Assembly: GCA_902795275.1 (NCBI GenBank)
Contig: CADBKQ010000001.1
Location: forward strand, 124,001-188,000
DNA: 64,000 nt
Direction: 5' to 3'
Origin: an uncultured Eubacteriales bacterium
GTDB taxonomy: Bacteria; Bacillota; Clostridia; Christensenellales; Aristaeellaceae
Positions 1 to 64,000 of the stretch are shown piece after piece. Position 1 is the first letter of the stretch. Each line of letters opens with the position of its first letter. Below the pieces are notes generated by a model that worked only from the letters and a program-made list of their open reading frames with translations, was not told the DNA's origin and did no database searches. A program made the position numbers and the translations under genes.

Positions 1-357
1 GACACCTTTCTTCTGTTCCTGCTGCTGTTCGGCGGCGCGCAGATTCTGCTGGAAAGCCTGCGGTACGATCAGCACATGACCATCAAGGCGTATGTGAAAT
101 TGCAGCAGGTCATGGCCATGATGCTGCTTGGTACGGGCATCATCGTGCTGGCCCTGCGGTGCTGGCGTCAAAAGAAAGCCCTGGCCATTGCTTCCCTGAT
201 CGCCATTCCGGTCTGCGTGAGCGCGGGCGTGGGCATCGAGTTCATGATCGACCGCACGGCAGTGAGCCATTACTTGCTGTATGCCGCGTTCCTGGCAGTG
301 GTGGGCGTGCTGGTATTCCTGGGGCTGAAACTGCGGAAGGAGGCGGCAAAGGGTTGA
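1..357 (+). CDS. C-terminal part of a membrane protein, Lgt-like (partial)
   Basis: The reading frame is open from the first base of the window, so the gene begins upstream. The visible 118 residues hold about three hydrophobic segments and end in a charged tail (LKLRKEAAKG). The stretch GGAQILLESLRYDQH followed by a VKLQQV helix resembles the last part of prolipoprotein diacylglyceryl transferases, where an E-x-LR-x-D motif precedes the final helices. Lgt moves a diacylglyceryl group to lipoprotein cysteines in the membrane. The diagnostic HGG region would lie upstream, so the name is tentative. Its stop overlaps the start of the next gene. Confidence 0.5.
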   Translation, partial: DTFLLFLLLFGGAQILLESLRYDQHMTIKAYVKLQQVMAMMLLGTGIIVLALRCWRQKKALAIASLIAIPVCVSAGVGIEFMIDRTAVSHYLLYAAFLAVVGVLVFLGLKLRKEAAKG

Positions 358-572
358 ATAAGAAAGACATCGAGCGCATCAACGAGCTGGCTCGAAAGAA
401 AAAGACCGTGGGCCTGACCCTTTCCGAGCTGGAGGAGCAGCAGCGCCTGCGCCGCCAGTATATCGACGAATTCAAGGAAAACCTGAAAGCCACCCTCGAT
501 CAGGTGTATATCGAGCGGGAGGACGGCACCTACGAAAAGCTGAAAAAGAAACCGGCGCCGGAGAATGAATAA
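354..572 (+). CDS. DUF896 family small protein (YnzC-like)
   Basis: A 72-residue protein starting at a TTG that overlaps the upstream stop (TTGA), with GGAGG about 10 bases before it. The N-terminus reads KKDIERINELARK, then GLTLSELEEQQRLRRQYI, which is the hallmark of the DUF896/YnzC family: a short two-helix hairpin of about 75 residues common in Firmicutes. B. subtilis YnzC lies in an SOS-induced operon, but its molecular role is not established. The overlap implies translational coupling to the Lgt-like gene. The C-terminus is basic (KLKKKPAPENE). Confidence 0.85.
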   Translation: MNKKDIERINELARKKKTVGLTLSELEEQQRLRRQYIDEFKENLKATLDQVYIEREDGTYEKLKKKPAPENE

Positions 573-587
573 AGCAGGATCGTACAG

Positions 588-613
588 TACCCGGATAGCC
601 TCCGGGTATTTTT
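588..613 (+). terminator. Rho-independent terminator after DUF896 gene
   Basis: An 8-bp stem (TACCCGGA with TCCGGGTA) around a 5-base loop is followed by five T residues. It separates the DUF896 gene from the regulator promoter region. Confidence 0.85.
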
Positions 614-617
614 CGTT

Positions 618-633
618 CTGTACTTTCGTACAG
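618..633. promoter_or_regulatory. Inverted repeat, possible operator of the LuxR-type gene
   Basis: CTGTAC and GTACAG form a perfect dyad separated by TTTC. It abuts a weak -35 (TATCAG, 634-639) that sits 17 bases from TATAGT (657-662). A second TCGTACAGTA occurs at 580-589 within the upstream terminator. The position suggests autoregulation or another repressor; the binding protein is unknown. Confidence 0.4.
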
Positions 634-662
634 TATCAGTTCCCGGATGCTTATGGTATAGT
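634..662 (+). promoter_or_regulatory. Possible promoter of LuxR regulator-clostripain operon
   Basis: TATAGT at 657-662 with the weak -35 TATCAG at 634-639 and a 17-base spacer. The weak -35 would fit a promoter that needs an activator. Confidence 0.45.
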
Positions 663-695
663 GAAGAAGCATACATTCTGCAAGGAGAAAACGAA

Positions 696-3071
696 ATGGC
701 ACAGCCGCCCATCATACGAAGAACGGAAAAACTGCGGGAAGTGATGGCGCTTCTGAAAGACCGAAGGATCGTGTATCTTTCCGCATTCTTCTACAGCGGT
801 AAAACGGTATTGCTGGATCAGCTCTGCGATGCCTGGGAGGGGAGCGTTCTTCGCTTCAATTCCGCGGGCGGCGATTGGGAGGCTTTTCGGAACCGCGTAT
901 CAGAGGAGAAGGAAGCCCTGATCGTGATCGACAGCATAGACAGCCCTTCCGCCGCCATGGAAGCGGAGCTGGCGGGGCTGCTGGCGGGACTGTCTGGAAA
1001 GCAGTACGCCATCCTGGCAGGCCGGGGGCAGATGCCGTCGGTGCTGCACAGCCTGTATTCTGCCGGTGTCGTTGCCAAGCTGGACAAAGCGTTTATGATG
1101 TTTGACGAGGAGGAGATCATTCAGCTCTTCCTGGAGTACGGCATCGAGCTTTTGCCTTCGGATGTTCACCTGATTCTTGAATCGCTTTGGGGATGGGCGT
1201 TCGGGCTGCACATTCTGGCCCAGCAGTGGCTGAAGCATGGCGAGGCTCCCTTGCGCGCCCTGATCGACGAAACAAGGGCGGACATCAAACGCATTCTGCT
1301 GTCGGATGTGGTTCTGGCTTTCCCCGAGCAGGAACGGCAGCTGATGTACAACCTGTCTCCCTTTGAGAGCTTCTCCGAGGAGATGGCGCGGATTGTGACC
1401 GGAAGGAACGACGCGCCGCGCATGATGGAAGCGATTGCCCGGAAATCCTATATGATGATGCGCAGCGGTGAAAATGAATACGCTTTTCTTCCCATCGTCC
1501 GTCAGGCGCTTTTTGCCGAGATGCGCAACCTGTACTCCCAGGACTACATCAACGGCCAATATAAGCGCGCCGCGCTGTACTATGAACTGCAAAACCAGGT
1601 TCCCAAGGCGATTTCGTATTACAAGCAGCTCGGCGACGTGGAAAAGATCCGGGAACTGCTGATCCGGGACACCTTCAACCGGCCCGCGGACGGCGATTAC
1701 GTGGATCTTCGGGAAGGCTACGCATTGCTGGGAGAAGAAACGATTCTCGCTTACCCCGAGCTGATGAAGGGAAAATGCGAGATCGAGTGCCTCCAGGGGC
1801 ATGCCGAGGAAAGCGACAGGTGGTACGCGGCGCTCGAACAGTTTATCCGCCGGACGCCCGCCCGGGACGCCCGCCGCCAGACAGCGGAAGAAGCCAAGGC
1901 TTATCTGGATATCTGCCTTTCCCAGCGCGGCACCCGCAACACCCTGAAAAGGCTGCTTGCGGTGGCCAAGACGCCGGCCTTGAGACAGTCGTCCGCCTGG
2001 CGCAACGGCTTCAACGTGTCGGGAAACAGCGTCAGCCTGATGAACGGCGGGCTGGATTTCTGCCGCTGGGCGCCGCATGGGTGGAGCATCTACCGCCTGT
2101 TTAAAATCCCCATCGAGCTGGCGCTGGGACGCGGCGGCAGCGGGGTGGCGGATATCGCCATTGCCGAAAGGGAATTGGAAGCCCGCCTCGACGGAGATTA
2201 CTCCGTCGCGACCATGAAGGTGCGGGAGGGAGTGCAGCGCATCGTCGATAACCCGGAAATGCACTACGCCGCCATCGGGATTCAAAGCCGCATCGAAGCG
2301 GCGCAGGGCAACGTGAACGAAGCGATCCGGAGGATCGAAAACGCGGCGGCCTCCCTGCCCGAGCATTCTCCGAAAAGGCTTGCCCAAAACCTGGAAGTAA
2401 CAAGGCTGCATTTTATGCTTCTCCGCGGGGATGTGGCCGAGGCGCGGAATTGGCTGGAAACGAGAGCGCCGGATGAAACGAGCGATTTCATCATCATGGA
2501 CAGATACCGGTATCTGCTGAAGCTGCGTATGTATATCATCCTGGCCCACCGCGCGAAAGCGCCGTTCCTCGCCGCGCTGCTTCGGCAGTATTTCACCAGC
2601 TACGACCGGCCCTACATGCTGATTCAGCTGAACCTGCTGGAGGCCGTGTATCATTACCGCGGCGGGAGCGATGCGTGGCGGGACAGGATGCGGGAGGCCC
2701 TGACGCTGGCCAGGCGGTATGGCCTGGCGCGCGTCATTGCGGACGAGGGCATCGGCGTCATCGATATGCTGAATGAAATGGAACTGCCGGACGGGCCGTG
2801 GGAACAGGGCGTTCTGGCGCTGACCCGCCGCCAGGCGGCGATTTATCCCAACTTTATGAAGCAGGCAGCCAACAAGCCCATCTTTACCGACCGGGAATAC
2901 CAGGTGTATTCTTTGTTGATCGCGGGATACAAGAATGCGAAAATCGCTTCGATCCTGAATATCTCAGAACGCACCGTCAAATATTTCTGCGGGTTGATCT
3001 ATCAAAAGCTCGGCGTTTCGACAAGGGCCGAAGCGCTGAACAGAGCGGCGGAATTGGGGGATATAAAATGA
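696..3071 (+). CDS. LuxR family transcriptional regulator, large MalT/STAND-like type
   Basis: The 791-residue protein has a nucleotide-binding-like N-terminus, a long alpha-helical middle of TPR type, and a LuxR helix-turn-helix at about residues 729-791 (FTDREYQVYSLL...NISERTVKYF...KLG). This is the architecture of MalT-like regulators, which bind DNA after sensing a ligand or partner protein. The P-loop is degenerate: residues around 30-37 read AFFYSGKT, keeping GKT but lacking the first glycine. A Walker B-like LIVIDS follows near residue 75. The start is preceded by AAGGAG. Its stop overlaps the start of the clostripain gene (ATGA), so the two are translationally coupled and the protease is a likely part of its output. 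The inducer is unknown. Confidence 0.85.
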   Translation: MAQPPIIRRTEKLREVMALLKDRRIVYLSAFFYSGKTVLLDQLCDAWEGSVLRFNSAGGDWEAFRNRVSEEKEALIVIDSIDSPSAAMEAELAGLLAGLSGKQYAILAGRGQMPSVLHSLYSAGVVAKLDKAFMMFDEEEIIQLFLEYGIELLPSDVHLILESLWGWAFGLHILAQQWLKHGEAPLRALIDETRADIKRILLSDVVLAFPEQERQLMYNLSPFESFSEEMARIVTGRNDAPRMMEAIARKSYMMMRSGENEYAFLPIVRQALFAEMRNLYSQDYINGQYKRAALYYELQNQVPKAISYYKQLGDVEKIRELLIRDTFNRPADGDYVDLREGYALLGEETILAYPELMKGKCEIECLQGHAEESDRWYAALEQFIRRTPARDARRQTAEEAKAYLDICLSQRGTRNTLKRLLAVAKTPALRQSSAWRNGFNVSGNSVSLMNGGLDFCRWAPHGWSIYRLFKIPIELALGRGGSGVADIAIAERELEARLDGDYSVATMKVREGVQRIVDNPEMHYAAIGIQSRIEAAQGNVNEAIRRIENAAASLPEHSPKRLAQNLEVTRLHFMLLRGDVAEARNWLETRAPDETSDFIIMDRYRYLLKLRMYIILAHRAKAPFLAALLRQYFTSYDRPYMLIQLNLLEAVYHYRGGSDAWRDRMREALTLARRYGLARVIADEGIGVIDMLNEMELPDGPWEQGVLALTRRQAAIYPNFMKQAANKPIFTDREYQVYSLLIAGYKNAKIASILNISERTVKYFCGLIYQKLGVSTRAEALNRAAELGDIK

Positions 3072-5041
3072 AAAAAATCGTTGTGCTGGTTCTTGCAGCC
3101 GGGTTGCTGCTGCTGTGCGCGGGCGCGTTTGCCGAAGCGGATCTGACGCTGCTTGTCTACATGTGCGGCGCGGATATTCAAAGCGACGCCTGCGAGGACA
3201 TCTATGAAATGGGCGAAGCGGAGAACAGTGAAAACATCAGCATCGTCCTCCTGGCGGGCGGCGCGTCGGAATGGGATTTTGAGGACATTAAAGGCTCCAC
3301 GCGCAATCTGATCACGATCCAGGACGGGTATTTCGATTCCATCACGGACTGGGGCTGGGCCTCCATGGGCAGCGAGGAAAGCCTGCTGGAATTCCTGGAG
3401 TATGGGCTGAAGCATTTCCCGGCCAAGCGGACGGCCGTGATTCTCTGGAACCACGGCGCCGGTTCCGAGGGGGGAATATGCTTCGACAGCACGACGGCGG
3501 ATGAGGACGGGCTCTCCCTGCTGGAAATCAACGATGCCCTTTCTGCTCTGGATAAAAAACTGGGGGGCTTCCATTTCGATCTCTTCGGATGCGACGCCTG
3601 CATGATGGCGACGTATGAAATGGCCGTCATGCTGTCGCGCTATGACATCGACTGCTTCGTTGCCAGCGAAGAGCTGGAGCCGAGCCTCGGCTGGAGCTAT
3701 ACGCCGTGGCTGAGGGCTTTCGACCGGAACCCGAAGATGTCGACGGAGCAGCTTTGCAAGCTGATCGTGGACAGCTATATGAAGGCGGGGAAGGAAGAAG
3801 ACCCGGACGATTATCTGACGCTCAGCGTGATCGACCTCAAAAAAATGGAGCCCTTGCAGAGCGCCATGGAGAATCTCGGTCTGGTTTTGCAGGACAGGCT
3901 GGAGAACGGCCATGCCGCGGAGATCCGGCGCGGACGCAGCCGGATGTACACCTTCGGCTCCTTCGTGGACGGCAGCTGGGACATGGTGGATCTGGGCGCG
4001 GTGGTGGATGCGTATGCGAAGTTTGATCCCAGCGGGGCCGCGAAAGCGCGAACCGCGCTGTCCAATGTGGTGCTCGTCAGCGAGCAGACCAGCAGCCTGG
4101 ACTCCTGCTGCGGGCTCTCCGTCCTGATTCCCCAGGACACCAAGGATGAATTTGAAACCTACATCGACGGCATGGATTTGTCCCTCTATATTCCCAACTG
4201 GTTCGGCTTTGTAAAAGCGTATACGGGACAGCTGACGGGCGGGAGTTACAGCTTCGGGCAGACGACGCCCCAGAACATCACCGGCTCCGGCTTCATTTCG
4301 CAAATCACCTCCATCTTCGGGAACCAGCCGGAGGCATGGTACTGGAACCACGAAACGGAAACCTATGACGAAGAAGCAGCGCCGACGATCATACCTTTCG
4401 CGGCAAGCGAAGGCGACTATGCTTTTTCCGCCACCCTCACGCCCGACGACCTGCGCTACCTGGACTATGTGGAAGGCATGATGATGATGGACATCAGCGA
4501 CGAGGATATGTTCGGCTACGTGGATTTGGGGCTGATGCGGAATAACGTGGTGGATTGGGAAAAAGGCAAGATCTACAGCCTGTTTGACGGAACCTGGCCG
4601 ACTTTGGGAGAGCAGCTGGTGCCGCTGTACGATCAAATCAGCAACGAGTATGGAAGACGAAGCCTGATCCCCGTGAAGCTGAACGGCGAATATACCTATC
4701 TGGTGGTGGAATTCGCGGCGGGAAGCAATGAGGGACGGGTGATCGGCGCGAACGCGGGCTATGACGAAAGCGGTCTGCCGATTCGCAATACCACCCGGCT
4801 CAAGGAAGGCGACCGCATCGTTCCCGTCTATACGATGTTTATCGAATCCGAATACGGCGAAGATCTGGAAGAAAATGAATTTGACGGAGACGAAATCATT
4901 TGGCGGAACGGCTTGACGGTCACCTATGAGGATTTGGGCAGCGATGATGATGAAGAACCGCTGGAAATGATGTTCTGCTTCGTGTTGAACGATGTGTTCG
5001 GCGGATATGACATGACAGAGATTATCTCGTTCGAGGTATAA
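3068..5041 (+). CDS. Secreted clostripain-family cysteine protease (peptidase C11)
   Basis: A 657-residue protein with a signal peptide (KK, hydrophobic core, cleavage after GAFA near residue 22). Catalytic features of the C11/caspase-like fold are visible: His129 in WNHGAG and Cys178 in DLFGCDACMM, each after a hydrophobic beta-strand. Clostripains cut after basic residues and many are self-activated; this specificity is family knowledge, not seen here. The region after about residue 400 is acidic and beta-rich, with no recognisable surface-anchor motif. It begins inside the regulator's last codons (ATGA overlap), which supports its status as a co-expressed target. Confidence 0.88.
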   Translation: MKKIVVLVLAAGLLLLCAGAFAEADLTLLVYMCGADIQSDACEDIYEMGEAENSENISIVLLAGGASEWDFEDIKGSTRNLITIQDGYFDSITDWGWASMGSEESLLEFLEYGLKHFPAKRTAVILWNHGAGSEGGICFDSTTADEDGLSLLEINDALSALDKKLGGFHFDLFGCDACMMATYEMAVMLSRYDIDCFVASEELEPSLGWSYTPWLRAFDRNPKMSTEQLCKLIVDSYMKAGKEEDPDDYLTLSVIDLKKMEPLQSAMENLGLVLQDRLENGHAAEIRRGRSRMYTFGSFVDGSWDMVDLGAVVDAYAKFDPSGAAKARTALSNVVLVSEQTSSLDSCCGLSVLIPQDTKDEFETYIDGMDLSLYIPNWFGFVKAYTGQLTGGSYSFGQTTPQNITGSGFISQITSIFGNQPEAWYWNHETETYDEEAAPTIIPFAASEGDYAFSATLTPDDLRYLDYVEGMMMMDISDEDMFGYVDLGLMRNNVVDWEKGKIYSLFDGTWPTLGEQLVPLYDQISNEYGRRSLIPVKLNGEYTYLVVEFAAGSNEGRVIGANAGYDESGLPIRNTTRLKEGDRIVPVYTMFIESEYGEDLEENEFDGDEIIWRNGLTVTYEDLGSDDDEEPLEMMFCFVLNDVFGGYDMTEIISFEV

Positions 5042-5101
5042 TTCCTCCCTTCCGCCTGAGAAGTTCGGAGATGGAAAAAGCAAACCTGTACCAAAGGACA
5101 G

Positions 5102-5130
5102 TATACATCAAGAAACAATTAGATTATAAT
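5102..5130 (+). promoter_or_regulatory. Predicted sigma-A promoter of small secreted protein gene
   Basis: TATACA and a perfect TATAAT are 17 bases apart, about 46 bases before the start codon. Confidence 0.55.
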
Positions 5131-5175
5131 ACCGCAAGCTCCGCATGGAGCAATATTGAAAGAGAGGTTCTATCC

Positions 5176-5700
5176 ATGAAGAAGATTCTGTGCGTTGTGC
5201 TGATGCTGTGCCTGCTGATGACCGCCGCCCTGGCGGAACAAGCCCCCTCCCTGAATTGGGAAGCTGTCGAGCCCATTCTTGCTGCCGGCAATGTGGCGGG
5301 CCAGTTCTATACGTTTGACGAGATCGCCGTGAAAATCTGGCTGCCCGAGGGCATGAATGCCGTTGAGCTCACCGAAGAAGACAAGGCGAACGGCTATATC
5401 GGCTATTTCATGCCGGACGATGAATCGGCAGCGGTGGCGGTTATGTACGTTGACTTGAACGGCATGTCCCTGGAAGAGTACGCCCAGTACCTGGCTTCCG
5501 AAGCCGACGTGACGGAGATTGAAATGGCTACCGTGAATGGCTTCCCCTGCGTGACCTATAAGCTTCCCGCGCAGGACAGCGTAAGCATCACCTTCACCAC
5601 CGAAGCGGGTTACGCGCTGGAAGTCACCTGCACTCCCGCCTCTGTGGAAAATGCCGAGCTGGTTTGGGGCGCTGTCGTCGCTTCCATTCAGGCTGTGTAA
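5176..5700 (+). CDS. Small secreted protein of unknown function
   Basis: 174 residues. The chosen ATG follows GAGAGG and opens a clear signal peptide (MKKIL, then hydrophobic residues, ending AALA-E near residue 20). An in-frame ATG at 5071 would place 35 hydrophilic residues before it and lacks a good ribosome site. The mature part is acidic, about 150 residues, without cysteines or a lipobox; it looks like a compact alpha/beta domain. No family is recognised. It has its own promoter and terminator and follows the clostripain gene, so a link to that protease is only positional. Confidence 0.7.
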   Translation: MKKILCVVLMLCLLMTAALAEQAPSLNWEAVEPILAAGNVAGQFYTFDEIAVKIWLPEGMNAVELTEEDKANGYIGYFMPDDESAAVAVMYVDLNGMSLEEYAQYLASEADVTEIEMATVNGFPCVTYKLPAQDSVSITFTTEAGYALEVTCTPASVENAELVWGAVVASIQAV

Positions 5701-5730
5701 TCATCCGGAACAGAAAGAATAACTGTCCCA

Positions 5731-5766
5731 ACAGGCGGCGCCGATGAGGCTGCCGCCTGTTTTTGC
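5731..5766 (+). terminator. Rho-independent terminator
   Basis: ACAGGCGGC pairs with GCCGCCTGT around a 12-base loop, followed by TTTTT. It ends the small secreted protein transcript. Confidence 0.85.
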
Positions 5767-5867
5767 GTTTGACGGATGGCTCTCGAACCATGATTCCCTG
5801 GCAAAACGCTCCGGTTGGGCCGCATTGTTTTTTGGCTGTATTTGAGTGAAAATGGAAGAAAAAGGGA

Positions 5868-5896
5868 TTGACAATTCTTTATCGCTCTGCTATGAT
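5868..5896 (+). promoter_or_regulatory. Strong sigma-A promoter of T-box leader
   Basis: Perfect TTGACA (5868-5873) and TATGAT (5891-5896) with a 17-base spacer. Transcription would start near 5903, just before the T-box stem I. Confidence 0.85.
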
Positions 5897-5902
5897 AAAG
5901 CC

Positions 5903-6188
5903 ACACCGAGGAGAAAGAGAAGTAGTCTTCGGGCCCATGGCCAAGAGAGTCCCGGAATGGTGGAACCGGGGCGCATGGACGAAGATGAATGGACTTTCGA
6001 GGGCGAACCGAACAGGCGCTAAACAGCGCGTCAGTAGGGGAGACGGAGTTCCCTCCGTTATCAAAGGAGGCCGTATGATGGTACGGCGTCGAGCGGGCGG
6101 GAAACCGCCAAGCCGGGTGGCACCGCAGGAATGAAATAGATTTCATCCCTGTCCCAGCAGAAAACAACTGGGGCAGGGATTTTTGTTT
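5903..6188 (+). promoter_or_regulatory. T-box riboswitch, tryptophan specifier
   Basis: The leader ends in the T-box antiterminator motif GGGTGGCACCGCAGG (near 6114-6128), which pairs with the uncharged tRNA acceptor end. An intrinsic terminator follows (6145-6185: ATCCCTGTCCCAG pairs with CTGGGGCAGGGAT, then T-rich). Stem I carries the GGTGGAA element (5959-5965) and, on its 3' side, GAA-TGG-A with the Trp codon TGG at 5990-5992 in the expected specifier position. Uncharged tRNA-Trp should allow readthrough into the tryptophan synthase gene at 6232. The exact 5' limit is inferred from the promoter. Confidence 0.9.
6145..6188 (+). terminator. T-box conditional terminator
   Basis: A 13-bp GC-rich stem (ATCCCTGTCCCAG with CTGGGGCAGGGAT) is followed by TTTTTG. 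Its 5' arm region competes with the antiterminator formed by the T-box sequence. Confidence 0.85.
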
Positions 6189-6231
6189 ACAAAAAAGCGC
6201 TCTGCCCGTCAAAAAGAAAGGAGCGAGACCC

Positions 6232-7608
6232 ATGAAGGACACCAAAGCCATCCCCTACAAAATTTATCTGGAAGAAAAGGAACTGCCCACCACCTGGTAC
6301 AACGTCCGGGCGGACATGAAGAACAAGCCCGCTCCCCTGCTGAACCCCGGCACCCTGCAGCCCATGAAGGCGGAAGAGCTGGCGGGCGTGTTCTGCGACG
6401 AGCTGGTGAAGCAGGAATTGGACAACGACACCCGCTATTATCCCATTCCCCAGGAGATCGTGGATTTCTATAAGATGTACCGCCCCTCTCCGCTGGTGCG
6501 GGCCTATTGCCTGGAAAAGAAGCTGGGCACTCCGGCTAAGATCTACTACAAGTTTGAAGGCAACAACACCTCCGGCAGCCACAAGCTGAACTCCGCCATC
6601 GCCCAGGCGTATTACGCCAAGCAGCAGGGCCTCAAGGGCGTTACCACCGAGACCGGCGCGGGCCAGTGGGGCACGGCGCTTTCCATGGCCTGTTCCTACT
6701 TCGGTCTGGACTGCAAGGTGTATATGGTCAAGGTCAGCTACGAGCAGAAGCCCTTCCGCCGGGAGGTCATGCGCACCTACGGCGCGTCCGTGGTGCCCTC
6801 TCCCTCCAACACCACCAACGTGGGCCGCGCCATCCTGGAGCAGTTCCCCGGCACCACCGGCTCCCTGGGCTGCGCAATCTCCGAAGCCGTGGAAGTGGCG
6901 GTCAGCAATCCCGGCTACCGCTACGTGCTGGGCAGCGTGCTGAACCAGGTGCTGCTGCATCAGAGCGTGATCGGCGTGGAAACCAAAATTGCGATGGATA
7001 AATACGGCATCGTGCCGGACATCATCATCGGCTGCGCGGGCGGCGGCAGCAACCTGGGCGGCCTGATCGCCCCCTTCATGGGCGAAAAGCTGCGGGGCGA
7101 AAAGGACTACCGCTTCATCGCCGTGGAGCCCGCTTCCTGCCCCAGCTTCACCCGCGGCAAGTTCGCCTATGACTTCTGCGACACCGGCAAGGTGTGCCCC
7201 ATGGCGAAGATGTACACCCTGGGCAGCGGCTTCATCCCCGCGCCCAACCACGCGGGCGGCCTGCGCTACCACGGCATGAGCAGCATCCTGAGCCAGCTGT
7301 ATCATGACGGCTACATGGAAGCCCGCTCCGTGGAGCAGACCAGCGTGTTCAAGGCGGCGGAGGAATTCGCCCGGGTCGAAGGCATCCTGCCCGCTCCCGA
7401 AAGCGCCCACGCCATCCGCGCCGCGATTGACGAAGCTCTCAAGTGCAAGGAGACCGGCGAGGAAAAGACTATCCTCTTCGGTCTGACCGGCACCGGCTAC
7501 TTCGACATGGTGGCTTACGAAAAGTTCCACGACGGCCTGATGAGCGACTACATCCCCTCCGACGAGGAACTGCAAAAGGGCTTCGACGGCCTGCCGAAGG
7601 TGGATTGA
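6232..7608 (+). CDS. trpB: TrpB2-type tryptophan synthase beta chain (PLP enzyme)
   Basis: 458 residues, the longer TrpB2 form (typical TrpB1 is near 400). It would join indole and serine to make tryptophan, using pyridoxal phosphate. Visible motifs are NNTSGSHKLN with the PLP Schiff-base Lys118, ETGAGQWG, and the phosphate-binding GCAGGGSN. The ribosome site AAAGGAG lies 10 bases upstream. No trpA or other trp gene is adjacent, so the enzyme probably scavenges indole or works with a distant TrpA. Regulation by the Trp-specific T-box directly upstream independently supports the substrate family. A terminator follows, so it is a single-gene transcript. Confidence 0.93.
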   Translation: MKDTKAIPYKIYLEEKELPTTWYNVRADMKNKPAPLLNPGTLQPMKAEELAGVFCDELVKQELDNDTRYYPIPQEIVDFYKMYRPSPLVRAYCLEKKLGTPAKIYYKFEGNNTSGSHKLNSAIAQAYYAKQQGLKGVTTETGAGQWGTALSMACSYFGLDCKVYMVKVSYEQKPFRREVMRTYGASVVPSPSNTTNVGRAILEQFPGTTGSLGCAISEAVEVAVSNPGYRYVLGSVLNQVLLHQSVIGVETKIAMDKYGIVPDIIIGCAGGGSNLGGLIAPFMGEKLRGEKDYRFIAVEPASCPSFTRGKFAYDFCDTGKVCPMAKMYTLGSGFIPAPNHAGGLRYHGMSSILSQLYHDGYMEARSVEQTSVFKAAEEFARVEGILPAPESAHAIRAAIDEALKCKETGEEKTILFGLTGTGYFDMVAYEKFHDGLMSDYIPSDEELQKGFDGLPKVD

Positions 7609-7623
7609 TCAAGAAATGAAAAG

Positions 7624-7656
7624 CAGAGCCGGCGCGGATGTGCCGGCTCTGTTTTC
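7624..7656 (+). terminator. Rho-independent terminator of trpB
   Basis: CAGAGCCGGC pairs with GCCGGCTCTG around an 8-base loop and is followed by TTTT. Confidence 0.85.
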
Positions 7657-7697
7657 TTGCGGAGAAACGCAAGAAGGGGGCAGAAGCAAAGCAGTAT

Positions 7698-9620
7698 TCA
7701 ATCCAAATGATTGAAGGGGCCGGGAAGGACGTTCCCATCGGGGTGCGGCGCGCCGGTGCGGTCGCTGCGCACAAACGGGTCGGGGGCGACGGGTTGAATC
7801 TGAGCCGGGTCAAGAATCAGACGCAGGCGTTCCAGCTGCTTTGGCAGGCCGAAGGGCTGGGAGGCGCTGGGAGAGAAAGCGGCCCGTGCGGTTTCTTCGT
7901 TCAGCGAAACATCCAGCCAGGCGTTTTGCCCCGTTTGGTCGAACCCGTAAAACTCTTTCCACGCGGGCAGGTTCAGGCAGTTTTCCGGTTCCGGATACAT
8001 CACCCGCAGATACCCGCCGCGCATGTTGACGTACAGATTGCCCTCGGCTTCGTTGTCGGCGGTGGGGAAGCAGATGGCCGCCTCGCCGCAGTCGTAGAAA
8101 ATGTTGTTGAAGATTTTCGCCTTGCGCGACGTGCCGCCCCGGTCGAAGCCCGCCATGCGGAAGGAAACGGGCTTGGCGTAGTATCCGCCGTAGCGGCATT
8201 TGCCGATCAGGTTGTGGCTGATGTGCAGCCGGTCGGTGCCCTCGCCGTAAATGGCATAGCCGTTCACCACGTCGTGTTCTTTCAGCTTGTACCAGCCGGA
8301 GGAGCCGGGCTCCACGGGAACCTTGGCGGGGTCGAAGCGCCCTTCCACATTCCAGATGATGTTGTTGTCGATCAGGTTCACGCCGTCCCGGGTGCATTCG
8401 ATGAAAATGGCCTCCCGCTGCTCGATGCCGTTGAGGAACAGGTTGCCGGTGATGCGGTTGTTTTCGTTGCCGCAGTCCATCCACAGGTGGTCGGCCCGGA
8501 GCGTGTTGCGGAACACATTGCGGCGGAACAGGGCGTTCACGCTGTTGTGCAGTTTGATGGCTCCGGCCTCCCAGGACAGCTCCATCCTCTGCCAGCCGGT
8601 GCCTTCGATCACGTTGTCCTCGATGAGCATTTCCTCCGCGAACAGCCCGGCAATGCCGCACACGCCCGCGTCGCGGATGGTACAGCCGCGGATGACGGAG
8701 TGGCCGATGGTCTGGCCGGGAAAGTGCTCATGGTGCCAGCATTCGTTGCCCACGTCGATAGCCACGCCGTTGGACCAGTTCACTTCGCAGTCCTCGATCA
8801 CCCAATGGTGGCCCCGGAAAGCGGAAATCGCGCCGCGCTGGGGCACCGGCGCACCGGTGGCGGCGTGCTCGCAGACGAGGCCCTTCACCTTGATGTAGGA
8901 CAGGAAAGGTTCTTCCGGGGCAAAGCACTGCTCCCGCACGGTCAGCTCGATGCGGTGGTTCGCCGGATCATCGTCGCCTGGCAGGCGGAAATGCACCGTC
9001 TGGCCGTTGTGCTCCACCCAATAAGTCCCGTCCGCCTTCGCCATGTCCTGATACAGCGGCACCTGCTTCAGCGGTTTTCCGTCGCAGAACACGCAGCCCC
9101 GTCGGTTCAGGTAGGGCGTCATGTCGGTTTTGTCGTACTCGATGAACAGCCGGTCGTGCAGGATGTTCACCGCGCAGAAGGGGTTATAGCCCCGGAACAT
9201 GTCGGGGTCCAGGCGGTGGGCGTAGATTTTCACGTTGGAAACATCCGGCCCGGGGCCGAAGCCGCGCAGCCGCCAGCCGGTGCTGGGGGAGAAGGCGGTC
9301 ACTTCCTCCGATGCCCGGATCATCACCGGCCCGTCACCAAAGGCTTCATAGCAGATCATGTGTTCCGGGTCTGTCCCGCCTTTTCGCGGGCGCACGCATT
9401 CCCGGTACAGACCGGCGTGGATACGAACCTTGGTGCCGGGCTCCGCCAGGTCTGCGGCCCGCTGGATGGTTTTCAAGGGATACGCTTCGGTGCCGTCATT
9501 CGTATCAGACGCAGCGGGATTCGCGCCGTCAATATAAAGCGTGTTTGTAGATTTGCAGTCTTTTTCCCAGAATGGAAACAGATTTCCGTCCGGCAGAATG
9601 GCGGATAAATCTGGCTTCAT
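7698..9620 (-). CDS. Right-handed beta-helix glycosidase, GH120-like (beta-xylosidase family)
   Basis: 640 residues from the ATG at 9620; the upstream in-frame ATG at 9638 would hide the GGAAGGG ribosome site inside the gene. The N-terminus (DGTEAYPLKTIQRAAD, then HAGLYRE) is typical of parallel beta-helix enzymes, and a beta-sandwich-like insert follows. The pattern WMD at residue 382 and FIE at residue 408 matches the Asp/Glu pair of GH120 beta-xylosidase XylC, as does the preceding AGAIKLH. No signal peptide, so it should act in the cytosol on imported xylosides. It is last in an operon with a sugar ABC importer. GH120 membership rests on recalled motifs; another beta-helix glycosidase family is possible. 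Confidence 0.7.
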   Translation of the reverse strand: MKPDLSAILPDGNLFPFWEKDCKSTNTLYIDGANPAASDTNDGTEAYPLKTIQRAADLAEPGTKVRIHAGLYRECVRPRKGGTDPEHMICYEAFGDGPVMIRASEEVTAFSPSTGWRLRGFGPGPDVSNVKIYAHRLDPDMFRGYNPFCAVNILHDRLFIEYDKTDMTPYLNRRGCVFCDGKPLKQVPLYQDMAKADGTYWVEHNGQTVHFRLPGDDDPANHRIELTVREQCFAPEEPFLSYIKVKGLVCEHAATGAPVPQRGAISAFRGHHWVIEDCEVNWSNGVAIDVGNECWHHEHFPGQTIGHSVIRGCTIRDAGVCGIAGLFAEEMLIEDNVIEGTGWQRMELSWEAGAIKLHNSVNALFRRNVFRNTLRADHLWMDCGNENNRITGNLFLNGIEQREAIFIECTRDGVNLIDNNIIWNVEGRFDPAKVPVEPGSSGWYKLKEHDVVNGYAIYGEGTDRLHISHNLIGKCRYGGYYAKPVSFRMAGFDRGGTSRKAKIFNNIFYDCGEAAICFPTADNEAEGNLYVNMRGGYLRVMYPEPENCLNLPAWKEFYGFDQTGQNAWLDVSLNEETARAAFSPSASQPFGLPKQLERLRLILDPAQIQPVAPDPFVRSDRTGAPHPDGNVLPGPFNHLD

Positions 9621-9635
9621 GCCAACCCTTCCTTT

Positions 9636-9668
9636 CAAAAAGGGGGACGCCTCAAATGAGGCGCCCCT
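9636..9668 (-). terminator. Terminator between binding protein and beta-helix gene
   Basis: On the minus strand GGGGCGCCTC pairs with GAGGCGTCCCC and is followed by TTTTTG. It lies just before the ribosome site of the glycosidase gene and would lower its expression relative to the binding protein. Confidence 0.75.
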
Positions 9669-9689
9669 CGATTTTGTTTTGATGACAGG

Positions 9690-11366
9690 TTACTGAGCGA
9701 CAGCCGCGATTTTGGCGTCCACTTCGACCTGCCACTTCTGGCAGTCATAGTCGAACAGCTGATCATAGCCCAAGCCGTCCATCTCGTCCACCATCTTGTT
9801 CCACAGGGCTTCAAAGTCGTCGTCCGATTCGGCGGCGAACATCTGCCAGGTGTACTTGCAAAGCGCCTTGTTGATTTCGTTGCGCAGGAGCTCAATGTCG
9901 TTGGTGTCGGTAGCCAGGTTGGCCACGCAGTTGGGGCTGATAACGATCTTGTTGTTCTTCTTCATCCAGTCCACGGGATCCTGGGCGTCGAAGCGGGCCT
10001 GCCATTCCTTCTTCATTTCGGTCATGTTCTTGGCAATGTAGGAAGCCCAGTACTTCTGGTCGTAGGTTTCGCCGGTGTTGGGGTTCAGGCAGATGGAGCC
10101 GCACAGCCACTGGTTGATGGCGTTGTTGCCGTCCTGGTATCCGCCGCCGCCGTATTCTTCGGGCACGGGCAGGTTATCCATCAGCGCGTTGTCCTTGTAA
10201 GGGATATATTTGCCGTCCTCGCCGACGATGTAGTTCAGGCCTTCGATACCGCAGTGCTGGAAGGTCAGCCCTTCGGGGCTGGCATACCAGTTGAGGAATT
10301 CCAGGATCTTTTCGTACTTTTCGCCTTCCACCTTGGAGCCGATGCCCCAGACACGGGAGGAGCCGAAGAAGTTGTCGGCGTCAGCGTAGAACATGGCGTC
10401 TTCCACGGGGATGACCTGGAAGGCGGTGCCGTTGTCCATACGATCCTGGCTGTTCCAGAATCCCTGCTGCCAGCTGTACCAGATCAGGTCAACCTGGCCG
10501 TTCTGCAGCTTGCCCACGAAGGCGTTCCAATCCTGCTCGAAGGATTCGGGATCCACCAGGCCCATCTGATACGCTTTGTTGAGGAACTGGGTGATCTTGT
10601 AGTAGCCGCTGTCCTTATCATAGAGCTTGACGAAGGTGTTGTCGGGCTTGAGGATGGCCGCGCCCTTGAACTTGTCGCCGTACCAGGTGGTCAGCTGCAC
10701 CACGTTGGCGGGGCCGGACATGTTGTCGTTGTTGTCCCAGTCGGGCCAGAGGGAGATGGGATAGGCGGGGTCGCCGTTTTCATTGGCGGGATGGATTTCA
10801 TGGATCTTGGCCAGCAGATCCAGCAGGCCGTCCAGATCCTTCACGTCGGGGCTGCCCACAGCCTTGTACAGATCCCAGCGCACCTGGGGAGAGGAGTAAA
10901 TCATTTCACCGGTGACGCCCACGGCGGAGGTGTTCACCATTTCAGCGGGGATGCCGTAGTACACGCCCTCGCCCTTATTCAGGCTGGCGTTGTAGGCTTT
11001 GATCTGCTGATGGAAGGGCTTGAGGTTTTCGATCTCCAGCACGCGGTCGCTGATGTCCTTCACCAGTCCGGCCTCGATGCAGTTGACGAACTTGGATTTG
11101 TCCATGATCAGCACGTCGCCAAGGTTGCCGTCGGCGGCGCGGGTGGCATAGATGCTCTCGCCGGCGACCTGGGGCGCGATAATATTGAGCTCAATATTAA
11201 AGCGATCCTTGACCACCTTGGCGAACCAGCCGGTCTGGATGCCGTGGTAGTTGGCGGCATCATCGTAGAAGTCGATGACCATAGGGGCTTCCTCGGCCAT
11301 CGCGACGGCGGACAGCATGGGGATGACCATGATGACCGTCAGCAGCAGAGACAGAAACCGTTTCAT
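9690..11366 (-). CDS. Extracellular sugar-binding protein of ABC importer
   Basis: 558 residues with a signal peptide (MKRF, hydrophobic core, cleavage near AMAEE, residue 25) and no lipobox cysteine. The body is the family 1 solute-binding type that pairs with LplB/YtcP permeases, with many aromatic residues (WPDWDNN, WYSWQQGFW) suited to stacking on sugars. Two permease genes lie directly upstream and a GH120-like enzyme downstream, so an oligosaccharide such as a xylo-oligosaccharide is a reasonable ligand, though inferred. A ribosome site AAAGGAGG precedes the start. The 240 bases upstream hold heptad repeats that separate it from the permeases. Confidence 0.87.
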   Translation of the reverse strand: MKRFLSLLLTVIMVIPMLSAVAMAEEAPMVIDFYDDAANYHGIQTGWFAKVVKDRFNIELNIIAPQVAGESIYATRAADGNLGDVLIMDKSKFVNCIEAGLVKDISDRVLEIENLKPFHQQIKAYNASLNKGEGVYYGIPAEMVNTSAVGVTGEMIYSSPQVRWDLYKAVGSPDVKDLDGLLDLLAKIHEIHPANENGDPAYPISLWPDWDNNDNMSGPANVVQLTTWYGDKFKGAAILKPDNTFVKLYDKDSGYYKITQFLNKAYQMGLVDPESFEQDWNAFVGKLQNGQVDLIWYSWQQGFWNSQDRMDNGTAFQVIPVEDAMFYADADNFFGSSRVWGIGSKVEGEKYEKILEFLNWYASPEGLTFQHCGIEGLNYIVGEDGKYIPYKDNALMDNLPVPEEYGGGGYQDGNNAINQWLCGSICLNPNTGETYDQKYWASYIAKNMTEMKKEWQARFDAQDPVDWMKKNNKIVISPNCVANLATDTNDIELLRNEINKALCKYTWQMFAAESDDDFEALWNKMVDEMDGLGYDQLFDYDCQKWQVEVDAKIAAVAQ

Positions 11367-11423
11367 TGCAAGTACCTCCTTTATATTTTAAGGCATTCCG
11401 TGCCTTAATGAACGGGGGAGAGA

Positions 11424-11604
11424 GGGATTAGGGAATAGGGATTAGGAGACTACGATGGCATTAGGTCGGGGATGAGAGTACAGAGTTCAGATTTATATAC
11501 CTGAACAATTAAGGGGTTTCCATTATTATCTGTACTCTGTACTCTCTCCGGGTCAGGGATAGGAGATTATGAACTCCTAACTTCTCACTCTTCACTCCTA
11601 ACTG
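11424..11604. repeat. Heptad fold-back repeat locus A
   Basis: Three types of 7-bp tandem units lie here: GATTAGG/GAATAGG (11424-11448), GAGTACA/GAGTTCA (11474-11490) facing its reverse complement (11528-11546), and CTCCTAA/CTTCTCA units (11570-11604). A short ATTTATAT follows the left GAGTACA arm. The element lies between the second permease and the binding protein gene, within the likely operon, and would fold as hairpins in RNA or single-stranded DNA. Confidence 0.85.
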
Positions 11605-11606
11605 TT

Positions 11607-12548
11607 TTACCCTTTCACCGCGCCGATCATGATGCCCTTGGTGAAGAAGCGCTGGAAGAAGGGATACACGCAGATGATGGGGAACACGACGACCACCGTG
11701 ACCGTCATACGGATGGACGTAGCCGTGGCGGCGTGGGCCAGGCTGGCCATCATGGCGGAGGAGGATGTGGAGTTGCTTACCAAAGCTTTCAAAGCGGAGG
11801 CCTGGTTGATGTACTGGAACAGCACAAACTGGAGGGTATACAGCTTGGGTTCGCTCATCAGAAGCAGCGTATCCTGGAAAGCGTTCCATTGGTTGACCGC
11901 CGCGAACACGGCGATGGTGGCCATGATGGGCTTGATGACGGGCAACATGATGCGGAAGAAGATGGTCAGCGTGCCCGCGCCGTCGATTTCCGCCGCCTCC
12001 TGCAATTCGAGGGGCACCGATTCCACATAGGTTTTGCACAGCACGATATTGAAGGGCTGGATGATCATGGGGAAAATATAACCCCAGAAGTTGTTGGTCA
12101 TGCCCAGCAGCTTCATCGTCAGGAACCAGGGGATAATACCGGCGTTGATGTACATGGTCACCGTCACCATGCGGTACCACAGCTTGCGGTGCCACAGGGT
12201 TTTCCGGGTGAACATGTAGCCCAGGAACGCGGAGATCATCACCGTCAGCACCGTGCCGATCACGGTTCTTAAGACGGACGTTCTGGCGGCGTCCCACAGG
12301 CCGGGCAGGTTGAACACGGAGGTGTAGTTTTTAAAGTGGATTTCCTGCGGCCAGAAAATGATCTTGCCGCGCTCGCTCAGGTTGTTGGCGCTGATGGAGT
12401 TGATGATGATGTAATAGAACGGATACACGCAGACGAAGGCGAAGAACGAATACACGACATACGTGATCACGCTGATGACTTTGTCGCCGGCGCTGGTTTT
12501 GATTTTGCTTTTCTTGGGGACTTCGGGGAGAACCGCTTTCTGCTGCAT
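11607..12548 (-). CDS. Carbohydrate ABC transporter permease (YtcP-like)
   Basis: 313 residues starting at the ATG after GGAGG; an in-frame start 45 bases upstream lacks a site and overlaps the neighbouring gene. Six membrane segments are apparent, and the cytoplasmic EAA loop reads LQEAAEIDGAGTLTIFF, which docks the ATPase. With the partner permease and binding protein it forms an importer of the CUT1 type. No ATPase gene lies in this operon, so a shared ATPase (MsmX-like) is expected elsewhere; the ATPase at 15.7 kb belongs to another operon. Confidence 0.88.
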   Translation of the reverse strand: MQQKAVLPEVPKKSKIKTSAGDKVISVITYVVYSFFAFVCVYPFYYIIINSISANNLSERGKIIFWPQEIHFKNYTSVFNLPGLWDAARTSVLRTVIGTVLTVMISAFLGYMFTRKTLWHRKLWYRMVTVTMYINAGIIPWFLTMKLLGMTNNFWGYIFPMIIQPFNIVLCKTYVESVPLELQEAAEIDGAGTLTIFFRIMLPVIKPIMATIAVFAAVNQWNAFQDTLLLMSEPKLYTLQFVLFQYINQASALKALVSNSTSSSAMMASLAHAATATSIRMTVTVVVVFPIICVYPFFQRFFTKGIMIGAVKG

Positions 12549-12589
12549 AGTTTGCTTCCTCCTTTCGTTGCTCCCACTTGAAGGTCCGG

Positions 12590-13522
12590 TCAAATGAAGC
12601 CTTCGCCGCGGATCAGCTTGGAGGCCGTATTGGTGATGAACAGCAGCACGACGCTGACGAGGCTCTTCAAAATGCTGATGGCCGTGGACAGGGGATACAT
12701 GCCCGTGCCGCTGGTGGCCATGTTGTACACGTACAGGTCAAGCACTTCGATGTAGTCCTGGTTGAACGCGTTCTGGAACACGTAGTACTGCTCCATGCCG
12801 TTAGACAGGAAGTTGGCCAGGTTCAGCATGACGATGACGAAGTAAGTCGGCAGCAGGCTGGGAATGGTGATGTTCCAGATGATCTGCATCCGCGTCGCGC
12901 CGTCCACCTTGGCGGCTTCGATCATCTGCTCGTCAATGCCCGTGATGGCGGCCAGGTACATGATGGCGGCCCAGCCGGCGTTTTTCCACGTCAGCCACAG
13001 CCACATTTTGAACCACAGGTGGTCGGTGGATTTGAGGAAGGAGATGGGCTTGGAAATGATGCCGATCTCTTGCAGTACGCTGTTGACCGCGCCGTTGGTG
13101 CCGAACAGGGTAAACGCAAAGGCGAACACCAGCACCCAGCTGATAAAGTTGGGCAGGGTGGTCACCGTTTGGACGAATTTGCGGAAGGGCTTGCACTTGA
13201 TTTCGTTGAGAAACACCGCGAACACCATGGGGAACCAGCTGAAAAACAGGGAAATGCCGCTCATGGCGAAGGTGTTCCGCAGCACCCGCAGCACGTTTTT
13301 CAGCCGGACGGGGTTGTTCACGATGGTGGCGAACCACTTGAACCCAACAAACGTTTCATTCGTGATGGGAAAGGGCGGGCGGTAGTCGTGGAACGCGTAG
13401 ATCCAGCCGTACAGCGGGAAATACGAAAACAGCGCCACCAAAACAAGAAAGGGAAGGATATAAAGGAATTCTATATAAGAACGCCTTTTTTTATAATCGA
13501 TCCGCCTTTCGGCCTTCTGCAT
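12590..13522 (-). CDS. Carbohydrate ABC transporter permease (LplB-like)
   Basis: 310 residues with six predicted membrane helices and an EAA motif (DEQMIEAAKVDGATRMQIIW). The ATG at 13522 sits 7 bases after GGAGG; a GTG at 13528 is possible but too close to the site. It is the first gene of the importer operon, 41 bases from the second permease, and has a promoter about 90 bases upstream. Confidence 0.88.
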   Translation of the reverse strand: MQKAERRIDYKKRRSYIEFLYILPFLVLVALFSYFPLYGWIYAFHDYRPPFPITNETFVGFKWFATIVNNPVRLKNVLRVLRNTFAMSGISLFFSWFPMVFAVFLNEIKCKPFRKFVQTVTTLPNFISWVLVFAFAFTLFGTNGAVNSVLQEIGIISKPISFLKSTDHLWFKMWLWLTWKNAGWAAIMYLAAITGIDEQMIEAAKVDGATRMQIIWNITIPSLLPTYFVIVMLNLANFLSNGMEQYYVFQNAFNQDYIEVLDLYVYNMATSGTGMYPLSTAISILKSLVSVVLLFITNTASKLIRGEGFI

Positions 13523-13608
13523 AACCACGCCTCCTCAAACCCTGGGTTTTAAACGGTTTCAAAGGCTGCTGTTCCGATACCAGCCATTTCATGTATTTTT
13601 ATAAAAAA

Positions 13609-13637
13609 ATAATATCATTCTGTTTTCAAGTACACAA
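13609..13637 (-). promoter_or_regulatory. Promoter of sugar importer operon
   Basis: On the minus strand TTGTGT and TATTAT are separated by 17 bases. The surrounding sequence is much richer in A+T than the genes. Confidence 0.6.
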
Positions 13638-13701
13638 CACTATTTGATGTAAGTAAAGGGACAAAATTTGCCAATACGAAAAGAATACAATCCAAATCTA
13701 T

Positions 13702-13738
13702 GAAAAATGGACAAAAGCGGCGGCTTTTGTCCATTTAA
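13702..13738 (-). terminator. Terminator of iron-type ABC operon
   Basis: AAATGGACAAAAGC pairs with GCTTTTGTCCATTT around a short CGGC-type loop and is followed on the minus strand by TTTC. It ends the transcript of the double permease gene. Confidence 0.75.
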
Positions 13739-13752
13739 ATCGTATCGAACTG

Positions 13753-15654
13753 TCAGGCGGCTTTCTTGCTGCCAAACAGCTTCTGGAAGAAGGCTTTGCG
13801 CTTGGCCCGGCGTTCCAGGCGTTCGCCCAGGTCACGCGCGCCCACGCCGTAAACCAGGTACAGGATCAGTCCGCTGACGATCATGATGAACACAGTGGAC
13901 GCGCAGCGGCGGCCGGAGGCGTTCATGTTCATGTTGTCGCGGCCTTCTTCGTTGCACATGCTCTGGATGACCATGGCGTAGGTGGTGCCCTCGGACTTCT
14001 GGAAGGTCGCGCCCATGTCGTACTCGGTGAACAGGGCGTTGAAGTTCAGGGCGAACACGGCCAGCACGCTGGGCAGCACGATCGGCAGCTTGACCCGCAG
14101 GAACGTGACCAATTGGCTTGCGCCCAGATTCCTGGCGGCGTCCTCCAGTTCGTCGTCGATGGCATAGAAGGCCGCCTTGATCATGCGCAAAGCGAATGGT
14201 AATTTGACCACCGTGTAGGCCATGATGATCAGGAAGCGCACGTTTTCTTTATAGTACAGGTTCTGGTTGAACACGTACCACACATTGCCGTTGAAGAAAA
14301 TGCGGAAGCTATAGCAGATCAGGATGGTGGGCAGCAGCCACGGGAACAGCAGGCAGGCTTCCACCACCACGGCGCGCTTCTTGTTCTTGTGCTTGAAGAT
14401 GTAGTTCACCGCCACCACCACGATCACGCAGGCCAGGGCGGCGGCAATAGCGGACAGGATGAAGGAGAGCCGGATGCCGCCCACGGTTTTTTCATTGGCG
14501 AACACGCCGGAGATGGCGTCCTTGCGGGTGGCGATCTTGCCGTTGCTGCGGGTGTACTGGAAGTCCTGGGTGCCGAAGTAGTTCATCAGCGTCCACTGGG
14601 AGGGGTTCAGCGCCTTGGCGCGCACGGCGGCCCAGTTCTGGAAGGAGAACACGATGATCATCACCACGGGGGTCATGTAGATGATGAACAGCACGTAGGC
14701 GTAAATGTGGGCCAGCACGTTGGCGGCGGGGTTCTGAATCTTCTGCTTGACCAGCTTGGCCTTGGTCTTGCTGACGGAGAGGTAATGCCCCTTGCGCTCG
14801 TAATGGTTGAGCACGGTCAGCAGGATGATGGTGAACAGGGCCAGGATCACGCTGAGCAGGGCGGCGCGGGCCTGGGGGAAGCTCTCGTTGGCGGTGGAGG
14901 AACCGGCCAGGCGCACGATTTCCGGGTTAATGCTGTTGTAGCCCAGCAGCGTGGGGGCGCTCATGGCGCACAGGCCGGTGATGAAGGTCATGACCGTCAG
15001 GCTGAACAGGGTGGGCAGCAGCGTGGGCATGACCACCTTGAACAGCACTTTGAAGGGCGACGCGCCCAGGTTCCTGGCGGCTTCCACGGTGTTGTAGTCG
15101 ATGGCGCGGATGGCGTTGCGCAGGAACAGCGCGTGGTTGCTGGTACAGGCGAAGGTCATGGTGAACAGCACGGCGCTGAACCCGGAGAACCACTGCTTGT
15201 TCATGCCGGGGAACATGTCCACCAGCCATTTGGTGATCATGCCGTTGCCATCGTACAAAAACTGGTAGCCCGTGACCAGCGCCACGCCGGAGTAGATCAG
15301 CGTGGTCATGTAGCCCAGCCGCAGGATCTTCGCGCCTTTGATGTCAAAGTATTCGGTGAGCAGCACGATGCTGACGCCCACCACGTTGACCGTGACCACC
15401 AGGCACACGGCCAGCTTCACGGAGTTCCACACGAAGGAGGGCATTTTGCCCGTGAAGAAGAAGCGAATAACGGCCAGCGGGTCGGTGTTCCCGGCGGCGT
15501 CCTTGACGGTGAAAATGGAAGTGAGCGTGTTCAGGCAGGGAACGACCATGAAGCCCAGGAACAGATACAGGAACAGCGCGCCGCCGAACACCTTGTAGAG
15601 CAGCGACAGGTCGACCCCGCCAAGATTCCGCTTGTTGACAGATGCGTTCTGCAT
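13753..15654 (-). CDS. Double-length ABC permease, ferric iron/spermidine-like type
   Basis: 633 residues made of two fused permease units of about 300 residues, each with about six membrane helices and its own EAA loop: NTVEAARNLGASPFKVLFKVV and, in the second half, DELEDAARNLGASQLVTF. This FbpB/AfuB-type fusion replaces two separate permeases and forms the whole membrane channel. A ribosome site AAGGAGG precedes the ATG. It is the third gene after binding protein and ATPase, with only 10 bases to the ATPase stop. The substrate could be Fe3+, a phosphonate or a polyamine; the sequence does not decide. Confidence 0.87.
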   Translation of the reverse strand: MQNASVNKRNLGGVDLSLLYKVFGGALFLYLFLGFMVVPCLNTLTSIFTVKDAAGNTDPLAVIRFFFTGKMPSFVWNSVKLAVCLVVTVNVVGVSIVLLTEYFDIKGAKILRLGYMTTLIYSGVALVTGYQFLYDGNGMITKWLVDMFPGMNKQWFSGFSAVLFTMTFACTSNHALFLRNAIRAIDYNTVEAARNLGASPFKVLFKVVMPTLLPTLFSLTVMTFITGLCAMSAPTLLGYNSINPEIVRLAGSSTANESFPQARAALLSVILALFTIILLTVLNHYERKGHYLSVSKTKAKLVKQKIQNPAANVLAHIYAYVLFIIYMTPVVMIIVFSFQNWAAVRAKALNPSQWTLMNYFGTQDFQYTRSNGKIATRKDAISGVFANEKTVGGIRLSFILSAIAAALACVIVVVAVNYIFKHKNKKRAVVVEACLLFPWLLPTILICYSFRIFFNGNVWYVFNQNLYYKENVRFLIIMAYTVVKLPFALRMIKAAFYAIDDELEDAARNLGASQLVTFLRVKLPIVLPSVLAVFALNFNALFTEYDMGATFQKSEGTTYAMVIQSMCNEEGRDNMNMNASGRRCASTVFIMIVSGLILYLVYGVGARDLGERLERRAKRKAFFQKLFGSKKAA

Positions 15655-15664
15655 GGCGGCCTCC

Positions 15665-16669
<1,005 letters not shown>

Positions 16670-16731
16670 GTCCGCATCCGCTCCTTTGTGATTGATCAGT
16701 CAGCGTCGCATCCTCCTGCGGATGCTTCCCT

Positions 16732-16768
16732 GAAAAAATGGGGCGAGCCCGATACGGGGCCCGCCCGA
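16732..16768 (-). terminator. Intra-operon terminator after the binding protein gene
   Basis: On the minus strand GGGCGGGCCCCG pairs with CGGGCTCGCCC and is followed by ATTTTTTC. Located between the binding protein and the ATPase, it should leave more binding protein mRNA than transporter mRNA. Confidence 0.7.
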
Positions 16769-16782
16769 AAAACATGCCGGAA

Positions 16783-17982
16783 TTATTCGGCTTTCTTCTG
16801 GGTCATTTCCGCCCAGTTGATGTTGTCCCAATCGGGTTCGCTGGGAGCAGCGGCGTTGTCCTTCCAGTAGAAGCCCAGGTTGGTCATGATGTTGGTCCAT
16901 TCGGCGGTATGCGCGCCCACATACTCGGCATAGGTCATTTCGGTGCCGGGCACGGTGGTCAGGGAGCAGTTCTTGAGGGTGTAGATGGCCGGGGTCTCGT
17001 CGAACAGTTCGGCGGCGGCAACCTGGTTGCAGGGATAGCTGTCGAATTCTTCGGACCAGGCGATCTGGGTTTCGGCGCTGCCGAACCATTCCGCGAACGC
17101 TTTCACGATTTCGGTCTGTTCGTCGGTGCGGCCTTCGCGCTCGATCACGCCCAGGTATTCGGCGATGTAGTAGGTGCCGTCGTCAATGTCCACCAGCGCC
17201 CAGTTTTCAGGCTGCAGGGTGCCGCGGAGGGGATTGTCATAGGTGCCCGCGGTGGCGGCGGCGTCAATGTTGCCGTACAGGGAGGAGGAGTAGAAGGTGG
17301 AGAGCTGCACATCGCCGCGGATGAGGGGCTCCAGGCCGTAGCTGTCGCCGGTGAAGTTGCCTTCGGCGCAGTACTTCCACAGGGTCTTCCAGCCGTCGAT
17401 GCTGATGCCGCCGGCGGGAGAAGCGGGATCGGTGAAGCTGTAGAGCATGGCGCTGTTGATGTTGGCGTTGGTGGTGCCGCCGACCTTGCCCTGGCGATAC
17501 CACTTGAGGCCGCTGTTCACCATGTCAGCCCAGTGGGCGAAATGCAGCGCTTCGCCGTTGGTGCCCAGTTCGTCGTTGCGGTAGAGCATCAGCACGTTCT
17601 GGATGACCAGGCCGTAGGCTTTGCCGTCATACTTGTAATCGCCCACTTCTTCGGCCCAGGAGGGCGTCCAGTCTGCGACCTTCAGGTTTTCGTACTGGCC
17701 GTTCACCAGCTGGGACCAGCGCACTTCGTTCAGGCCGAAGATGATGTCGCCGTCCTTGTTCTCATTGGCGGCCTGCACGGCGGCGCTGTCGCCGGAGATG
17801 ACGGAGTTGTCGTCGATGGAAATGGTGAAGCCCGCTTCCTTGGCTGCGTTGATCAGCCAGGAAGTGCGCTCAGGGGAGTTGGAGTTGGAATAGATGCGGA
17901 TGGTGTAATCCTCGGCGGAGGCGAAAGAGCACAGAGAAAGCGCCATCACCATCGCCAGCGCAAGAGCCAACAGTTTTTTCAT
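16783..17982 (-). CDS. Periplasmic-type binding protein of iron/spermidine-like ABC importer
   Basis: 399 residues from the ATG after AGGAAG; an upstream in-frame start at 18123 would add 47 non-signal residues lying across the promoter. The signal peptide MKKLLALALAMVMALS ends at FASA. The mature start TIRIYSNSNSPER resembles AfuA/FbpA-type proteins, and a run of tyrosines and serines (TFYSSSLYGN) occurs mid-protein where iron-binding members carry ligands. No lipobox, so how it stays at the cell surface is unclear. First gene of the operon. Confidence 0.82.
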   Translation of the reverse strand: MKKLLALALAMVMALSLCSFASAEDYTIRIYSNSNSPERTSWLINAAKEAGFTISIDDNSVISGDSAAVQAANENKDGDIIFGLNEVRWSQLVNGQYENLKVADWTPSWAEEVGDYKYDGKAYGLVIQNVLMLYRNDELGTNGEALHFAHWADMVNSGLKWYRQGKVGGTTNANINSAMLYSFTDPASPAGGISIDGWKTLWKYCAEGNFTGDSYGLEPLIRGDVQLSTFYSSSLYGNIDAAATAGTYDNPLRGTLQPENWALVDIDDGTYYIAEYLGVIEREGRTDEQTEIVKAFAEWFGSAETQIAWSEEFDSYPCNQVAAAELFDETPAIYTLKNCSLTTVPGTEMTYAEYVGAHTAEWTNIMTNLGFYWKDNAAAPSEPDWDNINWAEMTQKKAE

Positions 17983-18040
17983 GGTGGAAACTTCCTTTCT
18001 ATGAAATTGGGAGGCGGATCTCATTCCGCCCGTTGGGTCT

Positions 18041-18069
18041 ATTATACCCCGTTCCTTTTGAACGGTCAA
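18041..18069 (-). promoter_or_regulatory. Promoter of iron-type ABC operon
   Basis: TTGACC and perfect TATAAT with 17-base spacing on the minus strand, about 60 bases before the binding protein start. Confidence 0.8.
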
Positions 18070-18137
18070 GCGGAAAGAGGGCAGTATACACAAAAATTTT
18101 ACAATTTTTTGTGCGTTGTCCATGAGAAAAAGCGGAA

Positions 18138-19814
18138 TTACGCTTTTTCAGCCTTGGGCTTGCGGCCGCGGGGCTTCTTGGCGGGGGCTTCCTCCGCCTT
18201 GCCCTTCTTCGCCTTGGCCTTCTTCACCGGCGCTTCGGCGGTTTCAACTTTGGCCTTCTTGGCCTTGGGCTTCTTTGCCGGTTCTTCGGCGGGCGCTTCT
18301 TCCTTTACCTTTTTCGCCCGGGGCTTTTTCGCAGGCTTTTCCTCAGCGGCGAGGGCTTCTTCTTCCTGGGGGGCCGGGGGATTGAGCATATCCCGGTACA
18401 GGGACATGTACATCTCGGCGCTGTGGCTCCAGGAATAATCGCCGGTCATGGCGCGGGTCTGGAGGGTCTTCCAGATTTCGGGCTGGTTCTTGTAATAGAA
18501 GATGGCCCGGCGGATGACGTAGAGCATGTCATGGGCGTTGTAGTTGAAGAAGGAGAAGCCGTTGCCCGCGCCGTTCTGCTCGTTGTAGGAAAGCACGGTG
18601 TCCCGCAGCCCGCCGGTCTCGCGCACGATGGGCAGGGTGCCGTAACGCAGGGAGATCATCTGGCTCAGGCCGCAGGGCTCAAACTGGGAGGGCATGAGGA
18701 ACATATCCACGCCGGCGTAGATGCGGTGGGCCAGGTTCAGATCCATCTTGAACCGGGCGGCCACGCGGCCGGGATACTGCTGCTCGGCCCAGCTGAACAG
18801 GTTGACGTACTTGGCGTCGCCCATGCCCAGCACCACCAGCTGCACGTCCTCTTCCATGATTTCGGCGATCACCCGGTCCACCAGGTCCAGGCCCTTCTGG
18901 TTGCTCAGGCGGCTGATGATGGCGATGATGGGCGTGTCGGCTTTCTGGTCGAGGCCCAGTTCTTCCTGCAGGGCGCGCTTGCACTCCGCCTTGCCGGAGA
19001 GGTCGTCCACCGTGAACTTCGCGGGAATCAGCGGGTCGTTGGCGGGATCGTACTCCACCACGTCAATGCCGTTGAGCACGCCGGAGAGGTGCTGCTTCTT
19101 GGCGCGAAGCAGGCCGTCCATGCGCTCGCCGTAATAGGCGGTCTGAATCTCCTCAGCGTAGGAGGGGCTGACGGTGGTGATTTCATCGGCATACACCAGG
19201 CCGGCCTTCATGAAATTGGCGCAGCCGTAGCATTCCAGCTTGTCGCTGGTGAAGTACTGATCCTCCAGGCCCAGAATGTCCTGCACGTCGCCGATGGCGA
19301 AGATGCCCTGGTATTGCAGGTTGTGGATGGTAAAGACAGTGCGGATATTCTGGTAGAAAGGAACGTCGCCATACTGGATGCGCAGCAGGGCGGGAATCAT
19401 GCCGCTCTGCCAGTCGTGGGCGTGCAGGATGTCGGGCTGGAAGTCGAGCAGCGTCAGGGAATTGAGCGCTGCGCGGCAGAAGAAGCCGAAGCGCTCATGC
19501 TCGTCGCCGCCCATGCCGTAGATGTAGCTGCGGCCGAAGTAATACTTGTTGTCGATGAAGTAATAGGTCACGCCGTCCTTGACCAGGGATTCGATGCCGC
19601 AGTACTGCTTGCGCCAGCCCAGCTCCACTTCAAAGTCCAGCTCGTGCTTCATGGCGATCACGTACTGTTCCGGAATCGCGCTGTACAGGGGCAGCATCAC
19701 GCGCACGTCGTTGCCCTTAGCCGCCAGCACGGGGGCCAGCGCGCCGACCACGTCCGCCAGGCCGCCGGTTTTTATAAAGGGTACGCATTCCGAAGCGGTA
19801 AACAGGATTTTCAA
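18138..19814 (-). CDS. glgA: Glycogen synthase GlgA with a lysine-rich C-terminal tail
   Basis: 558 residues from a TTG start. The ATG 15 bases upstream contains the GGAGG ribosome site itself, so the TTG is preferred and gives the usual N-terminus KILFTASECVPFIKTGGLADV. GlgA extends alpha-1,4-glucan from ADP-glucose; KTGGLAD binds ADP-glucose and the PSQFEPCGL motif lies in the second GT5 domain. The catalytic part ends near residue 478, the normal length. About 80 extra residues follow, nearly all K, A, P and E, with repeated AKKPKAKK-like units and a final KKPRGRKPK resembling an AT-hook. That tail is foreign to the GlgA fold. Confidence 0.95.
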   Translation of the reverse strand: MKILFTASECVPFIKTGGLADVVGALAPVLAAKGNDVRVMLPLYSAIPEQYVIAMKHELDFEVELGWRKQYCGIESLVKDGVTYYFIDNKYYFGRSYIYGMGGDEHERFGFFCRAALNSLTLLDFQPDILHAHDWQSGMIPALLRIQYGDVPFYQNIRTVFTIHNLQYQGIFAIGDVQDILGLEDQYFTSDKLECYGCANFMKAGLVYADEITTVSPSYAEEIQTAYYGERMDGLLRAKKQHLSGVLNGIDVVEYDPANDPLIPAKFTVDDLSGKAECKRALQEELGLDQKADTPIIAIISRLSNQKGLDLVDRVIAEIMEEDVQLVVLGMGDAKYVNLFSWAEQQYPGRVAARFKMDLNLAHRIYAGVDMFLMPSQFEPCGLSQMISLRYGTLPIVRETGGLRDTVLSYNEQNGAGNGFSFFNYNAHDMLYVIRRAIFYYKNQPEIWKTLQTRAMTGDYSWSHSAEMYMSLYRDMLNPPAPQEEEALAAEEKPAKKPRAKKVKEEAPAEEPAKKPKAKKAKVETAEAPVKKAKAKKGKAEEAPAKKPRGRKPKAEKA

Positions 19815-19836
19815 CTTGCATTCCTCCATTCATGTG

Positions 19837-19876
19837 AAAAAGCGGACGGACGCATGCCGCCATCCGCCCGCTTTTA
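19837..19876 (-). terminator. Terminator-like hairpin between glgD and glgA
   Basis: On the minus strand AAAAGCGGGCGGA pairs with TCCGTCCGCTTTTT, with one mismatch, and ends in five T residues. It lies 22 bases before the glgA start and may attenuate glgA. Confidence 0.65.
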
Positions 19877-19966
19877 GGTATTAGTCATTAGGGATTAGTC
19901 ATTAGGGATTCGTAGTATAGTGATTCTTTCCTAATCCCTAATCCCTATTCCCTAATCCCTAATCCC
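19874..19966. repeat. Heptad fold-back repeat locus B
   Basis: Left arm 19874-19910 carries ATTAGGG-type units broken by GTCATTA; the right arm 19930-19966 is five CTAATCC/CTATTCC units. The arms are reverse complements around about 20 bases. The right arm ends 1 base from the glgD stop codon. Confidence 0.85.
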
Positions 19967-19967
19967 T

Positions 19968-21086
19968 TTACACCGTAAAGTTTTTCGCCACAACAATCGG
20001 ATAGGTTTCGGTGGCCAGCAGGCGGCCCTTGGGCTGGATGGTGGCCTGTTTGTCCATGATGACGTATTGCAGCTCGGCGTCTTCCAGCACCCTGCTGTCC
20101 TGCATGATGATGCAGTTGCGCACTACCGCGCCCTTGGCGATATGCACGCCGCGGAACAGGATGCTGTTTTCCACGGTGCCTTCGATGATGCAGCCGTCCG
20201 CGATCAGGCAGTTCTTCACCTTCGCGCCCGCGCAGTGATGGGTGGGCATTTCGTCGCGCAGCTTGGTCAGCACGGGCCGGTCGGCGGGGAACACGTCGGC
20301 GCGGATATCCCGGTTGAGCAGCTCCATGGAGGCCTTGAAGTAGCTCTGCACGGAATCCAGATACCAGGCGCGGCCCGGATTCTCAAAGCCGTACACCTTC
20401 AACGTGCGCTTGCTGATGGCTTCCATCAGCACGTCGCGGGTCAGGTGGTGGTAGCCCTGGGACACGGTTTCGTCCACCAGGGTGATCAGCAGCTCGCGGC
20501 GGATGCAGAAGGCTTCCAGATAGGTGTAGGGGAGATGGGGCGTGGAGGGGTCGGATTCCAGGGCGGACACCCTGCCGTCGTCTTCCACCTGGATGTAGCG
20601 GCCCGCGCCGTTGCGGCGGGTGCCGGCGTCTTTGGTATACATCAGGGTGATGTCGGCGCCGGAGGCTTCATGCGCCGCCACCATGTCGTCAAACCGGGCG
20701 TTGAAGAGCATATGGGTATCGGTGGATACCACATAGCGCTCCTTGCTGCGGCGCAGGTAATGCAGGTTGGCGTGGATGGCGTCCAGGAAGCCGGAGTACA
20801 CGCCTACGCTGTTATTGGTGAAGGGAGGCAGGAACACCAGGCCCGCGCGCTTTCCGTGCAGATCCCATTCACGGCCGGAGCCCAGATGGTCCATCAGGCT
20901 GTTGTAGTTTTTCTGGGTGATAACGCCCACGTTGCGGATGCCGCTGTCCACCATGGCGGACAGGGGGAAGTCGATCAGGCGGTACCGGCCGCAGAGGGGC
21001 ACGGCGGCCACGGCGCGTTCGCCCGTCAGTTCTTTCAGCTGGTTGTCGCGGTCAGCTGTATAAATAATTCCCATGATATTTTTCAC
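19968..21086 (-). CDS. glgD: Glucose-1-phosphate adenylyltransferase subunit GlgD
   Basis: 372 residues from a GTG that follows GGAGG by 8 bases. Nucleotidyltransferase fold with PLCGRYRLIDFPLSAMVDSG at the N-terminus and a left-handed beta-helix tail (NCLIADGCIIEG). The GG-x-G-x-R-L loop of GlgC is replaced here by TADRDNQLKELTGERA, the usual degenerate form of GlgD. In Firmicutes GlgD pairs with GlgC as a regulatory subunit to make ADP-glucose for glycogen. It starts 18 bases after the glgC stop codon region. Confidence 0.92.
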   Translation of the reverse strand: MKNIMGIIYTADRDNQLKELTGERAVAAVPLCGRYRLIDFPLSAMVDSGIRNVGVITQKNYNSLMDHLGSGREWDLHGKRAGLVFLPPFTNNSVGVYSGFLDAIHANLHYLRRSKERYVVSTDTHMLFNARFDDMVAAHEASGADITLMYTKDAGTRRNGAGRYIQVEDDGRVSALESDPSTPHLPYTYLEAFCIRRELLITLVDETVSQGYHHLTRDVLMEAISKRTLKVYGFENPGRAWYLDSVQSYFKASMELLNRDIRADVFPADRPVLTKLRDEMPTHHCAGAKVKNCLIADGCIIEGTVENSILFRGVHIAKGAVVRNCIIMQDSRVLEDAELQYVIMDKQATIQPKGRLLATETYPIVVAKNFTV

Positions 21087-21103
21087 GGTCGTATCCTCCT
21101 GAA

Positions 21104-22276
21104 TCACTCACCGAATTGTTCGCCGGCGGAAATCCTTCCGTCGCTGGGAACCACGGCGCCGTTGCCGACCACGGCGATCAGCCCGGCGCCTTCGCCCACG
21201 ACGGCGTTTGCGGAGACCACGGCGTCTTCGGCCACGATGGCGCGGCGCACGATAGCGCCCTTCTCGATCTTCGCGCCGGGCATGATCACGCTGTCGATGA
21301 TCTGCGCGCCTTCCTCAACCACCACGCCGGAGGAGAGGATGGAATGAATCACCGTGCCGCACACGTCGCAGCCCTCGGTGATCAGGCAGTTTTCCACCTT
21401 GGCGGTTTCCGCCACGTACTGGGGAATCATGCCCAGGTTCCGGGCGTAGATGCGGAATTTCTTGTCGTGCAGGTCGATTTCGGGATGCTCTTCCAGCAGA
21501 TCCATGTTGGCTTCCCACAGGCTTTCGATGGTGCCAACGTCCTTCCAGTAATCATTGAAGGAATAGGCCACCAGCTTCTGGCCCTCGGCCAGCATGGCGG
21601 GGATGATGTTCTTGCCGAAGTCGTTCTGGGAATTGGGGTTCTGCTCGTCCTCGGTCAGGTACTTGCGCAGCTTTTCCCAGGTGAACACATACACGCCCAT
21701 GGACGCATTGTTGGACTTGGGATGGGCGGGCTTTTCCTCGAACTCGATGATATTGTCGTTGGCGTCGGTGTTCATGATGCCAAAGCGCGGGGCTTCTTCC
21801 CAGGGCACCTGACGCACGGCGATGGTGGCGTCGGCGTTGTGGCTTTCATGGTGGGCCACCATGGCGGCGTAGTCCATCTTGTAAATGTGGTCGCCGGAGA
21901 GGATGAGCACATAATCGGGATCATACTGATCGATGAAGGAAATGTTCTGGTAGATCGCGTTGGCAGTACCCTTGTACCATTCGCCGGTCTTGCCGGTCTG
22001 GTAGGGGGGCAGCACGAACACGCCGCCGTTCACCAGGTCCAGATCCCAGGGGGCTCCGCTGGCGATATAGGCGTTCAGTTCCAGAGGACGGTACTGGGTC
22101 AGCACGCCTACCACGTCGATGCCTGAGTTGGAGCAGTTGGACAGGGGGAAGTCAATGATCCGGTACTTGCCGCCAAATGGCACGGCTGGCTTGGCCACGT
22201 GTTTTGTCAGGATCCCCAGCCGGCTGCCCTGACCACCGGCCAACAGCATGGCGACACAGCGTTTTTTGCGAAGCAT
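21104..22276 (-). CDS. glgC: Glucose-1-phosphate adenylyltransferase GlgC
   Basis: 390 residues. The catalytic loop [25 protein letters not shown], the metal-binding [11 protein letters not shown] and FEEKP are intact, followed by a beta-helix domain of hexapeptide repeats. It makes ADP-glucose from ATP and glucose-1-phosphate, the committed step of bacterial glycogen synthesis. A ribosome site AAGGAGG lies 9 bases upstream. It has a promoter of its own and is followed closely by glgD. Confidence 0.95.
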
Positions 22277-22351
22277 ACGAAACGAGTCCTCCTTATAATG
22301 TATTTTCCTTCTGTACGGAATGAACGTTGTACAGATTTCTTTCTCTATCCT

Positions 22352-22380
22352 ATTTTATATGATTTGCGGTATTCCTTCAA
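22352..22380 (-). promoter_or_regulatory. Promoter of glgC-glgD
   Basis: TTGAAG and TAAAAT with 17-base spacing on the minus strand, about 75 bases before glgC. It lies in the A+T-rich part of the glgB-glgC gap, outside the repeats. Confidence 0.65.
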
Positions 22381-22414
22381 TGGATAATCAGAGACCAATT
22401 TTTACATCCTCGAA

Positions 22415-22730
22415 GAGAGTGCAGAGTACGGAGTTCATATTATTTTTAAATAAAAACAAGCTAATCAGAACCATGCAAGTAACGTTGTCATTCTTGTCAT
22501 CCTGAGCGCGTTCGGCCGCGAAGGACCTCCCTATACGGATGGGGGCGTGCGAAGAATCTTTTTTTTCGAAGGAGGTCCTTCGCTTCGCTCAGGATGACAA
22601 AGCTGGTCCCTCAAATTTGCTTTTTTATTTGAGAATAGTATCAGAGTTCAGAGTACAGATGAGATAGTTTCCACATTTAAGGATTGCAATGAATATCTTC
22701 ATCAATCTGTACTCTGCACTCTGTACTCTC
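22415..22730. repeat. Heptad fold-back repeat locus C with a nested element
   Basis: GAGTGCA/GAGTACG/GAGTTCA units at 22415-22438 and CAGAGTTCAGAGTACAGA at 22642-22659 face ATCTGTACTCTGCACTCTG at 22704-22724 and the closing TACTCTC. The 459-base glgB-glgC gap thus holds two left arms, one right arm, a different palindromic element between them (22494-22600) and the glgC promoter. Confidence 0.8.
22494..22600. repeat. TGTCATCCTGAGCG-type palindromic element
   Basis: The left arm (22494-22530) begins TTGTCATCCTGAGCG and ends GAAGGACCTCC. The right arm (22571-22600) is its reverse complement, GGAGGTCCTTCGCTTCGCTC then AGGATGACAA. The middle has GCGAAGAATCT. I recognise this arm sequence from intergenic repeats in unrelated bacteria; no protein is encoded. 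One copy in this window. Confidence 0.75.
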
Positions 22731-22735
22731 AAAAG

Positions 22736-24679
22736 TTATTTAACCTGCCTTGCTTTGAAGTACACCGTCGCCAGCGGCGGGAGGACGATCTCGCAGGAGA
22801 AGGGATGCTCCTCCTGGGGCACGGCTTCGGCCCGGAGGGGGAGGCCGTTGTAGAGGTTGCTGCCGGCGAATTCCGCTTTGTCGGAGTTGAGAATTTCGGT
22901 CAGCTCGCAGTCAAAGGGCAGGCCGACGCGGTAATTCATGTAGGGCTGGGGAGTAAAGTTGGTAACGCAGACGATTTGATTGTTCCCGCCGTCGGAGCGC
23001 ATCAGCGCCACCACGCTGCGCTGGCTGTCGTTCACATTCAGCCACTTGAAGCCGTCCCAGCTGTCGTCGATCTTGTGCAGGGCGTCTTCGTCACGGTACA
23101 GATGATTCAGCGTTTTCACGAACTTTTGCAGTTCGGGGTGCCGTTCATAATCCAGCAGGAACCAGTCCAAGGGTTCCTTGTCCCGCCATTCCACGAACTG
23201 GCCGAACTCCCCGCCCATGAACAGCAGCTTCTTGCCGGGGTGCGCCATGTAGTAGCCGTACAGCGCGCGCAGGCCCGCGAACTTCTGCCACAGATCGCCG
23301 GGCTGCTTGTCCAGCATGGAGTGTTTGCCATGCACCACTTCGTCATGGGAGAAGGGCAGCACGTAGTTTTCGCTGAATGCGTACATCATGGAGAAGGTGA
23401 TTTTGTTGTGGTGGTACTGGCGGTAAATGGGGTCGAGCGCAATATAGGAAAGAATGTCGTTCATCCAGCCCATGTTCCATTTGAACCCGAACCCCAGGCC
23501 GCCGTCGTACACCGGATGGGTGACGGCGGGATACGCGGTGGATTCCTCCGCCACGGTGATGGCCCCGGGGCATTCCCGGTACACCGCTTCGTTGAACGCG
23601 CGGAGGAAGCGTTCCGCGTCCAGGTTTTCCCTGCCGCCGTACTGGTTGGGCAGCCACTGGCCCGGCTCCTTGCCAAAGTCCAGGTACAGCATGCAGCTTA
23701 CCGCGTCGCAGCGCAGGCCGTCGGCGTGGTATTCCTTCAGCCAGAAGATGGCGTTGGAAAGCAGGAAGCTGCTTACCTCGCCTCGGGCATAGTCGAACAG
23801 CAGCGTGCCCCACTGGGGCATTTCCGCCCGGCGGGGATCGGCGTGCTCATAGCAGGTGGTACCGTCAAACCGCCGCAGGCCCGCTTCGTCCTTGGGGAAG
23901 TGGGCGGGCACCCAGTCCAGAATCACGGCGATGCCCGCCTGGTGCAGCCTGTCGATCAGGTACTTCAATTGATCCGGCGTGCCATAGCGGGAGGTGGGCG
24001 CGTAGTAGCCGATCACCTGATAGCCCCAGGAGCCGTCAAAGGGATGCTCCATCACGGGCATGAATTCCACGTGGGTGTAGCCCATGTCCCGCACGTAAGG
24101 CACCAGCAGGTCGGCGATCTCGGCGTAATTCAGCACGCGCCCGTCCTCGCCCCGCCGCCAGGTGCCCAGGTGCATTTCGTAAATGTTCATGGCCTCGTGG
24201 TAGGCTTTCTTGTCCTTCCGCGCTACCATCCATGCCTGGTCGCCCCATGTGTAGCCCGCTAAGTTCCGCAGCTTGCTGCCGTTGTTGGGCCGCAGTTCCA
24301 TTTCAAAGCCGTAGGGGTCGGCGCGCATATGCCATTCTCCGTCGGCGCAGAGGATGGCATATTTATAGGTGCGCAGGCGTTCCGCTGCTTCGGGAAAGTT
24401 ATACTTTTCCGGGTCGCGCTCGGGACGGAACAGGGCGTCGGGCAAGCGCAGTTCCCAGATGCCGTCATACTGCTTCACCATGGGATACGCTTCCCGGTTC
24501 CAATCGCAGAATTCGCCCACCAGGGACACCCGCTGGGCGTTTGGAGCCCAGACGGAAAAATGCCATTTCAGTTCGCCGTTTTCCTCCACGGGATGCGCGC
24601 CCAAAAAATCATACGCGTCGACGCAGCTGCCCATATGAAAGCTGTCCCGGCGCTGGCCGTCCGGCGGATTGTACCACAT
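22736..24679 (-). CDS. glgB: 1,4-alpha-glucan branching enzyme GlgB
   Basis: 647 residues from the ATG 8 bases after AAAGGAGG; an upstream in-frame start lacks a site. An N-terminal CBM48-like domain (VWAPNAQRVSLVGEFCDWN) precedes a GH13 barrel with EFMPVMEHPFDGSWGY, the nucleophile region DGLRCDAVSCMLYLD, the acid/base region VAEESTAYP and FSHDEVVHGK. It cuts alpha-1,4 chains and reattaches them as alpha-1,6 branches. First of the glycogen genes, separated from glgC by a repeat-filled gap. Confidence 0.95.
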   Translation of the reverse strand: MWYNPPDGQRRDSFHMGSCVDAYDFLGAHPVEENGELKWHFSVWAPNAQRVSLVGEFCDWNREAYPMVKQYDGIWELRLPDALFRPERDPEKYNFPEAAERLRTYKYAILCADGEWHMRADPYGFEMELRPNNGSKLRNLAGYTWGDQAWMVARKDKKAYHEAMNIYEMHLGTWRRGEDGRVLNYAEIADLLVPYVRDMGYTHVEFMPVMEHPFDGSWGYQVIGYYAPTSRYGTPDQLKYLIDRLHQAGIAVILDWVPAHFPKDEAGLRRFDGTTCYEHADPRRAEMPQWGTLLFDYARGEVSSFLLSNAIFWLKEYHADGLRCDAVSCMLYLDFGKEPGQWLPNQYGGRENLDAERFLRAFNEAVYRECPGAITVAEESTAYPAVTHPVYDGGLGFGFKWNMGWMNDILSYIALDPIYRQYHHNKITFSMMYAFSENYVLPFSHDEVVHGKHSMLDKQPGDLWQKFAGLRALYGYYMAHPGKKLLFMGGEFGQFVEWRDKEPLDWFLLDYERHPELQKFVKTLNHLYRDEDALHKIDDSWDGFKWLNVNDSQRSVVALMRSDGGNNQIVCVTNFTPQPYMNYRVGLPFDCELTEILNSDKAEFAGSNLYNGLPLRAEAVPQEEHPFSCEIVLPPLATVYFKARQVK

Positions 24680-24716
24680 AAAATCGAGACCTCCTTTATT
24701 CTTTTTTCCTGGTATC

Positions 24717-24745
24717 ATTATAGCATCATTCCGGCGGTTTTTCCA
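24717..24745 (-). promoter_or_regulatory. Promoter of glgB
   Basis: TGGAAA and perfect TATAAT with 17-base spacing on the minus strand, about 38 bases before the start codon. It is back to back with the promoter at 24784. Confidence 0.7.
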
Positions 24746-24783
24746 TCTTTTTATTGCGTGAATATAAATATTTCAAAAAGATG

Positions 24784-24812
24784 TAGAAATTATGACGAAA
24801 ATGTTGTATAAT
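24784..24812 (+). promoter_or_regulatory. Promoter of small membrane protein genes
   Basis: TAGAAA and perfect TATAAT spaced by 17 bases. The TATAAT overlaps an in-frame ATG at 24811, which argues against that ATG as start. Confidence 0.6.
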
Positions 24813-24843
24813 GAGTTATCGAGATGAAAGGAGGCATGGGAAC

Positions 24844-25011
24844 ATGCACCGTCCCCCTGATGACCATCCTCCGATCCGCAGGCGCAGGCGGAAGTGGGGG
24901 CCAAGACGCATTTGGAATTATTTTGTGATGGCCGTCGGCTATCTGGCGATTGCGTACAACGTCATTCGCGGCATCATTTATCTTTTGGTTCTGGCGGAAG
25001 AATGGATGTGA
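24844..25011 (+). CDS. Small basic membrane protein, unknown
   Basis: 55 residues: a proline- and arginine-rich cytosolic head (RRRRRKWGPRR) followed by one or two membrane helices (VMAVGYLAIAYNV, GIIYLLVLAEEWM). The start follows AAAGGAGG by 9 bases. No family is recognised. It lies 4 bases before the DUF4230-like gene, so the two are probably co-transcribed. Confidence 0.6.
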   Translation: MHRPPDDHPPIRRRRRKWGPRRIWNYFVMAVGYLAIAYNVIRGIIYLLVLAEEWM

Positions 25012-25015
25012 CAAG

Positions 25016-25690
25016 ATGAAGAACAGTTACGAACGGGACGAACAATATCCCCGGCGCAGGGGCGCGGGCCGGCGGGCGCTGACCTGGCTGCCGCGCAAGA
25101 TCGGCCTGGTGGTGATGCTGGCCCTGGCGATTGTGCTGGCAAGTTATTTTTCGCCCTATATCACGGGCTGGCTGAACCAGGTGATTTTCCGCATCGATTA
25201 CCGGAAAACCGCCACCGAGCTGACTCATGAAATGGAAAAGGTGGGCGAGCTGATCGCCATCCGCAACACCGATACAGGCGTGCTGGACGGCGACATCAAA
25301 GCCAAGTTCATCGGCAGCGTCAGCCATATCACCGTCCCCTATACCTATGAAATCGGCCTGGGTGTGAAGCTGGAAAACGTCACGCTCACGCCGGAGGATA
25401 CCCGCCTTATCGTCGCTGTGCCGGACGCGGAAATGCTCTACGACCGGTTTGAAGTGACCGGCAAACCGGAAAACAGGGATTTCTGGGGCCTGTCCACGCA
25501 GGAACGCTACCAGTCCATGCTGAATGAACAGCAGGCCGCGTGCCGGAAGGCGTACCTGGACGACCCGACGCATATGGAGCAGGCGTGGGAAGCCTCCTGC
25601 GAACAGCTCAAAGTCCTGTTCATGCAATGGACGGGCGAAAGCCTGCGCCTGGAATTCGTCCATGCGAACGCAGCTTCCCCCGAACAGTGA
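25016..25690 (+). CDS. DUF4230-like membrane-anchored protein
   Basis: 224 residues with an arginine-rich N-terminus, one membrane helix at about 28-45, and an outside domain. The pattern of a long helix (ELTHEMEKVGELIAIRN), a beta-hairpin with YTYEIGLGVKLENV, then VAVPDAEML matches DUF4230, a domain seen in surface or envelope proteins of unknown role. The start is 4 bases after the previous stop with only a weak ribosome site, which fits coupled translation. Confidence 0.55.
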   Translation: MKNSYERDEQYPRRRGAGRRALTWLPRKIGLVVMLALAIVLASYFSPYITGWLNQVIFRIDYRKTATELTHEMEKVGELIAIRNTDTGVLDGDIKAKFIGSVSHITVPYTYEIGLGVKLENVTLTPEDTRLIVAVPDAEMLYDRFEVTGKPENRDFWGLSTQERYQSMLNEQQAACRKAYLDDPTHMEQAWEASCEQLKVLFMQWTGESLRLEFVHANAASPEQ

Positions 25691-25762
25691 TCGAATCAGC
25701 CCGCGAAGCGAACCCCGCCTGGCAGGTTTTTCGTTTACCGCGGGAGATATTCAGGTAACGAA

Positions 25763-25831
25763 GAGTTTTCTGGGGGAAACCATTCTTTGGATGCCAAAGA
25801 ATGGTTTCCCCCAGACCCCCTTCCAAGAAAG
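25763..25831 (-). repeat. 69-bp palindromic element, copy 1
   Basis: Read on the minus strand: CTTTCTTGGAAGGGGGT, then a near-perfect hairpin with arms CTGGGGGAAACC-ATTCTTTGG and complement around 3 bases, ending AAAACTC. It matches copies at 61174 and 63528 almost base for base. It faces copy 2 in opposite orientation. Confidence 0.9.
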
Positions 25832-25865
25832 CAAAAAATATCTTTCAAAATTATTATACACTTGT

Positions 25866-25900
25866 TTGAAAACGTTTTAATGTCGGAAAACGTTTTAACG
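25866..25900. promoter_or_regulatory. Twin AAAACGTTTT palindromes, possible LacI-type operators
   Basis: TTGAAAACGTTTTAA (25866-25880) and GGAAAACGTTTTAACG (25885-25900) share a central AAAACGTTTT with centres about 19 bases apart. LacI-family operators often have a central CG dyad of this kind. They lie upstream of the esterase-GH43 operon. Confidence 0.45.
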
Positions 25901-25902
25901 TT

Positions 25903-25963
25903 TTTCTCGGAAGGGGTCTGGGGGAACCGCTCTTTGGACGCCAAAGAGCGGTTCCCCCAGAAA
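25903..25963 (+). repeat. Palindromic element, copy 2 (diverged)
   Basis: Same layout (TCGGAAGGGGT, then hairpin). The arms read GGGGGAACCGCTCTTTGG and CCAAAGAGCGGTTCCCCC: compared with other copies both arms changed in step, so pairing is kept. Confidence 0.88.
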
Positions 25964-26017
25964 TATCTGAATCAAAGAAGAAAACAGGAAACGTCCATTT
26001 TTATCCATGGATTTACC

Positions 26018-26046
26018 TTGTTTTCTTTTTTTGATTATGCGATAAT
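26018..26046 (+). promoter_or_regulatory. Promoter of esterase-GH43 operon
   Basis: TTGTTT and GATAAT with 17-base spacing, 51 bases before the start codon. Confidence 0.6.
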
Positions 26047-26097
26047 GGAAGAAAGAGACAAACCCAAAACCGCACAAATATTAAAGGAGGATATTCC

Positions 26098-27627
26098 ATG
26101 ATCCGCAAAGTGAAAACCGAAAACGGCTGGGTGAAGGGGCTGCCCGCCGCCGACCCGCGCATCACCAGCTACAAGGGCATTCCGTTCGCCGCCCAGCCGG
26201 TGGGCGAAAACCGCTGGCGCGCGCCGCAGCCCTGCCCGGACTGGGAAGGCGAATTGGAGGCTTACGCCTTTTCGCCCATTCCCATGCAGGCCCCCATCAG
26301 CGCCGACCCCAAAAACCTGTATGACCGGGAATGGCACGTGGACAAGGAAATCCCCATGGGCGAGGACTGCCTGACCCTGAACATCTGGGCTCCGGCGGAC
26401 GGGCGCAAGGATATGCCCGTGTTCGTGTGGTACTTTGGCGGCGGCTTGCAGGTGGGCTATTCCGCTGAAATGGAATTCGATGGTGAGCGCATCGCCCGGC
26501 GCGGCATCGTGGTGGTCACGGTGAATTACCGGGTGAACGTGTTCGGCTTCCTGTGCCATCCCGAAATCACGAAAGAATCCCCCGACGCTCCCGGCAACTT
26601 CGGCTTCCTCGACCAGCAGGCGGCGACCCGCTGGGTGAAGCGGAACATCGCGGCGTTCGGCGGCGACCCGAACAACATCACCATCGGCGGCCAGAGCGCG
26701 GGCGGCATGAGCGTGTCCGCCCAGATCACCTGCCCCGAAAACAAGGGCCTGATCCAGCGGGCCATCATCCAGAGCGGCGCGTTCGCCCCGCCCTATCCCT
26801 TTGAGTTCGGCCTGTGCAGCGACCTGAAGACCGCAGAAGAAACAGGCAAGGCGTTTTTTGATTTCCTGGGGGTCAAGACCCTTTCGGAAGCCCGCAAGAT
26901 CGACGCTGTGACCCTGCGGGACAAGTGCCTGGAATGGGGCAATCTGCACGGCCGGGGCCTCATCTTCGGCGAGGCGGTGGACGGCGTGTTCTCCCACCGC
27001 AACAGCCAGCAGTGGTTCCTGGATGAAAACCGGCTGGAGATCCCGGTGCTCCTGGGCCACACCGGCAGCGAATTTTTCGGCTTCCCGCCGGCGAAGGACG
27101 AAGCGTCGCTGAAAGAGCTGGCGAAGAAGCATTATCCCGGCAGCGAAGAAACCTTCCTTTCCTTCTTCTCCCATCCCGCCACGGAGGAGAGCATCAAAAA
27201 GGAAGGCGCGGTCAACTCCATCGAGTTCGCCGTCCGCGCCGCGGCGGAGCATCAAAAGAAAGCGGGCCAAAACCTGCCGCTGTACTATTACCAGTTTGAG
27301 CCAGAAATCCCCGGCTGGGACAACGCGGGCACCTTCCATTCCGTGGACCTATGGTTCTTCTTTGAATCCCTGGCCAAGTGCTGGCGTCCCTTCAAGGGCA
27401 AGCACTACGACCTGGCCCGGCAGATGTGCGACTACTGGTGCAACTTCATCAAAACCGGCGACCCCAACGGCACGGATTCCCAGAGCGAAACCCTGCCCGC
27501 CTGGCCCGCCTTCGACCCGGAGAACCCCATCCGCATGAGCTTCGGCGACACCGCCGCCGCCAAGTTCTGTCCCGCGGGCGAATTGAAGGATTTCCTGGTT
27601 GGAAAGTATCTGGAAAGGATGGAATGA
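26098..27627 (+). CDS. Carboxylesterase type B
   Basis: 509 residues, alpha/beta hydrolase. Near the N-terminus GIPFAAQPVGENRWRAP and EDCLTLNIW are family signatures; the nucleophile is Ser200 in GGQSAGG, with an oxyanion FGGG at WYFGGGL (the usual GGG-F order). The acid is probably Glu in GHTGSEFFGF and the base His in TFHSVDLW. No signal peptide, so it acts in the cytosol, likely removing acetyl or aryl esters from imported hemicellulose fragments; that substrate is inferred from the GH43 gene 4 bases downstream. Ribosome site AAAGGAGG. Confidence 0.92.
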   Translation: MIRKVKTENGWVKGLPAADPRITSYKGIPFAAQPVGENRWRAPQPCPDWEGELEAYAFSPIPMQAPISADPKNLYDREWHVDKEIPMGEDCLTLNIWAPADGRKDMPVFVWYFGGGLQVGYSAEMEFDGERIARRGIVVVTVNYRVNVFGFLCHPEITKESPDAPGNFGFLDQQAATRWVKRNIAAFGGDPNNITIGGQSAGGMSVSAQITCPENKGLIQRAIIQSGAFAPPYPFEFGLCSDLKTAEETGKAFFDFLGVKTLSEARKIDAVTLRDKCLEWGNLHGRGLIFGEAVDGVFSHRNSQQWFLDENRLEIPVLLGHTGSEFFGFPPAKDEASLKELAKKHYPGSEETFLSFFSHPATEESIKKEGAVNSIEFAVRAAAEHQKKAGQNLPLYYYQFEPEIPGWDNAGTFHSVDLWFFFESLAKCWRPFKGKHYDLARQMCDYWCNFIKTGDPNGTDSQSETLPAWPAFDPENPIRMSFGDTAAAKFCPAGELKDFLVGKYLERME

Positions 27628-27631
27628 CCCC

Positions 27632-29035
27632 ATGAAAAAACAAGCGTTCAACCCCTATCTGCCCTCCTGGGAATACATTCCCGACGGCGAACCCTACGTG
27701 TTCGGCGACCGGGTGTACGTCTACGGCTCCCACGATTTTTTCAACGGCTGCGTGTTCTGCATGGGCGACTACATGGGCTGGACGGCCCCGGTGAATGATC
27801 TTTCCGACTGGCGCTGCGAGGGCGTGATCTTCCCACGGGACGCCGACCCCGCCAACGCCGACGGCTCCATGTGCCTCTACGCCCCCGACGTAACGAAAGG
27901 CCCGGACGGGCGGTATTACCTCTATTATGTGTATGACCACGTGGGCTTCGTGTCCGTAGCCGTGTGCGATTCTCCGGCGGGCCGGTTCAAGTTCTTGGGC
28001 TATGTACACGACAAAAACGGCGTGCGCCTGGGCGAGCGCCCCGGCGACGAGCCGCAGTTCGACCCCGGCGTGCTGACCGAGGGAGACAAAACGTACCTGT
28101 ATACCGGCTTCTGCGGCCAAGGCGACAAGAGCCGCCACGGGGCCATGTGTACCGTGCTGGGGCCGGACATGGTGACCATTGAGGAAGAACCCGTTTTCGT
28201 GGCGCCCGGCGCGGTGTACGCCGAGGGTAGCGGCTTTGAGGGCCACGCCTTCTTTGAGGCGTCCTCCATCCGCAAGCGCGGCGACACCTATTACTTCGTC
28301 TATTCCTCCCAGGTGATGCACGAGCTGTGCTACGCTACGTCCAAGAATCCCAAGGGACCGTTTGCCTACGGCGGCGTGATCGTGAGCAACATTGACCGGG
28401 GCATCGGCACCTACAAGCCCGCCGACCGCCCCGCGGCCATCGGCGGCAACAACCACGGCAGCATTGTGGAAATCAACGGCCAGTGGTACATCTTCTACCA
28501 CCGCCAGACCAACGCTTCCTGGTTCAGCCGCCAGGGCTGCGCCGAGCCCATCTTCTTTGACGAACAGGGCCGGATCAAGCAGGCGGAGATCACCTCCTGC
28601 GGCCTCAACGGCGGCCCGCTCAAGGGCGAGGGCGAATACCCCGCCTATATCGCCTGCCACCTGTACGACGAAAAGAAGCTGGAGCTGTACTCCGGCAATC
28701 CCGCGCTGCCCAGGGTGACCCAGGAGGGCGGCGACGGCGACAAGCGGCCCGGCTATATCGCCGGCATCCACGACGGCGTGACCATCGGCTTCAAGTATTT
28801 CGAGTGCAAAGATGTCAGGAAGGTATACGTCAAGTGCCGCGCTTACGCCAGCGGGAAGTTTGAGATTCGCAGCGCTTACGAAGGCCCGGTGCTGGGGGAA
28901 ATCACGCTTCATAATTCCAACGTCTGGGAACGCTACGACGCGGACGTGGACTTCCCCGACGGAAAGCAATGCCTGTATCTCACCTTCCGCGGCCCCGGCA
29001 ATCCGCAGCTGGGCTGGATTGGGTTTGAAAAATAA
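27632..29035 (+). CDS. Glycoside hydrolase family 43 (xylosidase/arabinofuranosidase type)
   Basis: 467 residues. A five-bladed propeller start NPYLPSWEYIPDGEP gives the probable base Asp in PDG, CLYAPDVTKGPDGRYYLYY holds the pKa-setting Asp, and EGHAFFEASSIRKRGDTYYF holds the general acid Glu. The C-terminal 140 residues are a beta-sandwich with carbohydrate-binding look. Without a signal peptide it should act in the cytosol on xylo- or arabino-oligosaccharides. It is second in the operon with the esterase and is followed by a strong terminator. Confidence 0.88.
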   Translation: MKKQAFNPYLPSWEYIPDGEPYVFGDRVYVYGSHDFFNGCVFCMGDYMGWTAPVNDLSDWRCEGVIFPRDADPANADGSMCLYAPDVTKGPDGRYYLYYVYDHVGFVSVAVCDSPAGRFKFLGYVHDKNGVRLGERPGDEPQFDPGVLTEGDKTYLYTGFCGQGDKSRHGAMCTVLGPDMVTIEEEPVFVAPGAVYAEGSGFEGHAFFEASSIRKRGDTYYFVYSSQVMHELCYATSKNPKGPFAYGGVIVSNIDRGIGTYKPADRPAAIGGNNHGSIVEINGQWYIFYHRQTNASWFSRQGCAEPIFFDEQGRIKQAEITSCGLNGGPLKGEGEYPAYIACHLYDEKKLELYSGNPALPRVTQEGGDGDKRPGYIAGIHDGVTIGFKYFECKDVRKVYVKCRAYASGKFEIRSAYEGPVLGEITLHNSNVWERYDADVDFPDGKQCLYLTFRGPGNPQLGWIGFEK

Positions 29036-29048
29036 ACGATGATCCTGA

Positions 29049-29092
29049 TACCGCAACGGGCGGCGGCTGACCGCCCGTTGCGGTATTTTTTT
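29049..29092 (+). terminator. Terminator of esterase-GH43 operon
   Basis: CCGCAACGGGCGG pairs with CCGCCCGTTGCGG, followed by TATTTTTTT. Confidence 0.9.
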
Positions 29093-29116
29093 CGGAGTCA
29101 ATTGGGCTTCCGCGTC

Positions 29117-29146
29117 TTGCGGGAGGCGCGGATGCTATGATATAAT
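29117..29146 (+). promoter_or_regulatory. Promoter of MoxR operon
   Basis: TTGCGG and TATAAT with 18-base spacing, about 40 bases before the moxR-type start. Confidence 0.7.
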
Positions 29147-29186
29147 CCTTTCAGAAAAATGGAATGAACGCCCAAAGGAGATTACG

Positions 29187-30137
29187 ATGGAATACCAGCA
29201 TATCGCCGCGTTAGCGGCCAGAGTCCGGGAAAACGTGGGAAAGGTGATCGTCGGCAAGGAGGAGCAGTTCGACCTGATCTTTGCCGCCATGATCGCCGGG
29301 GGACACGTGCTGCTGGAGGACGTGCCCGGCACCGGGAAAACGGTGATGGCCCGCAGCATCGCCGCGTCCATGCGGTGCAATTTCAGCCGCCTGCAATTCA
29401 CCCCCGACCTGCTGCCCGCCGACATTACGGGCATGAGCGTGTTCAGGCCGTCGGACGGCACGTTCAATTTCGTTCCCGGCCCGGTGTTCACCCACATCCT
29501 GTTAGCGGATGAAATCAACCGCGCCACGCCCCGCACCCAGGCCGCCCTGCTGGAATGCATGGAGGAAAAGCAGGTGACGGAGGGCGGCGTGACCAGGAAG
29601 CTGGAGCAGCCCTTCCTGGTGATCGCCACCCAGAACCCGGTGGAGACCCAGGGCACCTTTCCTCTGCCCGAAGCGCAGTTAGACAGGTTTTTAGTCAAGC
29701 TGTCGATGGGCTATCCCGACGGGAAGGAAGCCCTGCGCATTATGGAGCGCTTCATCCGTTCCAGCCCCTTGCAGGAATTGCAGCCCGTGGCGGAACGGGA
29801 GGAGATCGTTTCCGCCCAGGATACGTTCAGCCACTGCCAGGTGTCCGAGCCGGTGATGGGCTATATCGCCGCCCTGTGCGAAGCCACGCGGGACAAAGAA
29901 AGGACTTTGCTGGGGGTGTCGCCCCGGGGCATGCTGGCGCTGCTGCGGGTCAGCCAGGCTTACGCCGCCATCCAGGGCCGGGATTACGTGATCCCCGACG
30001 ACGTGAAAAAGCTGGCGGTTCCCGTCATGGCGCACCGCGTGATCCTGCGCGGCCTGTACGGCAAGGCGGGGGAAAACGAAGCCTTCATCCGGGAACTGCT
30101 GGAGAAAATTCCCGCGCCCACGGAGAAAGCGCCATGA
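29187..30137 (+). CDS. MoxR family AAA+ ATPase
   Basis: 316 residues. Walker [10 protein letters not shown] (45-52), Walker [10 protein letters not shown], sensor region [22 protein letters not shown] and a C-terminal lid are complete. MoxR ATPases act as chaperones that mature or activate partner complexes. The next gene (DUF58) overlaps its stop (ATGA), and a DUF4129-type membrane protein follows, a common trio in which MoxR remodels envelope-associated partners. Ribosome site AAAGGAG. Confidence 0.92.
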
Positions 30138-31213
30138 ACGGCTGGGTACTGACGATTGCCCTGCTGGCGCTGGGCTTTTTGCAGCGCTGGCTGCTGAATA
30201 CCTTCGGGCTCAAGGGCCTGTCCTACACCCGGCGCTTTTCCCGAAAAACAGCCTACGAGGGCGAGGAAGCGGAGATGATCGAGGTCATCCGCAACGACCG
30301 GCTGTTCTTCATCCCCTGGCTGCGGGCGGAAAGCCGCATATCGCCCTATCTGCGCCTGGGACGGCAGGAAAATTTAGCCGTCAGCGGGGAGCGCTACCAT
30401 AAAAGCATTTTCACCCTGCGGCCTTACCAACAGATCACCCGGCGGCATCGGGTGCGGCTGCTCAAACGCGGGGCGTATGACGTGGGCAACGTGGCCCTGA
30501 CCGCCGGGGATTTGTTCGGGATTGGCGGGAAAGGGCTGGATCTGCATACCCCGGCGGAGATATTGGTCTATCCCCGGCTGCTGAACGAGCGGGACATTCC
30601 CCTGCCGGTCTCCCGACTGCAAGGGGATTTGATCGTGCGCCGCCATTACCTCACCGATCCTTTCCTGGTGAACGGCATCCGGGATTACCGTCCCGGCGAT
30701 CCCATCCGGGACATTCACTGGCCCGCGTCCGCGAAGATGGGGGCTTTGCAGGTCAAGACCCACGACTACACCGCCGATACCCGCCTGCTGGCGGTGATCA
30801 ACGCGCAGATGAGCGAAGACCAGTGGGGCGAGCTGATGGACTACGAGCAGGACATGATCGAGCGGGCCATTTCCATCGCGGCCACGGTGTGCCTCAGGGT
30901 GCTGGGCGCGGGCGTGGCGGCGGGCTTCGCGGCCAACATGCCGATGGGAGAAAGCGAAACGCCGACCCTGCTGCCGCCCGAACGCCACAGCGCGAGGGAA
31001 GAAGAGCTTCTCGCCGCTTTCGCCCGGCTCAGGATTCAGCGCTGCCGCAATTTTCTTTCCTTCCTGGACGATTTATCCTTCCTGCGGGGGACGGACATCC
31101 TGATTCTGTCCGCCTACACCAGCGAAGCGGTGGAAGAAAAAATCGCCCAGCTGCGGCGGCTTGGCAACACGGTGACGCTTCACCTGCTGGAGAAGGAGGA
31201 GAAAGCGGCGTGA
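30134..31213 (+). CDS. DUF58 domain protein
   Basis: 359 residues: one N-terminal membrane helix, a beta-rich region, then the DUF58 core (GIRDYRPGDPIRDIHWPASAKMGALQVK), a VWA-like domain that lacks an obvious MIDAS Asp-x-Ser-x-Ser. Start and stop overlap both neighbours (ATGA and GTGA), so the three genes are translationally coupled. Partner of the MoxR ATPase; its biochemical role is not known. Confidence 0.88.
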   Translation: MNGWVLTIALLALGFLQRWLLNTFGLKGLSYTRRFSRKTAYEGEEAEMIEVIRNDRLFFIPWLRAESRISPYLRLGRQENLAVSGERYHKSIFTLRPYQQITRRHRVRLLKRGAYDVGNVALTAGDLFGIGGKGLDLHTPAEILVYPRLLNERDIPLPVSRLQGDLIVRRHYLTDPFLVNGIRDYRPGDPIRDIHWPASAKMGALQVKTHDYTADTRLLAVINAQMSEDQWGELMDYEQDMIERAISIAATVCLRVLGAGVAAGFAANMPMGESETPTLLPPERHSAREEELLAAFARLRIQRCRNFLSFLDDLSFLRGTDILILSAYTSEAVEEKIAQLRRLGNTVTLHLLEKEEKAA

Positions 31214-32469
31214 AAGACAGGCTTCGCCTCTGGCCCATGAAAGCCCTGGCGGCGCTGGCCCTGGCCTGCGGCGCTTTTCCCGTTCCGGCGCTGCTGGGAA
31301 GATGGCTGTATCCGGATCATCCGATTCTGTGGTGGCTGCCGTTCGCGCTGGCGTATCTGTGGGGCGCGGGCGGATACCTGCTGCCGAAGAAAGCCCGCCT
31401 GCCCTGGACGGCTTTGGGCTGCGCGCTGGCCGTGGGGCTGATCGGCTTTTTCCTGGCGGCGCGGGATCTAAAGAACCTCCTGTCAACGCTGCCCTGCATA
31501 GCGCTCCTGCTGCTGCTGCCGCCCGCCTGGGCGCGTCCCACCTGGGAGGAGTGGACGCCGGGCTGGTGGATTGCCGGCGCTGGCCTGCACCTGGCGGGAC
31601 AGATGATTTCCGCGCGCCCGCCTTTTTCGGGGATTCAGCCCTTGCTGATGGGCGTGTTCCTGTTGTACGTATTTTTATTCCTCATGTGCCTGAACCGCGG
31701 CGGCATCCGGGATGGAATGCACGGCGCGGAAAAAGCTCCGGCTCCGCTCAGGCATCGCAACACGGCCCTTGTGCTGGGTGTGTTCCTGATCGCCACCGCC
31801 GCTTCCGCGTGGGGCACGCTGGCCCGCTGGCTGGACGCCGCCTGGTATCACATCCGATTAGGCATCGCCTACGCGGTGTCCTGGCTGATGCGGCTGATTC
31901 CCGGCGCGGAGCCGGGTTCCATAGGACCGGGAATGGGCATGGAGGATTTCGGGGACTTCGGGGAAGCGTCGGAGCCCAGCGCCTTTGCCCGGTTCCTGGA
32001 AAAGGTGTTCCTTGCGCTGGCTTATGTGCTTTTGGCTGTCCTGCTGTTTTTCGCCCTGCGAACCCTGCTTCGGAAGCTGCGCCAGCTTTGGAAACACCTG
32101 ATGGAGCGCCTGCGGCTGTACGCTGCCGCCGCGAACGAGGATTATGTGGACGAAGCGGAGAGCACCCTGAACTGGGACGAAAAAACCCAATCCATTCAGG
32201 ATTGGGTGAAGGAAACGATCCGGAAGAACCGGAAGCAGCCCCGATGGGAGGAATTGGACGGACGCGGCCGGGTGCGCAGGCTGTATCAGCAGTACATCCG
32301 CCGCAGGCCGGAAGCCCAGGGCCGCACCGCCCGGGAAGCCATCCGGCAGGACGCGCGCATGGCTCCCGCCGTTTCCTCTGCTTTTACCGCGCTCTACGAA
32401 CAGGCGCGGTACAGCGACCACAGCATATCGGCGCAGGATGCGGATGAGATGAAACGAAAGCTGACCTGA
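31210..32469 (+). CDS. Multi-pass membrane protein with DUF4129-like C-terminus
   Basis: 419 residues from a GTG overlapping the DUF58 stop. About six to eight membrane helices fill residues 10-230, a further helix lies near 270-290, and the cytosolic tail (RRLYQQYIRRRPEAQGRTAREAI) resembles the DUF4129 segment found at the end of transglutaminase-like membrane proteins. No transglutaminase Cys-His-Asp domain is present. It is the membrane member of the MoxR-DUF58 cassette. Confidence 0.65.
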   Translation: MKDRLRLWPMKALAALALACGAFPVPALLGRWLYPDHPILWWLPFALAYLWGAGGYLLPKKARLPWTALGCALAVGLIGFFLAARDLKNLLSTLPCIALLLLLPPAWARPTWEEWTPGWWIAGAGLHLAGQMISARPPFSGIQPLLMGVFLLYVFLFLMCLNRGGIRDGMHGAEKAPAPLRHRNTALVLGVFLIATAASAWGTLARWLDAAWYHIRLGIAYAVSWLMRLIPGAEPGSIGPGMGMEDFGDFGEASEPSAFARFLEKVFLALAYVLLAVLLFFALRTLLRKLRQLWKHLMERLRLYAAAANEDYVDEAESTLNWDEKTQSIQDWVKETIRKNRKQPRWEELDGRGRVRRLYQQYIRRRPEAQGRTAREAIRQDARMAPAVSSAFTALYEQARYSDHSISAQDADEMKRKLT

Positions 32470-32477
32470 AATCGCCG

Positions 32478-33404
32478 CTATGCGTTCTTCCCCCCGGCCA
32501 GGGTGATTGCCCCGGCCGGGTTTTCTTTGCCTGTTTCCTTCAGAATGCGGCCCAGGCAGGTGTCGTGACAGGTGAGCACCGCTTCGCAGAAGGCTTTTTC
32601 CTCGATCACGCCAAGGCTGGTCATGCCGTCGGGCGACAGCACGTGGATCATGTGGTATTTTCCCGGCGTCAGTTTTCCCAGCAGGGAACGCACGGGCATT
32701 CCCGCCCCGGCCGCCACCGTTTCCACCGGCAGCACCTTCTGCCCGTCCAGCCATTGGCGGCGCGCGATCAGGCTGGTCACGTATTTCGCCGTGCCATGCC
32801 TGCCCTGCATGGCGGCGGCATAAATCAGATACAGCCCGGCGAACGCGGGCGCGAGCACGATTTTGCCCCGGAAGGCGAAAAAGAGTGTCAGCCCGCAGAG
32901 CAGCAGCCCCACCCCGGAGGAAGCCAGCTGCAAGCCCCGCAGGGTTTCTTTCTGCGGCAGGATGCGGTTCAGCGCGGCAGAGAGCATCCGCCCGCCGTCC
33001 AGCGGCATGGCGGGCAAAAGGTTGATCACCAGCAGCGCTAAGTTGGCGTGGATGAACGCCCCGGTCAGATCAAACGGCAGAACGCCCTGCCGGTACAGGA
33101 ACGGGGCCAGTACGGCCCCGCACAGGCTGGCCAGCGGCCCCGCCGCGGCCAGGAGAAAGCGGCGCGGGGGCGGCGCTTCTTCCAGGTTCGCTATCGTCAT
33201 CAGCCCGCCCAGCGGCGTAAATTCCACTTCATCCACCCGCAGGCGCAGCCATCGCGCCGCGCAGAAATGCCCCGCTTCGTGCAGCGCCAGCGCCGCCAGC
33301 GTCGGCAGCAGCCTTTTTCCCATGCCGGTCAACGCGCCGACGATAAGCATCAGCAGGAAAAGCGGATGCGCCTTCACCCGGCACCCGCCCAGCCGCAGGG
33401 TCAT
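32478..33404 (-). CDS. SpoIVFB-like intramembrane metalloprotease (M50)
   Basis: 308 residues with several membrane helices. Zinc ligands are in ALHEAGH near residue 43-47 and in NLLPAMPLDGGR near 135; both motifs sit inside hydrophobic helices as in site-2 proteases. A CBS-like cytosolic region follows. In Bacillus SpoIVFB cleaves pro-sigma-K in the mother cell. The assignment is strengthened by the SpoIVFA-like gene whose stop overlaps its start (ATGA). Confidence 0.82.
   Translation of the reverse strand: MTLRLGGCRVKAHPLFLLMLIVGALTGMGKRLLPTLAALALHEAGHFCAARWLRLRVDEVEFTPLGGLMTIANLEEAPPPRRFLLAAAGPLASLCGAVLAPFLYRQGVLPFDLTGAFIHANLALLVINLLPAMPLDGGRMLSAALNRILPQKETLRGLQLASSGVGLLLCGLTLFFAFRGKIVLAPAFAGLYLIYAAAMQGRHGTAKYVTSLIARRQWLDGQKVLPVETVAAGAGMPVRSLLGKLTPGKYHMIHVLSPDGMTSLGVIEEKAFCEAVLTCHDTCLGRILKETGKENPAGAITLAGGKNA
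32491..32526 (+). terminator. Terminator of MoxR operon within the convergent gene
   Basis: CCCGGCC pairs with GGCCGGG and is followed by TTTTCTTT. It lies inside the last codons of the convergent SpoIVFB-like gene. Confidence 0.55.
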
Positions 33405-34057
33405 GGTTTTCCCTCCCCTCTGGGAATGAGGAACGCGGCGGGGTCAATGGCCCGCCCTGCCCGGCGCACTTCCAGCACCGCCTGCTTTCCGGGCAGCGCC
33501 GTACCCAGGCGGGTGCCGGACGTCACTTCGTCCCCCTCCTGCACGTTCACGGAAGCGAGGTTGCAGTACAGGCTTTCCAGCCCGTTTTCGTGCCGCACGC
33601 GCACCACTTTTTCTTCGTCCAGCCCATGGGCTACGCTCATTACCTGGCCCGCGGACACCGCGTAAACGCCGCCGTTATCGGCGCTGTATCCCAGATAGGG
33701 TTCCTGTTCGCTCCACGGGTGCAAAACCTGGCCGAAGCACGGCGCGGTCAGCTCGGCGTGCAGGTCGGTCTCAAAGAATACTGCCATGCTCTCGGGCAGC
33801 AGATTGCTGACAAAGCTGATTTTTCCCAGGCTGCTGTCCCAATTCGCGTCGATCATCTCCTGCACCGCCGTCAGCACGGTTTTCCCCGTGGGCAGCTGCG
33901 CGTTCCGGATCGCCACCACGGACAGCGTCAGGATGCCGGCAAAGGCGAAATTCCGCGCCAGCTTTTCTCCCCAGCGCGGCTTCTGTGCATGCTGATAGAC
34001 GATGCCGCTGTCCTTCTTTTCTTCTTCCGCTTCCTTGCGCACGGTAGGCCTGATCAT
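33401..34057 (-). CDS. SpoIVFA-like protein with degenerate LytM/M23 domain
   Basis: 218 residues: basic cytosolic head, one membrane helix at about 37-52, then a peptidase M23-type beta domain (GGVYAVSAGQV, VRHENGLESLYCNLASV, LEVRRAGRAIDPAAFL). Metal ligands of active M23 enzymes (H-x3-D and H-x-H) are not in place, so it is probably not a hydrolase. SpoIVFA holds SpoIVFB inactive and is itself cleaved by forespore proteases; gene order and overlap support this role. Confidence 0.72.
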   Translation of the reverse strand: MIRPTVRKEAEEEKKDSGIVYQHAQKPRWGEKLARNFAFAGILTLSVVAIRNAQLPTGKTVLTAVQEMIDANWDSSLGKISFVSNLLPESMAVFFETDLHAELTAPCFGQVLHPWSEQEPYLGYSADNGGVYAVSAGQVMSVAHGLDEEKVVRVRHENGLESLYCNLASVNVQEGDEVTSGTRLGTALPGKQAVLEVRRAGRAIDPAAFLIPRGEGKP

Positions 34058-34129
34058 TCCAACACCCCCTGTCGCTCCATTCTATGAGAAAAGAAAGCAG
34101 CGCATGCGAAAAAGTTCTTGTAGTGGGAA

Positions 34130-34158
34130 TTGCTTTTTGCCACAAGGTATGGTATAGT
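34130..34158 (+). promoter_or_regulatory. Promoter of rnhA
   Basis: TTGCTT and TATAGT with 17-base spacing. Start of transcription near 34165 leaves about 30 bases before the chosen ATG. Confidence 0.65.
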
Positions 34159-34193
34159 TGTCAGGCATGAACAGACAGGGGGCTTTGACAGGC

Positions 34194-34700
34194 ATGAGCG
34201 AAACGCTGAAAACAGTTGACATTTTTACCGACGGCGCGTGTTCCGGCAATCCCGGTCCCGGCGGCTGGGCGGCGATCCTGCGCTATGGCGCGCATGAATT
34301 GGAAATCAGCGGCAGCATGCCCCAGACCACCAACAACCGCATGGAGGTGTTCGCCGTCATCAGCGCGCTGGGCAAGCTGAAAACCCGCTGCAACGTGACG
34401 GTGTATTCCGATTCTTCCTATTTGGTAAACGCTTTCAACGAGCACTGGCTGGACAACTGGCAGCGCCGGGGCTGGAAGACCAGCGACGGAAAACCGGTGG
34501 AGAACCAGGATTTGTGGCGGCTGCTCCTTTTGACGATCCATAAAAAAGGCCACAACGTGACCTTTAAGAAAGTAAAGGGCCATTCCGACCACCCGGAAAA
34601 CAACCGCTGCGACGCCCTGGCCCGGGGAGCCATCCAGCAATACCTGACCCGCAACCCCGACCTGGGCGACGCGGAGCATGTAAATATCCAGCATTCGTAA
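34194..34700 (+). CDS. rnhA: Ribonuclease HI
   Basis: 168 residues. TDGACSGNPGPGGW provides the first Asp, RMEVFAV the Glu, YSDSSYLVNAF the second Asp and the C-terminal HSDHPENNRCD the His and last Asp of the catalytic set. It removes RNA from RNA-DNA hybrids. Earlier ATG/TTG codons at 34167 and 34158 fall at the promoter edge, so the ATG at 34194 is used. It is divergent from the SpoIVFA-like gene. Confidence 0.93.
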   Translation: MSETLKTVDIFTDGACSGNPGPGGWAAILRYGAHELEISGSMPQTTNNRMEVFAVISALGKLKTRCNVTVYSDSSYLVNAFNEHWLDNWQRRGWKTSDGKPVENQDLWRLLLLTIHKKGHNVTFKKVKGHSDHPENNRCDALARGAIQQYLTRNPDLGDAEHVNIQHS

Positions 34701-34909
34701 CGGTTAATCGTCCCCTGGCTGATTGCAAAACAGATTTTTAGATTTGTTCATTCATGCGCAAGCTGTGGATGTTTTATCCATTGATCTGGACAGGCGAATG
34801 AAAACAGAGTATCATAAACAGGCGGAAAAGAAGGCGCAGGTGAAGCGGCGGCGGGAGGCAAGCTGACGTTTGGATCATACTGCGCCTTATGTATGCGGGA
34901 GTATTTCTG

Positions 34910-35332
34910 ATGAACAAAAAGAAACTGTTTCTGATTGCGGTGAGCGCCGCCGCCATCGCGCTGGCCGTCATGCTGGCGGCTGGGGCCGTTGTCCTGTTTC
35001 TGAACGGCTCCGCGCGGAAAGCGGAAAATCCCATGGAGCAGATCTATACGCGGGAACAGGCTGCAGGCGCCCTGGCCGCCGTCGCGCCGTTTTTCGTACT
35101 CTTTGCGGGATTGTCGGCGGCAGGCGTTATCCTGGGGATCAAGGATGAAAACCGCGGAAAACAAAAAACGACAGTCAGGCGGATGGACAAGCCAAAGCAC
35201 AAGGGCTTGATCCAGGCGGCGATGGCTGTCGCCGCTGCTGCGCTGATCGTTGCCGGCATCATCAACGGCAGCGCCCTGGATGTGCTGATCAAAGCAATCA
35301 CGATATGTTCGGAGTGCATCGGCCTTGGATAA
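34910..35332 (+). CDS. Membrane protein ending in a CD1871A-type CXXC motif
   Basis: 140 residues with three hydrophobic helices. The last 42 residues (GLIQAAMAVAAAALIVAGIINGS, then ITICSECIGLG) match the small CXXC family known as CD1871A, normally about 40 residues on its own. Here it is preceded by two extra membrane helices. The start follows GGGAG; an in-frame ATG 21 bases upstream is less likely. It overlaps the ferredoxin/thioredoxin gene, so the CXXC probably exchanges electrons or disulfides with that protein. Confidence 0.65.
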   Translation: MNKKKLFLIAVSAAAIALAVMLAAGAVVLFLNGSARKAENPMEQIYTREQAAGALAAVAPFFVLFAGLSAAGVILGIKDENRGKQKTTVRRMDKPKHKGLIQAAMAVAAAALIVAGIINGSALDVLIKAITICSECIGLG

Positions 35333-36809
35333 AAAGCATGCAAACAAATCCTCCCGGCGGATTCACCGCCCGGCGACGCGGCGGCTGGTGCAGCTTTATG
35401 CCGCGCTGCTGCATAACGCCTATCTCAGGGGCTTTCTTTCGGGAGAAATCTATCAGGGGAACGCGAAATACGCCTGCGTTCCCGGGTTCAACTGCTATTC
35501 CTGTCCCGGCGCGGTGGGGGCCTGTCCCTTGGGTGCGCTCCAGAACGCTCTGGCCGCCACGGGGCATCGGGCGGGCTGGTATGTGCTGGGTATCCTGATG
35601 CTGTTCGGGGTGACGCTGGGCCGCACCGTCTGCGGCTGGCTGTGTCCCCTTGGGCTGATACAGGAAGGTCTGCATAAAATCCCCACCCTCAAAATCAAAA
35701 AAAGCCGCTTTACGCGGGCGTTGTCCTGGCTGAAATATGCTTTCCTGGCGGTATTCGCGGTGGCAGTTCCCCTTTGGTACGGCCTGAAATACGACCTGCC
35801 CCTGCCGGCTTTTTGCAAGTACATCTGTCCGGCGGGCACCTTTGAGGGCGCTGTGGGCCACCTGGCGAACCCGGCCAACGCTTCCATGTTTTCCATGCTG
35901 GGCTTGCTGTTCACGCGGAAATGGGTGATCCTGCTGATCATCGTTCTGGCGTGCGTGTTCTGCTATCGCGGCTTTTGCCGCTTCGTCTGCCCGCTGGGAG
36001 CGATCTACGGGCTGTTCAACCGGTTCTGCCTTGTGGGCGTGAGCGTGGACGCCGGGCGCTGCAACGGGTGCGGGGCGTGCGTGCGGCATTGCGGTATGGA
36101 CGTGCGCCGGGTGGGCGACCGCGAGTGCATCCAGTGCGGCGATTGCATGGCGGTCTGCGCTCAGGGCGCCATCTCCGTGAAAGCGGGGAAGATCGTCCTG
36201 AAAGGCCCGGAAGGACGCCCGGAAGCCCGGACGCGGGAAAAGCGCCGGGGCCGCGCGCTGTGGGGGATAGCCCTGGCGGTTCTCTGCTTCGCCCTTCTCT
36301 GGTTCAATTTCCTCGACCCTTCCATCCCGCGGAGCAGCCAGGCCGGACATTCCTGGGAAAGCACGGCGGCGGTGGGAAACCGGGTGGGAGAACAGCTGCC
36401 GGACTTTACACTGACGTGCTATGACGGGTCGGTGTTCCGCCTGGCGGAAACCCGGGGAAAGATCACCTTCATCAACCTGTGGTCGACCTGGTGCACGCCC
36501 TGCAAAAAGGAACTGCCCTATTTCAGCGACCTTTACCTGGCCCATCCGGATGACATCGCCATGGTGATCGTGCATCCCTCCATGGTGCTGGACAGCCCGG
36601 AAGACTACCTTTCCGACAAGGGATACGCGATGCCGTTCGCCACGGACACGGAGGACGCCGTGTGGAGCGCTGTGGGCGGAAGCGCCACGCTGCCCCAGAC
36701 CGTCGTGCTGAACAGGAACGGGGAAGTGGTGTACAATGCCGTGGGTTCCGTCACGCCCGAATTGCTGGCCGCGCTCTACGCCGAAGCGGACGGGAGCGCG
36801 CCGAAGTAA
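35325..36809 (+). CDS. Fused NapH-like 4Fe-4S membrane protein and TlpA-type thioredoxin
   Basis: 494 residues from a TTG that overlaps the upstream stop. The N-terminal part has about four helices and the CxxxCP motifs of NapH/YccM-type proteins (CGWLCPLG, CKYICP, CRFVCPLG), plus CYSCPGAVGACP near the start. Two 4Fe-4S sites follow: CNGCGACVRHC and CIQCGDCMAVC. After another helix comes an outside thioredoxin domain with NLWSTWCTPCKKELP. Electrons would pass through the membrane part to the extracytoplasmic CXXC. TlpA-type proteins act in cytochrome or disulfide reduction; the partner is unknown. Confidence 0.85.
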   Translation: MDKKHANKSSRRIHRPATRRLVQLYAALLHNAYLRGFLSGEIYQGNAKYACVPGFNCYSCPGAVGACPLGALQNALAATGHRAGWYVLGILMLFGVTLGRTVCGWLCPLGLIQEGLHKIPTLKIKKSRFTRALSWLKYAFLAVFAVAVPLWYGLKYDLPLPAFCKYICPAGTFEGAVGHLANPANASMFSMLGLLFTRKWVILLIIVLACVFCYRGFCRFVCPLGAIYGLFNRFCLVGVSVDAGRCNGCGACVRHCGMDVRRVGDRECIQCGDCMAVCAQGAISVKAGKIVLKGPEGRPEARTREKRRGRALWGIALAVLCFALLWFNFLDPSIPRSSQAGHSWESTAAVGNRVGEQLPDFTLTCYDGSVFRLAETRGKITFINLWSTWCTPCKKELPYFSDLYLAHPDDIAMVIVHPSMVLDSPEDYLSDKGYAMPFATDTEDAVWSAVGGSATLPQTVVLNRNGEVVYNAVGSVTPELLAALYAEADGSAPK

Positions 36810-36838
36810 ACATGTATTCCTTTCACGAAAGCGCCATG

Positions 36839-36874
36839 AAAAAAGCGACTGCGATGAGGCAGCCGCTTTTTTGA
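36839..36874. terminator. Bidirectional terminator
   Basis: AAAAAAGCG-ACTGC pairs with GCAGC-CGCTTTTTT with one mismatch; T runs occur on both strands. It serves the convergent redox operon and the tRNA methyltransferase gene. Confidence 0.8.
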
Positions 36875-36877
36875 CGC

Positions 36878-37642
36878 TCAATCCGCGTTTCCCGGGGGCA
36901 GATGGTAGATGCGCCGGAGCTCAGCGGTATCGGTGCCGTCCGGGTTTTGGACGATCAGGGGCGGTTCAATGATGAGGCCGGAACGCACGCTCAGCATGGC
37001 TTCCATCAGCGCCAGCCGCGCGGGGCGGGATACGTTGGCGTGTACCAGGCGCAGGCGTTTGGGCTCCAGCCGGTGGCTTTGCAGGGTGGAAAACGCTTCG
37101 GTCAGCCGGGCGGCGGGCAGCATCAGCACCAGCCGCCCCCGGTCTCGCAGCAGCCATTCCGCGGCGGCGGCCACGTCGTCCAGGGTGCATTCGCTTTCCT
37201 GCCGCGCCGTGCGCAGGGCGGCCTTGGGGCTGGGCAGGGATGCGGCGCTGGGGCTGTAAGGCGGGTTGCAGATCACCAGGGTATAACCCGCATGGGGGAG
37301 AAAAGCGCGGACTTCCCGCAAATCCTGGTTATGAATTGTGATGGTATGTTCCAGCCCGTTCAGCCGCATGGTGCGCGCCGCCCGTTCCGCCGCGTCGGGC
37401 TGGATCTCTACTGCGTCGCAGGTGATCGTATTCTCCCGCCCGTAGAGCAGCAGCGGCAGGATGCCGGTGCCCGTGCCCAGGTCGCAGACCCGGCTGCGGG
37501 GACGGACGCGGGCGAAGTCCGCCAGCAGCACCGCGTCCATGCCGAAGCGGAAAGCGTCAGGGGACTGGATCACGCGCAGGCCCGCGAATTGCAGGTCGTC
37601 CACCCGTTCGCCGGGAAGCAGCAGGCCGTTCATTTCACTCAT
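36878..37642 (-). CDS. tRNA1(Val) (adenine-N6)-methyltransferase-like
   Basis: 254 residues. An N-terminal recognition strand (RVIQSPDAFRFGMDAVLLADF), the SAM-binding VCDLGTGTGILPLLL and the catalytic ICNPPY are typical of TrmN6/YfiC-like amino-methyltransferases that modify A37 of tRNA-Val. The ATG at 37642 overlaps the last codons of the SpoIID gene (TATGAGTGA), so the two are coupled. Substrate identity within this family cannot be read from the sequence alone. Confidence 0.85.
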   Translation of the reverse strand: MSEMNGLLLPGERVDDLQFAGLRVIQSPDAFRFGMDAVLLADFARVRPRSRVCDLGTGTGILPLLLYGRENTITCDAVEIQPDAAERAARTMRLNGLEHTITIHNQDLREVRAFLPHAGYTLVICNPPYSPSAASLPSPKAALRTARQESECTLDDVAAAAEWLLRDRGRLVLMLPAARLTEAFSTLQSHRLEPKRLRLVHANVSRPARLALMEAMLSVRSGLIIEPPLIVQNPDGTDTAELRRIYHLPPGNAD

Positions 37643-39707
37643 ACAGCGCAAACTCCAGGTACTGAATCATGCAGTAGCCGCTGACGCCCTGGTATGTGAC
37701 GGCGCACCAGGTATCGCCCACGGCGGTGATGGTGGCGTATTGGCCCTTGGGGATTTCCAGTAGGATGCGGGTATCGGTGGAGCAGCCTTCCCGCAGGTTC
37801 AGGGTGCTCAGCGGGGTGTTGACCAGGCCCAGCACGGGCATGGACAGCTCCCGCATGGGTTCGACAAATACGGCGGGAGGCGCGGCGGTGGGCTGTTCGA
37901 TGGCTGCAAAGGTCAGGTATTTCGTCATGGCGTAGCCCTGAATGCCTTCGTACACCACCCGGCACCAGGTATCGCCCTTGTCCAGCACGACCACCTGGTC
38001 ATACTGCGGGATGGTGCAGAGCACCTTGGCGCTGTTCTTTGGCTCCCGCCGTAGGTTCAGCGAGCCTTTCTCCGTGGTGACGGTGGCGGAAAGGCCGACA
38101 GGCGGAACGGAGGGCGCGGGCGTGGCGGGGGCAAACGTCGGCGTCGTGATCTCCGCAAAGGAAAGATAGCGGGTCATAACATAGCCTTCGGTGCCTTCGT
38201 AAACCGTTCCGCACCAGGTATCGCCTGTTTCGTAAACGGAAATCTTGGCGTATTGGGGAATGGTGCGCAGTACCTTCGCGTGGCTGTCCGGGGCGGCGCG
38301 CAGGTTCAGGGAGCCTTCCGCCGTGCTGACCCAGGCGGTTGCCACGGGAGACGCGGGAAGCGGGGCGGCTGTCTCCGGTACGAAGGGCTCCGCAGTCGGC
38401 AGAGGCGCGTCGGTGGGCAGCAGCGGCATGTCCAGCGTATACAGCACCCGCACGCAGCCGGGATAGTAGAAGCCCAGAATCTGGTCGTAGGTGTAGCCCA
38501 TGCGGGCCATCTGCATGGCTCCCCGCTGGCTCATGCCCACGCCGTGGCCGTAGCGCCGGGCGGAGATCACAAAGGCGTCGCCGCTTTGCGTCACCGACCA
38601 GAGCTCGTTTTTCGTGCTGTTGATGCTCATGCCCAGCGCGCCTTCCAGCTCGCTGAATATATCGAAGGTGATAATGCCCGTGGCTACCTGTCCGTTCAAC
38701 GTGTAGCTGACCTCGAAATCCATTTTGCCGTACAAACGGCTGGGGTAAGCAAATCGCGGCGAATGGGGCGTAATGGCATGTACGGCGGTGACGGCGGCCC
38801 CGTCTCCGAAAGCCGCGGCGGCCTTTTTATTCAGCAGACCGGCCAGCCTGCTGCTCTGCGGATTGCTGCCGCTCACGCGCACGCTGAGCACCCGCGCGTC
38901 GGGATTGCTCAGGTCGTAGGGGTCGTCCTGAATGATCAGGTAGTCCGGCCCGGCCACGTTCCAGGCGTTCTTCACCGTTTCCGTCTGCCCGCCGTTGGAG
39001 GCGGTGTAATAGGTGGCGGTATATTCGCCGCCGTTCTTCACCGCGATGCCGCAGGTTTCGTCCACGGCCCGGCGGCAGTTTTCGTTGCCGGAGGGCGTGC
39101 CGTTGTACATCTGGTCGGCGGTGGTGTCCACCAGGTCGAAGAGCGCGGTGGCCTGCTTCATGGCGTTCAGGGTATAGGTGCGGGCGGCGACGGCCTGGGC
39201 TTTCAGCGCTTCCAGGCCGGAGGAATTGCCCATTTCGTAGGGCAGCACGCCGTAGAGGTAATCCTCGATGTATACCCGGGCCACCACATACAGCGTGGAA
39301 CCCTTTGCCGTGAATTGCAGGTCGCCGGGGTAAATGTTCTGCGGGACCCGGCTCTGGGCGATTTTCACGCCGCCGGACAGCCGCGTCAGGCGGAAGGACG
39401 CGCCCAGATTGCTGACCGCGCCGCCCGCCGTCAGGGACAGCTGGCCGGTGCTTTTATTGAAGCTCACCGTCGCCGTGCTGCCGCTGTCGAGCGTTTGCCC
39501 GTTCACGGTATAAGCGCCGCTGAACGTCAGTTTCAAGGTGGATGGATTTCCCAGGGACAGAAGGCGCACCCGGACGATGCCGTCCTGGAAGCCGCCTTGG
39601 CTTAGGGGCGCGCTTTTCGGGCCTGCCTCGGCAAAAGCCGGAAGCATGGTACATTGTAAAATCAGCATGCCGATTACGATCAGGTAGGTCAATCCGCGTT
39701 TGTACAT
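37635..39707 (-). CDS. SpoIID/LytB domain protein with three SH3-like repeats
   Basis: 690 residues with a signal peptide (MYKRGLTYLIVIGML, ending near AFA-E, residue 26). The SpoIID domain spans about 110-400, with YLYGVLPYEMGNSSGLEALKAQAVAARTY containing the catalytic-type Glu, and the closing GHGVGMSQRGAMQMA. It probably trims stem-free glycan strands. Three bacterial SH3-like repeats follow (each with SLNLR or TLNLR, then IPQY and GDTWC). An upstream in-frame start lacks a site; AGGAAAACG precedes the chosen ATG. Confidence 0.87.
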   Translation of the reverse strand: MYKRGLTYLIVIGMLILQCTMLPAFAEAGPKSAPLSQGGFQDGIVRVRLLSLGNPSTLKLTFSGAYTVNGQTLDSGSTATVSFNKSTGQLSLTAGGAVSNLGASFRLTRLSGGVKIAQSRVPQNIYPGDLQFTAKGSTLYVVARVYIEDYLYGVLPYEMGNSSGLEALKAQAVAARTYTLNAMKQATALFDLVDTTADQMYNGTPSGNENCRRAVDETCGIAVKNGGEYTATYYTASNGGQTETVKNAWNVAGPDYLIIQDDPYDLSNPDARVLSVRVSGSNPQSSRLAGLLNKKAAAAFGDGAAVTAVHAITPHSPRFAYPSRLYGKMDFEVSYTLNGQVATGIITFDIFSELEGALGMSINSTKNELWSVTQSGDAFVISARRYGHGVGMSQRGAMQMARMGYTYDQILGFYYPGCVRVLYTLDMPLLPTDAPLPTAEPFVPETAAPLPASPVATAWVSTAEGSLNLRAAPDSHAKVLRTIPQYAKISVYETGDTWCGTVYEGTEGYVMTRYLSFAEITTPTFAPATPAPSVPPVGLSATVTTEKGSLNLRREPKNSAKVLCTIPQYDQVVVLDKGDTWCRVVYEGIQGYAMTKYLTFAAIEQPTAAPPAVFVEPMRELSMPVLGLVNTPLSTLNLREGCSTDTRILLEIPKGQYATITAVGDTWCAVTYQGVSGYCMIQYLEFALYE

Positions 39708-39768
39708 TCGTTTTCCTCCGTTCGTTTTCCATCGTACAATCGATTGCTGCAATCTCGTAATCATATGC

Positions 39769-39797
39769 AGTGTACCATATCCCGCCCGTTTTGTCCA
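39769..39797 (-). promoter_or_regulatory. Promoter of SpoIID-SH3 gene
   Basis: TGGACA and TACACT spaced by 17 bases on the minus strand, just outside the heptad repeat of locus D. Confidence 0.6.
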
Positions 39798-39804
39798 TGG
39801 GAAT

Positions 39805-39956
39805 GATTGGAGGGTTAGGGAATAGGGAATAGGGATTAGGGATTAGGGATTAGGGAATAGGGATTAGGGAATAGAAGAAATGCGTGCGGTCTGTATTGAA
39901 ACTGATCAGGAAGCATAACAAAATAAACTAATCCCTATTCCCTAATCCCTCCAATC
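39805..39956. repeat. Heptad fold-back repeat locus D
   Basis: Left arm (39805-39874) has nine 7-bp units, GGATTAG or GGAATAG, after GATTGGAGGG. Right arm (39927-39956) has three complementary units and closes with CCCTCCAATC, the exact complement of the left outer edge. The unpaired middle is about 52 bases and A+T rich. It fills most of the 330-base gap between divergent genes. Confidence 0.9.
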
Positions 39957-39970
39957 TACGATTTTCCCGC

Positions 39971-39999
39971 TTGTGCGCGGAGGAAAAACGTGGTAGGAT
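39971..39999 (+). promoter_or_regulatory. Possible promoter of YitT-like operon
   Basis: TTGTGC and TAGGAT with 17-base spacing, 39 bases before the start codon. Confidence 0.45.
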
Positions 40000-40037
40000 A
40001 AGCATGCAGACTGAAAGCGGAGAGGAGTGAAACAGTG

Positions 40038-40688
40038 ATGGAAAAGGCAAAAGACCCGCTGATGAAACGCAGGATCATGCTGGCCCTGATCGGGATGCTG
40101 CTGGCGGGCGTCAGCGTGGGCATTTTCAAGCGGGCGTTTTTCGGGGTCGATCCCTTCCAATGCTTCTGCGGCGGGCTGGCCAACGTGATTCCCATTGATT
40201 TCGGCACCCTGTACATGCTGATCAACGCGGCGCTGCTGGCGGTGGTGTTTTTCCTGGACAGGCACTACATCGGCATTTCAACCTTCATCAACCTTTTCCT
40301 GCTGGGCTATGTGGCGGTGTTCACGGAAAAGGGCCTGGCGGCGCTGCTGGGCGAGCAGGGCTTATTGGGCAGAATCGTCCTGCTGATTGCCGCCATCATC
40401 CTGACCTGCATTGCAGCATCGCTGTACTACACCGCCGACCTGGGCGTGTCCGCCTACGACGCCATTCCGCTGCACATCGCGGACACGAAGCCGAAGCTGT
40501 TCGGCCGGGTGATGCCCTTCCGCTTCATCCGCGTTTTCTGTGATCTCATCTGCACCCTGACCGGCTTCCTGCTGGGGCTGATGCCCGGCATCGGAACGGT
40601 GATCACCGCCCTGTTCATGGGGCCGCTGATCGCCTTTTTCCGCAAGCGCCTGTCCGACCCGCTGCTGAACTGGGGGAAAAACGCATGA
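40038..40688 (+). CDS. YitT/YczE-like integral membrane protein
   Basis: 216 residues with five to six membrane helices. GVSVGIFKRAFFGVDPFQCFCGGLAN and a mirrored half with GVSAYDAIPLHIAD are the two halves of the YczE/YyaS/YitT family, whose function is unknown. A GTG directly before the ATG is an alternative start; AGGAG lies upstream. Its stop overlaps the start of the Card1-like gene (ATGA). Confidence 0.72.
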   Translation: MEKAKDPLMKRRIMLALIGMLLAGVSVGIFKRAFFGVDPFQCFCGGLANVIPIDFGTLYMLINAALLAVVFFLDRHYIGISTFINLFLLGYVAVFTEKGLAALLGEQGLLGRIVLLIAAIILTCIAASLYYTADLGVSAYDAIPLHIADTKPKLFGRVMPFRFIRVFCDLICTLTGFLLGLMPGIGTVITALFMGPLIAFFRKRLSDPLLNWGKNA

Positions 40689-41836
40689 AAACCAATATTG
40701 AACTGTATGACGACCGGCCCATTGAAAACGTGCTGGGCACGGAAATGTTCCGCCCCGAGGAAACGGTGTTCATCTGTCCCCAGGAGGTGGTGGAGGACAA
40801 GGAGCTGCACCGCTCCATGGAAAACTACTTTGCTTACCGGGGCATCCCCGTGAAGCTGACCTTCGTGGCCGCCAGCCTGCTGGACACGGTGAAGGTGGAA
40901 AAGACCCTGAAACGGGTGCTGGAATCCCACGAGGACTGCGCCATCGACATCGCCGGGGGCAGCGACGCCGCGCTGTTCGCCGCGGGCACCATCTCGGGCG
41001 ATACGCCGGTGTACACCTACAGCCGGCGGCGCAACATGTTTTTTGAAATTAAAAACGCGCCATTCGCCCGGGGCGTGGCCTGCACCGTCAGGCTGGACGC
41101 GGAAAGCTGTTTCCTCATGGCGGGCGGCACGCTGCTGCCGGGCCGGGAGGACAACGCGAAGCTGAAAGAGCGTCTTCCCCAGATCGACGCCCTGTTTTCC
41201 GTCTACGCCGACCACCGGCGCATCTGGAACCGGCAGATCAGCTATTACCAAAAGCTCTCCTCGGGCGAGGATTCCCTGAAAGCCGAAGGCCCGCTGACGG
41301 GCAAGGCCGACAACGGGCGCGTGACGGCGGATGAAGACATGCTGCGGGATCTGGAAAAAGCCGGATTGATCAGCCAACTGACCGTCACGGAGGAAAGCGT
41401 TTCCTTCCGCTTCCCGGATCAGACCGTGCGCTTCTGGCTGCGGGACATGGGCTCGGTGCTGGAATTGCAGGTGTACCGGGCGTGCCTGGCCGCCGGGTGC
41501 TTTGACGACGTGATCCTCAGCGCGGTGGTGAACTGGCGGGCCGACGAAAAGCGCCGGGACGCCGTGACCAACGAAATCGACGTGATGGCCGTGCGGGGGG
41601 TGCAGCCGGTGTTCATCAGCTGCAAGACCTGCGAGATCAAAACCGAAGCGCTGAATGAACTGGCGATTCTCCGCGACCGGTTCGGCGGCAAAGGTTCCCG
41701 GGCCATCATCGCCACCTCCGCGCCCTCCTCCAAGAGCCGCAATGTCATGCGCAAGCGCGCCGCGGAATTGGACATCGAAGTGATCGAATGGGAGGATCTG
41801 CCGCTGGAGAATCTTGTTGAAAGGCTGAGACGATGA
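40685..41836 (+). CDS. Card1-like protein (DUF1887): CARF-like plus PD-(D/E)XK nuclease
   Basis: 383 residues. The N-terminal third (ENVLGTEMFRPEETVFICP, then DIAGGSDAALFAAG) has the Rossmann-type CARF layout with a glycine/serine ligand loop. A winged-helix-like middle follows, and the C-terminal nuclease fold shows NEIDVMAVRG, then VFISCKTCEIKTEAL: an Asp and a Lys in PD-(D/E)XK positions, with Ser-Cys where many members have Glu. Card1/Can2 enzymes are turned on by cyclic oligoadenylate in type III CRISPR immunity. No CRISPR genes are near; it overlaps a YitT-like gene and a response regulator instead. Confidence 0.75.
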   Translation: MKTNIELYDDRPIENVLGTEMFRPEETVFICPQEVVEDKELHRSMENYFAYRGIPVKLTFVAASLLDTVKVEKTLKRVLESHEDCAIDIAGGSDAALFAAGTISGDTPVYTYSRRRNMFFEIKNAPFARGVACTVRLDAESCFLMAGGTLLPGREDNAKLKERLPQIDALFSVYADHRRIWNRQISYYQKLSSGEDSLKAEGPLTGKADNGRVTADEDMLRDLEKAGLISQLTVTEESVSFRFPDQTVRFWLRDMGSVLELQVYRACLAAGCFDDVILSAVVNWRADEKRRDAVTNEIDVMAVRGVQPVFISCKTCEIKTEALNELAILRDRFGGKGSRAIIATSAPSSKSRNVMRKRAAELDIEVIEWEDLPLENLVERLRR

Positions 41837-42513
41837 GAGTTTTATTGGTAGAAGATGAAAAGGGCATTTCCTCCGCGATTTGCCAGGTGCTGAAAAAGGA
41901 AAACTTTACCGTGGATCCGGTCTTTACCGGCACGGACGGATTGGACTGGGCGCTGGACGGCAGCTACGACGCCATTATCCTGGACGTGATGCTGCCGGGC
42001 ATGGACGGGTTTCAGGTCCTAAAGCGCGTGCGGGAAAAAGGGCTCAAAACGCCCGTGTGCATGCTCACCGCCCGTTCCGGCCTGGACGACCGGGTGCGCG
42101 GCCTGGAAAGCGGCGCGGACTATTACCTGCCCAAGCCCTTCCAGATGGCGGAGCTGATCGCCTGCCTGCGGGCCATCACCCGGCGCAGGGAGGAAGCGCC
42201 GGTCATGGAATTGGGCTTCGGCGACATCCAGCTGAACCAGCAGGAAGCCAAGCTGGTGAATAAAAACACCGGGGAGAGCGTGAAGCTGGGCGCGAAGGAA
42301 TACCAGATCATGGAAATGTTTCTACGCAATCCCAGGCAGATTCTGCCCAAGGAAACCATCTTCGACCGGGTGTGGGGCTATGAGAGCGAGGCGGATTACA
42401 GCAACCTGGAGGTGTATCTCTCTTTCGTGCGCAAGAAGCTGACCTTCCTGGGCTCCAAAGTCAAAATCAAAGCCACCCGCGGCATTGGCTATTCGCTGGA
42501 GGAAGAAGCATGA
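41833..42513 (+). CDS. OmpR/PhoB-type response regulator
   Basis: 226 residues. Receiver domain with acidic pair EDE (7-9), phospho-acceptor Asp51 in AIILDVMLPGMDG, Thr in MLTA and Lys in LPKPF. A winged-helix output domain follows (KEYQIMEMFLRNP, then TRGIGYSLEE). Its start and stop overlap the Card1-like gene and the kinase gene (ATGA both times), so all four genes 40038-43832 form one coupled operon. Confidence 0.93.
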   Translation: MRVLLVEDEKGISSAICQVLKKENFTVDPVFTGTDGLDWALDGSYDAIILDVMLPGMDGFQVLKRVREKGLKTPVCMLTARSGLDDRVRGLESGADYYLPKPFQMAELIACLRAITRRREEAPVMELGFGDIQLNQQEAKLVNKNTGESVKLGAKEYQIMEMFLRNPRQILPKETIFDRVWGYESEADYSNLEVYLSFVRKKLTFLGSKVKIKATRGIGYSLEEEA

Positions 42514-43832
42514 TCCGCAGGCTGAAAAACCGCATGATCCTGCTGGTGCTGATCGGGCTGCTGCTGGCCTCCGCGGGACTGGTGAGCGCCATCCACTGGA
42601 TGAACTGGAGCAGCCTGAGCAAGCAGGCCAACGCCGTGCTGGACATCCTGGCGGAGAACGGCGGCCGTCGGCCCAGCTTCGCCTTCCGGGGCGTCGGCAA
42701 CGCCTTCCGGAATAACCGGGAGACAGAAGAAACGCCGCCCATGAAGCCGGAGGGCACCCAGCCGCCCTGGATGCAGGAAAAGCAGGAGGGCAGGGACAGG
42801 CAGCGCACCTCCGCGCAGCAGAACGCGGCCAGCCTGTCCAATTATTATACCGTCACGCTGAACGCGGACGGCAGCGTGTCTTCCTGGCAAAGCGACCGGG
42901 CCGACCTGTATTCTGACGAAGAAATGGAAGCTTTTGCCGCCGCCGTGCTGCAAAGCGGCAAGACCTCCGGCCGGGTGGACACCCAGTTTTTCCGCCTGCT
43001 GGACGCGGATGAATCTGACTGCCGCCTGCTGATCGCGGTGGACAGCCGGCTGGAAATCCAGAATGTGGAAAACGTGCTGCGTGTGACCATTCTGGTGGCC
43101 CTGGCGGAGGACGCGGCGCTGAGCCTGGCAGCCATCTGGCTCATCTGCCGGTTGGTCAAGCCCGTGGACGAAGCCATGGAGAAGCAGAAGCAGTTCGTCT
43201 GGGACGCCAGCCACGAGCTGAAAACGCCGCTGGCCGTGATCTCCGCCAACGCGGAAGCGCTGGCGGCGGACACGGGGGAGAGCAGGCCGCTGCAATACAT
43301 CCAGTCCGAAGTGCGGCGCACTGACCATCTGATTCAAAATCTGCTGACCCTGGCCCGGATGGAGAAAGGCACCGTCCAGGCGGCCCACCAGCGCTTCGAC
43401 CTGAGCCGCGCCCTGCTGGAGGTGGCGCTTCCCTTTGAGTCCACGCTGTTCGAGGCGGGCAAGGAACTGGAATTGGACATTCCCGACGGGGTGGCCTGCG
43501 TGGGCGACGTGGACATGATCAAGCAATTGGCGGTTATCCTGCTCAGCAACGCCCAGAAGTATTCCGATGACGGCGGAAAAATCAGGCTGAGCCTGGAAAC
43601 CAAGGGGGAGAGGCGCATCCTGAAAGTCCACAACACCGGCCCCACCATCCCGCCCGAAGCCCAGGCGCGCATCTTTGACCGCTTCTACCGGGTGGATTCC
43701 TCCCACAACCGGGAGATCGAGGGCAACGGCCTGGGCCTGGCCATCGCGAAGAGCATCGTGGAAGCCCATAAGGGAAAGATCGCCGTCCACAGCGCCGAGG
43801 GCGAAGGCACCGCTTTTACCGTGACCCTGTGA
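42510..43832 (+). CDS. Sensor histidine kinase
   Basis: 440 residues: two membrane helices (about 9-28 and 190-212) around an outside domain of 160 residues that is proline- and glutamine-rich at first. The H-box is WDASHELKTPLAVISANAE; N-box LLSNAQKYS, F/G2 boxes RFYRVDSS and GNGLGLAIAKSIVEAHKG. It should phosphorylate the adjacent regulator. No HAMP domain is evident. The signal is unknown. Confidence 0.92.
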   Translation: MIRRLKNRMILLVLIGLLLASAGLVSAIHWMNWSSLSKQANAVLDILAENGGRRPSFAFRGVGNAFRNNRETEETPPMKPEGTQPPWMQEKQEGRDRQRTSAQQNAASLSNYYTVTLNADGSVSSWQSDRADLYSDEEMEAFAAAVLQSGKTSGRVDTQFFRLLDADESDCRLLIAVDSRLEIQNVENVLRVTILVALAEDAALSLAAIWLICRLVKPVDEAMEKQKQFVWDASHELKTPLAVISANAEALAADTGESRPLQYIQSEVRRTDHLIQNLLTLARMEKGTVQAAHQRFDLSRALLEVALPFESTLFEAGKELELDIPDGVACVGDVDMIKQLAVILLSNAQKYSDDGGKIRLSLETKGERRILKVHNTGPTIPPEAQARIFDRFYRVDSSHNREIEGNGLGLAIAKSIVEAHKGKIAVHSAEGEGTAFTVTL

Positions 43833-43839
43833 GCACAAG

Positions 43840-43882
43840 AAAAGAAACCGCGCAGCTTGCCCTTGCGCGGTTTCATTTTTTT
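43840..43882. terminator. Bidirectional terminator
   Basis: GAAACCGCGCA pairs with TGCGCGGTTTC; T-rich runs flank it on both strands. It ends both the histidine kinase operon and spoVT. Confidence 0.85.
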
Positions 43883-43887
43883 CTGTT

Positions 43888-44442
43888 TCATTGCTCCATT
43901 TGGCGGCCGACGATCCCGGCGGCGGTTTCGGCGACCTTCAGTTCAGTGTCGCCCATTTTCGCGCCCTGTTCCCGGGACAGCAGCAGCACGGCGCCGATGG
44001 CCTCTCCGTCGGCGATGATGGGGGAAACCACCTGGGCGGTGTAGCCGCTCACGTCCTCCTCGTTGGTGACGGGCACGATCTTGGCCCCGCCGGTGCGGTT
44101 GAGCGCCACGGTCTGCCGCGCCTGGATCGCGCTTTCCAGATCGGGGCTGATGGGTTTATCCCACAGTTCCTTCTTGCTCACGCCGCTGGCCGCCACCACC
44201 TGGTCCCGGTCCACGATGCAGGCGATGTGTCCCAGCGACCGGAACAGCGATTCCGTGTAGTCCTTGGCGAAAGACGACATTTCTCCGATGGGCGAATACT
44301 TCTTTAAAATCACTTCTCCGTCCCGGTCCGTGTAAATTTCCAGCGGGTCACCCTCGCGGATGCGCAGGGTGCGGCGGATCTCCTTGGGAATCACCACCCG
44401 GCCCAGTTCGTCTATTCTGCGTACAATGCCTGTTGCTCGCAA
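43888..44442 (-). CDS. spoVT: Stage V sporulation protein T
   Basis: 184 residues. An AbrB/SpoVT swapped-hairpin DNA-binding domain (RATGIVRRIDELGRVVIPKEIRR) and a GAF-like C-terminal domain (about 55-184). The TTG at 44442 gives the same N-terminus as Bacillus SpoVT and lies 9 bases from GGAGG; another TTG two codons earlier is too close to the site. It tunes sigma-G-dependent genes in the forespore and supports a spore-forming ancestry. Confidence 0.93.
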   Translation of the reverse strand: MRATGIVRRIDELGRVVIPKEIRRTLRIREGDPLEIYTDRDGEVILKKYSPIGEMSSFAKDYTESLFRSLGHIACIVDRDQVVAASGVSKKELWDKPISPDLESAIQARQTVALNRTGGAKIVPVTNEEDVSGYTAQVVSPIIADGEAIGAVLLLSREQGAKMGDTELKVAETAAGIVGRQMEQ

Positions 44443-44595
44443 TTTCAAGCGCCTCCTTGACCTTTTTCAGGCATAGGTTTTCCATGGAAACGCCTTTTAT
44501 GCGCGTTGGAGGCGGCGGGAAGATTTGGAAGGCAAGACAAGGAAACGCATCAAAAGACTCATAGAATTTTCGTATACTTTCATTTTCCGCAGCAG

Positions 44596-44624
44596 GTGAA
44601 AATCCGTGCTTTCTGTGATATAAT
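44596..44624 (+). promoter_or_regulatory. Promoter of histidine phosphatase gene
   Basis: GTGAAA and perfect TATAAT, 17 bases apart, about 58 bases before the start. The rest of the 239-base divergent gap shows no other clear signal. Confidence 0.6.
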
Positions 44625-44681
44625 AAAACCCCGGGAACGCGAAAACGGCAAAAGGAATGAAAACAGAAAGGCTGAAGAAAG

Positions 44682-45443
44682 ATGAGAATCATCATCGTGA
44701 GACACGCTGAACCTGATTATTCAATCGACGCCCTGACGGAAAAAGGAAAGCGGGAAGCGCTCCTGCTGGCAGAACGCTTGTCAAAGATTCCCGCGGCTGC
44801 ATACTATGTTTCGCCGCTGGGCCGCGCCCAGGCAACGGCGGAATACACGCTGCGCCGGGTGGGGAAGCAGGCGGAAACGCTGCCCTGGCTGGCGGAGTTC
44901 CGGGGGTATACGGTGCAGAATGGGAAAAAGCGCATTCCCTGGGATTATCCGACGCAGACATGGTATGACCATAAACAGCTGCTGGACCGCGACGATTGGC
45001 TCAATGATCCGCTGGTCAGCGGCGGCACGGTATCCCAGATCTGGGAAGAAACAAAAAGCGGGATGGACGCTTTGCTGGCGAAGCATGGCTATATCCGGCG
45101 TGGCGGCATCTACCTGTGCGAAAACAACACCGATGAAACCATCGTGATCTTCTGCCACTTCGGCATTGGCATGGCCATCCTGGCGCACCTCATCAACGTT
45201 TCGCCGCTGCCCCTGTGGCAGGGCTTTCTGTGCGTGACCAGCGCCGTCACCACCGTGGTGACCCAGGAGCGCAAAAAAGGCGAAGTGGAGTTCCGCTGCG
45301 TCGGATTGGGGGACGCCAGCCATCTGATTGCGGGCAACGAAGCCGCTTCCCTGGCCGGGCTATATCCCGAATGCTATAACGGCGTTGACTCAACCGACCC
45401 GGCTTCCTGGCCCCGGATACCGGAAAAATCGCTGATCATGTAA
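44682..45443 (+). CDS. Histidine phosphatase superfamily protein
   Basis: 253 residues. It opens with IIIVRHAEPDY, the phospho-accepting His motif, has VSPLGRAQATAEYTL with the second Arg, and VIFCHFGIGMAIL with the last catalytic His. The family includes phosphoglycerate mutases and general phosphatases; an insert at 75-135 with WYDHKQLLDRDDW is not diagnostic. Substrate unknown. Ribosome site GAAGAAAG is weak. Confidence 0.85.
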   Translation: MRIIIVRHAEPDYSIDALTEKGKREALLLAERLSKIPAAAYYVSPLGRAQATAEYTLRRVGKQAETLPWLAEFRGYTVQNGKKRIPWDYPTQTWYDHKQLLDRDDWLNDPLVSGGTVSQIWEETKSGMDALLAKHGYIRRGGIYLCENNTDETIVIFCHFGIGMAILAHLINVSPLPLWQGFLCVTSAVTTVVTQERKKGEVEFRCVGLGDASHLIAGNEAASLAGLYPECYNGVDSTDPASWPRIPEKSLIM

Positions 45444-45515
45444 TGACTTTATCTCATCCGGGGATAAGCAGGAAATGAAGCGGATGAATGGAACGGCGGG
45501 GATCAAAAAACGCTG

Positions 45516-45544
45516 TGGACAGCAATCCTTCTGTATGGTAAAAT
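45516..45544 (+). promoter_or_regulatory. Promoter of alpha/beta hydrolase gene
   Basis: TGGACA and TAAAAT with 17-base spacing, 43 bases before the start codon. Confidence 0.65.
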
Positions 45545-45586
45545 ATGCGCAAGCGGCGGATTGCCGACAGCAAAGGAGACAAGTTC

Positions 45587-46330
45587 ATGGAGATAATGGA
45601 CGACGGAATCAGACTGAGCGCTGCGCTGGAAATGCCGGTTCCCGCCGAAGGGAAGCATCCGCTGGTGATTTTCCTTCACGGTTTTACCAGCTCAAAGGAC
45701 AAGCCGCATAATATTCTTTCCTGCGAAGCCATGCGGGAGGCGGGCTTCGCCACGCTGCGCATGGATCTGTACGGCCATGGCGAGAGCGGCGGGGAATTCC
45801 GGGATCACACGCTGTACAAATGGATTTCAAACACCCTGGCGGCAATCGACGCCGCCGGGAAGCTGGACGGAGTCGGCGATTTGTACCTGTCCGGCCATTC
45901 CCAGGGCGGGCTGGTGGCCGCGCTGGCTGCGGGCATGGCGCCCGACCGCGTCAAAGGGCTGATTCTTCGCGCTCCCGCGTTTATGATTCCGCGCTGCGCC
46001 AGAGAAGGATACATGCTGGGATTCCGTTTCGATCCCTTCCGCATCCCGGAAGAAATCGAGGTCATCAAGGGATTGACCCTGAAAGGCCATTACATTCGGG
46101 TTGCCCAGACCCTCCATGCGGAGGACGCCATCAAGCGCTTCACAAACCCGGTGCTGATTCTGCATGGCGATGAGGACGACACGGTGCCGTTGCAGGATTC
46201 TGTGGACGCGGCCCGGAAATACAAGAATTGCCGGCTGGAAATCATCCAAGGGGAAACGCATCATTTTGACCGGCGGCCCGAGGAAATGAAACGGCTGATC
46301 CGGGAATGGCTGAAAAACAAAGACATCTGA
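45587..46330 (+). CDS. Alpha/beta hydrolase, cinnamoyl/feruloyl esterase-like
   Basis: 247 residues. FLHGFTSSKDKPHN is the oxyanion strand-turn, nucleophile Ser105 in GHSQGG, acid Asp in HGDEDDTVP and base His in GETHHFDRRPEEM. The size and the HGFT...RMDLYGHGES pattern resemble intestinal cinnamoyl esterases that free ferulate from plant fibre; other acyl esters are possible. ATG follows AAAGGAG; an earlier in-frame ATG overlaps the promoter. Confidence 0.82.
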   Translation: MEIMDDGIRLSAALEMPVPAEGKHPLVIFLHGFTSSKDKPHNILSCEAMREAGFATLRMDLYGHGESGGEFRDHTLYKWISNTLAAIDAAGKLDGVGDLYLSGHSQGGLVAALAAGMAPDRVKGLILRAPAFMIPRCAREGYMLGFRFDPFRIPEEIEVIKGLTLKGHYIRVAQTLHAEDAIKRFTNPVLILHGDEDDTVPLQDSVDAARKYKNCRLEIIQGETHHFDRRPEEMKRLIREWLKNKDI

Positions 46331-46430
46331 CACAAAGAAAATGACGGCAAACAAAAGCGAAATGCTCGCGGGAATGGGGCAGAGCCAATGGCACGGAACA
46401 GCGATTCTGTGAAAAGAGCAAAGCGGAGCT

Positions 46431-46777
46431 TTGACTTTTCTGTTCATCAAGAACAAATCAGCCCCGATCCGGCAGGAGAACGAGCTGACCCTCCATTTAT
46501 CAAAAACCGAGTTGTTTGATCGCGTTATCCTTCTGCCGCATGCGGAATTGAACGCCGCCGTCTATCACGCGGTCAATCAGTTTACGGCGAAGTATACAGG
46601 AAGCCGCATGAAGCTGACGATTTTTTGCGACCCCGTCAGCGAGTCTTTGCAGAATACCTTCCGGGAGGTATACGCCGCGCACTACCGGGATGAATACAGG
46701 AAAGAATCGTCCGCGCCATGGAAGCGGAGATCGAGTTCCAGTACGCTCCGAAAAAGGAACGTAAAACAAAGGCATAA
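46431..46777 (+). pseudogene. Uncharacterised protein gene, probable frameshift
   Basis: From a TTG start the frame encodes TFLFIKNK..., then VILLPHAELNAAVYHAVNQF and MKLTIFCDPVSESL, with a protein-like composition up to about residue 90 (HYRDEY). From there this frame becomes arginine/serine-rich nonsense. The neighbouring frame, beginning at GAAAGAATC (46700), continues as ERIVRAMEAEIEFQYAPKKER and stops at 46777. One missing base near 46698 would join them into a protein of about 115 residues. It may be a real mutation or a sequence error. No family is recognised. Confidence 0.5.
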
Positions 46778-46815
46778 GGCCGCCGCCCGCGGCATTCTGC
46801 GTATCGGCGGCGCAA

Positions 46816-46846
46816 GAAAAGGATCGGCCCGGTTTGGCCGATCCTC
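46816..46846 (-). terminator. Terminator of fbp
   Basis: AGGATCGGCC pairs with GGCCGATCCT around a short loop; on the minus strand TTTTCTT follows. It may also stop the convergent transcript. Confidence 0.75.
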
Positions 46847-46906
46847 TTGCTATTTCCAGAGAATGAGAAGGGCGGGGGCTTTCGACCTCCCTCTGATTTC
46901 TGGAAG

Positions 46907-48823
46907 CTATTTCTGAAAATTCACTTCCCCGCTGCGGTAAGCGGCGAGCAGGCGAACCAAATCGTCCATGCGTTCCTGAAGGCGTCTGCCGTAATCCGTA
47001 TCCCGCAGGTATTTGCGCTGCGGATACGAGGTGAATTCAAAGGATTGGGAGTGGATGTCCCGCCCGGTTTCCTGGGCGTCGCGGAGGTTCGTAAAGGGCT
47101 GATGGCTCATGAGGCGCATGCCATGGCTGTTGGCGATGAGGGTATAACCCGCGATGCCGGTGGTTTTCTGGTAGGCGCGGCAGAAGCCGCCGTCGATCAC
47201 CACCAGCTTGCCGTTGGCTTTCAGCGGGCTTTCCCCGTGGGTCACGCGCACGGGGGTATGGCCGTTGATGATGCGGGCCTCTTCGTTGGTCAGGCCGAAT
47301 TCCGCCAAGATCTCCCGGCATTTGCTTTCATCATTATAATATGTATAATACGGATTTCTCGGCTCATGCCACGCCCGCTCGTCCGGCACATACGCCCGGG
47401 CGAAGGTCTTGATCCGCCTGCCGCAGACGGGGGAATCTGTGCCGCACCAGAGATACCACATGAAGTCCAGGGCATAGCCGTCGCCGGTGTAGAACGCCTG
47501 GCGGGCGACCTGGTCGCAATAGTCCATGAACGCCTTTCCGCCGCGCTTTTCCCCGCCTAAGGTTTTTTGCAGGAAGGAGCCGTCCGCGTTCAGCGGCACG
47601 CAGCCGTGGAACAGCAGGTTGCCGTTGTACGCCCGGTACATCCAGCCCCGTTTGTACAGGAAGGAAATGTGCTCATGAAGCCGCGGGCTGTGGGTGAAGG
47701 CGTGGCGAAGCTGGGCGATGATGTCGGCCTCCTCGGCGGTCAGGCCGTAGGGGTCGTCCGGGTTCAGGGTGGGCCAGGCCATGTCCTTGAGGGGCCAGAT
47801 TTCCCCGTCGATCTCGATTTGCTTTTTCACCGGGTCCAGCCTGTGCAGCAGCAGCCGGTCTTCCATTTCAAATTCCGGATTGCGCCGGATGAGCTGCCCT
47901 TCCAGTTTGAACATCATGAGCGTGACGGCTTGCAGCGCGGCCTTTTCCGGCGGCAGGCCGGGATACAGCTTTTCCGCAAACAGCGTCAGCGGGCGCAGCG
48001 GGATGCCGTAGCCGCGCTCCAGAATGTCCATATTATTGTAAGCCAGGGAGTTGCGCAGCACCGCGGCGATGCAGGCTTCGCTGCCGGAGGCCGCGCCCAT
48101 CCACAGCACGTCATGGTTGCCCCACTCAATGTCCACCGCGTGGTGGCGCATCAAAATGTCCATGATGCTGTCCGCCCGGGGGCCGCGGTCAAAAATGTCC
48201 CCAACCACGTGCAGCTTCGCCACGGCCAGGGCTTTGATCAGCACGGTCAGCGCCACGATCAGGCTGTCGCAGCTTTGCGTGGCGATGAGGGAGGAAATGA
48301 TGGCGTCGTGGTAGCGGCGGCGGTTGTCCTCCTGTTCGGTCTGGAGAGTGTTCTCATCCTGGTAGTGCAGCAGCTCGTCCAGCAGGAAGGCCCAGTCCGC
48401 GGGCATGGCCTTGCGCACTTCGCCGCGGGTGTACTTGGAGGACAGCATCCGGGCCAGGTGCACCATGCGCTCCACTTGGGTTCTATACCATTCCGGAGTG
48501 GCTTCGCCCTTCTGCCTCCGCTGGCGCAGGATGGCGTCGGGATAATAGATCAGGGTGCAGAAGGCGTCGGCCTCCGCCTGGGTCAGCTGATGCCCCAGCC
48601 ACAGGTTCACCTTCTCCCGCACCACGCCGGAGCAGTTGTTCATGATATGACAGAAGGCCTCGTACTCCCCGTGCAGGTCGCTCATGAAATGCTCGGTGCC
48701 CTTGGGCAGACTCAGCTGCGCGCTGATGCGGGTGATCTCCGTACACAGCGCTTCAATGGTGGGATACTGCTCCCCCAGCAGCCGCAGGTATTTGAGTTCC
48801 TGTGCGGTGAGGTTCTGCTTCAT
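46907..48823 (-). CDS. fbp: Fructose-1,6-bisphosphatase, class III
   Basis: 638 residues, the usual length of the Firmicutes-type enzyme. Metallophosphatase motifs are clear: FMSDLHGEYEAF, VVGDIFDRGPRADSIMD, IEWGNHDVLWMGAA and, near the end, IINGHTPVRV. It dephosphorylates fructose-1,6-bisphosphate for gluconeogenesis. The start follows AAGGGG; an in-frame ATG 48 bases upstream overlaps the promoter. Fits a cell that builds glycogen. Confidence 0.95.
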   Translation of the reverse strand: MKQNLTAQELKYLRLLGEQYPTIEALCTEITRISAQLSLPKGTEHFMSDLHGEYEAFCHIMNNCSGVVREKVNLWLGHQLTQAEADAFCTLIYYPDAILRQRRQKGEATPEWYRTQVERMVHLARMLSSKYTRGEVRKAMPADWAFLLDELLHYQDENTLQTEQEDNRRRYHDAIISSLIATQSCDSLIVALTVLIKALAVAKLHVVGDIFDRGPRADSIMDILMRHHAVDIEWGNHDVLWMGAASGSEACIAAVLRNSLAYNNMDILERGYGIPLRPLTLFAEKLYPGLPPEKAALQAVTLMMFKLEGQLIRRNPEFEMEDRLLLHRLDPVKKQIEIDGEIWPLKDMAWPTLNPDDPYGLTAEEADIIAQLRHAFTHSPRLHEHISFLYKRGWMYRAYNGNLLFHGCVPLNADGSFLQKTLGGEKRGGKAFMDYCDQVARQAFYTGDGYALDFMWYLWCGTDSPVCGRRIKTFARAYVPDERAWHEPRNPYYTYYNDESKCREILAEFGLTNEEARIINGHTPVRVTHGESPLKANGKLVVIDGGFCRAYQKTTGIAGYTLIANSHGMRLMSHQPFTNLRDAQETGRDIHSQSFEFTSYPQRKYLRDTDYGRRLQERMDDLVRLLAAYRSGEVNFQK

Positions 48824-48861
48824 TGACGTTTTCCCCTTTCTCTTCACTCTCCGCCTGAAAC

Positions 48862-48890
48862 GATAACACAATTTCAGATGAAAGGCTCAA
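48862..48890 (-). promoter_or_regulatory. Possible promoter of fbp
   Basis: TTGAGC and GTTATC spaced by 17 bases on the minus strand, 39 bases before the start codon; the -10 is weak. Confidence 0.4.
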
Positions 48891-48922
48891 GCTGTTCACA
48901 TGCTTTCTCAATTGAAAACTTC

Positions 48923-50104
48923 TTAACGAAGAACGTTTGTCCCATGGCCTGCGGAAGGATAGAGGCGGTACTGCATCGTGTTTTCCCGGAAGCGTTCCCG
49001 GGCGGGAGCGAAATGCGCCATCAGCTCCCGGGCGTCCATTCTGCCCGTGCGGAACAGGTCGGTGCCCAGGAGCTTATCCAGGGAAAAAACGTCGCTGCCT
49101 TCCCATTTGATGCACTGGCATTGATCCGGGTACAGGCGCTGAATCGTTTCCAGCAGGAGAAGGCCGCCCAGGGCGCAGTCGCAGGCATCCCGGTCCGTGA
49201 CGTGCATCTGCACGCCATGGCACATGAGCCCCTGATGCTTGGAGAAGGTGGGGCAAAAAGAAACGTTCCTGAAATGGAGCCCCGGCAGGAACAGCGCCGC
49301 CATTTCCTTCTCCAGCTTCGCCCCGTCGATAAAGGGCGCGCCGACCACCTGGAAGGGAAGGGTGGTTCCCCGGCCTTCGCTGATGCTGGTGCCTTCAAAC
49401 ACGCAGGTGCCGGTATAGCACAGCGCGGCATCCAGATTCTGGCAGTTGGGGGACGGGGCCACCCAGGGCAGATCGGTATCGTCCAGGAGCATGTCCCGGG
49501 TCCAGCCGGAGAGAGGCACCACGGTCAGGTCCACGTCCAAACGCAGGTAATCCTTCACATACCCGGCGTATTCCCCGATGGTGAGCGCGTATTGGGTGGG
49601 CAGCTCATAATCCCCCACAAAGGAGCTGAACCGGGGATCGAGCACCGTGCCCGTGATCTTTTCCCCGCCCACGGGGTTCACCCGATCCAGCACCACCATG
49701 CTTTTCCCTGCCCGCACGCAGGCTTCCATGGCGTAGGAAAGGGAGTAAAGATAGGTATAAAACCTGGCGCCTACGTCCTGAATGTCAAAAATTAGCACGT
49801 CGAAGGCGTCCAGCATTTCCTCCGTGAAATGACAGTTTTTACCATAAGCGCTGAACACGGTAACGCCGGTGGCTTCGTCCTTCACGTTCTCCACCGGGTC
49901 GCCCGCCTGGGCGCTGCCCCGGATGCCGTGCTCCACCGCGTACAGGGCGGAAAGGCCGTAGCGGCTGTGGATCAGGTCGATGGTGCTGACAAAATCATGG
50001 CTGATTCCGGTCGGGTTGGTCATCAGCCCCACCCGGCGGCCTTTCAGCTTCGCGTCCGCCAATTCCAGGCGGTCAATGCCGCTGAGCACGGGATACCTGC
50101 GCAT
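48923..50104 (-). CDS. DUF1343 protein, NamZ-like exo-beta-N-acetylmuramidase (GH171)
   Basis: 393 residues. GRRVGLMTNPTGIS, YAVEHGIRGSAQAGDPVEN, FDIQDVGARFYTYLYSL, and VLDRVNPVGGEKITG are hallmark stretches of DUF1343; members characterised as NamZ release N-acetylmuramic acid from peptidoglycan fragments. Many relatives are secreted, but no signal peptide is visible here (start RRYPVLSGIDRLELA), so action on imported muropeptides in the cytosol is likely. It is a single gene with a weak ribosome site AGGAAG. Confidence 0.85.
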   Translation of the reverse strand: MRRYPVLSGIDRLELADAKLKGRRVGLMTNPTGISHDFVSTIDLIHSRYGLSALYAVEHGIRGSAQAGDPVENVKDEATGVTVFSAYGKNCHFTEEMLDAFDVLIFDIQDVGARFYTYLYSLSYAMEACVRAGKSMVVLDRVNPVGGEKITGTVLDPRFSSFVGDYELPTQYALTIGEYAGYVKDYLRLDVDLTVVPLSGWTRDMLLDDTDLPWVAPSPNCQNLDAALCYTGTCVFEGTSISEGRGTTLPFQVVGAPFIDGAKLEKEMAALFLPGLHFRNVSFCPTFSKHQGLMCHGVQMHVTDRDACDCALGGLLLLETIQRLYPDQCQCIKWEGSDVFSLDKLLGTDLFRTGRMDARELMAHFAPARERFRENTMQYRLYPSAGHGTNVLR

Positions 50105-50313
50105 AACGAATCTTCCTTTCTGTTCACGGCGCTTCGCCTGCTTTCACCTATTTGCCCTTGTTTTCTTCCGATTTATTTTATCACGTTTTCTTTCCAAGCG
50201 CAACTTCATGGATAACGAAAGCATTGCGTCCGGGGAAGGAGGCGGCGATAAAATCCCCTGATGAATTGTTTCGACTTTATTCAAAATTGGGAGACTGGTT
50301 CACAGAAAAGCTA

Positions 50314-50342
50314 TTGAATGCGTCTGTCTTTTCCTGTATAAT
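50314..50342 (+). promoter_or_regulatory. Promoter of GGDEF gene
   Basis: TTGAAT and perfect TATAAT with a 17-base spacer. It leaves an untranslated leader of about 100 bases. The rest of the 344-base gap shows no repeat or RNA element that I recognise. Confidence 0.8.
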
Positions 50343-50448
50343 AGAGTCGCTTGGCAGTATATCGGAATATTTGTTTTCATTTTCCGGAAGTATGGCCAGG
50401 ACTTAAACGGTGGACGGAGAAGAAGCATCCGCCACGGAGGCCCACGCT

Positions 50449-51603
50449 GTGTCTGATTACTTTATCTACTACGCCGAATCGACGCTCATTTGCCTGATCA
50501 TCTTCTGCATGATGCTTGTGCGCGACCTTTTCAAGGTGGACAAGCAGGAGAAGCAGATCAGATACGACCATGCGCTGATCGCGTTCATGCTGTATTTTGC
50601 GTCCGACTTGTTTTGGGCGGCGGTGATTTCCGGCGTGATTCCCAAGACCCGGTTTACCGTTTCCTGCGCAAATTTCTTAAATGCCGTCCTGATGGGCGGG
50701 ATTACCTACGCATGGCTCCGGTATGTGATGGCTGCGGAAAACGCTCCCCACCGGGACAAGCCGCTCACCAAGTTTTCGGTGATTTTCCCTTATATGATTT
50801 CCGCGGTCGTGCTGCTCGCTCTGTTCGTTTTCGCGCCGCACGTGCTGATGGACGATCAGCTGGCCATGCTGCCGGCCTACAATATTTTCCTTGTGGTGGT
50901 TCCCTGCATTTATATCGCGGCGTCGTGTTTTTACGCGGTGCGTAAGGCCCGCCATGAGGAAAACCCGATCGAAAGAAGACAGCACATGATCATCGGCTTC
51001 TTTCCTTTAATGGTGATCGCCGGCGGGCTGCTGCAAATTCTGATTCTGCCCAACACGCCGATTTTCTGCTACTGCTGCACGATCCTGATGCTGTGGTTCT
51101 ACTTCCAGTCCATGGAAGCCCAGATTTCCCTGGACCCGCTGACCGGGCTGAACAACCGCGGGCAGCTGATGCACTATATTTCCCAGAAGGGCAATGCCCA
51201 TATAGAAGGCAGATCAACGTTCGTCGTGATGTTCAACGTGGATGATTTCAAGGCCATCAACGATACTTTCGGCCATGCCGAGGGCGACAGGGCGCTCGTG
51301 ATCATCGCGGAATCCCTGAAAAAAGTGACGCAAAGCCATAATATGCCCATTTTCCTGGGACGGTACGGCGGAGACGAATTCATTCTGATTGCGCATCCAG
51401 CCAACAGGAACGAAATCGATCCGCTGATCAGCGAGATACGCGGGCAAATTAACGCCCGGTGCGAAGCGGAGAGAACGCCCTATCGCCTGTCCGTCGGCGC
51501 GGGCTATGAGGAAATGACCGAGAAGGACACTTTTCAGAAATGCATGCAGCGCGCCGATGAAAACCTGTATCTGGATAAGGAACGGCGCAAGGCGGCCAAG
51601 TGA
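50449..51603 (+). CDS. Membrane-bound GGDEF protein (diguanylate cyclase)
   Basis: 384 residues from a GTG 8 bases after GGAGG; a GTG 39 bases upstream lacks a site. About seven helices cover residues 5-215, as in 7TM-type sensors, then a GGDEF domain with SLDPLTGLNNR, NVDDFKAINDTFGHAEGD and the active RYGGDEF (305-311). The inhibitory-site motif RxxD five residues before GGDEF is not evident (PIFLGRYGGDEF). It should make cyclic di-GMP from GTP. Signal unknown. Confidence 0.88.
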   Translation: MSDYFIYYAESTLICLIIFCMMLVRDLFKVDKQEKQIRYDHALIAFMLYFASDLFWAAVISGVIPKTRFTVSCANFLNAVLMGGITYAWLRYVMAAENAPHRDKPLTKFSVIFPYMISAVVLLALFVFAPHVLMDDQLAMLPAYNIFLVVVPCIYIAASCFYAVRKARHEENPIERRQHMIIGFFPLMVIAGGLLQILILPNTPIFCYCCTILMLWFYFQSMEAQISLDPLTGLNNRGQLMHYISQKGNAHIEGRSTFVVMFNVDDFKAINDTFGHAEGDRALVIIAESLKKVTQSHNMPIFLGRYGGDEFILIAHPANRNEIDPLISEIRGQINARCEAERTPYRLSVGAGYEEMTEKDTFQKCMQRADENLYLDKERRKAAK

Positions 51604-51653
51604 CGGAATCTGCTTTTCCTCCTTTGGAACGGGCCTAAGATGAGGTGATGCGC

Positions 51654-52394
51654 ATGAGCAAGATCTTGCTTGAAATCTGCTGCGGCTCGGCGGACGACGT
51701 GATCGAGGCCGCAAAGGGCGGGGCCGACCGGGTGGAGCTGAACAGCAACCTGTTCCAGGGCGGGCTGACGCCGTCCATCGGCGCGCTGAAAACCGCGAAG
51801 CGGCACACGGCGATTCCGGTCATGGCCATGGTGCGGCCGCGGGCGGGCGGGTTCTGCTATACCGACATTGAGTTTGAAGTGGCCTGCGAGGACGCGAAGC
51901 AGCTGCTGGCAAACGGCGCGGACGGGCTGGTGTTCGGCTTCCTGCACGAGGACGGCACGGTGGACAGGGAACGGACGAAGGAACTGGTGCGCATCGCGGC
52001 GGGAAAGCCCTGCGTGTTCCACCGGGCTCTGGACGTGGTGCCGGACTGGAAGCGCGCGCTGGATACGCTGATTGAGCTCGGCGTGACCCGCGTGCTGACC
52101 AGCGGCCAGCAGAGCGACGTGTTTTTCGCCCTGGACACCATCGCCGAAATGATCCGATATGTCGACGGCGCCATCGAGATCCTGCCCGGCGCGGGCATCA
52201 CGCTGGAAAACGTGCAGAAGGTCGTGGCAGCCACCGCCTGCACCCAGGTGCATCTGGCGCGGCACAAATCCCTGCCCGACCTGTCGGTGCAGAACAACCG
52301 CAGCATCTACTACGGCGGCGCGCTGTACCCGCCGGAGGATCGGTTCGACGTGACGGACAGGGACTATGTAGCCGCGGTACGGCAGAGGATTTAA
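51654..52394 (+). CDS. cutC: CutC family protein
   Basis: 246 residues, a TIM barrel with LLEICCGSADDVIEAAKGGADRVELN at the start, MVRPRAGGFCYTD and VFHRALDVVPDW further on. CutC was linked to copper tolerance in E. coli, but its reaction remains unclear. In-frame GTG (51645) and ATG (51648) are alternatives; GAGGTG lies best for 51654. It begins 50 bases after the GGDEF gene and may share its transcript. Confidence 0.93.
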   Translation: MSKILLEICCGSADDVIEAAKGGADRVELNSNLFQGGLTPSIGALKTAKRHTAIPVMAMVRPRAGGFCYTDIEFEVACEDAKQLLANGADGLVFGFLHEDGTVDRERTKELVRIAAGKPCVFHRALDVVPDWKRALDTLIELGVTRVLTSGQQSDVFFALDTIAEMIRYVDGAIEILPGAGITLENVQKVVAATACTQVHLARHKSLPDLSVQNNRSIYYGGALYPPEDRFDVTDRDYVAAVRQRI

Positions 52395-52397
52395 TTG

Positions 52398-52588
52398 GAA
52401 GTGAGGAGTTAGGAGTTTAGTATAGAGAGAACAGAGTACAGAGTGCAGAGTACAGATTTATATAGCAGACCAATGACAAAGGCCGAATCGCACACACATG
52501 ATTCTCTGTATACTGAACTCTGAACTTTGTACTCTCGTTCCCTAATCCCTAATCCCTAATCCCTATTCCCTATTCCCTAATCCCTCCC
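52398..52588. repeat. Heptad fold-back repeat locus E
   Basis: GTGAGGAGTTAGGAGTTTAG starts the locus, GAGTACA/GAGTGCA units follow (52433-52456), then a core (ATTTATATAGCAGACCAAT...GGCCGAATCGCACACAC) and complementary TACTCTG-type units to 52536. Six CCCTAAT/CCCTATT units end it at 52588. The core resembles that of locus F. It fills half of the 416-base cutC-to-52811 gap. Confidence 0.88.
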
Positions 52589-52810
52589 CGCCTCCCGATG
52601 AAGGCGGCGCAACATTTTTCTCTTTTCCTACATGGATTTTTTACCGTTCCTTTGCGTTCTCGTGATGCGTTGTTTACAGTTGTTACATGTAAATTCCGCA
52701 TTTTGAAACATTTCTGGAATAGGAATTTCATCATGTTTGTGATACAATAGGTGCGGATGTGAAAATCCAGACTTTGCTTCTGTATTCTCAGAGAGGAGGA
52801 CTTTTTCCAT

Positions 52811-54541
52811 ATGAAACGCTTTTTGGCTTGGCTCTTGATTCTGATGCTTATGATTCCGGCGGCGGCGCTGGCGGATATTCCGGTGATCCCGATGGATGAC
52901 CCCTCGAGTTCGTCCGATCCGTCCTTTGATCCCGGCACTGCCTTTGGGCCCACGAGCTCTTCGGTCTTGCCCACCTATAATCCCTGGGCGACAACTTCTC
53001 CCTGGACCACGACCGCTCCCGACACCGGCAGCCGCACCCTCCGGCAGGGCATGACCGGCTCCGACGTGCTGAAGGTGCAGCAGAAGCTGCGCGAACTGGG
53101 CTACTATAAGGGCGCGCTGAACAGTGAGTTCAACGAATCCCTGACCACCGCCGTGCGCCTTTTCCAGCGGGATTGGAACATCTACAATCCCAGCCAGCCC
53201 GCCCTGTCCGTGGACGGCGTTGTGGGCCCCTCCACCCGTTCCGCGCTTTTCGGCGCCGGGTCTGAACCCGCCGTTACGCCTCCGGTCAACACCTTCACCC
53301 TGGAAAAAGGCATGACGGGCGAGGAAGTGCTCACCGCGCAGAAGCGCCTGGCCCAGCTGGGTTATTATCTGGGCGAACTGGACGGCGTGTTCAATGACTC
53401 CGTGGAAAAGGCCGTGCGGATGATGCAGGCCAAGAACGAAATCACCGTGGACGGCAAGATCGGCTACAACACCCGCCTGCTCATGTATTCTTCTTCCGTG
53501 ATCCCCGCGGACTATCCGGATTATAACATTCCCACCCTCAGCGCCGGGATGACCGGCGAAGCTGTGAAGGAACTGCAGCGCCAGCTGCGCAACACCTACT
53601 ATTACAGCGGCACCATCGACGGCATCTTCGGCACTGCGGTAACGAACGCCGTGAAGGCTTTCCAGGCGTCCACCGGCCTGAGCGTGGACGGCAAGGTCGG
53701 CCCCCGTACCTTTGACGCCCTGTATAACCGCACTGCCAGCATCTTCAACGGCGCCATTCCTTCCCGCGAACTGAGCAAGGGCTCCCGCGGCTGGGACGTG
53801 AAGGTGCTCCAGGACAAGCTGATCAACCTGAACTATCGGTTTGACAACTGGTACGAAGAAGGCTACTTCGACGATTCCACCGTGGCTGTGGTGAAGCAGT
53901 TCCAGCAGAGGAACGGCCTGAAGGTCACCGGCCGGTACGACAGCACCATGCGCCGCTATCTGTGGCCTTCCGTCGTGGAAGCGGAGGAAGCCCTCCAGCA
54001 GAGCTATGAAGGCACCATCGACGATCCTTACGTGGGCCGCACCCTGAAGCTGCACTCCTACGGCGAGGACGTGAAGGCCATCCAGATGAAGCTGCTGGGT
54101 TCCGGCTATATGACCGGCAACGCCGACGGCATCTACGGCGCGCTGACGAAGGCGGCTGTGAAGCGCTTCCAGCGGGATTACAGCGCCGCCTACGGCCTGA
54201 AAGTGGACGGCATCGTCGGGCCCAAGACCTGGGTCGCCATCAACACCGAGCTGTCCGCCTGGGGCGCCGAGCAGACCCACGTGACCAACAAGACCACCTA
54301 TGTGGGCGGCTTCAACCGCGTGCTGCGCATCGGCTCCCACGGCAACGATGTGAAGAAATTGCAGAACGCCCTGCGTGATATGGGCTACTATGCCGGCGAC
54401 ATCGACGGCATCTATGGCACCCAGACCTTCTACGCCGTGCGTCAGTTCCAGTTCTACTACGGCGTCAAGTCCGCCGACGGCGTGGCCGGCCCCGAAACCT
54501 TCGTGCGCATGCAGGAAGTTGTGGACTGGACGAAGTATTGA
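52811..54541 (+). CDS. Secreted protein with six peptidoglycan-binding repeats
   Basis: 576 residues: signal peptide (KRFLAWLLILMLMIPAAALA), a Ser/Pro/Thr-rich linker (about 23-75), then six PG_binding_1 repeats, each of the form G-x-x-G-x-D-V-x-x-x-Q-x-x-L...G-x-x-D-G-x-x-G...VG. Examples: MTGSDVLKVQQKLRELGYY and HGNDVKKLQNALRDMGYY. No hydrolase domain is attached, so it looks like a wall-binding scaffold or spore-coat-type factor. GAGGAGG precedes the ATG; -10 TACAAT at 52743-52748 with no clear -35. Confidence 0.88.
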   Translation: MKRFLAWLLILMLMIPAAALADIPVIPMDDPSSSSDPSFDPGTAFGPTSSSVLPTYNPWATTSPWTTTAPDTGSRTLRQGMTGSDVLKVQQKLRELGYYKGALNSEFNESLTTAVRLFQRDWNIYNPSQPALSVDGVVGPSTRSALFGAGSEPAVTPPVNTFTLEKGMTGEEVLTAQKRLAQLGYYLGELDGVFNDSVEKAVRMMQAKNEITVDGKIGYNTRLLMYSSSVIPADYPDYNIPTLSAGMTGEAVKELQRQLRNTYYYSGTIDGIFGTAVTNAVKAFQASTGLSVDGKVGPRTFDALYNRTASIFNGAIPSRELSKGSRGWDVKVLQDKLINLNYRFDNWYEEGYFDDSTVAVVKQFQQRNGLKVTGRYDSTMRRYLWPSVVEAEEALQQSYEGTIDDPYVGRTLKLHSYGEDVKAIQMKLLGSGYMTGNADGIYGALTKAAVKRFQRDYSAAYGLKVDGIVGPKTWVAINTELSAWGAEQTHVTNKTTYVGGFNRVLRIGSHGNDVKKLQNALRDMGYYAGDIDGIYGTQTFYAVRQFQFYYGVKSADGVAGPETFVRMQEVVDWTKY

Positions 54542-54576
54542 TTCTGACTGAACCGATAGAATATCTTTAAACCCAG

Positions 54577-54604
54577 AACCCGTCGCGAAAGCGGCGGGTT
54601 TTTG
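54577..54604 (+). terminator. Terminator after the peptidoglycan-binding gene
   Basis: AACCCGTCGC pairs with GCGGCGGGTT (one mismatch) around GAAA, then TTTTT. Confidence 0.8.
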
Positions 54605-54696
54605 CATGCCATTTCCTGTATTGATTTCCAGCGTTTTTTCGCATGTTTTTCCTCCGGGCGGGCATGTTAATTCCTGACGAAGGAGGGAAAAAGCGA

Positions 54697-55701
54697 ATGA
54701 AGCGGACATGGAAAAAGGCGATGTGCATAGCCCTTGCGGCGATGATCGCCCTGCTGCTGTGCGGCTGCCGGGGAACGGGTGAATCGGAAGAGAAGAAGCC
54801 CAAGGACGCCGGCAGCGGCAAGGAAGAAAAGAAGAAACCGCCGCTGCCGGAAAAGCTGACGCTGAACGGCGACGGCGTGCCGGTGCTGAAAGTGTACCAG
54901 GTGGATGAAGAAGAGACGAAGGAAATGGATCTGGAAACCTACCTGCTGGGCGTGGTGGCCGGGGAAATGAAAAACGACTGGCCGCTGGAAGCGCTGAAAG
55001 CCCAGGCCATCCTGGCGCGCACCTTCGTGCTGAAATTCTGCACGGAGAAGGAAAGCAAGTATCAGGGCGCGGATATTTCTACCGACATCGAGGAAGCCCA
55101 GGCCTACGACGCCACCGGCGTGAACGAGCACGTGGAGCAGGCGGTGGGGGAAACGAAGGGCCTGGTGCTGTCCTATCACGGGGAGCTGCCCTACGCCTGG
55201 TTCCACGCCCACTCCGGCGGCGCGACGGAGCGCGCGGTGGAAGGGCTGAACTATGAGAAGGACGAGCCGGGATACACCAAGGTGGCCCAGGGCCGGGAAA
55301 GCGCCCAGGCGCCCGAGGACGCCCGGGAATGGAAAGCGGAGTTCACCGAACAGGACATGCTGGCCGCGCTGAAAAAGATCGGCGTCCGGGACATCCAGCA
55401 GATTTCTTCCGTTGAAATCGGCAGGAAGGGAGAAAGCGGCCGGGCCGTGACGCTGCGGGTGAACGGCGAAAGCGTGTCCGCCCCGGAGCTGCGACTGGCG
55501 CTGGACTCCACCAAGCTGCGCTCCACGCTGATCACCGACATTGACGTGCAGGAGGGCAAAGTGATTTTCTCCGGCAAGGGCTACGGCCACGGCGTGGGCA
55601 TGCCCCAGTGGGGCGCTTACGGCATGGCGGAGGCAGGCAAAACCGCTGAGGAAATCGTGCGCTATTATTTCAACGACGTGACGGTGGAAAAGCTCTGGTA
55701 A
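54697..55701 (+). CDS. SpoIID/LytB domain lipoprotein
   Basis: 334 residues. The N-terminus KRTWKKAMCIALAAMIALLLCGC gives a lipobox (LLLCGC), so it should be lipid-anchored outside. A charged EK-rich linker (25-60) leads to the SpoIID domain: YLLGVVAGEMKNDWPLEALKAQAILARTF with the key Glu, and GKGYGHGVGMPQWGAYGMAE near the end. Like SpoIID it probably cleaves denuded glycan during engulfment or wall remodelling. AAGGAGGG precedes the start. Second SpoIID-type gene in the window. Confidence 0.88.
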   Translation: MKRTWKKAMCIALAAMIALLLCGCRGTGESEEKKPKDAGSGKEEKKKPPLPEKLTLNGDGVPVLKVYQVDEEETKEMDLETYLLGVVAGEMKNDWPLEALKAQAILARTFVLKFCTEKESKYQGADISTDIEEAQAYDATGVNEHVEQAVGETKGLVLSYHGELPYAWFHAHSGGATERAVEGLNYEKDEPGYTKVAQGRESAQAPEDAREWKAEFTEQDMLAALKKIGVRDIQQISSVEIGRKGESGRAVTLRVNGESVSAPELRLALDSTKLRSTLITDIDVQEGKVIFSGKGYGHGVGMPQWGAYGMAEAGKTAEEIVRYYFNDVTVEKLW

Positions 55702-55718
55702 AACGTTATCACCGGGAA

Positions 55719-55753
55719 AAACGCCAGGGGCAGACATCCCCTGACGTTCTTTG
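55719..55753 (+). terminator. Terminator after SpoIID lipoprotein gene
   Basis: AACGCCAGGGG pairs with CCCCTGACGTT with one mismatch around a short loop, followed by CTTTG; the T run is short. Confidence 0.55.
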
Positions 55754-55833
55754 CGTACAGACAAAGCATTCGGACGGTTATTTGTTCTTTGCATTTTTTT
55801 GTCCGTTTTTGAAAAATGAAGATAAAAACAGAA

Positions 55834-55862
55834 TTGAAAGATGCCAAGCGATATGATACAAT
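55834..55862 (+). promoter_or_regulatory. Promoter of MATE exporter gene
   Basis: TTGAAA and TACAAT spaced by 17 bases, 42 bases before the start codon. Confidence 0.75.
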
Positions 55863-55904
55863 AGAGATGTTTAATTCTGGAAACGAAGGGAAGGCGAAAC
55901 GCCG

Positions 55905-57353
55905 ATGCAGGGGAATGTGCTCAAACGCCTGCTGGCCCCGGAATACCTGGTGAAGCAGGAGCACCGCCTGGGCGAGCTGCCGGACGGGAAAACGGCGTAT
56001 CGGGACGTGATGCGCATCGCGCTTCCCTCCATCGTGGAAATGGTGCTCATGAGCCTGATCGGTTCGGTGGACACCATGATGGTGGGCAACGAATTAGGCG
56101 CGGAAGCCCTGTCCTCCGTGGGCCTGCCGACCCAGCCCAGGATGCTGCTGCTGAGCCTGTTCTTCGCGCTGAACGTGGGCGTCACCGCCATCGTGGCCCG
56201 GCGGAAAGGGGAGGAGCGGCAGGAGGAGGCCAACGCCACCTTGCGCAACGCCATGATGCTGGCGCTGGGCTTATCCGTGATTCTGACGGCGGCTGCCGTG
56301 GCGTTTGCGGAACCGCTGCTGCGCCTGGCGGGCGGCGACACCGCCGAGAGCGAAAAGGTGTTCACCGACGCGGTGGACTATTTCCGCATCATGACCTACG
56401 CCCTGCCCGTGAACGCCCTGGCCATGTGCATCTGTGCCGCCCAGCGCGGCATCGGCAAAACCCGCATTACCATGTGGGTGAACATGGCCAGCAACCTGAT
56501 CAACGTGTTTTTCAACTACTGCCTCATCGGCGGACACCTGGGCTTTCCCCGGATGGAGGTGCGGGGCGCGGCGCTGGCCTCCGCCATCGGCATGGGCGCG
56601 GGCTTCCTGCTGGCGCTGGCGACGGTGGTCGCGCCGGGGAAATACAAGGGCTACCTGCATCTGTCCCTTCATGATTCCTGGCGCTTCGACAAGGAGAGCA
56701 TGCGCTCCATCGTGAAGGTGGGCGGCAACGCGGCCATCGAGCAGTTCGGCGTGCGGTTCGGTTTCTTCGTGTATGCCCGCATCCTCTTTTCCCTGGGCAC
56801 CACCATGTACGCCGCCAACCAGATTTGCATGCAGCTTTTATCCATCACCTTTACCTTCGGCGACGGCCTGGGCGTGGCGGCGACTTCGCTGGTGGGGCAG
56901 AATTTGGGCCGGAAGCGCCCCGACCTGTCCATGCTCTACGGCAAGATCAGTCAGCGCTTCGCGGTGATGATTTCCCTGGTGCTGGGGGTGCTGATCGTGT
57001 CCTTCCGGTACCAGATCGCGGGCTGGTTCATCGGGGAAAACACCCTGAACGCCGACCAGGTGGTGGCCTACGCCGCCAGCACCATGTTGGTGCTCGCCGC
57101 CATCCAGCCCTTCCAGACCAGCAGCGTGGTGCTGTCCGGGTCGCTGCGCGGCGCGGGAGACAACCTGTATGTGGCGCTGATCGCCACCATCTGCGTGTCC
57201 GTGGTGCGGCCCATCATGGCGGTCATCGCGGTGTATGTGCTGCACCTGGGATTGACCGGCACCTGGATCTTCGGCCTGTCGGAAATCGCGCTGCGGTTCG
57301 CGTTCTTCTATCCCCGCTTCGCCAGCGGCAAATGGAAGGACAAAAAAGTGTAA
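55905..57353 (+). CDS. MATE family efflux transporter
   Basis: 482 residues, twelve membrane helices in two halves. Family cues are ALPSIVEMVLMSLIGSVDTMMVGNELGAEALSSVG in helix 1-2 and NAAIEQFGVRFG plus TSLVGQNLG in the second half. MATE proteins export cationic drugs or metabolites using Na+ or H+ gradients; substrate unknown. Own promoter and terminator. Confidence 0.92.
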   Translation: MQGNVLKRLLAPEYLVKQEHRLGELPDGKTAYRDVMRIALPSIVEMVLMSLIGSVDTMMVGNELGAEALSSVGLPTQPRMLLLSLFFALNVGVTAIVARRKGEERQEEANATLRNAMMLALGLSVILTAAAVAFAEPLLRLAGGDTAESEKVFTDAVDYFRIMTYALPVNALAMCICAAQRGIGKTRITMWVNMASNLINVFFNYCLIGGHLGFPRMEVRGAALASAIGMGAGFLLALATVVAPGKYKGYLHLSLHDSWRFDKESMRSIVKVGGNAAIEQFGVRFGFFVYARILFSLGTTMYAANQICMQLLSITFTFGDGLGVAATSLVGQNLGRKRPDLSMLYGKISQRFAVMISLVLGVLIVSFRYQIAGWFIGENTLNADQVVAYAASTMLVLAAIQPFQTSSVVLSGSLRGAGDNLYVALIATICVSVVRPIMAVIAVYVLHLGLTGTWIFGLSEIALRFAFFYPRFASGKWKDKKV

Positions 57354-57360
57354 ATCCTTT

Positions 57361-57389
57361 TCGCGCGGGACGGAACCCCGCGCTTTTTT
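57361..57389 (+). terminator. Terminator of MATE gene
   Basis: GCGCGGG pairs with CCCGCGC, followed by six T residues. Confidence 0.85.
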
Positions 57390-57451
57390 GATGCTGTTTT
57401 ATGCGCGGCTGACTTTTTCGCCGGAAAATTCGCAAAACTGGAAAAATGCCC

Positions 57452-57481
57452 TTTTCAGCTTCCATCCATATGTGGTATAAT
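57452..57481 (+). promoter_or_regulatory. Promoter of yicC-to-def cluster
   Basis: TTTTCA and perfect TATAAT with 18-base spacing, 32 bases before the yicC-type start. Confidence 0.6.
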
Positions 57482-57512
57482 AATTAGAATCCAAAGACTG
57501 GAGGTGAGCAGC

Positions 57513-58418
57513 ATGCGCAGCATGACGGGTTACGGACGCCGGCAGGTCAGCCGGGACGGACGGGAAATGACGGTGGAAGTCAAAACGGTGAACCACCGGT
57601 TTCTGGATATTTCCTGCCGCCTGCCCCGCGCCCTGTCCTTTGCCGAGGACGCCGTGCGCAAGCAGATCGGCGCGGCCCTCAAGCGGGGCCATGCGGACGT
57701 GAACGTGACGTACCTGAACCTGCGCCAGGACGCCCGGCAGGTGCGGGTGGACGAAGGCCTGGCCCGGCAGTACCGGGACGCGATGCTGCTCATGCGCGGA
57801 ACCCTTTTTGAAGTGGGCGTCAACATCTCGGATGAAATGCGCCACCTGAGCGATCACGACGTGTCCTTCATCGCCTCCCAGCCCGACGTTTTGCAGGTGA
57901 CGGTGGCGGAGGAAGACCAGGAAGCCGTGCTCTCCCTGCTCACGGAAGCGCTTGCCCTGGCCTTGGAGGACGTGGCCGCCATGCGCGAAAAAGAAGGCGC
58001 GGCGCTGCGGGACGACCTGTCCTTCCATCTGGGCGAAGTGCAGCGCCTGCGCGATGAAATCAACCTTCTCGCGCCCAAAGTACCGGTGATCTATCGGGAT
58101 AAGCTGCAGGCCCGGCTTCGGGAACTGGGCGTCAAGGAACTGGACGAACAGCGCCTGGCCCAGGAAGTGGCGATCATGGCCGACCGCTGCGCCATCGACG
58201 AGGAGCTGTCCCGGCTCTTGTCCCACATCGGGCAGATGCGCCAGGCCATCGAAGCGGAAGGGGAAACGGGCCGCCGCCTGGATTTCCTCACCCAGGAGCT
58301 GAACCGGGAAGTGAACACCATCGGCTCCAAAGCCTCCGACGCGGAGATCACGAAGCTGGTGGTTGCCGCCAAGAGCGAGATCGAAAAGCTGCGCGAGCAG
58401 GTGCAGAATGTGGAGTGA
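57513..58418 (+). CDS. YicC/YloC family endoribonuclease
   Basis: 301 residues. It starts RSMTGYGRRQ and has VEVKTVNHRFLDISCRLPR and, near the end, RRLDFLTQELNREVNTIGSKA, which are diagnostic for YicC-like proteins; E. coli YicC and B. subtilis YloC have been reported as RNases. The ATG at 57513 is 8 bases after GGAGG; the GTG at 57504 lies within that site. It leads the housekeeping cluster and is 6 bases from remA. Confidence 0.92.
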   Translation: MRSMTGYGRRQVSRDGREMTVEVKTVNHRFLDISCRLPRALSFAEDAVRKQIGAALKRGHADVNVTYLNLRQDARQVRVDEGLARQYRDAMLLMRGTLFEVGVNISDEMRHLSDHDVSFIASQPDVLQVTVAEEDQEAVLSLLTEALALALEDVAAMREKEGAALRDDLSFHLGEVQRLRDEINLLAPKVPVIYRDKLQARLRELGVKELDEQRLAQEVAIMADRCAIDEELSRLLSHIGQMRQAIEAEGETGRRLDFLTQELNREVNTIGSKASDAEITKLVVAAKSEIEKLREQVQNVE

Positions 58419-58424
58419 GGGTTC

Positions 58425-58664
58425 ATGAAACTGTTGAACGTGGGCTTTGGCAATATGGTGTCCGCGGGCCGCATCGTGGCGGTCATCGCGCCGGACTCCG
58501 CGCCGGTCAAGCGGCTGGTGCAGGAAGCGCGGGACGGCAGCCACCTGATCGACGCCACCGCCGGCCGCCGCACAAGGGCCGTGCTGATGATGGACACCGG
58601 CCATGTGGTGCTCTCCGCCGTGCAGCCCGAAACCATCGCGGGCCGCATGCAGAGCGAGGAATGA
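58425..58664 (+). CDS. remA: RemA-like DUF370 regulator
   Basis: 79 residues, typical of DUF370: [29 protein letters not shown] at the start and [23 protein letters not shown]. RemA of Bacillus forms a ring that binds DNA and activates biofilm matrix genes. The position between yicC and gmk is conserved in Firmicutes. Confidence 0.93.
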
Positions 58665-58707
58665 TTCTCAAGCGCCGTATCTGACCAGTCGCCTCGTTTG
58701 AGATCAT

Positions 58708-58808
58708 GGAGAGTACAGAGTTCAGAGTACAGATTTATATGGTCAACCAATAGGCCGCGGTAAATCGCACACACTATATCATCTGCACTCTGTACTCTGT
58801 ACTCTGCA
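58708..58808. repeat. Heptad fold-back repeat locus F
   Basis: Left arm GAGTACA/GAGTTCA/GAGTACA (58711-58733), ATTTATAT, a core with CCAATAGGCCG and AATCGCACACAC, then the right arm of CTCTGTA/CTCTGCA units (58780-58808). The core is shared with locus E, 6 kb away. It lies between remA and gmk inside the conserved cluster. Confidence 0.88.
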
Positions 58809-58885
58809 CGCTCGTTCCCCATCACTCAAAATCGGGGACGACTGAAGAATGGCCAAGCGCTTTACGAATGAAGGGGGTTCGATGA

Positions 58886-59485
58886 ATGAAGGAAGAACGG
58901 AAAAGCATGCTCATCGTCATTTCCGGCCCGTCCGGGGTGGGAAAGGGCACCATCTATAACCGCCTGCTGGATAACGACCCCAGCCTGACTTTCTCCGTCA
59001 GCGTCACCACCCGCGGCCCGCGGAACGGGGAAACGGACGGCGTGGACTATTTCTTCATCTCGGAGGAAAAATACCAGGAGCTGGTGGCGCAGGATGCTTT
59101 CCTGGAGCACGCCACCGTCCACGGCCACAGCTACGGCACCCTGAAAAGCCAGATTCAGGAAAAGATGGAAAAGGGCTACAACGTGGTGCTGGACATCGAC
59201 CCCCAGGGAGCGAAGCAGGTCATGGCCCAGTGGCCGGAGTGCGTGTCCATCTTCCTTCTGCCGCCCTCTTACCAGAAGCTGCGGGAAAGGCTCTACGGCC
59301 GCAACACCGACGACCCCAAGGAAATCGAACACCGCCTGAACAACGCCCGGGGCGAAATTGAGCAGGTGGGCATGTACCAGTATACCGTGGTGAATGACGA
59401 CCTGGAGCTGGCCTTCGAGCAGGTGTCCGCCATCATCACCGCCGAAAAACAGCGCACAAACCGGTATTTTCCGGTTGTGGAATAA
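58886..59485 (+). CDS. gmk: Guanylate kinase
   Basis: 199 residues. P-loop SGPSGVGKGT, SVTTRGPRNGETDGVDYFF for GMP binding, and the lid region LRERLYGRNTD. It phosphorylates GMP to GDP. AGGGGG precedes the ATG; an internal ATG seven codons on is an alternative. Its distance from remA is stretched by the repeat. Confidence 0.95.
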   Translation: MKEERKSMLIVISGPSGVGKGTIYNRLLDNDPSLTFSVSVTTRGPRNGETDGVDYFFISEEKYQELVAQDAFLEHATVHGHSYGTLKSQIQEKMEKGYNVVLDIDPQGAKQVMAQWPECVSIFLLPPSYQKLRERLYGRNTDDPKEIEHRLNNARGEIEQVGMYQYTVVNDDLELAFEQVSAIITAEKQRTNRYFPVVE

Positions 59486-59509
59486 AGGTAACAGTTCAGT
59501 CATTGCTTA

Positions 59510-59660
59510 AAGGGCACTTTAGATTATAAAAGGGATTAGGGAATAGGGATTAGGAAGAAAGTGTACAATGAACCTGTCCACAACACGATTGGAAACCAAC
59601 GAAATAGCAAAACAAAAATGACTAATCCCTAATCCCTCCGTTACATAAAGTGTCCAATGA
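59510..59660. repeat. Heptad fold-back repeat locus G
   Basis: GGGATTAGGGAATAGGGATT (59532-59551) faces CTAATCCCTAATCCC (59622-59636). An outer pair, GGGCACTTTA and TAAAGTGTCC, encloses it. Inside the loop AAAGTGTACAATGA repeats the outer AAAGTGTCCAATGA directly, which could be a trace of insertion or duplication. It sits between gmk and rpoZ. Confidence 0.85.
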
Positions 59661-59707
59661 GCGACTGAACAGATACGAATCAAGATTATTATGAGGAGGA
59701 AACAAAA

Positions 59708-59923
59708 ATGCCTGTGAATAAACCCGCTATCGACGAACTGGATCAGAAAGTGGACTGCCGCTACACCCTGGTGGTGGAAAGCGCCAAGCGCGCCCGGGAA
59801 CTGGTGGGCGGCGCCCAGCCTCTCATCGACCCCAAGGATATGAAGCCCGTGTCCATCGCCGTGGACGAAATCAACCGGGGCCTGCTGACGTACCGCCGCA
59901 ACCTGGAAGACGAAGAGGAATAA
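59708..59923 (+). CDS. rpoZ: RNA polymerase omega subunit
   Basis: 71 residues. CRYTLVVESAKRARELVGG and KPVSIAVDEINRG are the conserved omega segments (the MR-x-E loop region and the AVxEI helix). It helps assemble RNA polymerase. GGAGGAAAC lies before the ATG, and coaBC begins 1 base after its stop. Confidence 0.93.
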   Translation: MPVNKPAIDELDQKVDCRYTLVVESAKRARELVGGAQPLIDPKDMKPVSIAVDEINRGLLTYRRNLEDEEE

Positions 59924-59924
59924 C

Positions 59925-61139
59925 ATGACGCCGCTGGAAGGAAAAAACGTGGTGCTGGGCGTGACGGGAGGCATCGCCGCCTATAAGGCGTGCGAGCTTG
60001 TTTCCCGCCTGCGCAAGGCCGGGGCGCAGGTGTACGTCATTATGACGCAGCACGCCTGCCAGTTCGTCGCGCCGCTGACCTTTGAAACCCTCAGCAATCA
60101 TCCCGCGGTGACGGACACCTTCGCCCGCCCCGAAACCTGGGAGGTGGAGCACATCGCCCTGGCGAAGCGGGCGGACGTGTTTGTGGTCGCCCCGGCCACC
60201 GCCAACATCCTGGCGAAGATGGCCCACGGCATCGCCGACGATATGCTGTCCACCACTGTGCTGGCGACGAAAGCGCCGGTGCTGGTGGCCCCCGCCATGA
60301 ATACTGGCATGTGGGAGAACGCCGCTACCCGGGAAAACGTGAAGCTGCTGCGTCAGCGCGGCATCCGCTTCATCGGCCCGGAGGGCGGCTTCCTGGCTTG
60401 CGGCGATACCGGCGCGGGCCGCATGAGCGAGCCCAAGGATATTTTTGCGGAAATCACAAATATCCTGCATCCCAGGCTGGACATGGAGGGCCTGCGCGTG
60501 CTGGTGACGGCGGGGCCGACCCAGGAAAGGATCGACCCGGTGCGCTACATATCCAACCGTTCCAGCGGCAAGATGGGCTACGCCATCGCGGAAGCGGCGG
60601 CAAAGCGCGGGGCCAGGGTAACGCTGGTCACGGGGCCGGTGAGCCTGAGCGTTCCCGAGGGCGTGGAGGCAGTGAAAATTCTGTCCACCCAGGACTTGTA
60701 CGACGCCATGACCGCCCGCTGCCCGGATACGGACATCGTGATCCAGGCCGCGGCCCCCGCGGACTTCGCCCCCGCGACGGTGGCGGAACAGAAAATCAAG
60801 AAGCAGGGCGACGGGGACTTGGTGCTGACCCTGCGCCAGAACCCCGACGTGGCGGCGCAGGTGGGGCGGCTGAAGCGTCCCGGCCAGGTGCTGGTGGGCT
60901 TTGCCGCCGAGACCAACGACGTGCTAAAAAACGCCGCGGCCAAGCTGCAAAAGAAAAACCTGGACATGATCGTGGCCAACGACGTGACCGCCCCCGGCGC
61001 GGGGTTCGACGTGGATACCAACATCGTCACCTTCGTGACGCAGGAAAAGCAGGAAACCCTGCCCTGCCTGCCCAAGACCCAGGTGGCGGAAGAACTGCTG
61101 GATCGGGCGATGATGATTTTTCAAAAGCAGAAGAGATAA
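59925..61139 (+). CDS. coaBC: Bifunctional CoaBC (PPC synthetase/decarboxylase)
   Basis: 404 residues. CoaC half: LGVTGGIAAYKACEL, FMN-site VVAPATANILAKMAHGIADD, and PAMNTGMW with the catalytic-type motif. CoaB half from about 190: VLVTAGPTQERIDPVRYISN, SSGKMGYAIAEAA and NDVTAPGAGFDVDTN. It makes 4'-phosphopantetheine from phosphopantothenate, cysteine and CTP. Confidence 0.95.
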   Translation: MTPLEGKNVVLGVTGGIAAYKACELVSRLRKAGAQVYVIMTQHACQFVAPLTFETLSNHPAVTDTFARPETWEVEHIALAKRADVFVVAPATANILAKMAHGIADDMLSTTVLATKAPVLVAPAMNTGMWENAATRENVKLLRQRGIRFIGPEGGFLACGDTGAGRMSEPKDIFAEITNILHPRLDMEGLRVLVTAGPTQERIDPVRYISNRSSGKMGYAIAEAAAKRGARVTLVTGPVSLSVPEGVEAVKILSTQDLYDAMTARCPDTDIVIQAAAPADFAPATVAEQKIKKQGDGDLVLTLRQNPDVAAQVGRLKRPGQVLVGFAAETNDVLKNAAAKLQKKNLDMIVANDVTAPGAGFDVDTNIVTFVTQEKQETLPCLPKTQVAEELLDRAMMIFQKQKR

Positions 61140-61173
61140 ACAAAGCAGATATTTACCGTACCCCCTTTACGGG

Positions 61174-61241
61174 TTTCTTGGAAGGGGGTGCGGGGGAAAC
61201 CATTCTTTGACCTTCAAAGAATGGTTTCCCCCGCAAAACTC
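61174..61241 (+). repeat. Palindromic element, copy 3
   Basis: TTTCTTGGAAGGGGGTG followed by arms CGGGGGAAACC-ATTCTTTGA and the complement, then CAAAACTC. Versus other copies both the bottom pair (TG/CA to GC/GC) and the top pair (G-C to A-T) changed on both arms. The priA ribosome site AAAGGAGG begins right after it. Confidence 0.9.
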
Positions 61242-61255
61242 AAAGGAGGTTAAGG

Positions 61256-63478
61256 GTGTACGCGGAAATCATCGTGGATATTGCGTCCGAGCAGGTGGAC
61301 CGCGTATTTACCTACCTCGTGCCGGACACGCTGGACATCCGGCCCGGCATGCGGGTGCGGATACCGTTCGGGCCGCGGGAAAAAGAAGGGTACGTCATCC
61401 GGCTGAAAGAAACGGCGGACTGGGACGAAAGCAAAATCAAGCCCATCCTGGCGGCGCTGGAGCCTTACTCCGCGCTGCTGCCGGAGCTGATGGAGCTGGC
61501 CTGGGAGATTCGCGCCAAATGCCATTGCCCCCTGTGCGAGGCGCTGCGGCTGATGCTGCCCGCCGAAATGCGGGGCGGCAGGGTGAAGATCAAGACGGAA
61601 GAATACATTCGCCTGCTGATCCCGCCGGATCGAATCGACGAGGCTATTGCCGCCCAGAAGCGGGCGAAGAGCCGGCAAATGCTGATTCGCATGCTGTCCG
61701 ACGGCCTGCCGCATCCGATGAGTGAGATTCGCCCCATGTTCCGGGACGCCCGCGCTCCTATCGCTTACCTGGCGGAACGGGAAATGGTGGAGATCACCGA
61801 GAAGGAAGCGCTGCGCTCGCCCTACTACGGCCGGGTGGACGCGCCGCCCGACCCGGAACTGACGCCCGAGCAGGAAGAAGCCCTGTCCGAGCTCATCCCG
61901 GCGCTGACCCATCCCGCTAAGCCCTTCCTGTTGCAGGGCGTGACGGGCTCCGGCAAAACGGAGGTCTATATCCGCCTGGTGCGGGAAGCGCTGCGGCAGG
62001 GCAAAGGGGCCATCATCCTGGTGCCGGAAATCGTGCTGACGCCGCAGATGATCAACTGGTTCCGCTCCCGGTTCGGGGATACCATGGCGGTGCTGCATTC
62101 CCGGCTCACGCCCGGCGAACGGTTCGACGAATGGCGGCGCATCCGCAAGGGCATGGCCCGCATCGTGATCGGGGCGCGCTCGGCGGTGTTCGCGCCGGTG
62201 GAAAAGCTGGGCGTCGTCATCGTGGACGAGGAGCACGAGCAGACGTATCTGTCTGACCGCTTTCCCCAGTACGACGCCCGGGAGATTGCCGTGTCCCGCG
62301 GGAAACGGGAAGGGGCCGCCGTGGTGCTGGCCAGCGCCACGCCCAGCATCTATTCCTACGCCATGACCCGGCGCGGGGATTACACGCTGATCGAAATGCC
62401 CCATCGGGTGCTGAACCGCCCGCTGCCCACGGTGCATCTGGTGGATATGCGGCAGGAGCTGCGCCTGGGCAACCACAGCATGTTTTCGGGACTTTTACAG
62501 CAAAAGCTGGAAGCGTGCATGGAGGGCGGCCACCAGGCCATGCTGTTCATCAACCGGCGCGGCTACGCCAGCTCGGTCAACTGCCGCAAGTGCGGGGAGA
62601 CGATCAAGTGCTCCCGGTGCGACGTGTCGATGACCTACCACAGCTTCGACAACACCCTCCGCTGCCACTACTGCGGCGAGGTGCGGCCCATGCCGAAAAC
62701 CTGCCCGACCTGCGGCAGCACGTACATCAAGGCCATGGGCACCGGCACCCAGAAGGTGGAGGAGGAGCTCAACCGGCGCTTCCCCGGCGCGGGGGTCATC
62801 CGCATGGATATCGACACCACGTCGGAGAAAAACGCTCACTTTGAACTGGTGGACCGGTTCCGGTCCGGGCAGGCGAAGATTCTGCTGGGGACGCAGATGA
62901 TCGCCAAGGGGCTGGACTTTCCCCAGGTGACGCTGGTGGGCGCGGTGATGGCGGATTTGACGCTGAACTTTCCCGATTACCGCGCCGCTGAAAGGACTTA
63001 CCAGCTTTTGGTGCAGGTGGCGGGGCGCGCGGGGCGGGGCGAACAGCCCGGCGAAGTGGTGATTCAGACCTACCAGCCCGACCACTACGCCATCCGCAGC
63101 GCCGCGAATCAGGACTACCGCGCGTTTTTTAACGAGGAGTTTGGCAGGCGCAAGGCGGATCTGTACCCGCCGTTCACGATGATGGCCCGCTTCCTGTGCG
63201 AGGCAAAGGAAATGACGGCGGCGCTGGTAACGGCGGAGCACATCAAGAACCGGATCGTGGAGGAGTTTTCCGCTTCGCCCCTGTTCCGGCGCATCTTCTT
63301 TATCCGGGCGGACACAGCGCCGATCACAAAAATTCAGGACAGGGCGAGGGCGCAGGTGCTTTTGAAGCTGCTCAACCACCCGGACACGGACAGACTGCTG
63401 GCCCGGTTTCAGGAAATGGCGGGGGAAGAATACCCGGCAAAGGTACAATTGGAAATCAACCCAGCCTCGCTGGCGTAA
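61256..63478 (+). CDS. priA: Primosomal replication protein N' (PriA helicase)
   Basis: 740 residues from a GTG 7 bases after AAAGGAGG. N-terminal DNA-binding domain (DRVFTYLVPDTLDIRPGMRVRIPFG), helicase Walker A LLQGVTGSGKTEVY, motif II VDEEHEQTY (DEEH), eight zinc cysteines in CRKCGETIKCSRC, CHYCGE and CPTCGS, then motifs V-VI (GTQMIAKGLDFP, QVAGRAGRG). It restarts stalled forks by loading the replicative helicase. Confidence 0.96.
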   Translation: MYAEIIVDIASEQVDRVFTYLVPDTLDIRPGMRVRIPFGPREKEGYVIRLKETADWDESKIKPILAALEPYSALLPELMELAWEIRAKCHCPLCEALRLMLPAEMRGGRVKIKTEEYIRLLIPPDRIDEAIAAQKRAKSRQMLIRMLSDGLPHPMSEIRPMFRDARAPIAYLAEREMVEITEKEALRSPYYGRVDAPPDPELTPEQEEALSELIPALTHPAKPFLLQGVTGSGKTEVYIRLVREALRQGKGAIILVPEIVLTPQMINWFRSRFGDTMAVLHSRLTPGERFDEWRRIRKGMARIVIGARSAVFAPVEKLGVVIVDEEHEQTYLSDRFPQYDAREIAVSRGKREGAAVVLASATPSIYSYAMTRRGDYTLIEMPHRVLNRPLPTVHLVDMRQELRLGNHSMFSGLLQQKLEACMEGGHQAMLFINRRGYASSVNCRKCGETIKCSRCDVSMTYHSFDNTLRCHYCGEVRPMPKTCPTCGSTYIKAMGTGTQKVEEELNRRFPGAGVIRMDIDTTSEKNAHFELVDRFRSGQAKILLGTQMIAKGLDFPQVTLVGAVMADLTLNFPDYRAAERTYQLLVQVAGRAGRGEQPGEVVIQTYQPDHYAIRSAANQDYRAFFNEEFGRRKADLYPPFTMMARFLCEAKEMTAALVTAEHIKNRIVEEFSASPLFRRIFFIRADTAPITKIQDRARAQVLLKLLNHPDTDRLLARFQEMAGEEYPAKVQLEINPASLA

Positions 63479-63527
63479 CAACATGCTAATATTGATTACA
63501 GCATAATGTGTTTTATTTCCCTTATGG

Positions 63528-63596
63528 CTTTCTTGGAAGGGGGTCTGGGGGAAACCATTCTTTGGCCTCCAAAGAATGGTTTCCCCCAGAAAACTC
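63528..63596 (+). repeat. Palindromic element, copy 4
   Basis: CTTTCTTGGAAGGGGGTCT, arms GGGGGAAACC-ATTCTTTGG and complement, then AGAAAACTC. It is nearly identical to copy 1 read on the other strand. The def ribosome site AGGAGGAA lies about 10 bases beyond its end. Confidence 0.9.
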
Positions 63597-63616
63597 CCCA
63601 TATATAGGAGGAAAGA

Positions 63617-64000
63617 ATGGTTCGTAAAATACTGGAACTGGGCGACGAAGCCCTGCGCAAAACCTGCAAACCCATGAAGACTTACGACCTGCGGCTGTGG
63701 CTGCTGCTGCGGGACATGGCGGAAACCATGTACAAGGCCGAGGGGGTCGGCCTGGCAGCGCCCCAGGTGGGGATTCTGCGCCGGGTCGTGGTGATTGACG
63801 TGGGGGACGATCACGGGCTGATCGAGCTGGTGAACCCGGAGATCATCGCCACGGAGGGCGAGCAGGCGGGGAGCGAAGGATGCCTGAGCGTTCCGGGCCG
63901 CCGGGGGTATGTGGTGCGGCCCAATAAAGTGACCGTCCGCGCCCAGGACCGGAAGGGCAAGAAGATTGAAATCACCGGCGAAGGACTGCTGGCCCGGGCG
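63617..64000 (+). CDS. def: Peptide deformylase (partial, runs off the window)
   Basis: The first 128 residues are present. GVGLAAPQVG is motif 1 and EGCLSVPG motif 2 with the metal-binding Cys; the HEIDHLDG motif 3 would lie past the end. It removes formyl groups from new proteins. Start after AGGAGGAA; follows priA as in other Firmicutes. Confidence 0.95.
   Translation, partial: MVRKILELGDEALRKTCKPMKTYDLRLWLLLRDMAETMYKAEGVGLAAPQVGILRRVVVIDVGDDHGLIELVNPEIIATEGEQAGSEGCLSVPGRRGYVVRPNKVTVRAQDRKGKKIEITGEGLLARA

Follow-up and report, generated by a model that had tools for sequence, protein, structure and literature searches.

Exported thioredoxins need electrons from across the membrane, and the textbook supplier is the CcdA/DsbD family. 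The question of how this need is met by other means is raised by two overlapping genes, referred to as gene A and gene B, in the window analysed here, a stretch of 64,000 nucleotides from an uncultured Eubacteriales bacterium. An earlier note on this DNA had suggested that their products could carry electrons from cytosolic donors across the membrane to extracytoplasmic disulfides. The features of the pair are as follows (protein residues are those of gene B where cysteines are numbered).

34913..35332, + strand: gene A, a membrane protein whose C-terminal CD1871A domain is preceded by two extra hydrophobic segments (open reading frame and profile match)
35222..35329, + strand: CD1871A domain (NF040920), one transmembrane helix and an amphipathic tail (residues 102-137 of a query starting at 34919)
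35306..35317, + strand: C-S-E-C motif near the C-terminus of gene A, predicted to be extracytoplasmic (computed from the translation)
35325..36809, + strand: gene B, NapH-like polyferredoxin membrane domain, fifth transmembrane helix (TM5) and TlpA/ResA thioredoxin (open reading frame and profiles)
35475..35525, + strand: outer loop 1 with C51, C57, C60 and C67 (alignments and charge counts)
35631..35645, + strand: inner CX3CP motif, C103/C107 (alignments)
35814..35828, + strand: CX3CP motif of outer loop 3, C164/C168 (alignments)
35976..35990, + strand: inner CX3CP motif, C218/C222 (alignments)
36060..36158, + strand: ferredoxin-type 2x[4Fe-4S] segment on the cytosolic side, with the eight cysteines from C246 to C278 (Pfam and alignments)
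36258..36314, + strand: TM5, predicted to take the thioredoxin outside (hydrophobicity and charge analysis)
36381..36767, + strand: TlpA/ResA-type thioredoxin domain (profiles, PDB and Foldseek)
36492..36503, + strand: thioredoxin active site C-T-P-C (computed from the translation)

Domain composition of the two proteins

The description of gene A in the earlier note, a CD1871A-type CXXC tail fused to extra helices, agrees with the profile search. NF040920, the model of the CD1871A family, matches the C-terminus marginally (32.6 bits for a cut-off of 32), the protein ends in CSECIGLG and thus carries the C-terminal CxxC tail, and two additional hydrophobic segments lie ahead of the CD1871A helix. 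The ATG at 34913, with a GGAG 11 nt upstream, is a likelier start than the alternative ATG at 34889. The window's genome holds a single CD1871A copy by genome-wide search, and one copy of full-length gene B.

The start codon of gene B is a TTG within the 3′ end of gene A, so that the two genes overlap by 8 nt, and no in-frame ATG was found near this start. PF12801 (Fer4_5) matches in three stretches (45.4 bits for a cut-off of 22), and Fer4_7, Fer4_9 and Fer4 all exceed their cut-offs in the 2x[4Fe-4S] segment, which places the protein among the NapH-like/Fer4_5 polyferredoxins. It lies below the cut-offs of the NapH models proper (TIGR02163, 62.8 vs 213.05 bits; NF007013, 47.5 vs 234 bits), which also match 13 of 13 homologues. 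The ferredoxin part is followed by Redoxin/AhpC-TSA and ResA-like matches, so that the overlap with a gene for a NapH-like protein fused to a TlpA-type thioredoxin, as first described, is confirmed. The thioredoxin domain has the fold and WCxxC of TlpA/ResA-like proteins (PF08534, 65.3 bits for a cut-off of 26.6); ResA is its closest match, and StoA is also related (PDB match to ResA, E 2.3e-19; best Foldseek match the ResA-type 4nmu). With the ResA equivalog NF002854 it scores 78.8 bits, below the cut-off of 170. Pfam returned no PF02683 (CcdA/DsbD) in either protein, and no FMN-binding domain in gene B or in seven neighbouring genes. The genes flanking the pair, an RNase H upstream and a methyltransferase downstream, look unrelated to it. 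Further along the window, 40685-41833 encodes a C-terminal Card1-like endonuclease domain (PF09002, 31 bits).

A conserved three-part module

By comparison across genomes, the CD1871A/NapH-like pair is the local form of a conserved module of three parts, TlpA, CD1871A and NapH-like protein; the general form of this module is a three-gene set, of which the pair in the window is one fused variant. A survey of 398 genomes, sampled evenly across the phylum, detected CD1871A in 60, with 15 of these matches below the family cut-off, and the NapH-like protein in 64 (67 matches; profile A3, E <= 1e-30). All 60 CD1871A matches lie directly upstream of a NapH-like match that shares their contig and strand. 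The distance is -26 to +281 nt for 56 of them, and 466, 683, 826 and 2281 nt for the others, the last gap containing a reverse-transcriptase-like ORF. Among the 41 close relatives, a set that includes the window's own genome, the same order was seen by eye for 28 of 28 CD1871A matches in 27 genomes. Failure of the pair to be conserved together, the outcome named as refuting the proposal, is therefore absent. In genome G055, a reverse-transcriptase-like ORF (L159, 5873-7204) separates CD1871A from the NapH-like gene, and a transposase-like ORF lies further upstream (8540-9760).

Seven NapH-like matches are unpaired. In three of these (G154, G076 and G118), the profile overlooked a divergent CD1871A-like ORF that lies immediately upstream; the remainder are second copies in G174, G055 and G337, and the gene of G420 (L224). 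The latter has a different arrangement, in which no CD1871A was detected and a flavodoxin-like ORF adjoins, and its product possibly serves a different outer acceptor.

Among the 28 loci of the close relatives, CD1871A is short in 11 (44-72 aa as called) and carries extra helices in 17 (144-294 aa). Since the extended CD1871A protein and the gene B fusion both recur within the window's genus, and the CD1871A/NapH-like pair recurs across the phylum, the arrangement is far more than chance. The survey of co-occurrence and fusions proposed in the earlier note thus finds the pairing phylum-wide and the fusion in the window's clade; elsewhere, a separate thioredoxin gene follows immediately downstream in a few loci or lies upstream in others. 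Comparison of 16 module neighbourhoods by eye yielded TlpA as the sole recurring partner, and a conserved wider operon was rejected on this ground. The plasmid and phage collections yielded one clear case, an annotated trio on a plasmid of Peptoclostridium acidaminophilum, and scans of the viral contig collection yielded no relative, the one locus returned (L180) being unrelated. The parts are already known as families, CD1871A being named in NCBIfam and the trio visible in the annotated Peptoclostridium record. The module is widespread among anaerobic bacteria and apparently unstudied: within the open-licence PMC literature, no paper was found that names CD1871A or joins NapH-like proteins with TlpA.

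The exported thioredoxin partner

A TlpA profile, with TGA read as selenocysteine, was run on the stretches around the 59 module loci outside the window. A TlpA gene lies near 47 of them, on the same strand as the NapH-like gene as judged by eye, and a simple script found an export signal in all 47 proteins (29 lipoboxes, 18 signal or transmembrane segments). In 19 of the 47, the match holds exactly one TGA, always at the first active-site cysteine (UxxC; L159, L160, L167, L173-L176, L204, L206, L208-L211, L213-L216, L219 and L221). These 19 genes probably encode selenoproteins; SelB exceeds its cut-off in 18 of the 19 genomes concerned vs 8 of the 23 other genomes searched.

The remaining 12 loci are without an adjacent TlpA, and include all eight in which a serine replaces C164 (L161-L164, L181, L192, L193 and L200). 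They bring in a different explanation, in which the NapH-like/CD1871A pair serves another outer acceptor, such as a reductase or a response to O2 or metal, and TlpA is one of several clients or an accessory protecting the outer cysteines. NapH-like proteins do serve many acceptors, according to passages of PMC8238504. However, the window's clade has TlpA and the NapH-like protein as a fusion, and no partner other than TlpA was seen to recur among the 16 neighbourhoods inspected; we consider this explanation improbable.

Cysteine pattern and topology

Among 92 distinct NapH-like sequences, C57, C60, C67, C103, C107, C168, C218 and C222 are invariant, and the eight ferredoxin cysteines are kept in all except two that are gapped there (these column counts include one duplicate of the window sequence, which the spacing count below excludes). 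Mean K+R per residue is 0.22 and 0.18 in the N-terminus and the loop after TM2, and 0.07 and 0.05 in loops 1 and 3. By the positive-inside rule, the former two are thus predicted inside and the latter two outside, and the charge pattern therefore places C103, C107, C218 and C222 at the inner side and C51, C57, C60, C67, C164 and C168 at the outer side. TM1 is weakly hydrophobic and below the calling threshold used. The thioredoxin follows TM5, which is itself preceded by a strongly positive cytosolic stretch, and is predicted to be extracytoplasmic; a cytosol-facing domain, which would speak against the electron route, is thus opposed by this prediction as well as by the export signals of every neighbouring TlpA.

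Five or six outer-side cysteines of the NapH-like part are conserved, the four invariant ones being joined by C51 and usually by C164. A strictly paired C51/C164 disulfide, suggested by their joint loss in an automatic alignment, was rejected: the wider set and the spacing count contradict it, an equivalent of C51 being present in every sequence with its spacing shifted. The spacing of loop 1 and the motif of loop 3 co-vary in three types, x5/Cx3C (73 sequences, 21 of which missed the scripted loop-3 pattern; four of these were inspected and have CX3CP, the rest being assigned from aligned columns), x6/Cx2C (11) and x4/S (8). The inner CX3CP pair is also present in canonical E. coli NapH, which is not known to have a comparable outer set. 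Two AlphaFold models reached a mean pLDDT of 58.1 (about 90 in the thioredoxin part and about 30-65 in the membrane part) and 39.6, and the membrane part is unusable because the 13 input sequences were too few.

In the CXXC of CD1871A, the glutamate is replaced by Q or S in some sequences and both cysteines are kept, their presence having been a requirement of the tail-pattern search. This constancy bears on the place of CD1871A in the module. Because CD1871A accompanies the NapH-like gene also at loci that have no neighbouring TlpA (60 of 60 loci, compared with 47 of 59 for TlpA), it may be a cluster ligand instead of a thiol shuttle. In this form of the relay, its CXXC and two of the five to six cysteines in the outer loops of the NapH-like protein would bind an Fe-S cluster between the subunits, from which TlpA would be reduced directly. 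Against such a need, C57, C60, C67 and C168 would already be enough for one cluster, and the intersubunit arrangement is considered rather unlikely.

Inverse distribution with CcdA/DsbD

PF02683 is present in 270 of the 398 genomes, namely in 16 of the 60 with CD1871A vs 254 of the 338 without, with membership read by eye (Fisher p 1.1e-12, a value that ignores shared descent). In families f51, f56, f59, f78 and f105, again by eye, the CD1871A genomes are without PF02683 and their listed kin without CD1871A have it; in f43, the two are mostly exclusive, apart from two genomes that have both, in one case weakly. PF02683 is absent from all module genomes in 16 of 27 families. PF13386 exceeds its cut-off in 2 of the 44 module genomes negative for PF02683 and is not above it in the other 42, and a search of the window's genome returned no PF02683 and no PF13386. 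Among the 41 close relatives, PF02683 occurs in 2 of 27 module genomes vs 3 of 14 others (p=0.32, not significant), since many of these genomes have neither system.

This distribution also bears on the direction of electron flow. Sequence does not fix the direction and Fe-S wires are reversible, so that the module might run inwards, oxidizing exported thiols and passing the thioredoxin electrons to the cytosolic ferredoxin pool in a DsbB-like manner. ResA and StoA, to which the thioredoxin domain is closest and related, are however reductive thioredoxins, and CcdA, with which the module is inversely distributed, is a reductant carrier; inward flow is thus regarded as very improbable.

A proposed transmembrane reductant relay

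Gene A and gene B would together form a transmembrane reductant relay that does the work of CcdA/DsbD with other chemistry, a reading we consider probable. In the scheme that we infer, which extends to cluster occupancy and number, donor, direction, order of steps and target, a cytosolic one-electron donor would reduce the two ferredoxin-type clusters of gene B, ferredoxin being the natural guess in such anaerobes. Electrons would pass next to a cluster on the inner CX3CP motifs (C103/C107/C218/C222), and from there to an outer centre made up of the additional cysteines, the invariant C57, C60, C67 and C168 with C51 and usually C164. At this centre, one-electron chemistry would give way to dithiol chemistry, with the CXXC tail of CD1871A as a disulfide beside it; this is the least certain step. 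The thioredoxin domain, reduced at the outer centre or the CXXC, would keep exported proteins reduced, for example at the paired cysteines of SpoVD-like penicillin-binding proteins (PBPs).

The electron route to extracytoplasmic disulfides put forward in the earlier note is supported by the inverse distribution with CcdA/DsbD and by the 19 selenocysteine TlpA genes. Counting against the relay are the module genomes that also carry PF02683 (16 of 60) and the loci without an adjacent TlpA (12 of 59). More tentatively, the module could represent a separate class, a thioredoxin reductase that is embedded in the membrane and driven by ferredoxin. Its outer Fe-S centre, lying beside a disulfide (C51/C164 and the CD1871A CXXC), would make dithiols outside the cell from single low-potential electrons. 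Such a reductase would take the place of CcdA/DsbD across much of the phylum's anaerobic part, the acceptor often being a selenocysteine thioredoxin.

Relation to known systems

In CcdA, a single membrane dithiol receives its electrons from cytosolic thioredoxin. As proposed for the module, CcdA/DsbD supplies an extracytoplasmic TlpA thioredoxin, either a lipoprotein or anchored in the membrane, with reducing power from the cytosol; the module differs in that it would employ a polyferredoxin with Fe-S clusters together with a distinct CXXC protein, with no PF02683 in either protein or in the genome. In ferredoxin:thioredoxin reductase, dithiols are generated from one-electron donors at a [4Fe-4S] centre that lies next to a disulfide. 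The logic proposed here is alike by analogy only, gene B having no sequence match to that enzyme, being membrane-embedded and acting across the membrane. In the CcdA-Etrx-MsrAB2 system of pneumococcus, CcdA drives extracytoplasmic TlpA thioredoxins, as stated in part of PMC3914529.

NapH-like polyferredoxins pass electrons through the membrane to flavinylated outer domains in the passages of PMC8238504, where the NapH-like set is not linked to TlpA. They share with gene B a NapH-like polyferredoxin serving a modular outer redox domain; gene B differs in having a thioredoxin instead of an FMN-binding domain, five or six extra outer cysteines and a near-obligate CD1871A partner. Because this transfer to outer flavin domains is already described, the relay would be a variant of known transmembrane wiring.

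As to secreted partners with paired cysteines, which the earlier note proposed to look for, the same genome has a SpoVD-like class B PBP (G000:C14:51605-53491, L241; 582.6 bits against the SpoVD cut-off of 688). Its cysteines (RCWK...NSCNP) lie 37 and 55 residues past the active serine, at the two positions that we take to be those of B. subtilis SpoVD. The likeness to the CcdA-StoA-SpoVD system of B. subtilis thus comprises an exported TlpA thioredoxin and a PBP with the same two cysteine positions; the differences are the absence of CcdA and another electron source, and the PBP is here a candidate target, not a finding. An excerpt of PMC9334274 cites the SpoVD disulfide of B. subtilis as a target of the exported thioredoxin StoA, and reports that the corresponding site in C. 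difficile binds zinc. For cysteines to be kept reduced at this site, electrons would have to be supplied outside the cell. In the window, an M50 peptidase and an M23-domain gene form a putatively spoIVFB/spoIVFA-like pair (32478-34057, minus strand), and a SpoIID domain is followed by bacterial SH3 repeats (37635-39764); because of these spoIVFA/B-like and SpoIID-domain genes, the organism may sporulate.

Significance

Exported TlpA proteins are retained in many of the surveyed genomes that have no CcdA/DsbD family. Should the module supply their electrons, this would account for the way in which exported proteins are kept reduced in anaerobes that have no CcdA. It would also give a role to CD1871A, a named but unstudied family of small proteins, and would mean that thiols outside the cell are reduced by way of Fe-S wiring; if confirmed, the chemistry would be that of a new kind of thiol-reduction machine.
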